From: Verrucomicrobiales bacterium
GTDB lineage: Bacteria > Verrucomicrobiota > Verrucomicrobiia > Verrucomicrobiales > DEV007
NCBI GenBank assembly: GCA_029213195.1
Contig: JARGNI010000045.1
Location: 1 to 33,835, forward strand
Direction: 5' to 3'
Length of the DNA: 33,835 nucleotides
Below the pieces are notes generated by a model, which had not been told where the DNA came from, did not search any database, and saw only the letters and a list, made by a program, of their open reading frames with translations. This document shows positions 1 through 33,835 of this stretch, in pieces (the first letter of the stretch is position 1; every line of letters begins with the position of its first letter). Both the position numbers and the translations under genes were made by a program.

Positions 1-1
1 C

Positions 2-202
2 ATCGCAGCCACCGGGACAGTTAAGACAACCCCCACTACTGTTGGCGCGCTACCTTCAGCAGCCACGGCAGGAGCAGGGGCACGGACATTCGTCACTGAC
101 TCGGCTAACTCGCTTTCTAGCCATCACGGTCAGACTGTGACCGGCGGTGGTACTGATTTCTCGCCCGTCTATAGCGACGGAACTACCTGGAGAGTTGGAT
201 AA
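2..202 (+). CDS. Tail fibre-like protein, C-terminal end (5' partial)
   Basis: An open frame enters from the left edge and stops at TAA 200-202, giving the last 66 residues of a longer protein. It is rich in Ala, Thr and Gly and ends in SPVYSDGTTWRVG. Endings of the type 'GGG..F.PVYsDGtnWRiG' are typical of the C-termini of many phage tail-fibre and head-fibre proteins, so I infer a fibre or receptor-contact protein. The start lies outside the window. It is followed by fibre-like genes on the same strand, which fits a host-recognition block. Confidence 0.7.
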   Translation: MAATGTVKTTPTTVGALPSAATAGAGARTFVTDSANSLSSHHGQTVTGGGTDFSPVYSDGTTWRVG

Positions 203-290
203 CTGGATAACAATCGCGTAACAACACAACAACACAGCATCAGTCTAACAACACAACAACACAACAACAACACAACAACACAATAACACA
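203..290 (+). promoter_or_regulatory. AC-repeat 5' leader before the 121-aa gene
   Basis: This non-coding spacer is built almost entirely from repeats of AACAACAC and CAACA units, running directly into the ATG at 291. It has almost no G, so the RNA would be unstructured, and there is no Shine-Dalgarno sequence. CA-rich leaders are known to help SD-independent initiation in bacteria; I infer a translational-enhancer role. No promoter is evident. Confidence 0.5.
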
Positions 291-656
291 ATGCCCAAAG
301 CAATTACCATCACACCACCAGCACCCGCACCGGCGGAGCTAACGTCAGCCGAGAGGGACGCTCAGCGTCTCATCGTCGACTCAGACTTGGCGCTCCAACG
401 CCTCGCCGAATCGATCAAACGTGGATTCGAAACCGTCTGGGGGGCTTTGGATAACCCTCGCTCGAAAGACGAAGCTCAAGCCACTGTGGACGCTTTAGGC
501 GACAATCGAGCCGAGTTGTTTGCACGTCACGCAGCTATCGTGGCCATGCTCGCATCCGAAGGTCTAGCAACATTCGAGCCTTGGGAGACTGTCCCAGCCT
601 ACCCCGTCGACGATCAGGGACAGCTAGGGGAGCTAGCACCGGAATGGTCTCAGTAA
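291..656 (+). CDS. Phage protein of unknown function (fibre block)
   Basis: 121 residues, soluble and mainly helical. It has a Pro/Ala-rich start (PPAPAPAEL), then an ERDAQRLIVDSDLAL helix, a NPRSKDEAQATVDALGDN turn region and a helix containing ELFARHAAIVAML. The pattern 'AQR..., ...NP..., ALG..AAELFA..AA.VA.L' resembles small hypothetical proteins encoded near phage tail genes, but I cannot name a family with certainty. The start is the first ATG after the AC-repeat leader. It lies between a fibre end and other small proteins, so a virion or assembly role is possible. Confidence 0.75.
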   Translation: MPKAITITPPAPAPAELTSAERDAQRLIVDSDLALQRLAESIKRGFETVWGALDNPRSKDEAQATVDALGDNRAELFARHAAIVAMLASEGLATFEPWETVPAYPVDDQGQLGELAPEWSQ

Positions 657-702
657 CACAAACAAGCACGCAAATAAACACACAAACAAGCACACACACA
701 TA
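657..702 (+). promoter_or_regulatory. Second A/C-rich SD-less leader
   Basis: A 46-bp spacer made of CACAAACAAGCAC-type units with very few T or G, ending just before ATG 703. It copies the character of the leader at 203-290. No SD motif is present. I infer the same unstructured translation-leader function for the small gene that follows. Confidence 0.45.
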
Positions 703-879
703 ATGGAAACTACTACCACGCCACTGACACCTTCACAAGCTCTCGTGATACTAAGCCAAGCCACTGAGCCCGGGGCTAAAGTCTCGCGCAGGGACTACGT
801 CTTGATCGAGCACTCTTTGGAAGTAATCGGCAAGATTCTCGCAGAAGGCAGCGAAGGCGGTCAACCAGAAAGCAATTAG
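703..879 (+). CDS. Small phage protein, 58 aa
   Basis: ATG 703 to TAG 877-879 encodes 58 residues beginning METTTTPLTPSQALVIL and ending in EGSEGGQPESN. It has a mixed helical centre (SRRDYVLIEHSLEVIGKIL) and no membrane segment. The A/C-rich leader directly upstream supports the start. The +1 frame becomes coding-like inside this gene and continues to 1066, so the two may be one gene broken by a frameshift, or two overlapping genes. No family is recognised. Confidence 0.55.
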   Translation: METTTTPLTPSQALVILSQATEPGAKVSRRDYVLIEHSLEVIGKILAEGSEGGQPESN

Positions 880-1066
880 GGGCTTCAGGGCGACAGAACT
901 GATTGAGGAGGTGACTGGCGGCACTAAAGCCCAGCTCAACCTGATTATGGAGTTCACTCTCAAGCTCTATGCCCATGTAAAAGGAGACCCGACAGCCATG
1001 GCTGACCTCGACGCGACAGCCATGGCTGACCCATTGCTGCCATACAGACACACAAAGACGTGTTGA
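827..1066 (+). other. Coding-like open frame, start unresolved
   Basis: After TAA at 824-826, this frame (the +1 frame of the 58-aa gene) stays open for about 79 codons to TGA 1064-1066. The stretch reads as a convincing amphipathic helix region (FRATELIEEVTGGTKAQL, then MEFTLKLYAHV). Possible starts are GTG at 911 or ATG at 947, neither with a well-placed SD. Alternatively ribosomes could arrive from the 58-aa gene by a +1 shift, giving a protein of about 115-120 residues. A sequencing or assembly slip would also explain it. Confidence 0.35.
990..1031 (+). repeat. 18-bp direct repeat containing a 12-bp palindrome
   Basis: The 18-mer at 990-1007 (CGACAGCCATGGCTGACC) recurs exactly at 1014-1031, offset by 24 bp. 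Each copy contains the perfect 12-bp palindrome CAGCCATGGCTG. The 24-bp period keeps the reading frame of the surrounding coding-like stretch, duplicating a TAMAD peptide. It may be an in-frame tandem duplication or a pair of dyad operator-like sites. Confidence 0.6.
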
Positions 1067-1275
1067 TAGATGCTCTGACCACAGCGAACTACGAACTCTT
1101 AGACATCGACGCCGGAACCCTTCCTGGCGTAACCGGCTCTTGCCAAATATCTAATGACTGTGCACCATCACTTCACCTTTTCAGAAAAATTCGTCGCTAT
1201 CGTCGGAAACGCATCTGCGTGGGTTCTAGCCTCGCTCCCTCAAGATTTCATGTGGGTGGCTGCTGGCCTAGCTAG
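1060..1275 (+). CDS. Doubtful small ORF overlapping the TM protein
   Basis: GTG 1060 opens a 71-codon frame whose first 30 codons (MLIDALTTANYELLDIDAG...) look protein-like. Its second half overlaps the 61-aa membrane gene in another frame and becomes Arg-rich, which suggests a shadow. The GTG overlaps the TGA that ends the preceding frame (1064-1066), a geometry seen in coupled genes. I keep it only as a weak candidate; the first part may be a remnant or a short real gene. Confidence 0.2.
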   Translation: MLIDALTTANYELLDIDAGTLPGVTGSCQISNDCAPSLHLFRKIRRYRRKRICVGSSLAPSRFHVGGCWPS

Positions 1276-1339
1276 CATCTCCACTGCCGCATTCATGATC
1301 ACGCGTATGGTCTTACTCATCAAAGGTAAGATCAAATAG
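1154..1339 (+). CDS. Small single-TM membrane protein (holin-like candidate)
   Basis: 61 residues. A hydrophobic helix spans about residues 27-55 (FMWVAAGLASISTAAFMI, then VLL), preceded by a mildly hydrophobic part (FVAIVGNASAWVLASL), and the protein ends in the basic tail KGKIK. Size, one or two membrane segments and a short positive C-terminus are those of small phage holins or holin-like accessory proteins. It lies about 3.5 kb before the lysis cassette, so the role is uncertain. ATG 1154 is chosen because earlier codons in this frame are closed by stops. Confidence 0.6.
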   Translation: MTVHHHFTFSEKFVAIVGNASAWVLASLPQDFMWVAAGLASISTAAFMITRMVLLIKGKIK

Positions 1340-1351
1340 CATTATACTACT

Positions 1352-2206
1352 ATGGCTGACTCGAATATCCTCTGCGCCAACATTGGCACCCTATGCGAGA
1401 TCATCGACGCTTGGAAAGCGAGCGAGATCTGCACGACTCCGTGCGGATCTGGCACAGGCACGGATACGAACACCCAATACACTCTGTCTATTGCTTCGGG
1501 CTCGATAATCCTCACCCCGGATGACGGAGGGGACGCTCAAACAATCGACCTGTGCACGTCCCTCATAGAGTGCGGGTTTGCAAGAGAAGACTCTAACCTA
1601 GACGCTGTCGAGGCGAACGACGGCACGCTGGTGATAACGCTAACCGATGGGACTGGAGCAGTCACAACGGAATCAATCATACTCACAGAGCACCCGACGA
1701 TCGCAAACGCCTTCAATCTGACGATGGCAGGGAAGACGGCGATCATCCAAGACACTACTTACACGCTGGCCGCTACCGGAGCCGCCGCGCCAACCTCGAT
1801 CACGTTGACCTCTTCGACAGGGGTAGAGTCAGTGGTCGACCTGTGTCCTCTTGTCCAGGCATGTGACCCAACTACGGACATTGATCAGGTGACCACGGAT
1901 GGAAACGGATCGGTGACGATTACGTTGACCGACCACGAAGGCACTGCCACTACTCAGACGATCTCAGTCACGCAGGATCCAGTCAACACCAACGTCTACA
2001 ACCTGAACATCGGAGGTGTCACGCATCAAATTTCTCAAATTCGCTATATCGTCGAAGCGTCGCCTACGAGCGATACGTCGATCCGTCTAACCCCCGATGA
2101 CGGCTCCATCGCTACTGAGGTTGACCTATGCCCGATCATTGCGAATTGCACGGCAGACACTGATGCGCTACCTCTTACTTGTGGGGCCTTAACCACCCTA
2201 ATCTAA
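1352..2206 (+). CDS. Repeat-containing fibre/virion structural protein
   Basis: 284 residues, rich in Thr, Asp and beta-branched residues, with almost no basic residues. Three copies of a module are visible: Y(T/I)L/V..., an (I/S)ILTPDDG-type strand, then (V/I)DLC followed by an (I/V)xxC ending, such as TIDLCTSLIEC, VVDLCPLVQAC and EVDLCPIIANC. Between them lie two copies of a strand-rich linker (DGTLVITLTDGTGAVTTE and DGNGSVTITLTDHEGTATTQ). The regular beta repeats with paired cysteines suggest a shaft or decoration protein of the fibre. The TAA overlaps the next ATG (TAATG). No named family is recognised. Confidence 0.75.
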   Translation: MADSNILCANIGTLCEIIDAWKASEICTTPCGSGTGTDTNTQYTLSIASGSIILTPDDGGDAQTIDLCTSLIECGFAREDSNLDAVEANDGTLVITLTDGTGAVTTESIILTEHPTIANAFNLTMAGKTAIIQDTTYTLAATGAAAPTSITLTSSTGVESVVDLCPLVQACDPTTDIDQVTTDGNGSVTITLTDHEGTATTQTISVTQDPVNTNVYNLNIGGVTHQISQIRYIVEASPTSDTSIRLTPDDGSIATEVDLCPIIANCTADTDALPLTCGALTTLI

Positions 2207-2400
2207 TGTCCGATAAAGAAATCAACAACGCAGAGCCTCTCAGTCTAGAACAGCGCTTGGAGAACCTGAAACAGCAATTGCAGACCCAAACCCAAATGCG
2301 CGACCGACACAGTGAAGCTGCCAATCAGGCACAAACTACGGTTCTCCAAATTACTGCCAACATCCAGCTGGTAGAGGAACTCATTCAAACTCAGACATAG
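2206..2400 (+). CDS. Small coiled-coil protein
   Basis: 64 residues, starting at the ATG that overlaps the previous stop (TAATG at 2204-2208). From about residue 11 onward it is one heptad-like helix rich in Leu, Gln and Glu (LEQRLENLKQQLQTQTQM, then VLQITANIQLVEELIQ). Such proteins act as trimerisation clamps, chaperones or small virion subunits next to fibre genes; that role is inferred from context. An upstream in-frame ATG at 2179 exists, but the coupled start is more economical. Confidence 0.7.
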   Translation: MSDKEINNAEPLSLEQRLENLKQQLQTQTQMRDRHSEAANQAQTTVLQITANIQLVEELIQTQT

Positions 2401-2401
2401 C

Positions 2402-4834
2402 ATGGCCACAACACGTACTTACATTAGAACCAGTGACCTCAATACCACTGACTTTGCCTGTGGCCCTGACGGGCTGACGGTCATCGACAAGCGTGTTATC
2501 GAGGGTGCTGGAGATCCAGTCAATCCACCCAACTCGATCGACCAGGAGGCGGCTAACGACACCCCTACAATCTACTACGACACCGACGATCAGACGCGAG
2601 TCTGGACGTGGGATGTCTCCACTACCACCTGGATCCTATCCACAGGCGCCGTGGCAGCAGGTAACACCTCGATAGTCACTGGTGTCGCTGCAGCAGCAGC
2701 CACCGCTCCGATCGCTGATGAGTACGTGCAGCATAACGATGGGACGGGCACGCTAGTCCAGCACCTTCGTGGGTTAGGGGCAGTCACCAACACCCAGGAT
2801 CCGTTCGTATTCGACTCGGTCAACCGGACGCTTCAGATCCCCGCCATCGACGACCCGGTCAACTTCGCCCCAGCTATCGCTGGCGCACCTACTGACGCAG
2901 AGGCTCTGGCAGCGGTTCCAGCCGGATCGAACCCCGGCACGCTCATCTGGACAGAAGGGACCGTCGATAACCCTGACTTCGTTTGGCAGCTGCAGACGAA
3001 TGGCACTGTTCTCCGTATTGAGGAGACGGGTGCCGGGAACACGTCAGCCGTCGCTGGTATCGCGGCAGCGGCTGTCACCTCTGAACTCGTCACCGAGTAT
3101 GTCCAGCATAATGCCGGCAACGGGACGCTGTCTGAATTCCTCCGTGGTTTGGCCAATGTGACCAACCTGCAGACGCCATTCGCCTTCGACTCGGCACTAC
3201 GGACTTTGAACGTCCCGGTCATCAACGTACCGGTCAACTTCGCCCCAAGTGGCAATCTGGCGCGGCTAGACGCTCTGGCGCAGATAGCGGTTGGCACGTC
3301 CAACCCTGGGACGATCATCTGGTCTGGCGGAACTGTAAAGAATCCTGACTACGCCTGGATCGTCCAAGCTGACGGATCCGTTGTCCGTGTCGAGACGCCT
3401 ACGTGCTGTCCGGATCCACCGATCAACTTCACTCCAGCCGGTGCGGTGCCAACAGACGCTGAAGGCCTAGCGGCCCTAGCGGGCGCTGAGATTGGCACCA
3501 TCTCATGGACCGGCGGGACAGCAGAGAACCCGGACTACGTTTGGCGGCTTGAGTCTGACGGAACAGCAACCAGGATCGAAGGTCCTGGCGGAGCCGAGGG
3601 GCTAGCCCACATCGGCGGAACCCTCGACGCAGGCGTGGAGCAAGCGGACATCCAGATCGTCGCACCGACAGTGGAAGGCCGGCCTTGGCAGCTTGGCTTG
3701 CCCTGGATAGATGTTACCTACGATCGTAATACTGCCGCCTTATGGGGGAACCCAACAGCATCCGGACCACGGTCTATTGCTATTGGAACCGTCTCTGTGG
3801 CATCCGCTGACAACACTACCGTTGTGGGTGGTTCAGGTAACTCTGCTACTGCAGACAGAGCTGCCGTTTTCTCCGGTCAAGACAACGTCGCTTCTGGCGG
3901 ACGTGCTACTATTGTGGGGGGTTTCGCTAATACGGCATCTGGAGCCCGCTCCTTCGTCGCCAGTGGCGCAAACAACATCGCAGACTCAACAGACTCAACC
4001 GTCCTTGGCGGTAGCGCCAACACGGCGACAGGCAGCTTTGGAACAGTTCTAGGTGGAACTACTAATACTGCTACATCATCCGTGGTCTACGGCTCTAACA
4101 ACACCGCTATTGCGGGGTCAAACCTCGGCTCGATCATCGGCGGATCCACGAACTCCGGAACTGGTCAGTTCTACGGTATCTTCGGTGGTAACGCTCACAC
4201 CCTAGCGTCCGATAGTGCTGGTATTCTCGCAGGAACCGGGCACAACGTAACTACTAGTCCAACAAGCGGAATCGTTGCTGGAGGCGCTAATACGATGACC
4301 GGTTCAACCTCCGGATTCATTGGCGCTGGTGACAACAACTCCGTCCTATCTAACCGGGGATCTGTCGTAGGCGGAACAACCAACACGGCAAGCGGAGGTG
4401 ATTCGACTGTTATCGGATCATCTAACTCGACGGCAAGCGGAGCGGTTTCTGGAGTCTTCAATGGTATCGGCTCAACAGCTTCTGGGGCTGAATCTCAGGC
4501 ATTCGGACCAAATGCAACTGCCTCGCACATCGGAGCCAAGGTCTTCGCCGCAGGGATCGTAGGTCCGGTAGCTAGTCAGTTCGATAATGAGATTGTTCTT
4601 GCGACTGACTACTCAGACCCAGCCGTAACCGGGGGTCACCTCGATGGCGGTATCACTGCCATGGTCGGATTGCAACCGCTCCGTATCGACGGGACTACAC
4701 ACAACGAGGCACTCGGTGCGGCTGATCCACCTATCTACGCCACGGGCGTTCAATTCTTCGTTCGTCACGTTGGTGGCATAGCCAAGCTCTACGTCATGGA
4801 TGGTGCAGGTGTCGTCACCCAGCTTACTCCTTAA
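2402..4834 (+). CDS. Receptor-binding tail fibre with YadA-type head repeats
   Basis: 810 residues. The N-terminal half holds two copies of one module (about residues 87-160 and 213-285, sharing GNTS, EYVQHN, LRGL and PVNFAP) and three copies of a second (PGT(L/I)IW..GT..NPD(F/Y).W, near 170-208, 290-330 and 345-392). From about 455 to 715 runs a long left-handed beta-roll repeat of the form xxGGxxNxAxGxxS (for example STVLGGSANTATGSFGTVLG), the head repeat of trimeric autotransporter adhesins (YadA/Hep_Hag). The adhesin's outer-membrane anchor barrel is absent; the protein ends in a compact domain with FFVRHVGGIAKLYVMDG. I infer a trimeric host-binding fibre. The repeat region seems richer in A/T-ending codons than its flanks, hinting at acquisition. 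Confidence 0.8.
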   Translation: MATTRTYIRTSDLNTTDFACGPDGLTVIDKRVIEGAGDPVNPPNSIDQEAANDTPTIYYDTDDQTRVWTWDVSTTTWILSTGAVAAGNTSIVTGVAAAAATAPIADEYVQHNDGTGTLVQHLRGLGAVTNTQDPFVFDSVNRTLQIPAIDDPVNFAPAIAGAPTDAEALAAVPAGSNPGTLIWTEGTVDNPDFVWQLQTNGTVLRIEETGAGNTSAVAGIAAAAVTSELVTEYVQHNAGNGTLSEFLRGLANVTNLQTPFAFDSALRTLNVPVINVPVNFAPSGNLARLDALAQIAVGTSNPGTIIWSGGTVKNPDYAWIVQADGSVVRVETPTCCPDPPINFTPAGAVPTDAEGLAALAGAEIGTISWTGGTAENPDYVWRLESDGTATRIEGPGGAEGLAHIGGTLDAGVEQADIQIVAPTVEGRPWQLGLPWIDVTYDRNTAALWGNPTASGPRSIAIGTVSVASADNTTVVGGSGNSATADRAAVFSGQDNVASGGRATIVGGFANTASGARSFVASGANNIADSTDSTVLGGSANTATGSFGTVLGGTTNTATSSVVYGSNNTAIAGSNLGSIIGGSTNSGTGQFYGIFGGNAHTLASDSAGILAGTGHNVTTSPTSGIVAGGANTMTGSTSGFIGAGDNNSVLSNRGSVVGGTTNTASGGDSTVIGSSNSTASGAVSGVFNGIGSTASGAESQAFGPNATASHIGAKVFAAGIVGPVASQFDNEIVLATDYSDPAVTGGHLDGGITAMVGLQPLRIDGTTHNEALGAADPPIYATGVQFFVRHVGGIAKLYVMDGAGVVTQLTP

Positions 4835-4836
4835 CA

Positions 4837-5466
4837 ATGTTCCAACTGATCTCCAGTCTAGCAAATTCGATGCAGCTGTACTTGGGGATCAAATACAAGA
4901 AAACAGAGTATGATCTCTACAAAGAATCCAAGCAGGTCGTTGAGGATCTCAAGGCCCGACTCATCAAGGCCAAGAATTCTCCTAACTCTTCTGCTGCTCT
5001 CGTTGCTACTATTCGTGCAGAGTTGCGCGACGCAGACGGCATCTGCGACGCTCACCGACGAGACGTACAAGAAACCATTGAGTCCTGGCCAGGAAGAAGC
5101 TCTTCAGATGATTCTGGAGGACACCGCTTCCGAGTACAAGGACTTGTTGGCTCCTCGCCAACCCCAACCGGAGGATCTAAACCAATGACAGAAGGAGAAC
5201 AGTCATCTGAGTTCAGAGGAGCAAGACGAGCGACTTGGGCGGTCGTTGCCACCATTGTCGCGGAAATCGCAGCTAATTACTTTCTTAAAATCTCACTGGG
5301 AATTGATCTACAAGTGGCCCTTGCTGCTGTAGTTGGACCTACGATGGCTTACGCAATCTCACGAGGCTTAGCTAAGAGTAAGATCACACTCCCACCCGCA
5401 CAGGATCCACCCGCTCCTCAAGTCGTCGACGTCTTCGCCGGAGTTGCCAATCTACCTAAAAAATAA
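4837..5466 (+). CDS. Lysis-locus protein: helical N-domain plus holin-like C-domain
   Basis: A 209-codon open frame. Residues 1-85 start with a weakly hydrophobic segment (FQLISSLANSMQLYLGI) followed by a charged helix (TEYDLYKESKQVVEDLKARL), as in an i-spanin-like coiled coil. Residues 86-116 are low-complexity Ser/Gly/Pro, where the +1 frame is the better coding frame. Residues 117-209 contain two membrane segments (TWAVVATIVAEIAANYFL and VALAAVVGPTMAYAI) and a Pro-rich tail. An Rz1-like lipoprotein gene is nested inside. The frame may be one fused protein, or an upstream gene plus a separate holin-like gene starting at 5185 that happen to share a frame without a stop. ATG 4837 follows the fibre stop by 2 bp. 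Confidence 0.6.
   Translation: MFQLISSLANSMQLYLGIKYKKTEYDLYKESKQVVEDLKARLIKAKNSPNSSAALVATIRAELRDADGICDAHRRDVQETIESWPGRSSSDDSGGHRFRVQGLVGSSPTPTGGSKPMTEGEQSSEFRGARRATWAVVATIVAEIAANYFLKISLGIDLQVALAAVVGPTMAYAISRGLAKSKITLPPAQDPPAPQVVDVFAGVANLPKK
4910..5188 (+). CDS. Rz1-like outer-membrane lipoprotein (o-spanin)
   Basis: 92 codons in the +1 frame, wholly inside the 4837-5466 frame. It has a basic N-terminal region, then a very hydrophobic signal core and lipobox (LLTLLLLSLLLFVQSC, Cys about residue 39). The mature part has about 54 residues and is charged and Pro-containing (LLAPRQPQPEDLNQ at the end). In lambda and many phages, Rz1, the outer-membrane spanin subunit that fuses the membranes during lysis, lies in the +1 frame inside Rz; size, lipobox and nesting match. 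Its TGA overlaps ATG 5185 (ATGA), which supports real translation. Position next to the endolysin fits lysis. Confidence 0.7.
   Translation: MISTKNPSRSLRISRPDSSRPRILLTLLLLSLLLFVQSCATQTASATLTDETYKKPLSPGQEEALQMILEDTASEYKDLLAPRQPQPEDLNQ
5185..5466 (+). CDS. Internal start: holin-like two-TM protein
   Basis: ATG 5185 overlaps the stop of the Rz1-like gene as ATGA and lies in the same frame as the 4837 ORF. The 93-residue product would start MTEGEQSSEF, then have two hydrophobic helices separated by a short turn (ANYFLKISLGIDLQ) and a Pro-rich C-terminal tail. This is the usual layout of a class II holin or of the two-TM proteins found beside endolysins. I think this start is used, either in addition to or instead of the long form; the sequence alone cannot decide. 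Confidence 0.5.
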   Translation: MTEGEQSSEFRGARRATWAVVATIVAEIAANYFLKISLGIDLQVALAAVVGPTMAYAISRGLAKSKITLPPAQDPPAPQVVDVFAGVANLPKK

Positions 5467-5807
5467 TGCCTGTATCCAACTCAGACCCCCTGACAGATCT
5501 TCGTGAACGTGGACGCCCTCTAGAGGTGGCAGACCTTGGACCTGGGGGTATCTTGCTTGTGCTCCAGTATGCCCTCAACCAGCTCGATTATGAGCTGCCC
5601 GTCACGGGCGAGATGGACGACGCCACAAGCCAAGCAATCCTGGAGACGTATGACATCGCCGTCAAACCAGAGGTTGCTCCTGAGATTCAGGCGCACCTCG
5701 ACCGGCTAGCACAGTGGGTTGACCAAGCGACTAAACTCCCCGGAATCACCGTCGACGAGGATGAACTTAAAGACCTAACCCGAGCTGCCGAAGACCTATT
5801 GGATTAA
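5466..5807 (+). CDS. Small PG-binding-like protein of lysis cassette
   Basis: 113 residues, starting at an ATG overlapping the upstream TAA (TAATG). The segment ILLVLQYALNQLDYELPV followed by TGEMDDATSQAIL has the pattern of the peptidoglycan-binding PG_binding_1 fold (LQ..LN..GY...vtG.mD..T..Ai). The remaining C-terminal half is acidic and helical. Lying immediately before the endolysin, it may serve as a separate cell-wall-binding or regulatory subunit. The PGBD resemblance is by eye and moderately strong. Confidence 0.65.
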   Translation: MPVSNSDPLTDLRERGRPLEVADLGPGGILLVLQYALNQLDYELPVTGEMDDATSQAILETYDIAVKPEVAPEIQAHLDRLAQWVDQATKLPGITVDEDELKDLTRAAEDLLD

Positions 5808-5808
5808 A

Positions 5809-6567
5809 ATGCTCTTAAAAAATATTCAGAGACATGTTGGCGTCGATGATGACGGGATATGGGGTCGTCAAACCGAGCGAGCCGTTGCCGTTGCGCTTGG
5901 ACTCCTCGTTGACGCCACTCCTACGAAAGGGCCACCAACACCCACGCACCTAACGGTCACCGAAGAATCTCGGAAGAAGATCATGGAGTTCGAGTGTGGT
6001 GGACGTGTGTACTACAACTCAAGGTATGCCCGTCCATCTTGGCCCGGTGGCGCCAGTGGCACGACTGTTGGGTGCGGGTACGACCTAGCTTACAACTCCA
6101 AGGAGCAGATCGAGAAAGACTGGGGCGGGATCGTCTCAGAGACCGAGCTGCGCTACCTGAAGTCTTGCTCTGGGATCAAAGGTTCAAGGGCGAAAGCTCA
6201 CAGGAACCGGATCAGACCGCACGTCTACATCAGTTTCGACGAAGCTTGGCAGGTGTTCTTGAAACGGAGCATACCCCGCTTCGCTAAACTGGCGGCGAAA
6301 GCGTTTCCGAATGCTAAAAACCTGCATCCGGTGACGCAGGCCGCTATCCTTAGCGTCACCTTCAACAGAGGTGCGAGTAAGGTAGGGTATCGTCGTCGTC
6401 ACATGGCGCAGATGGCTCGAGCAACGACAGATGAACAGGTGAGAGACGCGATCGAAGCCAGCAAAGCTATCTGGCCCAACTTCAAGGGCGTCCGGAATCG
6501 TCGCGATAAAGAAGTGGCAATGATTGACAACCGTCATTCTGATGACAGCGAGAGGGTTCGAGTGTAA
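5809..6567 (+). CDS. Endolysin, lysozyme-like muramidase
   Basis: 252 residues. The N-terminal 35 residues carry the end of a PG-binding-like motif (VDDDGIWGRQTERAV), then a Pro-rich linker (TKGPPTPTH). The catalytic part begins near residue 50: the likely catalytic Glu is E62 in EFECGG, followed by YYNSRYARPSWPGGASGTTV and GCGYDLAYNS. This 'WPGG.SG.T.G.GYDLG' signature is that of a phage lysozyme family related to GH24/T4-type muramidases. A helical part follows (AAILSVTFNRGAS). There is no signal peptide, so export would need the holin. ATG 5809 follows the previous TAA by one base. Confidence 0.8.
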   Translation: MLLKNIQRHVGVDDDGIWGRQTERAVAVALGLLVDATPTKGPPTPTHLTVTEESRKKIMEFECGGRVYYNSRYARPSWPGGASGTTVGCGYDLAYNSKEQIEKDWGGIVSETELRYLKSCSGIKGSRAKAHRNRIRPHVYISFDEAWQVFLKRSIPRFAKLAAKAFPNAKNLHPVTQAAILSVTFNRGASKVGYRRRHMAQMARATTDEQVRDAIEASKAIWPNFKGVRNRRDKEVAMIDNRHSDDSERVRV

Positions 6568-6833
6568 TGAGCGAGTGTGATTCCTGCGACCTTATCCCTG
6601 TCGACGCTAGCTCTCCTAAGCACGTTCTCGATGCAGCCGTTGCCGAGTTGGAGCAACGCCTCGACGTCTTCAAGAAAATGGCTCGAAGTTCCGCAGCCCA
6701 TCTTGCGATCCTGGAACGGGTCGCAAACCTCCAGCAGAAGGTCGACGCCAACACCGAGCGGCTCAACGCGCTCACCGATCAACTATATCAGGTCAAATCC
6801 GAGGGCTCGGTCATCCTCCTCTCCGTATCATGA
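6567..6833 (+). CDS. Small coiled-coil protein A
   Basis: 88 residues from the ATG overlapping the endolysin stop (TAATG). A short Cys-containing head (MSECDSCDLIP) is followed by a long heptad helix (about residues 20-75, LDAAVAELEQRLDVFKKM, then ILERVANLQQKVDANTERL). The end, SVILLSVS, matches the C-terminus of the next gene in style. It is probably a small virion or assembly protein; no family is known to me. Confidence 0.65.
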   Translation: MSECDSCDLIPVDASSPKHVLDAAVAELEQRLDVFKKMARSSAAHLAILERVANLQQKVDANTERLNALTDQLYQVKSEGSVILLSVS

Positions 6834-7090
6834 GCTTCTATGGGAACATTACCACCTCGTCAAGCCTTCAGACTCGCGTCTCGGCTCTGCAAGAGTATGT
6901 GAGCGACTACGCCGAATCCGCCTCCAAAGGCCTGGGCATCGGAGGCACTCGAGAACTCCTCGACAGTTTAACTAACACGCTGGAGCGCCAAGCGGCTCAT
7001 ATCGCAAAGCTTCAGTCTGACCTACACAACATCACCACCGGAAATGGTGGCCCCATCGTGCTCTCTGTGAGCGAATCTATCACTGTATAA
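6830..7090 (+). CDS. Small coiled-coil protein B
   Basis: 86 residues; ATG 6830 overlaps the previous TGA (ATGA). It has a Ser/Thr-rich start, helices (SLQTRVSALQEYVSDYAES and LERQAAHIAKLQSDLHNI), then a GNGGPIVLSVSESITV tail. It resembles its upstream neighbour in size, helical content and a terminal LSVS strand, so the pair may be diverged paralogues or partner subunits. The function is not recognised; neighbouring genes suggest the virion. Confidence 0.65.
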   Translation: MSFYGNITTSSSLQTRVSALQEYVSDYAESASKGLGIGGTRELLDSLTNTLERQAAHIAKLQSDLHNITTGNGGPIVLSVSESITV

Positions 7091-7094
7091 TTAT

Positions 7095-8738
7095 ATGGCT
7101 ACAACATCCGGATCACCAGCCTGCACATCCTGCGGGAAATACGTAAACCCTGGAGTCGTCTCCACTTCGGATTGTTCAGACTCTTCATGTTCTGACACGG
7201 TCTGCAGTGACTGCATTGTCACCAACTCAGACGACGGTGTTATCCAGGGGCGTGACGCCTGTATCCGGACGGAGGGTTGCGCAACGACGGCACCTTCTAC
7301 CGCATGCAACCCATGCTTCGAAGGGACGACCAGGGAGTGCAAAGGTCACATCATCGTCAAATCAAACCCAGAGGACAAGTGCCTGAAACACCTGCACTCT
7401 GAGGAGAACGCTTTTATCGTATCCAATCCAACTTCTGGGTCCACTCTGGAGACGAATCCAGAGGTTCAGGTCCGAGGTGCGAACGGCTACCAGACAGACG
7501 CGAACGGGACTGTCCTGAATGACACGGATGGTAACCCACTCGTTGCCGAGGTGCCTCAGTTTACGAAGCTGTGGATCTCGGGTGTCGTCGATCGAGACAC
7601 GCACAAGCTCTTTGTCGCCCACCCACCAAACTCTACGGTCCCTCTCTACCTCAAGTCGGAGAACGGATGTTTCAGCTTTGCGTCTAGAGCTGAGGAGCAA
7701 CTGTGTGCTGAGGTTCTTCCTGAGAAGGTGACGACCGGGCGACTACTGCTAGTCGACAAGGTCTCGGATTGTGAGGGAGATGACTGGTGTGTTAAAGAGC
7801 TAGACTTCTCCCACCTAGCAGCCAGTGACACGGACACAGCCTGCGTCTGGATGACAGCATCCAGAGATGCAAACGGTCACACGAACATCTCCTACGCCAC
7901 GCCACCTACCACAGAAGGGATCGTTCGCTACAACCCAGCGAACCCCTGCGAGCTTGGGGTGGTCGACACGTTGACGACTGCCGAAGTGACGCAGTTCACG
8001 GACATCTTCAACCAGCTCTTCTGCGGAACCCCTGACGCTTTCTGCGGGACCTCAACGTTTGACGGCGTCTTGGCCTGCGGAACACGTACAGATAATGCGG
8101 GCATCGTTACGACCGGCATCCAGTCATTCACATTAGAAGAGCTTACGACCGAGATCGAACGAATCCAGGCGGAGAACGCCGCGGCGAACCCTGTCGACAC
8201 TCATCCGAAGCTAGAGGACAAAGTGACGAACACGAGTGACGGCGTCCCCTACATTGGCGTATGGGACGAGACGGATAGTACATTCTACTACCGACGAGCC
8301 TCCACCGAGTTTATCCTGACCAGCCAACCGCAGATCGCTCTCTATGACAGATCTGGTTTCCAGGCGGCTAATAGCCAAGCGTTCAGCTACAACCTCATAA
8401 GTATTGGCGAGGATAACAAAGGCTGGAACTACGCAGAGATCTTCGTCACCTTGGACACTCGAGTAGCACAGTCGTCTAAGCGCTCTGATAGCCCCACAGG
8501 CATGTTCTTCAGCGTAGGAGGGGTCGAGGTCGCCTGGGCAGGACAGATCAACCGTGGTCAGCAGACGTTCCAGGCGGACGATGATATCCCTAACAACGTT
8601 AACAGCTTCTCCTATCTGGTCCCAATAGTGAACGACTCATTCTCTATCACTATCGGAAACCTAGCAAACACCTCTGGAAACGCTGAGCACTATGGGGTCG
8701 CCAAACTCGTCGGCCTGAAGAGTATCCCAGATGCCTAA
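7095..8738 (+). CDS. Cys-rich virion structural protein
   Basis: 547 residues. The first 83 residues contain 11 cysteines (C10, C13, C27, C32, C37, C40, C56, C62, C71, C74, C82), including CTSC, CSDC and CNPC pairs that could bind zinc or form disulfides. The middle has more paired cysteines and strand-rich segments. The last 150 residues form a Gly/Ser/Asn-rich beta domain (SPTGMFFSVGGVEVAWAGQ, then NSFSYLVPIVNDSFSITIGN) like fibre tip or carbohydrate-binding jelly-roll folds. I infer a fibre or tail-associated protein. Its stop overlaps the next gene by 8 bp. No named family is recognised. Confidence 0.65.
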   Translation: MATTSGSPACTSCGKYVNPGVVSTSDCSDSSCSDTVCSDCIVTNSDDGVIQGRDACIRTEGCATTAPSTACNPCFEGTTRECKGHIIVKSNPEDKCLKHLHSEENAFIVSNPTSGSTLETNPEVQVRGANGYQTDANGTVLNDTDGNPLVAEVPQFTKLWISGVVDRDTHKLFVAHPPNSTVPLYLKSENGCFSFASRAEEQLCAEVLPEKVTTGRLLLVDKVSDCEGDDWCVKELDFSHLAASDTDTACVWMTASRDANGHTNISYATPPTTEGIVRYNPANPCELGVVDTLTTAEVTQFTDIFNQLFCGTPDAFCGTSTFDGVLACGTRTDNAGIVTTGIQSFTLEELTTEIERIQAENAAANPVDTHPKLEDKVTNTSDGVPYIGVWDETDSTFYYRRASTEFILTSQPQIALYDRSGFQAANSQAFSYNLISIGEDNKGWNYAEIFVTLDTRVAQSSKRSDSPTGMFFSVGGVEVAWAGQINRGQQTFQADDDIPNNVNSFSYLVPIVNDSFSITIGNLANTSGNAEHYGVAKLVGLKSIPDA

Positions 8739-10503
8739 AGATCAAGCCATTGCCTTCCCAAGACTTGGGTGGAATTTCTCCTTGGACCCTCTTGGGATCC
8801 CGGAGGATGGCTATCACTTTGCCAAGAATGTAAAGTTAGACAAACAGGCACTGTCTCAGAGAGATGCTTTTAGAGAAATCACGCTCACCTCAGCCACTGC
8901 AGGACTCGTCGACGAGTTCCAGACACTCGCTTTCCAAGGATCAAATCCTTACAGCCCGGGCCGTGGGCAGAGCGCTTTGCAGTTTTCATCCAAGGGAGAT
9001 TACATTGCCATTGCCGCATCCGGTCGGAAGTTCATCATCGAGGTAGAGGGACGGGGAGAGAACCTAAAAGGGACGCTTCAGGAGGTGACCTTGGGTTTCC
9101 CCCAAGCTCCCGATCTGCACGTCGCCTGGATGACACAGGCAGAGAACTACCTGATCAACGGTGACGACTTTGGTGACACCTTTATCTACGATGGACAAGA
9201 AACCAGCCAACTCTCCACCGGATATGACCCGTCGACCCCCGCATCTTCAAGAGTCCCCAACCGGGCGAGGCTCCCTCTCTACACACACGGCCGTCTTTCT
9301 ATGGTCATTGGAGCACGCTCCATTCTCATTGGGGACATCATTCATGGAGGAGGTAAGACGGACGCTACCGCACTGCTCAACTTTATCGAGCAAGTCTACT
9401 GGGCTACAGGTGCCGAGTTCACGATGCCTACAGAGTCAGGACCAATCCTAGCAACCTACAACCTACCCACCCTTGGACAATCCTCCTCGCATGGAGAGAT
9501 GATCATCGAGTGTGAGAATCGAGTCTACGCACTTCGCACCGGCATCTACCCTCGCTCATCATGGATCGACACCCCCAATATGCTGGTGACCGTCTCGGCC
9601 GAGGGGGGCGCCCGTGGGCCTTGGGCTCTGGATGTCTACAATGACAATGCTATCCGTCGGACGCTACGCGGATTGGAAACGTTGACTTTCTCACAACGTG
9701 CTTCTGACCTCGTCTACACCCCGCAGGATAACATATCCAATCCGATCGATGAATACCTAGAATCTGACTACGGTCCGTTGCTTCGATTCGCCCAAGTCAA
9801 GATTCACCGGAAAGCGAAGCGTCTGTTCTCGACTGTGCGGCCCTGGATCTCAGGTCCTGATTGGCAGCACCGTGGGCTGGCATCCTACGACTACGAAGGC
9901 AAGAAATGGGAGGGTGTGAACACGCTGCCCCATGACTACCAAGTCAAGGGTCTTGTCTCACTAGTCATGTCCGGGGAGGAGAGGGTGTTCACCATTGCCG
10001 GTGACACCACGAAAACGATCCGGGTATTAGAGATCGAGAGGAACACCCGCTGCGACATCACCGAGCAGGGCGAGCAGCCGATCCAAAGCTCAGTGCATAC
10101 CCGAGCGATCTACGGCAGTCTGAAGGAGGGTGTCCGGATCGAAGACGGGTGCCTGCAGTTCTCTAGTGTCCTGGGCGATGTCGACTGGCAGGTCTTCTGG
10201 AAGTCAGACTGGAGTGAGGGTCGCTGGACCCTCTGGAACGAAGGAACGGTCTCCAGCAGCCTCACAGGAGCCCCAGCGGTGCGTGACGCTGATCTAGGCG
10301 TCTTCAATGGCCGAACGGTGGAGGGTGTGAAGAAAACAGATGGACGGCACTTCCGCTTCCTGATCAGGTGGACAGGCAAGGCAGACCTCCGATTCCACCA
10401 ATTCAACGCCTCCCGGACCCAGGTTGACAGCGGAGCACCTGCCAACGAAATCATCGAAGACCCTATCCACTGCGAGCTAGCGGACGAGCTAGCTTCGTGG
10501 TAA
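8731..10503 (+). CDS. Tail nozzle/stabilisation-like beta-propeller virion protein
   Basis: 590 residues. The N-terminus (FPRLGWNFSLDPLGIPEDGY, then AKNVKLDKQALSQRDAF) follows the pattern seen in phage tail-tubular and DNA-stabilisation proteins that begin with a short strand, then 'P..Y....NV.ld...l..R.gf'. Successive blade-like strand groups follow (HGRLSMVIGARSILIGD; EMIIECENRVYALRTG; ERVFTIAGDTTKTIRVLEI), consistent with a propeller. I infer a short-tail nozzle protein, at the T7 gp12 or P22 gp10 position. The fold assignment is by eye and needs structure prediction. It starts inside the previous gene. Confidence 0.5.
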   Translation: MPKDQAIAFPRLGWNFSLDPLGIPEDGYHFAKNVKLDKQALSQRDAFREITLTSATAGLVDEFQTLAFQGSNPYSPGRGQSALQFSSKGDYIAIAASGRKFIIEVEGRGENLKGTLQEVTLGFPQAPDLHVAWMTQAENYLINGDDFGDTFIYDGQETSQLSTGYDPSTPASSRVPNRARLPLYTHGRLSMVIGARSILIGDIIHGGGKTDATALLNFIEQVYWATGAEFTMPTESGPILATYNLPTLGQSSSHGEMIIECENRVYALRTGIYPRSSWIDTPNMLVTVSAEGGARGPWALDVYNDNAIRRTLRGLETLTFSQRASDLVYTPQDNISNPIDEYLESDYGPLLRFAQVKIHRKAKRLFSTVRPWISGPDWQHRGLASYDYEGKKWEGVNTLPHDYQVKGLVSLVMSGEERVFTIAGDTTKTIRVLEIERNTRCDITEQGEQPIQSSVHTRAIYGSLKEGVRIEDGCLQFSSVLGDVDWQVFWKSDWSEGRWTLWNEGTVSSSLTGAPAVRDADLGVFNGRTVEGVKKTDGRHFRFLIRWTGKADLRFHQFNASRTQVDSGAPANEIIEDPIHCELADELASW

Positions 10504-10515
10504 ACTAATACCCTT

Positions 10516-11250
10516 ATGGCTACACTAGAATCTTCAACCGGATCGAATACGTCGGCCAATAGCCAAGCCATCATCAAGGTGTCAGAGGGTGGTTGTCTGA
10601 CCGCGAGTCTGGCGTCGGCTCTTGAGAAACAGCTCATCGTTGAGTTCCCCAACGCACTCGGATCCTCCGGAACGGTGGACGTTCTCACGAGTACGGCTGT
10701 CAATCAGGTGGTTGCAGCGATCCTGGTAGACCCCGACTTCACGACGCAGCTCACCGCGCTACTTCAAGGTGACGCGTTCGTACAGCTGGCCGCCGACAAC
10801 GTCCTGACGTCTACCACCTTCGCCACGAATCTGAGCACAGCGATCGGAACGGAGCTGGATACCCAGGCCCGGCAGGATGCAATCTCCACGTTCCTGCAGA
10901 CGGACACGGCGTTCCTCGACGCTGTGACCACCTACGTCCTGGCATCGGCGACCTTCACCACAGCGATTCAGAACCGGGTGGATGCCTACATCGCCTCCCT
11001 AAGCCTGTTCGAGTGCACTCAGGGGATCTACACCGTCATCACCGGGAACATCGTAAACGTCCCGATTACCAGTGCTAACGGGACGAACATCTTCTTCACC
11101 TACAACATCACCTCCTATGATGCAGCCGGTGGTGGAACGGATACGACGGGGGATACCGTATCATGGACGCCTTCACAAGCTACGATATCTCTTCCAAACA
11201 CCCTCCCAGGCGACCGGGTGGGCGTCAGCTCATTGCGCGTAAACTGTTAA
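10516..11250 (+). CDS. Fibre-like virion protein with helical repeats
   Basis: 244 residues, almost free of Lys. Residues 50-160 contain repeated helices with a shared pattern (VLTSTAVNQVVAAILVDPDF, then VLTSTTFATNLSTAIGTELD, then VLASATFTTAIQNRVDAYI), a triple repeat typical of elongated trimeric shafts. The last 75 residues are strand-rich (YTVITGNIVNVPITSANGTN) and end in Cys. The leader before ATG 10516 is AT-rich without an SD. I infer a minor fibre or spike component; the family is unknown. Confidence 0.65.
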   Translation: MATLESSTGSNTSANSQAIIKVSEGGCLTASLASALEKQLIVEFPNALGSSGTVDVLTSTAVNQVVAAILVDPDFTTQLTALLQGDAFVQLAADNVLTSTTFATNLSTAIGTELDTQARQDAISTFLQTDTAFLDAVTTYVLASATFTTAIQNRVDAYIASLSLFECTQGIYTVITGNIVNVPITSANGTNIFFTYNITSYDAAGGGTDTTGDTVSWTPSQATISLPNTLPGDRVGVSSLRVNC

Positions 11251-11251
11251 T

Positions 11252-12256
11252 ATGACCACCAAGCAACTCAAATCCTCGGCTACCGTGAAAACTGCGCGGC
11301 AGGAGATCGGTCGTGCTCTGAGCCAGACCAACCCTGAGGAGCAGTTGCGGGTGCTTAACCTTATCAGGCAGTGGGCCTTCTCGAATCAACGCCAGCTCGG
11401 CCTGGACCTCTCGATCAACTTCTGCGCCCCAGTCAGCTACTTCTGCACGGAGTGCAAACCGTGTGGTAATCAGCAGCTCGGGATCCGTCTCCCTGGCAAA
11501 TACGTTTCTCTAGAGGCTGCCGAATACAACGGTCAGCACGTGCCGACCCACTCAGCGTGGCGCCTACCCTACGATGGCGTCTCCGGCTGGGAAGGTGACA
11601 GTAGACTCAAACTCTTTGACAACGGCTTCAGAGCCTTGGAGACCGACTTCACGGATTGCCAACCCACAGCCCTACGCTACGTCGGCAAAGACTGCGAGAA
11701 GGCCAAGATGGTTGTAGTCGGCACAACCCTAGAAGATAGAGAAGAGGAGTTTGAGTATGAGATCAGCGGAGAAGCGCAAATCACCAACGAGGTTTTCAAG
11801 TCCATCTCTACGATCCGGTTCTGTGAGCCTCTCTCAGCAACTGTGGTTGTATCAGAGCCGGATGGCAAACAGCTTGCGCGCTTTCCCTGCGGAACGACCG
11901 CACTGCAGTTTAGAGAGTATCGAATCCTTTCCCCGGATTGTAACTGCAAGCCAAAGGTCCTCATCCTGACGGCCAACTGCTCCTTTGAGAACGTCTACGA
12001 CGATTGCGACATCGTCGAGTTTGGGTCACCGCTAGTCTGGCAGACCTTGGCACGATACATCCAACTCCTTAACAAGAGTGACAAGGATTCTAACGATCGT
12101 GCCAACCAGAAGGACTACCTTCAAACAGCAGTGAGCCTCATCACGGAGCAAGCAGCCGTGGAGAGTGGAGAGAGCACCGACTGGCGATTCCGACGAGCGC
12201 CAATCAAAAGCAAGAGGCTAGGTTCCTCCTACTGGGGGGCACGACGAGGACGATGA
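11252..12256 (+). CDS. Cys-rich structural protein, possible tail adaptor
   Basis: 334 residues. A helical N-terminus (residues 15-50, QEIGRALSQTNPEEQLRVL) leads into a cysteine cluster (C58, C65, C68, C71; YFCTECKPCG), then a beta-rich middle with further cysteines and a basic C-terminus (RFRRAPIKSKRLGSSYWG). The gene lies just before the ejectosome genes, where podoviruses encode adaptor or tail proteins, so such a role is plausible but unproven. The next gene begins inside its last codon (ATGA). Confidence 0.6.
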   Translation: MTTKQLKSSATVKTARQEIGRALSQTNPEEQLRVLNLIRQWAFSNQRQLGLDLSINFCAPVSYFCTECKPCGNQQLGIRLPGKYVSLEAAEYNGQHVPTHSAWRLPYDGVSGWEGDSRLKLFDNGFRALETDFTDCQPTALRYVGKDCEKAKMVVVGTTLEDREEEFEYEISGEAQITNEVFKSISTIRFCEPLSATVVVSEPDGKQLARFPCGTTALQFREYRILSPDCNCKPKVLILTANCSFENVYDDCDIVEFGSPLVWQTLARYIQLLNKSDKDSNDRANQKDYLQTAVSLITEQAAVESGESTDWRFRRAPIKSKRLGSSYWGARRGR

Positions 12257-12726
12257 CCGACCACGAGACACTATTCCTAGAAGAAGATAGCGTCATCCTA
12301 CTGAAGGATCTTGTAGAGCAGTTCGCAGCGGAGTCGACACTGCCAGAGATCTTCGACAGCCGGATGGATTTCGATGGGTTCTCGAGCGTCCTCAAGGACC
12401 TCATGACACGCGATCTGGCTGACGTCATCGTGACCATCGACGAGCAGATGATGCCCATCGGGGTCCTGATCTTCACGGCGACACCCAACCTCTTCACCGG
12501 AGACATCGAAGCCCGGGAGCTAGTCTGGTATGTGAAGCCCGAGTATCGAGGCACCCGGATCGCTTTCGATCTTTTCAAGGCTTTTGAGATCTCAGCAGTA
12601 GACGACTTCAACGCGAGGCTGTTGATCATGACACACCTAGAGGTGTCAATGCCAGAGAAACTCAAGAAAGTTTACGAGCGCAGGGGGTATCAACTCCTTG
12701 AAACCAACTACATGAAAAGAGTATAG
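12253..12726 (+). CDS. GNAT-like protein, T7 gp13-position internal virion protein
   Basis: 157 residues with a GNAT acetyltransferase-like layout: N-terminal helices, strands with DVIVTIDEQMMPIGVLIF, then ELVWYVKPEYRGTRIAFDLF (strand 4 and the acetyl-CoA pyrophosphate loop, R-G-T-R-I-A in place of the usual Q/RxxGxG/A), and KKVYERRGYQLLETNYMK at the end. It opens the block whose order matches T7 gp13-gp14-gp15-gp16, and T7 gp13 is a similarly sized GNAT-like protein. It could be a virion component, an acetyltransferase acting on a host target, or both. Confidence 0.7.
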   Translation: MTDHETLFLEEDSVILLKDLVEQFAAESTLPEIFDSRMDFDGFSSVLKDLMTRDLADVIVTIDEQMMPIGVLIFTATPNLFTGDIEARELVWYVKPEYRGTRIAFDLFKAFEISAVDDFNARLLIMTHLEVSMPEKLKKVYERRGYQLLETNYMKRV

Positions 12727-12730
12727 TGTT

Positions 12731-13618
12731 ATGGCAGTAGCAGCAGCAATCGGAGCCACCGCATCCTTGGCAGGATCGGCGATCTCAGCACGAGCACAGA
12801 AGAAGGCAGGCGAGGCTCAAGAGGATCGTCAGCTCGAAGGCATCGCTAGCCTTGGGCAGATCCGTCAGGACCTTGTCGACGAGTCTCTCGCCGGTACCCA
12901 CCTCGGTCGGTTCAGTGCTGAGGATATCTTCGGACGTCGTCAGCAAGAGATCGACTTGAACGACTCTATCAGACGGGCGAGTATCGACAACCTCGCTAAC
13001 CTCGGATTGAACCAGGAGTTGGTGCAACGTGCGAACACTGCGACGACGGCAGACTCAATCCGGCGGGCATCGCAGATTGATCCTAACTTCCGTCAGAACA
13101 TCAGAGGCTTGTCAGACCAAGCCAGACAGCTCATCCAGGGTGAGATCCCCCAGGACGTGGTTGAATCAATTACCCGGGCTCGTGCCGGGCAAGCAGCTGC
13201 TGGGGGTATCCCGGGGGCTCAGCGCAATGCTACGGCACGGGATCTGGGTCTGACATCTCTCGATCTGCAGCAGCAGGGGGCGAGTCTCTTCTCACAGGTC
13301 CAGTCTATCCGTGAGCAAGTTGACCCACTCAGCCGACAGATCGGATTGAACCAGTTGCTAGTCTCTCCATCTCAGCAACTCGAGATCGACATCGCTAACA
13401 ATGTTCTTAGAAACGCCCCAGATCCTGTGGCGCAAGGGCTGACGGCACTCAACTTCCAAGGGGCTCGTGAAGAACAGTTGGCCAAGTCTAATGTTAAAGT
13501 GCCAGTGGACAACGTGCTGGGCTCGTCACTCAGTGCTGCAGGTGGTGCTATCACGGGTCTATCAGAGAGTGGGTTCTTCTCAAGCTTCGGTAACAAAGAC
13601 AAAACCAAGATCGGCTAG
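12731..13618 (+). CDS. Internal virion protein, gp14-like
   Basis: 295 residues. The N-terminus is a small-residue hydrophobic helix (AVAAAIGATASLAGSAISA), suited to membrane insertion. Long Gln/Arg/Asp-rich helices follow, with two GLNQ-type repeats (LANLGLNQELVQRA, RQIGLNQLLVSP), and the end has Gly/Ser-rich GSSLSAAGGAITGL. A hydrophobic N-terminal helix plus a Gln-rich coiled body is characteristic of podovirus internal virion protein B (T7 gp14), which forms the outer-membrane part of the ejection channel. Position between the GNAT-like and transglycosylase genes supports this. Confidence 0.65.
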   Translation: MAVAAAIGATASLAGSAISARAQKKAGEAQEDRQLEGIASLGQIRQDLVDESLAGTHLGRFSAEDIFGRRQQEIDLNDSIRRASIDNLANLGLNQELVQRANTATTADSIRRASQIDPNFRQNIRGLSDQARQLIQGEIPQDVVESITRARAGQAAAGGIPGAQRNATARDLGLTSLDLQQQGASLFSQVQSIREQVDPLSRQIGLNQLLVSPSQQLEIDIANNVLRNAPDPVAQGLTALNFQGAREEQLAKSNVKVPVDNVLGSSLSAAGGAITGLSESGFFSSFGNKDKTKIG

Positions 13619-13632
13619 GAAGAAGAATAGTT

Positions 13633-15870
13633 ATGGCAATCGAACAACTCTTAGCAAACGCAAGCAGGCAGATCAATCTCGGTCAGGCCGCTGCTGCGTC
13701 CGCACAATCTGGTCTTGGGCTCGCCCAGAGTTTCAGGCAGACGGACGCCCAGCTTCTAGCAGAGCACCAGTCAAACGTTGCTACCAACTCGGCAGCGTTC
13801 GAGCAGGCGCTGCGTGCTGGCAAAGCCTTCGGTGTTGCTGAGCAGCAGAAGATCGACAACCAGATCAGGCAGGACAACGCCGCAGCAGCCTTGGCGAATG
13901 CCGGATTGGCACAGCGGGCACAGGCGCAGCGTTTCGAACTGGCTCAGCAGGAACGTCAGGACGAACGTCAGAACGCACAGGCGCAGGCTGAGATTCTGTC
14001 TGGCGGATCGGTCACGGACTTCGATATCTCTAGCGGTGACAGGTCTTCGACAGTCGACTTCAACATCGACACCTCACCCGTTAAAGGGTCTTTCAATGTC
14101 ACAGCTGACCAGCTGACACCACACCTCGGTGATGGTCTCAAGGGTCTAGCCCAGGACTTCGTCGATGCCGGTGCCAAATACGGATTGGATCCGCGTTTCC
14201 TCGCGTCCATCTCCAAGCTTGAAACTGCCAACGGCACATCCTCAGCGTTCCGTAATAGGAACAATGCTATGGGGATCAGCAACTCCAAGGGTCCTACCTC
14301 GCAGACATCACACCGTGATTCTATCTTTGCCCAGGCACGCAGCCTAGCAAAACCCAACGGCTACTACAAGAACGCCAAGACCATCTCTGAGATTGGTAAC
14401 ATCTACGCACCTCCAGGTGCTGGGAACGATCCGAACAACACGAACGGTGGCTGGGCACAGCACGTCGGCAAGTTCTATCAAGAGATGGTGGGTGCCAGTG
14501 GCGAAGCAGAGGGTCTGATGCCTCCCGAAGAACAGCAACGTCAGGCAGAGATGCAGGCGCAGGCGCAAGGCGACTACGCAGCTGAGACTGTGGCCGAGCC
14601 TCTGCAGCGCCCTGACATCGGTCCCGAAGAAGCGGCACCACCTCGCCCACCAGGGCAGAGCCCAGACGATAAAATCTACGATCCGGAATACATCCGGAGT
14701 CTCCCAGAGGGGGACCGTCGTCCTTTCCACACGGCAGCACTCAAGAGAGATGTGGATAACGCAGAGGGTATCATCAAGGCTGAGCAGGCGTTCGATGCAG
14801 CTGTCATGGATCTGACGGTCGCCGAGGATCGTCTTGACGATTTCAAGAAGCAGATCGGGGACGTCCCTCTAGGACAGCTCGGACCAGAGCAACGGCAGCA
14901 GCTGAGCGATCAAGGCCGACAGCTCAAGGATCAGGTGACCGCAGCACGCCGGGCACGGGCGACCGCCATGTCGGATCAAACCCGTCTCAAGCAGGAGCGG
15001 GCCTCTATCGAACACAACCTAGAAGCAGCTAGGCCGAAGTTTAAAGAGATGACCTCTGGACAGCAGACTCGTTACGAGGACCTGCTCAGTGCACGTGGGA
15101 ACATTCGGAACCTGAAGCGTCGTTTCAACGCTCTGAGCCTGGAGAACATCACGGCAAAGGCAACACCAGAGCAAGAAGATGCTAGTCTTTTTGGTGAGAT
15201 CACGGAAGGTCTATTCAACAAGGCTGTCGATAAGCTGAAGGACCTAGCAGGGGTCCAGGGCAATGATGGCGTGGGTGGTTCAGGTGCCAGCCGGGACCAT
15301 GACATCATCCACGGTGTGCTTCGGAAGTTTGCTGGAAAGATCATTCCAGACGACGAGGCTGCCGTGTTCCAAGCAGAGCTGAATGCCATGCTCGCATCTA
15401 TCGGTCGTGGTCTATTGGGTGAGAAGGGTGTCTTGACTGACAAGGACATCACCCGGATTAGAGCATCCATGCCTGACATCACCAACGGTCGTGAGCTTGG
15501 TAACATTATCTTGGGGACCTTGGACGCTACAGCCAATCGGCAAGCACAATCATTCCTCGGTAGTGTCGGCCCATCTTCTAGCATTGACACAGCATCCCTC
15601 AAGCAGAGCATGCTCGACGAGGGCTTCAACCTGGAAGAGATCTACGCAGACGACCTATTGAAGAAAGACGCCGCGGCAGCATTGAAAGCCCAGGACTCTT
15701 CAGAACGAGAGCAGGCAAGTCAGCCTGCTGCAGAGAGGGACACCCCTAAGGACCTGACCGAGAAACGCGCCAACTTCAAGAAGGGGCTCGTCGACGGGAA
15801 GGTCTACTCAGTGAGAGGGAAGGACGCAGTATGGCGGGCATCCGCCGGGCGATTCGTACCCGTTAAATAG
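13633..15870 (+). CDS. Internal virion protein with lytic transglycosylase domain (gp15 position)
   Basis: 745 residues. Residues 1-130 form an Ala/Gln-rich helical region (QRAQAQRFELAQQERQDERQ). About residues 160-290 form a lysozyme-like transglycosylase/glucosaminidase domain: AKYGLDPRFLASISKLETAN with catalytic-type Glu197, followed by SSAFRNRNNAMGIS. The rest is Pro-rich, then coiled coils (about 370-490) and an acidic helical C-terminal part. Its place is that of T7 gp15, but in T7 the transglycosylase is in gp16. I infer that it opens the peptidoglycan locally during DNA ejection. Confidence 0.7.
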   Translation: MAIEQLLANASRQINLGQAAAASAQSGLGLAQSFRQTDAQLLAEHQSNVATNSAAFEQALRAGKAFGVAEQQKIDNQIRQDNAAAALANAGLAQRAQAQRFELAQQERQDERQNAQAQAEILSGGSVTDFDISSGDRSSTVDFNIDTSPVKGSFNVTADQLTPHLGDGLKGLAQDFVDAGAKYGLDPRFLASISKLETANGTSSAFRNRNNAMGISNSKGPTSQTSHRDSIFAQARSLAKPNGYYKNAKTISEIGNIYAPPGAGNDPNNTNGGWAQHVGKFYQEMVGASGEAEGLMPPEEQQRQAEMQAQAQGDYAAETVAEPLQRPDIGPEEAAPPRPPGQSPDDKIYDPEYIRSLPEGDRRPFHTAALKRDVDNAEGIIKAEQAFDAAVMDLTVAEDRLDDFKKQIGDVPLGQLGPEQRQQLSDQGRQLKDQVTAARRARATAMSDQTRLKQERASIEHNLEAARPKFKEMTSGQQTRYEDLLSARGNIRNLKRRFNALSLENITAKATPEQEDASLFGEITEGLFNKAVDKLKDLAGVQGNDGVGGSGASRDHDIIHGVLRKFAGKIIPDDEAAVFQAELNAMLASIGRGLLGEKGVLTDKDITRIRASMPDITNGRELGNIILGTLDATANRQAQSFLGSVGPSSSIDTASLKQSMLDEGFNLEEIYADDLLKKDAAAALKAQDSSEREQASQPAAERDTPKDLTEKRANFKKGLVDGKVYSVRGKDAVWRASAGRFVPVK

Positions 15871-15872
15871 CT

Positions 15873-18800
15873 ATGCCATCACCACTATCAGCCGCACTCC
15901 CTGGTGCCGTCAGTGCCCTCTACGCTGAAGGCGAGGCACAACAGGACTTCCGTGAACTCGGTCAATCCCTGACACCACCAGAGGAGTTGAACGCTGATCT
16001 GGACGTAGGTCTGAGCCTAGAAGCGGATCCAGAACTGGAGAACCAGTCACCGTTCAGCAGTGGCCTTGGCACACAGGAGCAGCTGACGCTGGAATCCCAG
16101 AAGGGTGTCGACCAGGTTCGCCAGCTGGCCGAACTGGAGATGAGACTTGGTTTCCGCTCCTCGTTCAATTTCGGCGTCAACAAGCTCACACTCACAACAT
16201 CTGAACAGGATCTAGACGACGCTGCCTTTCTAGAGGACACCGGTCTATCAATCGACGACCTGGATCCCAGCGAGTTCGACTCTATCTCAGAGCCCGGTTT
16301 CTCCCTCGACGATCTCACCGAAGATGATCTCAATGGCGGAGTTGTTGAGGTTGATCTCGCATCACGTTACGACGAGCGCCTCGCTAACAACGACCCGGAC
16401 CTGACGTTCGCTGAGTTCGCAGCACACGAGGAGCGCGAGGGCAAGAAGAGCGTTCTGGAGAAGGGCGGCGAAGCTGTCTCTGGGATCAAGGAGGGGTTCA
16501 GTGGCATGGTGAACGATTTACTTGTCGCAGGCTTCAGTGTTGCCGAGGTCGGTCCTAAGGAAGCTGCCGCTAGTTTCGGAGAGGCTGTCCTGGGGTGGGG
16601 TGCTAACACTGGTATGATGTGGGACGCAGCCACTGGCGGATTGACTAGCATATACGCTGGGGCCACAGAGGACGAACGCACGGCACAGATCATTCGCTAC
16701 CAGCGGAAGAAGGAAGAGCTGGCTAACAAACAGCAGATGTCACTCCGTGAGGGTGAGACCTTCCTGGGATCTGCAGCAGTTGCTCTAGACTCGGCACTCA
16801 CAGGTAGGAACGATGGCGACCGAGCGGCCACCATCCAGCGCAAGGCTGAGTTCCTGGTCAACGACGGATTGCAGAAGGGTCTCCAGTTTGTCCCGGACAT
16901 CATTCTCCCTGGTACCGTCGGTAAAGGTGTGGCCCAAGTGGGTATCAAATCCGCTACGTTGCCCGGCAAGGCGGCTGTCACCTGGATGGGTGGTAAGGGT
17001 GTGAAGGCTGCCCAGATGGTCGACAAGACCGTGGCCAACGCTATCAACAAGGCGACCCCCGTAGTCGGCAAGGCTCTAGACAAGACGGCGAAGGCATCGG
17101 GCAAGGCTGTTTCGAAGACTGGCAAGCTGGCATCACTGGCTGTCGGTGCAAGCTCAGGTGACGTGGCGACCATCGTCGGTGGTCAGCTCATCGCCCCTGC
17201 AGTCGGAGCAACTGTGAAGGGTGGTCTCACCGCAGGCACTGCCGCACTGCGCCACAGCTACCGAGGCGCACGAGGTGTGACACGCTTCGGCCGGAAGTCT
17301 GCCGCGCCATTCGCTCACGCTATCAAGGGCAAGCTGGAGTATGGCACGGGGTTCCGCACCACGTATGCGAAGATCGCAGCCGATGCTTCACAGCCTGCCT
17401 GGACGCGCACCGTAGCACGTCAGGCCGACTTCCTGTCTGGCTTTGCGTCCACCCGGGTCGCGGCAGCTGCGACAGCTGGTGCTGTCACGGAGGCTCTACA
17501 AGAGGGTATTCAAGAATCTCTCACCATCGGATCGACCTTCAAAGACATCGGTAGAGGTGCTGGAGGTGGTGCTGCATTCGGTGGCCCCATGGGTGCGGTT
17601 GGTGGTATCGCAGGGGCTCGGAACTTGGATGAGCATTTCCAAGACCTCGACGCCCTGGACTACCGGGACCGTGTGATTGAACGCGGAGACGATCCGGCAA
17701 TTTTCGACGGATTGGACCAGGACACCCGGCGAGGCATCGCAGCCATGCAGGGTGTTGCTCTCGACTCTTCGAACATCCGGCTCGTCTCGCAGTCCGAGTT
17801 CGCTCGGCTGACAGATCAAGACCAGGGTATCGCCACCCAGGATGGAGCCTTCATCCAGGACAACGGTGACGTGCTGGTCAACATGAACCAAGTGGGGTTC
17901 GACAATCCGAAGAGGCTTCTCTCAACCATCGGTCACGAGATCGGACATGCCGCCTACCTCAACCTGGACGACTCAGTCAAAGACCAGTGGCGCGACCTCG
18001 CGCACCGTGAGTATGGCGAGGACGTAGTGGAGAAGTTCCGGCAGGACTACGGTAGCGCCATCGGTAAAGAGGTGACGACCGACGTCGCCCTGGACGAGAT
18101 GTTCGCCGAGCACTTCCTAGGACACGGCACCACCGGCAAGCGTCTTCTGGATAAGAAACGGAAGCTGGGCGCCATCGGTGTAGGTGGCCAACGCACCCTT
18201 CGCCGGATTCAAGACGGGGTGCTCAAGAAGATGGGCATCCACGGCTCTGGTGTGGATCCCAACACCGATCTTCTCGAGTTCACGCCCTACAAGGATAACG
18301 CCGACGTTGAGAAGTTCATTAACGGATCGCTACGGGATCTCGGGGCACCCCTCCCCAAGGTCGACATGCCGAAGGTCAAGGCTGGGCCAATCAACGTAGA
18401 TGATCCTGGCATTGACGCACTGCAGAGAGCGCTAGACGCTGAGGCTGGCGACGTCATCACCCTGGCGAACGACAAGTCTGTGTTCCCTGTTAGGGTAAAC
18501 GGTGACAATGTTAAGTATGTCGACATGGATGAGGCGACGGACGCAGTCATGTCCGAGGAGCCAACCACGGATCCAGACGAGCAACGGATCCTAGAGGAAC
18601 TCCAGAAGGTGAAGCAAGGCGAGCCGTCTGCGTTCGACCACCTCGTAGAGGAAGCACCTGCGAAAGCATTTGAAACCGGGGACGTCACAGACGCGGACAT
18701 CCAAGCAGCGATTGAGCCGGGTGTCGCTTTCGGTAAGGAGATCGAGGACACGATCAAGTCGAACATCGAGACCGGTGGTGTCGAGGCGATCCCCTTCCAG

Positions 18801-21800
18801 TACCAGAAGACACCGGACGGACCAGTAGAATCCAAGATCGTCTTCCCGTTCAAGGTGAAGGCCAACAAAGCAGGTGACCTGACCGTGACCGGTCTCGACT
18901 CGGACGCCTTCAAAGCATACCTGGAACGCGAAGGTGTACCGGATGGTTTCCGGGACAAGGATCACCTCAGGGACGTGGCCCGACGCATGGCGACCGACCC
19001 GGAGAGCGTGACCGCTCAAGAGAAAGCGGATCTATTTGCATCAAACCAGGACTTCCTGCGGTCTTACAGATTTGATAAAGTTGTAGGTTTGAGTAGAAAA
19101 AGTGGGAAAAGTGGAGTAACGTCATCAATATCTAATGAACCAACACGACCAAGACCGAGAGCTTTTAGCCCAGCACGAGACGCAGAGCGACAAGCCAACA
19201 TCGACCCAGGAAATCTTAGCGATGCCCTCGGACGTGTTGCAGGCCCGAAGGCGGCTACAGATTTCCTCGCAGATGAAGGCTCTAGCCAATCTGAGCCCGG
19301 GAGTCCTGAAGCCGTCAAAGCAGCAGCCAAGGAAGTCAGAACCATCAAGCGACTCGCCCCCAAGCTAGTCCCCGCAGTCCGTGCACGTGCCAAACAAGCA
19401 GCCACCTCCAACCAGGGAGGCGCCGAACACGAGGTCCATCTGGATCCGGCGTCTGACCGTGTCGTCAAGGTATGGCGTCATTGGGACGGAGGCGGCGACA
19501 CACCCCGGAGTTACATTGACCGGCACACGACACTCAATCGGTTCTTCAACTCAGACAACCGGATCGAAGGCGTGCTACCCGATGGTGGTATCGTCACCTC
19601 AGCACCTTTCGCAGACGCCGCGGACATCAACAACCCACACCCAACCCCGGATCAAATCCGTGAATACATGTGGGAGCACGGCTTCAGAGGAGAGGGAGAC
19701 ATCTACCGCCGAGGTAAGGTCACCATCTACGACACGAAGCCAGAGAACTTTGTTCAGACTCAAGACGGCACGGTTATCATCGACGCACTCGTCGACACCG
19801 ACGACGTGGCACCAGAGATTCAGCAGGAGCAGGACGACCTCTTCAGAGATGAGGACGAATTCGGCGACGACCCCTTTGCAGACACACTAACAGACGACCC
19901 ATTATTTAGCCCTAATAGAGATGCCACCAATGCAATCACCGAAGTCGACGCCACAGACCAAACAGCAAATGTTCGAACGGGGGCAGAAGGAGTCCAAGGG
20001 CTTCGTGACCCTGCTCAAGACCCTCAAAGCACAGGGCAAGAAGGACCTATACAACTCGGCAATCAAGCTGAAGTACCGCTCGGGCTACAAGCCTCAGACG
20101 GAACAGGAAGCAGCCCTGACCTCGGAGCAGCTGTCCAGCCTCCGCTTAAAGGAGTCGCAGTCGAGGCAGGAGACACCGCTGCCATTACCAAGTTCAGAGA
20201 CGGGCTTGTAGCCACTAACGCGACCCACAAGTTTGGGTTTGCGGTGGAGGACAAGGGCCCTTACTTCTACGCCAACCCAGAGACCCGACTCTTCACATCA
20301 GGAGGGGCGGGAGTCGCCGTGACCCCTGATGGGGATATGGTCTCTGTGTTCAAGCAGCCGGGCACGGAAGGCAACGTGCGTGAGCTGATCGACATGGCGA
20401 TCGAGGCAGGCGCAGACCGCCTGGATAACTATGACATCGGCGGATTCCTCCCGGGGTTCTATGCCAAGCACGGATTCAAACAGGTGGCACGGGTGAAGTT
20501 CAATCGGGAGTTCGCACCAGAAGCGCCCGCCGACCAGAGTCCTGACATCGCGCTTATGGTCCACGACCCGGATGGGGTTGTGCAGGCCGACGATACCCTC
20601 TTCGAAGATTACGAGGACGCAGAGGCCGCACAGATGGCAGCTGTTGCACAGGTCCGTGCCGCACAAGCGCAAGTCCAGGAAACCCACACCCCTGAATTCG
20701 AGGTGGCTCCGCTCCCCGTGGAGATCACTAACAAGAAGAAGAACACCGCCAAGACTATCCCGTATGCCCTGACACAGTCGCCAGAGTCTACCACCTTCCA
20801 AGGAGTGGTCGACGATCCGACGCTGCCAGACTACAAGAAGAAGTTCCCATACAAGGTCACTGGTGAGGGGCAGAAGCGCATCAACCGGCAGATCGAGTCC
20901 GGCTACGTCGACGAGCTGAAGCGGCGTCTTGTGAACGAATACAACGAGGTCGTGACGGACCCAGCGGTGGCAGGTGGTCAGGGCTGGTATTCACGGATGC
21001 GTAAAGCCTTGAAGGAGGTCCTGGGTGACCGGGCCGAGATCTTCTCCCAGCTACTGGGTGCCACCAGCGCAAAGACGCCAGTCGATACCAATTTCATCTT
21101 CACCGTGGACGCCTTCGACCGATACGAGTCGGGCGCACTCGACGAAACCATGGCTAACTACGTGGAAGCACGCGCCATGACAAAGCCTCAACTGGTCAAG
21201 GCGCTCAACGACAAGGGTATCACGCACACGACCCCTGAGGACCCCAAGACAGAGCCCAAGCTGATCACTGAGAAGACTCAGATGCCGACGCTGCTCGTCT
21301 CCTATGACCAGCACGTGAAGACCATCCTCCCACGCCAGTCCAACGGCAAGAAGTACGGAGCGAACTCTTCTGCTGTGGCCAAGGTACTTGCAGGTGTGTG
21401 GCTTACGGAGGCCACGGCTCCGAAGACACCCAACTTCGCTGGGAACCTCACGGGGCGCACGCTAGCGGCCACCATCGACGTGTGGGCCGCACGTACACTA
21501 CGCCGGCTGACTCACGGCAGCGCAGACACCCCTTGGCGGATCCAAGCCAAGTCGGAGGGTGCTGTCAGCAATGAGGACTTCGCCTTTGGGCAGATCGTCT
21601 TTGAAAGAGCTGCCGCTGAGCTGGGTATCAATCCGGATGATCTCCAGGCGGTAGCGTGGTTCGGGGAGAAGGCTCGCTACCGTAACGAGGGCATCACCGG
21701 AGCCGTAGGCGAGGAACTGTCATCCTTTGACACTGCGTTCGACGCGATCTTCAGAGACCCGGACAATCCTGCCTCAGCTAGTGAGGGGCAACGACGGATT

Positions 21801-21929
21801 GCACTTCAGAAGAAACTCAAACAAATCCAGAAACTAAGGAAATCCCATGCCACAGACACCACCACTGCCGACAAGATCAAGTCCCTCCGACGAGACATTG
21901 AAAGACTTGTCGCTTCAAGACCTTCGTAA
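15873..21929 (+). CDS. Giant polyvalent ejected virion protein (gp16 position)
   Basis: 2018 residues in one frame. Visible in order: an acidic N-terminus (1-190); Gly/Ala-rich amphipathic segments (about 205-580) suited to membrane channel formation; a zinc metallopeptidase-like domain with HEIGH (688-692) and a candidate third ligand in DEMFAEHF (741-748); a WYL-like beta segment (about 973-1075, IPFQYQK ... YRFDKVVGL); a kinase-like domain with K1199, DTKPEN (1287-1292) and Asp1304; a GNAT-like domain (about 1450-1570, ending FLPGFYAKHGFKQVARV); and a C-terminal phage domain (about 1700-1960, GWYSRMRKAL, LLGATSAKTPVDTNF, TIDVWAARTLRRL, QAVAWFGEKARY). Such mixtures define phage polyvalent proteins, delivered into the cell with the DNA. 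It fits the gp16 slot but is much longer than T7 gp16 (about 1318 residues). Confidence 0.75.
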   Translation: MPSPLSAALPGAVSALYAEGEAQQDFRELGQSLTPPEELNADLDVGLSLEADPELENQSPFSSGLGTQEQLTLESQKGVDQVRQLAELEMRLGFRSSFNFGVNKLTLTTSEQDLDDAAFLEDTGLSIDDLDPSEFDSISEPGFSLDDLTEDDLNGGVVEVDLASRYDERLANNDPDLTFAEFAAHEEREGKKSVLEKGGEAVSGIKEGFSGMVNDLLVAGFSVAEVGPKEAAASFGEAVLGWGANTGMMWDAATGGLTSIYAGATEDERTAQIIRYQRKKEELANKQQMSLREGETFLGSAAVALDSALTGRNDGDRAATIQRKAEFLVNDGLQKGLQFVPDIILPGTVGKGVAQVGIKSATLPGKAAVTWMGGKGVKAAQMVDKTVANAINKATPVVGKALDKTAKASGKAVSKTGKLASLAVGASSGDVATIVGGQLIAPAVGATVKGGLTAGTAALRHSYRGARGVTRFGRKSAAPFAHAIKGKLEYGTGFRTTYAKIAADASQPAWTRTVARQADFLSGFASTRVAAAATAGAVTEALQEGIQESLTIGSTFKDIGRGAGGGAAFGGPMGAVGGIAGARNLDEHFQDLDALDYRDRVIERGDDPAIFDGLDQDTRRGIAAMQGVALDSSNIRLVSQSEFARLTDQDQGIATQDGAFIQDNGDVLVNMNQVGFDNPKRLLSTIGHEIGHAAYLNLDDSVKDQWRDLAHREYGEDVVEKFRQDYGSAIGKEVTTDVALDEMFAEHFLGHGTTGKRLLDKKRKLGAIGVGGQRTLRRIQDGVLKKMGIHGSGVDPNTDLLEFTPYKDNADVEKFINGSLRDLGAPLPKVDMPKVKAGPINVDDPGIDALQRALDAEAGDVITLANDKSVFPVRVNGDNVKYVDMDEATDAVMSEEPTTDPDEQRILEELQKVKQGEPSAFDHLVEEAPAKAFETGDVTDADIQAAIEPGVAFGKEIEDTIKSNIETGGVEAIPFQYQKTPDGPVESKIVFPFKVKANKAGDLTVTGLDSDAFKAYLEREGVPDGFRDKDHLRDVARRMATDPESVTAQEKADLFASNQDFLRSYRFDKVVGLSRKSGKSGVTSSISNEPTRPRPRAFSPARDAERQANIDPGNLSDALGRVAGPKAATDFLADEGSSQSEPGSPEAVKAAAKEVRTIKRLAPKLVPAVRARAKQAATSNQGGAEHEVHLDPASDRVVKVWRHWDGGGDTPRSYIDRHTTLNRFFNSDNRIEGVLPDGGIVTSAPFADAADINNPHPTPDQIREYMWEHGFRGEGDIYRRGKVTIYDTKPENFVQTQDGTVIIDALVDTDDVAPEIQQEQDDLFRDEDEFGDDPFADTLTDDPLFSPNRDATNAITEVDATDQTANVRTGAEGVQGLRDPAQDPQSTGQEGPIQLGNQAEVPLGLQASDGTGSSPDLGAAVQPPLKGVAVEAGDTAAITKFRDGLVATNATHKFGFAVEDKGPYFYANPETRLFTSGGAGVAVTPDGDMVSVFKQPGTEGNVRELIDMAIEAGADRLDNYDIGGFLPGFYAKHGFKQVARVKFNREFAPEAPADQSPDIALMVHDPDGVVQADDTLFEDYEDAEAAQMAAVAQVRAAQAQVQETHTPEFEVAPLPVEITNKKKNTAKTIPYALTQSPESTTFQGVVDDPTLPDYKKKFPYKVTGEGQKRINRQIESGYVDELKRRLVNEYNEVVTDPAVAGGQGWYSRMRKALKEVLGDRAEIFSQLLGATSAKTPVDTNFIFTVDAFDRYESGALDETMANYVEARAMTKPQLVKALNDKGITHTTPEDPKTEPKLITEKTQMPTLLVSYDQHVKTILPRQSNGKKYGANSSAVAKVLAGVWLTEATAPKTPNFAGNLTGRTLAATIDVWAARTLRRLTHGSADTPWRIQAKSEGAVSNEDFAFGQIVFERAAAELGINPDDLQAVAWFGEKARYRNEGITGAVGEELSSFDTAFDAIFRDPDNPASASEGQRRIALQKKLKQIQKLRKSHATDTTTADKIKSLRRDIERLVASRPS

Positions 21930-22011
21930 CTTCTCAGAGTTCCAGGCCGAGGAGTTCAGTGAAGGCGATGAGTTCGATCAAGCCTTCGCAGAGGCGTTCG
22001 ACGGAGATTAG
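21847..22011 (+). CDS. Small acidic protein overlapping end of giant gene
   Basis: ATG 21847 opens a 54-residue frame that overlaps the last 83 bp of the giant gene out of frame and continues beyond it to TAG 22009-22011. The product begins MPQTPPLPTRSSPSDETLKD and ends with a strongly acidic, Phe-spaced segment (FSEFQAEEFSEGDEFDQAF). The acidic F-E pattern outside the overlap looks selected, as in small scaffold-like or DNA-mimic proteins, but no function can be given. It is the last plus-strand gene before the convergence. Confidence 0.55.
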   Translation: MPQTPPLPTRSSPSDETLKDLSLQDLRNFSEFQAEEFSEGDEFDQAFAEAFDGD

Positions 22012-22018
22012 CGACCTC

Positions 22019-22216
22019 TCACGAGAAGTTGACTCGACCAAGCGAAAGGTCGTCGATCATATTGGTGTGGCAGAACCGCTCGATCAGAGCAGCCGCCTCC
22101 CTGATATCCTCAGGGATGGTGAAAGGTTCACGACCAGGGAGCACGTGTAGCTCACGGAAGAAGCGATCTCCGTGGTCGTCGTCTACGTTATCTATCTCCT
22201 CGTTGGGCGTAATCAT
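22019..22216 (-). CDS. Small acidic hypothetical protein
   Basis: 65 residues when started at the ATG at 22216, which has the TTA-ATG type SD-less context seen elsewhere; an earlier in-frame ATG at 22231 would add five residues. The sequence is acidic at the N-terminus (MITPNEEIDNVDDDHGDRF) and helical at the end (EDIREAAALIERFCHTNMI). It is the last gene of the minus operon, 37 bp after the STELLO gene. Its stop lies 7 bp from the stop of the converging plus-strand gene. The family is unknown. Confidence 0.6.
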   Translation of the reverse strand: MITPNEEIDNVDDDHGDRFFRELHVLPGREPFTIPEDIREAAALIERFCHTNMIDDLSLGRVNFS

Positions 22217-22253
22217 TAAGCACAATACCACACTTATCTACGCTTTTCAACCC

Positions 22254-23213
22254 TTATAATCCCTTGTAGTAGTGCTTGTCGTGAATCTCACTGATCCACA
22301 GCTCAAGCAGACCCAGCTCACTAGGCAGGACAAAGCCATGTTCAGCCAACCAGCGGTAGCACGCCCTTAGATTGGACGTATAGGATTCGGTGAGGTCCAA
22401 TGATTCTAAGCCCTCCCGGATCTTCTCGGCACCATCGTAGAGTGGGAGTTCCTGTTTCAGGTCGTCGATGAGATCGTGCTCGTTGCGGTACTGAATCACC
22501 TCTGGAGCGTGGAAGACGATGGGCTCTTCTTGGATCCTCTGGGCAACGTAAGACCGCAGAATGTCGCAGACCCTCATGCTGCAGGTGGAGGGTAGATACA
22601 TCAGGGGGTAGGCCTCAGGCCACCACCAAGTACTCTGACTATTGAAGGGGCACCACGATCGCACTCGCACGCTCTGCGCCGAAGTGGAGAAAAGGGTCTC
22701 ACGCCCATCTGCCAATCTCCAGACGGCATCAACATCAGGGGATCCATTAGCCAAACCTTGCTGAATAGGGGCAACACAGTGATCTCTCCCAGCTGTGAAA
22801 CCGGATTCAATCTCGGAGTGAGGGAGACCCCTTGGCCAGATCCGGGGGTCGCTGAGTCCTTTAAATGCATTGTAGACGTTGGCCCACTCAGATCCAGAAT
22901 AGGCTAGCCGTGCGAGACACTCCTTCTCCCTGACCTTGAAATTGGGCAGGGGGTAGTTGTCGTCATCTGTGTCGTAGAGAACAGATGCGCCCTCTTCCAT
23001 TGCCTTCAGGTAGCCCAGGTTCTTCCTAGCATAGTGGTTCTTTGGAAGAGCACCAGCGAGAGGACTGCTATTGTAGACGATCCGGCCTATCTGTGAGGTG
23101 AATAGCTCGCCGGGTGTCTTCTCATCGGGAACGATGAGCAGATCCCCAAGGTCGTGCCACGACTTCACAGATGAGTCTGGGCCATTGATAGTGGTGATAA
23201 CGATCTTTAACAT
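22254..23213 (-). CDS. STELLO-type (DUF288) glycosyltransferase
   Basis: 319 residues from the ATG at 23213 (a longer frame exists but runs back into the upstream gene). It starts with a Rossmann strand (MLKIVITTINGPDSSVKSW), then SSPLAGALPKNHYARKNLGY and the YDTDDDNYP motif (residues 80-88), the nucleotide-sugar/metal DxD of a GT-A-like fold. It later has WPRGLPHSEIES, QQGLANGSPDVDAVWRL and a Trp-rich WCPFNSQSTWWWPEA segment. This series is characteristic of the STELLO/DUF288 family, known from eukaryotes and also seen in viruses and bacteria. Its ATG overlaps the upstream stop (ATGTTAA), so it is translated with the methyltransferase fusion; I infer joint action on a surface or secreted glycan. 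Confidence 0.75.
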   Translation of the reverse strand: MLKIVITTINGPDSSVKSWHDLGDLLIVPDEKTPGELFTSQIGRIVYNSSPLAGALPKNHYARKNLGYLKAMEEGASVLYDTDDDNYPLPNFKVREKECLARLAYSGSEWANVYNAFKGLSDPRIWPRGLPHSEIESGFTAGRDHCVAPIQQGLANGSPDVDAVWRLADGRETLFSTSAQSVRVRSWCPFNSQSTWWWPEAYPLMYLPSTCSMRVCDILRSYVAQRIQEEPIVFHAPEVIQYRNEHDLIDDLKQELPLYDGAEKIREGLESLDLTESYTSNLRACYRWLAEHGFVLPSELGLLELWISEIHDKHYYKGL

Positions 23214-24487
23214 GTGAATTTGTGAGCGTTGATTGTCGTCAGGTTCTCCGTGCACCCACCGAGCCACCACGCAGCTTCGCCGAAGGTGCTCATCTCGGTG
23301 ATTGTTAGGTCGTGGCAGGTCGCTAAGATGAGCAGCTCTATCAGATCCTCCCGGATTGCTTCCGGTGTTCTGTTGCGTGGCGTGGTCCTGGGATACTGCA
23401 GGTAGTCACCCTCGATGTCTTTGTCAGAGGTGACGAAGGCTCCGGCAGGTGGAGGGGGCAGCTCCCCGACCTTGATCCGTTCGTTCGCTTCGTCCCAGCT
23501 CCGGATCTGCCATCCCACCGTCGGCTGGTGCTCGTTAACAAAGTGTGTCATGTCCAGCAGGATGTCCGTTTTGAACGATGCCATGACAGCACTCCACAGT
23601 GCATTGTAGGTGCGCTTGATCTGGTCAGGGTCCTCTAGCCACTTGAACATCCAGCACTCGTATGGTGGCTCACCCATAGGCTGGGTGAGGTCTTTAATCT
23701 CTGCGATAGATGCGGGCATAAAGCGCCTCCAGTCTGGCTCTGCCCGGATGAACCGAGCGTGTGGCTTGAAGAGGGTTGCAGGATTGCAGCAGCTCCACTG
23801 AGGGAGCAGGCCCTGGAGCATAGATCCGACCATGTCGAGAAGGCTGTTGCCCAGTCCAGCGTGTGCCGGTGAGATGATCAGGTCACGCTGTGTGTTGCCC
23901 TCGTCAGGGATGGCCTTGTGCACGTGGAACTTGCCCTCGATCGGCAGAGGTCGCTGTCCTGCGTAGGCGTTGATTAGGATCTCCTCAACGATGGCGACAG
24001 AGCAAGAGAAGAACGCCTTCTCCCCGCCCTCCATGACGTCAGCCTCGGTGCCTTGAGTGTCCACCTTGATGATGTCTGGCCAGCAGTCGTTGTCCTTGCA
24101 CCAGTCGTCCAGCCGGATCGTCGTGACGTTCTCAGAGCCTACCGGATCCGTCAGGCTACCCCAATCATGATCAGTCCCCTTGTGGAGCAGCGAGCTGCAC
24201 TGGTCGAACTCGGTCACGTTGATAACGGCACTGCCATACTCGTTAGAGATGGCGCACTGGATAAGATCAGCGTCGATCTCGTTGCACTTGTCCCGGGCCA
24301 CCTCGGTGACCAACGGCTCAAAGCAAACGATCTTGGCATCCGGATACAGCTCGCGGAAGATCTCCGCGCTCTGCCCATGGTGAGCACCGATGTCAAAGAT
24401 GACAGGGTTCTTCGGTGCGTGCTTCCCTGCCTCTAGGAACAGGTCCTTCTGGCCTTCGCGCCAGACTAAATATTCTTCGTAGCTCAT
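23207..24487 (-). CDS. FkbM-type methyltransferase fused to fucosyltransferase-like domain
   Basis: 426 residues from the ATG at 24487, which overlaps the helicase stop (ATGA). Residues 1-200 are an FkbM/Methyltransf_21 domain: SAM motif FDIGAHHGQSAEIF (D32-G38), acidic ribose-binding CFEPL (about 54-59), LDDWC and IKVDTQGTEADVMEG (about 140-152). Residues 205-426 resemble NodZ/alpha-fucosyltransferase-like enzymes: AHAGLGNSLLDMVGSMLQ, VGWQIRSW (near 322) in place of the usual HxRxGD, FVTSDKDIEG, and STFGEAAWWLGG near the end. FkbM enzymes O-methylate sugars, so one polypeptide may both transfer and methylate. The second domain is the less certain part. Confidence 0.7.
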   Translation of the reverse strand: MSYEEYLVWREGQKDLFLEAGKHAPKNPVIFDIGAHHGQSAEIFRELYPDAKIVCFEPLVTEVARDKCNEIDADLIQCAISNEYGSAVINVTEFDQCSSLLHKGTDHDWGSLTDPVGSENVTTIRLDDWCKDNDCWPDIIKVDTQGTEADVMEGGEKAFFSCSVAIVEEILINAYAGQRPLPIEGKFHVHKAIPDEGNTQRDLIISPAHAGLGNSLLDMVGSMLQGLLPQWSCCNPATLFKPHARFIRAEPDWRRFMPASIAEIKDLTQPMGEPPYECWMFKWLEDPDQIKRTYNALWSAVMASFKTDILLDMTHFVNEHQPTVGWQIRSWDEANERIKVGELPPPPAGAFVTSDKDIEGDYLQYPRTTPRNRTPEAIREDLIELLILATCHDLTITEMSTFGEAAWWLGGCTENLTTINAHKFTC

Positions 24488-25818
24488 AGTTTTCTTGTTA
24501 TTGATAGTGCGTTCATGAGTGCATCCTGCTCTGTGTCTTTCATGGCCACGGCAGCCTCGACAGCGATGTCCACAGTGTTCTCCACAAGGAGCCGGTAGAC
24601 AACCACCGGGTCTTTCTGGCCCATCCGCCACAGTCTTGCCTCTGCCTGGATGCGATCCAGTAGGGAGTAAGTGGGGGTATGCCAGCACAGGGTGGATCCT
24701 CCGGCCTGCAGATTCACAGAGATACCTATGCCCCCAGGGTGTCCGATCGCCAGGGGGATCTTCTTAGCGTTCCAATCCGGGACGTTGTCGGGGGTAAGGT
24801 GCACGGCGCCGGGAACATCCGTGCTTTGAAAGTTCCTCATCACCAGGAGAGGTCGCTCTTTGATCTTGAGGAGCGCCTTCGTCTTCAGGTCGTGCAGGTG
24901 GTGCACCTTCTTGAGCATCTTGCCCTCGATCGTAGGGTGGGGCACCTGCTCGTAGATGCTGCCGGATGTGAACTGCAGAAGCTTGTTCACCAGGACACCG
25001 GCAGAGACTGCGGTGATCTCCCCGTCTTCCAGTTCCAGAAAGAGCTTCTCTTTCAGCTCATCGTACTGGGTGCGCAGCGCCCGCGGGAACTTGATAGGCA
25101 CGTCGACGTAGGCGATGTCCGGCAGGTCCAGGTAGTCGCTCGACTTCATGCAGAGCATCCGGCCTTCCAGCTTCTCCCTGATCTCCTCCTTAGCACCGTC
25201 CTTGAGCGTCTTGTCCCAGCGCATGTAACCTTGTTCGAAGTAGGCCCGCTCGAACCGGTGCTTGCTGTCGCCAAACGGATTGTCACTCTGGAAGACAGCC
25301 TGACACTGACCGTAGACATCTGCCTCTGTGTTAGGGCGTGGTGTGCCTGTTAGACCATAGACGAACTTCGCACGCTGCAGGACAGGCGCAAGCTGGACCA
25401 TTCGAACAGCTTCCGGGTTGCGAGCCACCGTGCACTCATCGATAATCACAGCATCACATGGCCAGAACTTCGTCTTCTTAATGAACGCCACTAGCTTCTT
25501 CACAATGTCGTAGTGCAACACGTAGACATCGGAGTCGTCCCACTCCCAGGTCTGGTTCAACACGTTGACTTTGAGCCCGGGTGCCCACTTCTCAATCTCG
25601 GCAGGCCACGTGATAAGGCTGGCATTCTTAGGTGCTAGAACCAGAACGGATTGGCAATCACCTACCAGCATCTGAAAGTGCAGGGTGTCTATCGCTATCC
25701 GGCTCTTCCCGATACCGCAGCCGATGCCCAGGATGGCACGGGGCTTGTCACGCAACCACTCCACAGCCTCTGCCTGAGCAGGGGTGTGGGGGGTGTGTGG
25801 TCCTACCTCAAGCATCAT
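24484..25818 (-). CDS. SNF2-family (superfamily 2) DNA helicase
   Basis: 444 residues from the ATG at 25818 (or 25815), which overlaps the upstream stop; the longer frame upstream is out of place over another gene. Motifs: Q-like TPAQAEAVEWL (12-22), Walker A GIGCGIGKSR (K38), Ia VLVLAPKNASLITW, Walker B IIDECT (D127, E128), motif III YGLTGTPRPN, and a C-terminal helicase half with motif V/VI (ISVNLQAGGSTLCWHTPTYS, then RIQAEARLWRMGQKDPVVVY). This is the compact SNF2-like helicase that accompanies PolA, VRR-NUC and DUF2815 in many phage replication modules. It probably works at replication forks or in recombination. Confidence 0.85.
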   Translation of the reverse strand: MMLEVGPHTPHTPAQAEAVEWLRDKPRAILGIGCGIGKSRIAIDTLHFQMLVGDCQSVLVLAPKNASLITWPAEIEKWAPGLKVNVLNQTWEWDDSDVYVLHYDIVKKLVAFIKKTKFWPCDAVIIDECTVARNPEAVRMVQLAPVLQRAKFVYGLTGTPRPNTEADVYGQCQAVFQSDNPFGDSKHRFERAYFEQGYMRWDKTLKDGAKEEIREKLEGRMLCMKSSDYLDLPDIAYVDVPIKFPRALRTQYDELKEKLFLELEDGEITAVSAGVLVNKLLQFTSGSIYEQVPHPTIEGKMLKKVHHLHDLKTKALLKIKERPLLVMRNFQSTDVPGAVHLTPDNVPDWNAKKIPLAIGHPGGIGISVNLQAGGSTLCWHTPTYSLLDRIQAEARLWRMGQKDPVVVYRLLVENTVDIAVEAAVAMKDTEQDALMNALSITRKL

Positions 25819-26146
25819 CCGGATCGATAATCTTGAGCAATTCCTCCTCTTTGTCTTCCGGGATCTTACACTCCTTGTCGAACTCCTCTGTCTTAGGGTC
25901 GCCTTTGTAGGTAGCAAGGAGGTCAGTGATAACCCTGGAGACGCTTTCCGGTGGGAGACCTGTCTTGGCTTCGGCACAGTGGAGGATGAAGAAATGCAAC
26001 GTGGTCACGAGGATATCCAAAGCTAGGATGCTGTCCCCTTTGGATTCTACTTCGAGACCCTTCATCATCTGAATGACGACGTCGTTTCTCTCCGGTCGTG
26101 ACTTTCCGAAGTTCATTAGTGATTCTGGTAGTTCTTTATCGCTCAT
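25808..26146 (-). CDS. Helical hypothetical protein of replication operon
   Basis: 112 residues, all-helical by appearance, with a hydrophobic central helix (DSILALDILVTTLHFFILHC) and a very acidic C-terminus (PEDKEEELLKIIDPDD). It overlaps the VRR-NUC gene by 11 bp upstream and the helicase by 11 bp downstream, so it is translated as part of the replication operon. It could be a helicase or nuclease partner. I do not recognise the family. Confidence 0.65.
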   Translation of the reverse strand: MSDKELPESLMNFGKSRPERNDVVIQMMKGLEVESKGDSILALDILVTTLHFFILHCAEAKTGLPPESVSRVITDLLATYKGDPKTEEFDKECKIPEDKEEELLKIIDPDDA

Positions 26147-26459
26147 TAGATATCTTTGTTAGTATTTGTATTGCTTGGTCGAAATCATCAGCCCAGTCAG
26201 CGTGGTGACCGAGGTCCTGCAGTGTGTGGATGGTCTGAAGCTGACCAGTCCGGGGTCTGTGCCCCTTACGTTTGAGTTCCAGGAAGCAGACCCACCCTGG
26301 ACCGATGATGGTACGATCCGGGAAGTTGCGTAAACCTTCATTCTTCTGGTAGATCCAGCCGTGCGAGACGCACCACTCTCGGAGCCGTGCCTCCAGGCTC
26401 TTCTCCTTAGGTGGTCGGGGTGGCTTGAGTGCTTTGTCGAAGTCGTCGTCTATGTCCAT
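26136..26459 (-). CDS. VRR-NUC domain nuclease
   Basis: 107 residues from the ATG at 26459 (overlapping the upstream stop by 10 bp). The core is a complete VRR-NUC fold of the PD-(D/E)xK superfamily: E23 in SLEARLREWC, D48 in NFPDRTII, the FLELKRKG motif (E61, K63), and GQLQTIHTLQDLG. Stand-alone phage VRR-NUC proteins are of this length and are thought to act as structure-specific or Holliday-junction-type nucleases in replication and recombination. It is next to the SNF2 helicase, as in other phages. Confidence 0.85.
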   Translation of the reverse strand: MDIDDDFDKALKPPRPPKEKSLEARLREWCVSHGWIYQKNEGLRNFPDRTIIGPGWVCFLELKRKGHRPRTGQLQTIHTLQDLGHHADWADDFDQAIQILTKISNER

Positions 26460-26719
26460 CCGTTCTCCTTCTCCGCGTTCTCCCGCCAAGCTATGGCATC
26501 CTTTTTATTGATAAACCTCCGGGCGTACCCACGCCCCCTGATTTTAATATGTGCTATCCACCGCTTTCTCGTTCGACACCATCTGACACCCACACCAGTA
26601 TCTTTGAATAACTGCCTGACCGGTTTGGTGGGCTCGAACCAGCGACTTTCAGGCCAGGTACGAACCCTGTAAGTCAATGTTTGCGGGGATATCCCGGACC
26701 TCTCAGATGCCTCAGTCAT
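26450..26719 (-). CDS. HTH plus AP2-like DNA-binding protein
   Basis: 89 residues. The N-terminal part (EASERSGISPQTLTYRVR) looks like a helix-turn-helix of the type found in phage and homing-endonuclease-associated proteins. The C-terminal part (VGVRWCRTRKRWIAHIKI, then RFINKKDAIAWRENAEKE) matches the AP2/ERF-like DNA-binding fold: three strands with Trp/Arg contacts and a helix. No nuclease motif is visible, so it may be a regulator or a remnant of an AP2-HNH endonuclease. It sits between polA and VRR-NUC, the position where related modules usually carry a VirE/primase gene. Confidence 0.65.
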   Translation of the reverse strand: MTEASERSGISPQTLTYRVRTWPESRWFEPTKPVRQLFKDTGVGVRWCRTRKRWIAHIKIRGRGYARRFINKKDAIAWRENAEKENGWT

Positions 26720-26767
26720 TGTGATAGACCCCCACGGATCGGTAATATAGATTGAGCATACATCAAA

Positions 26768-28783
26768 CTATTTATGGTAGAACGGAACCAGATTCGACTC
26801 TGCTTCTATGGGCAGCCCGGCCATCCAGCTGGCAGGCTCGCACATGGTCGCCTCGATCACATCCCCAATGTTAGGGTCGTTCATCTGGTCATCGTCCAAG
26901 AGGATGCAGGACTCATCATGGATGAGCATGCGGACATCGTATCCTGCGTGACACAGGCTGTTGAAACCGTTGACCATGACGTCTGCAGCTGTAGCTTGGG
27001 TGGCATGCTGCACGAACTTTCCACCATACATCTTGTGCCACTGGTAGGAACGATGGGTGGAGCTTTTCCCGTAGTAGTGGATTTGCTCACGCTTCTCGTC
27101 CCACGGTGTGGTCGCCAACTTGATCTTGGCGTCCAGGTAGTTGAGGCAGCGCCCACTCGGGAGCTTGCAAATCAAGTAGGCCCGACCCTTCAAGTTGCCG
27201 TAGTAGTATGTTAGCATTCGGGCCTTGTATTTCTTGCCCGGGTTTCTGATCGCATTCATCGCGGCGTTCTCACACTCACGCCAGTAGTCCACGATGTCAG
27301 GGTTCTCTTCTCTCCAGATTTGAATGTAGCCGCTGGCAATCTCCACCTTATCCTCCTCAGTCTCGCCACCGACGATGACGTCAGCCGACTGTGTAAAGAA
27401 CCCCCTGCCTCCTAGTCCAAAGCCAGCACCGAGCACCAGCGCCTTGCCAAGGTCACGTTCAGGTGAAGGCTTGCCGATCCCATCCGGATCAACACGGAAC
27501 ACCTTGCCCGCCATGATACGGTAGACGTCTCGACCGTCTCTGAAATGCTGAAGCAGATCATTCTGCCCAGCGAGCCAAGCGATGATGCGAGCCTCGATAG
27601 CAGCGTAGTCACAGAGACAGTAGGGACCGGTGAGGAAGTGCCGGATCGAACAGCCTAGATAATGATGATAGTCTGGGTAGACGGCAGTGATCTCTTCGAG
27701 CGAAGCACGGTTCTTGAGCATCTCATAGAACGCAGAGGTGTCCATGCCTTGGCTCGGCTTCTTGAGGTTCTGCGCCTGGAGTCCTTGGGATGACCAGCGC
27801 CCTGTCTGTTGGGCACCTCCGAAACTGAAGACACCTTTGACGGTGTCGTCTGGCATGACCATCGCTAGCATCTTGTCCAACTTCTTAACGGCAGAGCCTG
27901 CGATGTTGTAGCGGAGGCGCATCATCTTCTGACCGATCTCGGTCATCGACTTGTCGACTTCCAACTCACGGGTCACGTGCTCCTCATCCAGGCTGGAATA
28001 CTGATAGCCTTGGTCGTTGAACCAGTCGACACACTGCGCACGTTGTGATGGCTTGCAGCCTACGGTGTCATAGAACTCAGCCTCCACCGTGGTCTCAGCT
28101 TCCTCACGCAATTTAATTGCATGGTTAGCGGTAGCCACATCGACGGGGATGCCCTTCTCATTCATTCGATCCGTGAAAATTGTCCCCACCCTAAAAGAGG
28201 CCTTCGCTTCAAATGGCTTAGTTTTCTGGGAAACCTTCTGTTCGACGACAACGTCTTGTATGCAGTAGTCGATAAACTTGTCATAGTCGGCAGGATCCTC
28301 CCAGCCGTAGCGTCGTTCGCCTTTACGTTTGCCGGTGGAGATGGGGATCGAGAATTTGCGGATCAGACGCGTCCCTTCTTTGTCTTTACTCTCACCGATG
28401 CACATGGATGCGACCGTGGCGAGGTCATTGGGGAAACCGGCTCGTCTCGCAGTTATCTGCGTGTCCACCCAATTCTCGGATGGGATGCTGATCTCCATTT
28501 GTGCTGAAAGGCAGAACTTCTCGAACTGCGCATTGAACGCCCTAACAACGTCATCTGGTTGGATGTCGTGTTTCAAATACTCGAGAACCTCGTCGGCACG
28601 GTCCCATTCAGCTCGACCGAAGATCGGGCGCATCGATGGAGGGAGCCAGACGATGCAAGGGTCACCATCGACCGAGATGGCGGCCATGAGGATCTCGGTG
28701 GTCGGGTCAGTTGCATACCGGATCGTCCCACTGTCTCGGATGTTCGAACGGGAGAAGGTCTCCAGGTCAATATTGATATCCAT
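26768..28783 (-). CDS. polA: Family A DNA polymerase with 3'-5' exonuclease, Leu762 type
   Basis: 671 residues. Exonuclease motifs: IDLET (D6, E8), FNAQFEKF, and YCIQDVVVEQ. Polymerase motifs: A, DYAAIEARIIAW (D392); B, RDLGKALVLGAGFGLG (R443, K447, Leu451, Phe455); C, MLIHDESC (H622, D623, E624). There is no 5'-3' exonuclease domain, as usual for phage PolA. Aligning R443-K447 with E. coli R754-K758 puts Leu451 at position 762, the leucine variant common in marine virioplankton surveys. The ATG directly follows a hairpin and T6 tract, so expression may be attenuated relative to the ssb gene upstream. Confidence 0.92.
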   Translation of the reverse strand: MDINIDLETFSRSNIRDSGTIRYATDPTTEILMAAISVDGDPCIVWLPPSMRPIFGRAEWDRADEVLEYLKHDIQPDDVVRAFNAQFEKFCLSAQMEISIPSENWVDTQITARRAGFPNDLATVASMCIGESKDKEGTRLIRKFSIPISTGKRKGERRYGWEDPADYDKFIDYCIQDVVVEQKVSQKTKPFEAKASFRVGTIFTDRMNEKGIPVDVATANHAIKLREEAETTVEAEFYDTVGCKPSQRAQCVDWFNDQGYQYSSLDEEHVTRELEVDKSMTEIGQKMMRLRYNIAGSAVKKLDKMLAMVMPDDTVKGVFSFGGAQQTGRWSSQGLQAQNLKKPSQGMDTSAFYEMLKNRASLEEITAVYPDYHHYLGCSIRHFLTGPYCLCDYAAIEARIIAWLAGQNDLLQHFRDGRDVYRIMAGKVFRVDPDGIGKPSPERDLGKALVLGAGFGLGGRGFFTQSADVIVGGETEEDKVEIASGYIQIWREENPDIVDYWRECENAAMNAIRNPGKKYKARMLTYYYGNLKGRAYLICKLPSGRCLNYLDAKIKLATTPWDEKREQIHYYGKSSTHRSYQWHKMYGGKFVQHATQATAADVMVNGFNSLCHAGYDVRMLIHDESCILLDDDQMNDPNIGDVIEATMCEPASWMAGLPIEAESNLVPFYHK

Positions 28784-28808
28784 AAAAAAGGGCCCACCCT
28801 AGGAGGGC
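28784..28808 (-). terminator. Terminator-like hairpin abutting polA ATG
   Basis: Read on the minus strand: GCCCTCC, loop TAG, GGTGGGC (one internal T-T mismatch), then CC and TTTTTT, followed at once by the polA ATG. A GC stem followed by a U tract is the form of an intrinsic terminator. Placed between ssb and polA, it would lower read-through into polA or act as an attenuator. Confidence 0.5.
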
Positions 28809-28845
28809 GGTCTCCGTGTGTAGCTTAGCTTTTGCGTTAAAGAGT

Positions 28846-28882
28846 GCCGCCTCCGCGGAAAAGAGGAAAACGCGGAGGCGGC
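28846..28882 (-). other. Perfect 12-bp inverted repeat between ssb and polA
   Basis: Arms GCCGCCTCCGCG (28846-28857) and CGCGGAGGCGGC (28871-28882) are perfectly complementary around a 13-nt purine-rich (plus strand) loop. The minus-strand transcript would form a very stable hairpin about 30 nt after the ssb stop. There is no U tract, so it may stabilise the ssb mRNA 3' end, pause transcription, or be a protein- or replication-related site. Confidence 0.65.
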
Positions 28883-28911
28883 TGGGGCGGTGGGGAGGAT
28901 ACCCCGGATTG

Positions 28912-29526
28912 CTACGCTAGTGGATCGTGCTCGTCCTCTTCGTCATCGATGTCGATGTCTGCGAGGTAATCGTCTGAAGCGATCGGGGCACGGCCGCCAA
29001 GGCGCTCGCCATCGGCTGTCCATTGCACCATATCGAGAGACAGGTTAACGCGTTTGCCGTGCTGGTTGTTCTGCTTCCAGAGGGTGGCGACAACACGCAC
29101 CTGGGCCCCTGGGTAAAACTTCCTCTCTTCGCCTTGATCCATTGGAGACCGACCGATGAACAGCTGGGGCTGTTCCGTGTTGGCGGCACCGATGGTGAAC
29201 TTGCCCTCGTAGCCGTTCTCGTCCGGCTTGTCGTTCCCGTTCTTCAAAGAGGTGTTTACCTTCTTGAGTTCTGGGAAGTAGTTCTTCCCGGCCTTCTTGA
29301 GCGCAGCTTCGAGAAGCTTGTGTGCTGGGCTATCCAGCTCCCCGAGAAGCACCAAGTTGTAGCGAGGTGGTTTGTCGGGTTGAGTGTCATCCACCTGTGG
29401 TGTGATGATGTGAGGGTAAGACAGAGTGCCATCCAGTACTACCCGGATTTTGCCATCACCGTTTTCAAGGTGCTGGGCGTTCTCTACTTTCTTGACTAAC
29501 TTATACTTATCTTTCGTTTCGGACAT
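28912..29526 (-). CDS. ssDNA-binding protein, DUF2815/Enc34-like
   Basis: 204 residues from the ATG at 29526; the longer frame upstream overlaps the nuclease gene and is unlikely. It has DGTLSYPHIITPQVDD, RYNLVLLGELD, then YPGAQVRVVATLWKQNNQHG and VNLSLDMVQWTADGERLGGR, the series typical of DUF2815/Enc34-type phage SSBs with an OB fold. The tail (DIDIDDEEDEHDPLA) is strongly acidic, as in SSBs that recruit partners. It protects single strands for PolA and the nucleases encoded around it. Confidence 0.85.
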   Translation of the reverse strand: MSETKDKYKLVKKVENAQHLENGDGKIRVVLDGTLSYPHIITPQVDDTQPDKPPRYNLVLLGELDSPAHKLLEAALKKAGKNYFPELKKVNTSLKNGNDKPDENGYEGKFTIGAANTEQPQLFIGRSPMDQGEERKFYPGAQVRVVATLWKQNNQHGKRVNLSLDMVQWTADGERLGGRAPIASDDYLADIDIDDEEDEHDPLA

Positions 29527-29545
29527 GGTGTTTACGGGTTTCGGT

Positions 29546-30703
29546 TTAGGCCAATAGATCCGTGACTTCCTCATCGGGAGGGGGCACTTCAGATATTGGG
29601 ACAATCGTTGGTTTAGGATCGGGGCGGAAGGTCAGATCGTCAATCAGTGCGGACTGCTCAGCGTCTAACAGTTGACCACGAACCTGCGTTGGTGAGAGGC
29701 GTATCTCTTTGTAGAGTTCCTCTCGTTTGATGAATGGGAACAGTTTCCGAAGACGAGTGACAAAGGACCTCTCTGTCATCTCCTCCCAGGTTGTGTTGCC
29801 CTTGCGTTTGCCAGGAGCGAATCCTAGATACTTGGAGAGGTAACCACCTTCGGAAACCGACTTGGTGACGTGCTTCTCCAGGTTGTTGATCCACTTGACC
29901 ATCTTCTTGCGGTTCAGGTAGAGATCGACAAGCGTCTCGTCCTCAATAGCCGGGATGGCCCCTTCCATCGTTGGGAGGTTCTCCAGTGCCCAGCCGTTGT
30001 AAGCAGTGCACCATGGTCTGGCATCGCAGAACTGGCAGGTCGAATCCGACGGATTGAAACGCAGATTCTTCTTCTCATAGATCAGCTCAGCCTTCGAGAC
30101 GAGCAGATCCGTGTAGTCCATCATCTCTTGGAAGGTGATCGACCAAGTCTTGACCGGATTGTCACCCCTGTATCGGGGCTGCACGATCGTGATGAGCATC
30201 ATGTCAGTGGAATCCATCTCCACCCCTAGACCTACTGCAGTCAGGGAGTCGTAGAACGCACGGGCATAGATTGCCGTTTGCGAGTTGAAGGTCGGGCTGA
30301 CGTTCACACCCTGGCCCCACTTGAGGTCGATGATGTGAAGCCTGTCATCCGTTACTATCGCAGCGTCCACGGTGCCCAGGTAATCCTGGTCATGTGGCAG
30401 AGGCGCCTTCTGCTCAACGAGCAACATGGCGTCGTCCTCTTTCCAGACATCATACGTCGACGTGACATAGTCCGTGTAGACCTTCAGCTCGTCAGTGGGA
30501 GCCTCTGGGTTCTCACCTGCGACATAGGCTTTGAGATAAGCCTCAGCTCGGTTGTGAGCGTCGGTGCCTTCTGCAGACCACTCCTCGTCGTCGTTCTGGA
30601 TGATCCGGTCCTCGTGCTGCGCGAGCAGCCAAGGAGCCATGGAGCATTCAGGCCAAGCTTTATCGGATGGGCGGAGAAGGACAGGTCTAGGCTGCCTACT
30701 CAT
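29546..30703 (-). CDS. DUF2800 PD-(D/E)xK nuclease (RecB/Cas4-like)
   Basis: 385 residues from the ATG at 30703, overlapping the upstream stop. Motifs of the RecB/Cas4-like fold: EGTDAHNRAEAYL (H50), GTVDAAIV (D113), HIIDLKWGQG (D126, K128) and NSQTAIYARAFY. A cysteine cluster CQFCDARPWC (C223, C226, C232), with an N-terminal Cys20, could hold an iron-sulfur cluster as in Cas4/AddB. DUF2800 proteins accompany DUF2815 SSBs and PolA in phage replication modules, probably as end-processing exonucleases. The C-terminal 130 residues are helical and end Pro/Glu-rich. Confidence 0.85.
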   Translation of the reverse strand: MSRQPRPVLLRPSDKAWPECSMAPWLLAQHEDRIIQNDDEEWSAEGTDAHNRAEAYLKAYVAGENPEAPTDELKVYTDYVTSTYDVWKEDDAMLLVEQKAPLPHDQDYLGTVDAAIVTDDRLHIIDLKWGQGVNVSPTFNSQTAIYARAFYDSLTAVGLGVEMDSTDMMLITIVQPRYRGDNPVKTWSITFQEMMDYTDLLVSKAELIYEKKNLRFNPSDSTCQFCDARPWCTAYNGWALENLPTMEGAIPAIEDETLVDLYLNRKKMVKWINNLEKHVTKSVSEGGYLSKYLGFAPGKRKGNTTWEEMTERSFVTRLRKLFPFIKREELYKEIRLSPTQVRGQLLDAEQSALIDDLTFRPDPKPTIVPISEVPPPDEEVTDLLA

Positions 30704-31121
30704 CAGCGTTGATAGCGTCGACGATTTCCTGAAGACGTCCTGCCTTGTCAGCAGCCGAGATGTCCTTAATATCGAGACCCACCATGAGTTCTTTAAACTC
30801 TGCTAGGCTGTGGGAAGAGACATAGGTCCCTGCGAGTTTCTTCACCTCACCGACCGTGAGTGGTTCAGATGCTTCAGACTCTGCGGGCTTGGGGTCTTTG
30901 GTATCCTTTGGGGTTTCTGAGGCTGTCTTGGTAGCGGCCTTCTTGGCTGCTGCCTTGGCTTTGGCTGCTTCTTGCTTCTTCAAGCGCTCGCTTGTTGTAA
31001 GCGTCGCCGTGGAGCTGGTCGATTGGGGTGGTGTCTCTGATTGCTCGTTTAGGAGCAGGTTCAGGGTTTGGGTTAGCGCGTTTACGCTTTGGAGTAGGCT
31101 TTCTAGGATTTCGGTTTTCAT
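30696..31121 (-). CDS. Ala/Lys-rich linker protein of replication operon
   Basis: 141 residues. A short helical N-terminus (TEILESLLQSVNALTQTLNL), a long low-complexity Ala/Lys/Thr stretch (about 45-85), then a globular helical C-terminus (LTVGEVKKLAGTYVSSHS, then GRLQEIVDAI). The C-terminal domain resembles small helical modules found at the ends of phage replication accessory proteins, but I cannot name it. Its first 248 bp overlap the neighbouring frame 30874-31353. The codon pattern is good in both halves. Confidence 0.6.
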   Translation of the reverse strand: MKTEILESLLQSVNALTQTLNLLLNEQSETPPQSTSSTATLTTSERLKKQEAAKAKAAAKKAATKTASETPKDTKDPKPAESEASEPLTVGEVKKLAGTYVSSHSLAEFKELMVGLDIKDISAADKAGRLQEIVDAINADE

Positions 31122-31353
31122 GTATGCTTACGGTTTCTGTGTTAGTTGAGATATCGAATCGATTGTAAATCGACATCAACAGCTCGGCTTGTTGCCTTCG
31201 GGTTTTCGGGAGTGTCAATTTGAGCAGCTGGACGTCCGCGTGCTCGGCCAAACTCTTGGCAGTCTTAGTGCCGTCCGCTTGGGTGGTGTCCACGGCATAT
31301 ACCACGCCGGTATGATTCGTGGCAACCGATATGTAGAACTTTTCTTGTTTCAT
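30874..31353 (-). CDS. Hypothetical protein with basic tail, overlapping gene
   Basis: 159 codons from the ATG at 31353, which forms an ATGA with the upstream stop. The first 75 residues (KFYISVATNHTGVVYAVDTT, then LPKTRRQQAELLMSIYNRF) look like a small globular alpha/beta protein and are clearly coding. The rest is Lys/Arg/Pro/Gln-rich and lies antiphase over the next gene for 248 bp. Either the two proteins are truly dual-coded here, or this protein's functional part is only the N-terminal half. Confidence 0.6.
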   Translation of the reverse strand: MKQEKFYISVATNHTGVVYAVDTTQADGTKTAKSLAEHADVQLLKLTLPKTRRQQAELLMSIYNRFDISTNTETVSIHENRNPRKPTPKRKRANPNPEPAPKRAIRDTTPIDQLHGDAYNKRALEEARSSQSQGSSQEGRYQDSLRNPKGYQRPQARRV

Positions 31354-32882
31354 GAGAATAGAGGTTTCAGTTTTTGTGCTTGTGTCATGACTCTGTCGTA
31401 GTAGCGCTTCGCCTTGGCCTTGTTCCAGGAGTTCCCGTCTACGTAGTATCGAATCTTCCGTTCAACGCTGTCAGATCCGCGCCACTGGGACTGCTTCTCT
31501 ATCACAGCGAGGTAGGCTTGCACCCCTTTATCCCAGCTGGTCCAGTCTCCGTCAAGCGAAGCGTAGATCTCAGGGTGGTAGCGCTTGTGAATCTGGAACC
31601 CGGTCACGCTGCAGCCACCGTCACCGACACACGCCGGATTGTAGCTGGATTCCACCTTGGGCACGGCTGCCACCCAGTGACGGTCAGCCTTAGGCACGTG
31701 CGCCATGACAGCGACGTAGAGGTCCTTGGGGATGGGTAGAGACGCCTGATCCATGTCCAGACCACCTGGGCCCATCTTATCGAACTCAGTATCCGGATCC
31801 CAGCCCTCATCATGGGCAGGCAGCCCATCTTTGTCGAACCACATCCGGTCGTCGTCGTCAGCCGCCACTGGAACCACTGGAACCACTGTGTTCGCAGGAG
31901 CCGCCTCTTTGGACACCTCCAGGACGAACAGGGAGACAGCGATCGTGAAGATAACAGCGAAGCTTCCCAGGTGAATGGCGGTCGTCTTGTAGTTCCGGGC
32001 TCGTTTGCTGTAGAAGAGACCAATTCCGAAGAGCCCACCGAGCGCCAGCAGTGTAGCCTCAAAGAACCCAGTCCGGGCCATGAGAACGTGCGACGGTGAG
32101 AGACCTACACCGAATCGCGCAAGGCTACCGGCGCCCGATGAGTTGGCAGAGCGGAGAGATACCGCGTCAGCGGATCGTTTCGCCTGGAGCTCAGCGAGCT
32201 CTATGCTCAGCTCACTGTTCAGAGTCTGACGACGAAGACCATTCGCCTTGAGCTCACCCTGCACCGTGGCCAGGGCGTCGCTGTAGCCCTTTTTAAGGTT
32301 CGATCCGGTTTTGACCGCAGGACCTACGATGTCCGAGAGTCGCGCATGCTCCTCTGTCAGCTCGGCTCGTCGGTCGCTTACGTCAGATAGAAGACCGTTG
32401 TAGCGATCGCGAAGAGCGGCGACATCATCGTCGTGCTGGTGGATCGATGCCTCCAGGACCCGCTCACTCCCAGTCCGAAGGCCTAGCTTGTAGTCCTGGT
32501 AAGAGAACGACGTCGACGCCGAGTCGAGGAACATGAACAGTGCTAGAAGAACAGAGATGCTAGCACCACACAGACAACCAAGACGAACAAGCCAGTCAGC
32601 ACGACGGCAATGCAAAACTTGCATAACAGCAAGAGCACTGAATACGACCATACAGGATTGCACGCCAACAGTACGAATAGCAGCGCCAGCGATAGAGCCA
32701 AGATTATTGTGATACTCCATCGCACTCGTGTAAGTTGAGAAGATGGTAGCGGCTCCACACCCGACGAAGGCGAGTGCTTGGATGGGTCCGAAGTTAAAAG
32801 CCCTTTTACTGTCCTTCGTGTAAGGTTCATCTGTGGAGGTGCGATCAAACAGTAGTGGTTCGTTGATAGAAAAAGCGTTCAT
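31350..32882 (-). CDS. Five-TM coiled-coil protein with lytic transglycosylase domain
   Basis: 510 residues. Three membrane helices near 33-52, 62-90 and 97-120 (LGCLCGASISVLLALFMFL) are followed by a charged coiled coil (about 137-250, with LRDRYNGLLSDVSDRRAEL). Two more helices lie near 265-290 and 300-322, then an acidic Pro-rich linker and a C-terminal SLT-like domain (KVESSYNP with candidate catalytic Glu411, CSVTGFQIHKRYHPEI). The layout puts the muralytic domain on one face of the membrane, presumably the periplasm. It lies in the early operon, not with lysis genes. It could remodel the wall, block superinfection, or anchor a replication site. Confidence 0.7.
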   Translation of the reverse strand: MNAFSINEPLLFDRTSTDEPYTKDSKRAFNFGPIQALAFVGCGAATIFSTYTSAMEYHNNLGSIAGAAIRTVGVQSCMVVFSALAVMQVLHCRRADWLVRLGCLCGASISVLLALFMFLDSASTSFSYQDYKLGLRTGSERVLEASIHQHDDDVAALRDRYNGLLSDVSDRRAELTEEHARLSDIVGPAVKTGSNLKKGYSDALATVQGELKANGLRRQTLNSELSIELAELQAKRSADAVSLRSANSSGAGSLARFGVGLSPSHVLMARTGFFEATLLALGGLFGIGLFYSKRARNYKTTAIHLGSFAVIFTIAVSLFVLEVSKEAAPANTVVPVVPVAADDDDRMWFDKDGLPAHDEGWDPDTEFDKMGPGGLDMDQASLPIPKDLYVAVMAHVPKADRHWVAAVPKVESSYNPACVGDGGCSVTGFQIHKRYHPEIYASLDGDWTSWDKGVQAYLAVIEKQSQWRGSDSVERKIRYYVDGNSWNKAKAKRYYDRVMTQAQKLKPLFS

Positions 32883-32896
32883 AGGTGAGTAGGTAT

Positions 32897-32912
32897 TTAG
32901 TTAGTTAGTTAG
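32897..32912 (+). repeat. TTAG x4 tandem repeat in SLT-gene leader
   Basis: Four tandem TTAG units lie in the 26-bp gap plus the stop of the upstream gene. On the minus strand they read CTAA repeats, supplying tandem stops after the 124-aa gene and an A/C/T-rich, SD-less leader (CTAAATACCTACTCACCT) for the membrane transglycosylase gene. Confidence 0.6.
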
Positions 32913-33283
32913 TATGCCCAGGCGCTGCCGTAGATGTAGGACTGACCATCTCTGGAGCGGCCAATGGCTGCCTTTGGAATCTTATTGATAGGGCCTTGAT
33001 AGATGGTCTCGGTGACCGTCCGGAACACGCCGGGCTGCCCTTTGACCTCGATAGGTTCATAGTTCACGATCGTTGTCTCCGTGCATCCTGGGATGCGCCC
33101 CGTGCCATCAGGGATAGCCACGGTCTGGAAACAGTTACCGGTGGCGTTCTTCCTCCGGCAGATGATGTGCTTGGTTTTGATTCGGAGCTTCGCCCGGATG
33201 ATCTGCCGTATGGGCAGAAGATGATCCTTGCTAAGGAAGATCCCCTGCGTCTTACGCATTGGTTTAGGTAGTTTCTTTCTCAT
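32909..33283 (-). CDS. Basic hypothetical protein
   Basis: 124 residues from the ATG at 33283 (ATGA overlap with the upstream stop; the longer frame is rejected for that reason). The N-terminal half is strongly basic (MRKKLPKPMRKTQGIFLSK, then RAKLRIKTKHIICRRK), and the second half is beta-like with NYEPIEVKGQPGVFRTVTE and a tyrosine-rich end. It might bind nucleic acid. No family is recognised. Confidence 0.6.
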   Translation of the reverse strand: MRKKLPKPMRKTQGIFLSKDHLLPIRQIIRAKLRIKTKHIICRRKNATGNCFQTVAIPDGTGRIPGCTETTIVNYEPIEVKGQPGVFRTVTETIYQGPINKIPKAAIGRSRDGQSYIYGSAWAY

Positions 33284-33615
33284 AGTGATAGACTGGTCTC
33301 CATGCAACCCCATCGGGATTTCTGTTTTGCCACGATCTGCTCGTAAGTTAAACCACGATCCGTTCCACGTTGGAAGTCGGTCCTGATCGTTCTCTTGCTG
33401 GGCGTGTGATGGCCCCACATCTCGTAGTAGTTGAACCACCCCTGGATGGTTCTACCCCCATATTCTTTAGGGACCTTACCGTTGCCGGTCGGCGACACCG
33501 GGCGAGTCAGAGCCGCCTCTGTCACCGGAAGACCCTGCTCTAGGAGACGCTGTCGCCTTGAGTAGAGGGTATCCTTGGCGATGCCGGAAGTGGCGGATAG
33601 TGTCGGGATGTCCAT
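33280..33615 (-). CDS. HTH DNA-binding protein
   Basis: 111 residues. The N-terminal region (IPTLSATSGIAKDTLYSRRQ) has a helix-turn-helix pattern like that in the AP2-like protein encoded at 26450-26719, followed by RLLEQGLPVTEAALTRPV. The C-terminal part (TIRTDFQRGTDRGLTYEQIV) may be a second copy. It probably binds DNA, as a regulator of the early operon or a relic of a mobile endonuclease. Its start overlaps the upstream stop (TGATG). Confidence 0.55.
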   Translation of the reverse strand: MDIPTLSATSGIAKDTLYSRRQRLLEQGLPVTEAALTRPVSPTGNGKVPKEYGGRTIQGWFNYYEMWGHHTPSKRTIRTDFQRGTDRGLTYEQIVAKQKSRWGCMETSLSL

Positions 33616-33833
33616 CAGAAAGAGGCCTTCCTTTCCATACCGGCGCGACCGATCTCTACGCAGATGTCGAAGATCTCTGCCTCCGTGACGTCCTCATCGT
33701 CATCGGTCCCGATGAGCAGAAGCACAGGGTTCTTGGGGAGCTTGGTAACAACCGCCGCACCTGTATCGGTGAGCTGAAAGACCAGTGCTTCCGACGTTCG
33801 TGGTCCAAACACAACGGATGCGCCGGATGATTG
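33615..33833 (-). CDS. Small protein, 5' end outside window
   Basis: The frame is open to the right edge; only the last 72 residues are seen. They contain ALVFQLTDTGAAVVTKLP, NPVLLLIGTDDDEDVTEAEI and a helical end (FDICVEIGRAGMERKASF). An internal GTG near 33812 could start a 65-residue form. It overlaps the HTH gene by one base (TGATG), so it belongs to the same operon. No family is recognised. Confidence 0.5.
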   Translation of the reverse strand, partial: QSSGASVVFGPRTSEALVFQLTDTGAAVVTKLPKNPVLLLIGTDDDEDVTEAEIFDICVEIGRAGMERKASF

Positions 33834-33835
33834 AA

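Follow-up and report, generated by a model that had tools for sequence, protein, structure and literature searches.

The C-terminal domain of a 2018-residue phage protein (P0001), filed in Pfam under a family of unknown function, DUF7178, looks like a DNA glycosylase, a resemblance suggested by its predicted structure and by a conserved pair of residues, and unseen by the first-pass annotation, which had recorded only a widespread C-terminal phage domain. On sequence grounds, P0001 is a well-supported candidate for a polyvalent protein that ends a podovirus-like ejection cassette. Polyvalent giants are an already known kind of protein, and it is the glycosylase likeness of the C-terminal domain that is new.

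P0001 and its gene neighbourhood

The relevant genes of the window (the whole 33,835-nucleotide stretch of DNA analysed) are as follows:

12253–12726, plus strand: separate GNAT gene of 157 aa just ahead of the cassette (phrog_1249, E 1.7e-14; Acetyltransf_7, E 2.9e-4, below cut-off)
12731–13618, plus strand: 295-aa protein with a hydrophobic N-terminus, gp14 position (no family match in Pfam or PHROGs)
13633–15870, plus strand: 745-aa protein with a glucosaminidase/endolysin-type domain (aa ~167–262), gp15 position (Pfam 1.1e-5, below cut-off; PHROG 1.6e-8)
15873–21929, plus strand: P0001, 2018-aa polyvalent giant protein (ORF and translation)

The P0001 frame runs uninterrupted from ATG to stop over exactly 15873–21929, as the first-pass annotation had reported and as ORF and translation confirmed, and a genome search located it at a single place within its own genome. 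It is highly improbable that the frame arose from faulty assembly or binning or belongs to a prophage remnant: the draft genome, whose contigs number 115, also has a second phage contig (C80) of very different GC, but the frame is unbroken, several of its parts have family matches, and L141, a relative assembled separately, exhibits the same domain order. C80 was also considered as a source of the missing head module, but its GC of 37% and the lack of any end overlap of at least 15 bases led to its rejection; no capsid, portal or terminase gene was recognised on the contig with P0001. No confirmed relatives emerged when viral contigs were scanned for P0001, for the 745-aa protein or for the DNA polymerase.

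Polyvalent proteins carry, on a single polypeptide, at least two enzyme domains of unrelated biochemistry and are encoded among virion genes. P0001 combines GNAT, kinase-like and DUF7178/glycosylase-like domains, and lies last in the order 295-aa protein, 745-aa protein, giant, where it is preceded by a peptidoglycan-hydrolase-type gene, most other neighbours being unrecognised. Assignment of the GNAT domain is firm and that of the kinase well supported, while a zincin is likely if weakly supported. The core idea of the first-pass annotation, a polyvalent protein at the position of an ejection protein, thus holds in part: the domains of P0001, its gene order and the similar placing of related giants (phage DC33, L126) support it well, but the proposed link to T7 gp16 is positional only.

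The C-terminal domain

20913–21728, plus strand: HhH-GPD DNA-glycosylase-like core of the DUF7178 region (aa 1681–1952), candidate catalytic pair K1851 and D1869

Pfam matched DUF7178 with an E value of 2.8e-8 on the whole protein and 2.1e-10 on the piece, thereby both identifying the widespread phage domain noted earlier and answering the HMM check suggested for it. A single scan of phage contigs recorded at least 255 confirmed, partly redundant places for the domain, while among 74 genomes of the family it was found in its own genome only.

The structural model of the domain was confident (pLDDT 90.4, pTM 0.88), and the top four VIA-align rows were all 8-oxoguanine DNA glycosylases: 3knt (Z 9.3, a value attainable by mostly helical models without kinship; rmsd 3.8, 181 residues), 3n0u (Z 8.9, rmsd 4.2, 184 residues), 3fhf (Z 8.8, rmsd 4.6, 188 residues) and 4ejy (Z 7.2, rmsd 3.5, 157 residues), followed by an unrelated protein with a Z of 6.5 over 57 residues. 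A Foldseek search against the PDB gave no match at E ≤0.001 for either this model or that of the metallopeptidase region. Profile comparison with HhH-GPD proteins returned a P value of 2e-4 (probability 46%), where three further profiles gave 0.08, 0.44 and 0.66, and the resultant alignment set the LPGVG-type hairpin opposite TEATAPKTP, in which the glycines are missing. PF00730 (HhH-GPD) was not among the Pfam matches at E ≤10 for the C-terminal piece, and the domain is therefore described as having the same fold rather than filed as PF00730. TPR-type designs, the best PDB sequence match of the alignment profile (E 0.38), were dismissed as chance.

The catalytic roles in endonuclease III and OGG enzymes fall to a Lys and an Asp. 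In the DUF7178 alignment (A6), which comprised the window plus 53 of 80 loci (54 after redundancy filtering, with L171 left out), a Lys-Asp pair 18 residues apart was kept in all 54 sequences, and the spacing in the endonuclease III of the same genome is likewise 18. The 80 loci were the best 80 of at least 255 confirmed among 600 candidates, and of the two fetch patterns one included the Asp, neither the Lys. An HhH-GPD glycosylase fold with a candidate catalytic pair in DUF7178 is accordingly a proposal supported by computation, from model and alignment together.

The module could instead be a non-catalytic DNA anchor of glycosylase fold that keeps the giant on the packaged genome for their joint exit, a rather unlikely reading, though the most serious of those weighed here. 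It would suit a module that occurs in giants with differing other cargo, at the very C-terminus in several, and whose net charge (+5) is, alone among the regions of P0001, not negative (−6 to −20 in the other seven stretches). Against this stand the complete retention of K1851 and D1869, the former outside the fetch patterns, the glycosylase annotation carried by some such proteins, and a stand-alone version, gp77, in Mycobacterium phage Rockstar with no gene annotated as structural in the neighbouring stretch. A literature search, with most subscription journals outside its scope, returned no paper mentioning 'DUF7178' and none for phage-DNA-glycosylase phrases.

The N-terminal part and the other enzyme domains

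15873–17732, plus strand: acidic N-terminus followed by an Ala/Gly-rich region with all five hydrophobic segments, the presumed ejection/membrane part (aa 1–620)
16089–16172, plus strand: 28-residue piece like chromosomal polysaccharide-deacetylase-like proteins (aa 73–100; 82% identity at best)
17700–18242, plus strand: zincin-like metallopeptidase region (aa 610–790; HEIGH at aa 688–692, third-ligand candidate E742)
19398–19793, plus strand: Kinase-PolyVal-like domain (aa 1176–1307; Pfam PF18762, alignment, relative L141)
20160–20570, plus strand: GNAT-like acetyltransferase domain (aa 1430–1566; phrog_2563 profile match, alignment A2)

All five hydrophobic segments of P0001 lie at aa 208–538. 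Confinement of every segment to the first 600 residues was seen in only 5 of 2000 shuffles, while their number was below the shuffled mean of 7.4, indicating that the clustering is unusual and the number is not. Of eight relatives checked, three (L130, L136, L151) had their hydrophobic segments confined to the N-terminal part and three more (L137, L146, L148) mostly so, which was not the case in L126 and L134. No Pfam or PHROG match was obtained for aa 1–620, and a single-sequence search of the fetched viral ORFs with aa 130–610 gave no relatives. As a separate observation, aa 73–100 correspond to a fragment of a chromosomal deacetylase-like protein.

The metallopeptidase motif of the earlier annotation is present as HEIGH, with DEMFAE, containing E742, downstream (alignment A7), in which some relatives have HDxxH instead of HExxH. 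An iterated profile produced 14 domain matches in giant phage ORFs, and in the nine giants that have both domains in an uncut frame (two of them, L132 and L133, near-identical) the match starts at aa 509–573, near its place in P0001. No Pfam MPTase match was found in P0001, whole or piece, so that the HMM check for MPTase-PolyVal came out negative, and the piece had no relative in 50,697 phage records (tblastn). Structure prediction of this region, also suggested earlier, placed zincins in the best rows, but the model was weak (pLDDT 66.8), with Z ≤4.9 (best row: rmsd 5.6, 124 residues) and no Foldseek match below the threshold given above. The best PDB sequence match of P0001, an IrrE-type zinc hydrolase over aa 654–758 (E 0.4), is suggestive only. 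A WYL-like segment was rejected: aa 830–1090 gave just DprA_WH (E 3.7) in Pfam, nothing above noise in PHROGs, and no relatives among the fetched ORFs.

PF18762 matched the kinase-like region with an E value of 0.0054, the score of 17.2 bits being under the gathering cut-off of 27 and the domain therefore termed Kinase-PolyVal-like only. Further searches sustained the kinase-like domain: 15 of 95 related genomes contained matches, at 17 places in all, and a profile built from P0001 and its relatives matched one ORF among the fetched viral loci, that of L141 (E 8.6e-10), which Pfam itself calls Kinase-PolyVal (1e-15; 58.5 bits). A single-sequence search of the fetched viral ORFs with aa 1165–1330 gave no relatives, nor did tblastn with the kinase piece match any of the 50,697 phage records. 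In an alignment of eight sequences, P0001 has counterparts of the Glu preceding strand 2, the Lys of the ATP site, the catalytic Asp and Asn and the metal Asp (the last gap-shifted in one alignment), while the family's Gln, in the final strand of the N-lobe, is replaced by Ala. A truncated protein kinase is thus well supported at the sequence level via a relative with the same domain order.

The GNAT-like domain claimed earlier was corroborated by phrog_2563 (E 3.4e-9) and by kinship with phage proteins that depositors annotated as acetyltransferase. The 80 GNAT loci taken were the best of 115; a mixed alignment (A3), whose GNAT rows fell on the C-terminal domain, was set aside.

It is improbable that only the N-terminus of the pilot protein matters, the enzyme domains being relics or spacers. 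The sub-threshold kinase score, the loss of the family's Gln and the HDxxH variants would all fit decay, but the candidate catalytic residues are kept in both the kinase (Lys, Asp, Asn, Asp) and the C-terminal domain, HExxH and E742 are intact in P0001, and L141 scores strongly for both kinase and GNAT and keeps their order.

Related giants and the proposed mode of action

Among complete carriers of DUF7178 in the fetched viral contigs, 35 of 48 were at least 1500 aa long (ORF lengths being stop-to-stop), and proteins like P0001 are, as far as sequence indicates, common in environmental viruses. In the L126 locus, a tail protein (phrog_376), an internal virion protein (phrog_418) and a protein of ~575 aa precede the giant with DUF7178, for which a PDB sequence search was without match.

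P0001 probably serves a podovirus-like phage as a pilot protein, packaged in the virion, that brings enzymes into the cell as well. Since ejection is proposed from gene position, a small probability, comparable to that of the relics, attaches to the giant being made late and remaining within the cell that produces it, for assembly, processing or exclusion of other phages. This sits poorly with the neighbourhoods: upstream DNA could be read at 35 of the 80 loci (the rest being cut or having fewer than 1500 bases upstream), and at 31 of these 35 an ORF ends within 60 bp of the giant; the neighbours named by PHROGs are tail protein, internal virion protein, virion structural protein or endolysin, although 5 of 10 neighbours in one scan matched nothing.

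For P0001 as an ejected protein, the N-terminal ~600 aa would serve virion assembly, membrane contact and ejection, followed in order by the zincin, truncated kinase, GNAT and C-terminal glycosylase-like domain. To judge from gene order, the protein would be packaged inside the head together with the 295-aa and 745-aa proteins. On infection it would exit via the tail, the 745-aa protein meanwhile opening the peptidoglycan. The peptidase might then cleave the polypeptide and release the enzymes, along the lines proposed by Iyer et al. (PMC5512222); the kinase and GNAT could modify host proteins, and the C-terminal module could excise bases that are damaged or modified, the simplest target being the phage genome as it first enters.

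The glycosylase-like model and the conserved Lys-Asp pair suggest that a base-excision-type module is built into many phage proteins that are probably ejected, both ejection and catalysis being predictions. More tentatively, and as a proposal slightly more likely to fail than to hold, podovirus-like phages from the environment may form a large class that injects a DNA glycosylase/AP lyase, hidden as DUF7178 within the pilot protein, along with the genome. If true, base excision would operate on phage or host DNA as infection begins, ahead of phage gene expression, either as first-aid repair of virion genomes that suffered damage outside the cell or by stripping protective modified bases from host DNA. 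A testable function is thereby proposed for a Pfam domain frequent in phage contigs, and DNA base excision is tied to probably injected proteins. The recurring layout of N-terminal part, peptidase, interchangeable enzymes and DNA-acting end renders processing, and the order in which cargo is released, directly testable by proteomics.

Comparison with known systems

The first-pass annotation had P0001 replacing T7 gp16. As in the gp14-gp15-gp16 ejectosome, the largest gene comes last in a three-gene cassette, a likeness of position and size only. Neither Pfam nor PHROGs gave a gp16 match; the N-terminal lytic transglycosylase of gp16 has no matching counterpart in aa 1–620, a murein-hydrolase-type domain being found on the preceding 745-aa gene; and the C-terminal hydrophobic (TM) helices of gp16 are absent, the segments of P0001 being N-terminal. 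P0001 also has extra enzyme domains. The hydrolase-type domain at the gp15 position can be likened to the lysozyme on the gp15-type protein of K1E and K1-5, as described in PMC8954989.

Fusion of enzyme cargo to such a protein, presented earlier as a novelty, has a precedent. Iyer et al. 2017 (PMC5512222) list MPTase, kinase and GNAT among polyvalent-protein domain types and predict such proteins, N4-type virion RNA polymerases included, to be packaged in virions; P0001 shares with them several unrelated enzyme domains in one polypeptide adjoining virion genes. The polyvalent kinase is reported there mainly from Verrucomicrobia-Chlamydia and Bacteroidetes (pro)phages, a range that fits the probable host of P0001. 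A planctomycetal origin of the genome was not borne out: its endonuclease III, the one gene compared, is closest to Verrucomicrobiia, with other phyla next at 75%. What differs from the published polyvalent proteins is the glycosylase-like C-terminal module, the main text of that paper containing 'glycosylase' and 'base excision' 0 times and 'HhH' once, in another context.

Limnohabitans phage DC33 (PQ492659.1) encodes a 3125-aa giant (XLZ15523.1) at a comparable position (major head ... tail protein, a 203-aa product, endolysin, then the giant and a tail fibre). Its GNAT belongs to the same family (blastp 9e-13), and alignment A1 shows a stretch like the C-terminal domain. By way of contrast, it has LPD22 and ART-PolyVal where P0001 has the kinase, and its glycosylase-like stretch, which comes before the GNAT, is weak (blastp E 0.10; in A1 the Lys and Asp are 19 apart); the 28 other window ORFs gave no match at E ≤0.01 to the 15 of 52 DC33 proteins compared.

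The giant of L141, from an environmental phage (IMG/VR contig 3300042924_005664), is longer (at least 2870 aa in a cut frame), has an N-terminus that cannot be aligned, a GNAT of another family (5e-6 at 1887–1950) and ~200 residues beyond the C-terminal domain. It nevertheless shares the order HExxH (HETNH at aa 741–745 of the cut frame; metallopeptidase profile marginal, E 0.0055), Kinase-PolyVal (1373–1531), GNAT and C-terminal domain (2243–2656, 42% identity).

From the 8-oxoguanine DNA glycosylase/lyases (3knt, 3n0u, 3fhf, 4ejy), the DUF7178 domain differs in an identity of just 9–12% and in having neither a PF00730 match nor, as the profile alignment places it, the glycines of the LPGVG-type hairpin, yet these enzymes provide the best structural rows for its model, and its Lys-Asp spacing is that of endonuclease III.

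Giant gene and neighbourhood

The giant protein, P0001, is encoded by a single frame running from ATG to stop (ORF translation), and the own genome contains a single copy of this gene, on a contig whose sequence is that of the window. The relevant features are as follows.

15873-21929, plus strand: P0001, 2018 aa
5' of the giant, same strand: GNAT (acetyltransferase-like) gene, 157 aa, phrog_1249
5' of the giant, same strand: 295-aa protein with a hydrophobic N-terminus
5' of the giant, same strand: 745-aa protein with a glucosaminidase/endolysin-type domain (PHROGs, Pfam)
Next after the giant, minus strand: helicase, PolA-type DNA polymerase and exonuclease genes (PHROGs)

No terminase, portal or capsid gene was recognised among 20 other window ORFs scanned against PHROGs, 14 of which had no match, or among 10 scanned against Pfam. 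An 810-aa protein at 2402-4834, with YadA-head-like and ice-binding beta-roll-like repeats (Pfam), is probably a fibre.

Another contig binned with this genome (L295, G000:C80; 7119 bases, 37% GC) is also phage DNA; it carries terminase-like genes as well as probable genes for portal and capsid. Because the bin thus includes a second phage contig, the host link of the giant's phage to this genome is likely rather than proven. The genome's endonuclease III, a single gene, was best matched in Verrucomicrobiia (78-79% identity), with other phyla from 75% among the matches listed; this affinity fits the kinase distribution reported by Iyer et al. 2017 (PMC5512222).

C-terminal domain

DUF7178 was the sole Pfam family matched when P0001 was scanned whole, bearing out the widespread C-terminal phage domain claimed in the first-pass annotation. 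At least 255 relatives of the domain were confirmed in IMG/VR, and the model built from the window aligned to 53 of the best 80 of these loci was confident (pLDDT 90.4, pTM 0.88). The first four ranks in VIA-align 2, spanning model residues 77-353, were all 8-oxoguanine DNA glycosylases, with AGOG and MutY in lower rows, Z values to be read in the knowledge that helical models can reach this size by chance.

Structural matches of the C-terminal model (VIA-align 2)
3knt, 8-oxoguanine DNA glycosylase: Z 9.3, rmsd 3.8, 181 residues
3n0u, 8-oxoguanine DNA glycosylase: Z 8.9, rmsd 4.2, 184 residues
3fhf, 8-oxoguanine DNA glycosylase: Z 8.8, rmsd 4.6, 188 residues
4ejy, 8-oxoguanine DNA glycosylase: Z 7.2, rmsd 3.5, 157 residues
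1xqo, AGOG: Z 5.9, rmsd 4.9, 179 residues
3g0q, MutY: Z 5.2, rmsd 4.6, 164 residues

Foldseek alone against the PDB gave matches below significance, and the six BFVD matches at E <= 0.001 were all phage proteins without stated function except for one ART-PolyVal label. Lys and Asp occupied the K1851 and D1869 positions, 18 apart, in 54/54 alignment rows, the rows having been fetched with patterns that did not contain the Lys and contained the Asp in one of two cases. The same spacing recurs in the own-genome endonuclease III, itself a match to solved endonuclease III (1e-44). When profiles were compared, 15 HhH-GPD (DNA glycosylase superfamily) proteins of related genomes gave P 2e-4 with Lys and Asp in register, at a probability of just 46%, as against P 0.08, 0.44 and 0.66 with three other profiles; some mycobacteriophage relatives are annotated as glycosylase. 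We conclude from these models and alignments that the DUF7178 region adopts a glycosylase-like fold, with putative glycosylase activity.

Other regions of P0001

PHROGs located phrog_2563 at aa 1478-1544 and phrog_3842 at aa 1839-1935. The former region, akin to stand-alone phage proteins annotated by their depositors as acetyltransferase, substantiated the proposed GNAT-like domain; no support was found for a WYL-like segment. The phrog_2563 region is also akin to the C-termini of minor capsid proteins from a methanogen virus and Microbacterium phage Caron, which makes it a module carried by other virion proteins too. Its C-terminal fusion in SEA_CARON_4 (L019) and in the L021 minor capsid protein represents a second virion vehicle.

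The kinase-like domain suggested earlier was matched by Kinase-PolyVal in piecewise Pfam scans, but under the family cut-off (E 0.0054). Seventeen matching places were found in 15/95 related genomes, ten lying within open frames 233-295 aa long, and alignment (n = 8) showed Glu, Lys, Asp, Asn and Asp kept but the family's Gln replaced by Ala in P0001. Three solo kinase-like proteins gave Kinase-PolyVal at 3e-5, at 0.036 and not at all. Kinase-PolyVal-like proteins that stand alone or side by side in genomes belonging to the same order (L004, as two adjacent ORFs, L006, L007 and L008) recall the Verrucomicrobium cassettes described in PMC5512222.

The proposed metallopeptidase remains a candidate: whole-protein and piecewise scans found no Pfam family above threshold and the predicted structure was weak (pLDDT 66.8), but zincins made up most top structural rows (Z <= 4.9) and an iterated profile gave 14 domain matches in giant ORFs. 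These began at aa 509-573 in nine uncut giants also having the C-terminal domain (two near-identical), and at ~610 in P0001. All hydrophobic segments of P0001 lie within aa 208-538, and 5/2000 shuffles placed every segment in the first 600 aa; confinement to the N-terminal part was complete in 3/8 relatives checked and absent in L126 and L134.

The acidic N-terminus holds an in-frame 28-codon piece (aa 73-100; window 16089-16172) resembling the N-terminal motif of chromosomal proteins that we read, from the proteins themselves rather than a library match, as polysaccharide deacetylase-like. It matched 22 chromosomal places in 18/287 other genomes searched (50-82% identity), with identical 28-residue extent in 21 and the same bounds in 3/3 whole-protein comparisons; DNA identity to the closest of seven copies compared was 64/84. 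One source protein, when searched against the own genome, matched the window piece alone.

Related giants

Among the best 80 of 255 C-terminal-domain loci, 48 had complete frames (stop-to-stop), of which 35 were >=1500 aa, 13 were 600-1499 aa and none was shorter; among the best 80 of 115 GNAT loci, the 45 complete frames divided as 37, 4 and 4 respectively. An ORF ended <=60 bp from the giant in 31/35 loci with readable upstream DNA. In the viral contig L126 the order is tail protein (phrog_376), internal virion protein (phrog_418), a ~575-aa protein and the giant, and virion structural proteins make up two of the neighbours in L143; of the giants' neighbours scanned, 5/10 had no PHROG match.

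L141 has the domain order of P0001; in other giants the domains are instead ART, methyltransferase-like or L5 gp82-like. The giant layout is thus common and modular. The variable middle holds a methyltransferase-like domain in L137 (aa 1387-1507) and an L5 gp82-like one in L148 (aa 1627-1722). As far as literature searches show, two results are new: that DUF7178 is assigned as glycosylase-like, and that it is frequent in giants encoded at the ejection position.

Comparison with known systems

The domain content, domain order, gene context and hydrophobic-segment placement of P0001 are computational results. The protein itself would be packaged in the virion, ejected into the host and cleave itself, and its enzymes may then act on presumed targets. 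For polyvalent proteins, Iyer et al. (PMC5512222) propose cleavage of the polypeptide by its peptidase, either inside the head or once in the host. P0001 is a polyvalent protein, as first suggested, but by the tests made is not a homologue of the T7 gp16 that it was said to replace. According to a review of ejection proteins (PMC8954989), those of gp15 and gp16 type are variable in both size and domain make-up, and lysozyme can reside on the gp15-type protein, a pattern which the 745-aa neighbour with its hydrolase-type domain fits. In Limnohabitans phage DC33 (L025, PQ492659.1), recorded as Inoviridae yet having a tailed-phage major head, tail proteins and endolysin, so that its recorded taxonomy looks wrong, the order is major head, tail protein, 203-aa protein, endolysin and then a 3125-aa giant with LPD22, ART-PolyVal and phrog_2563, plus a stretch weakly similar to the C-terminal domain.
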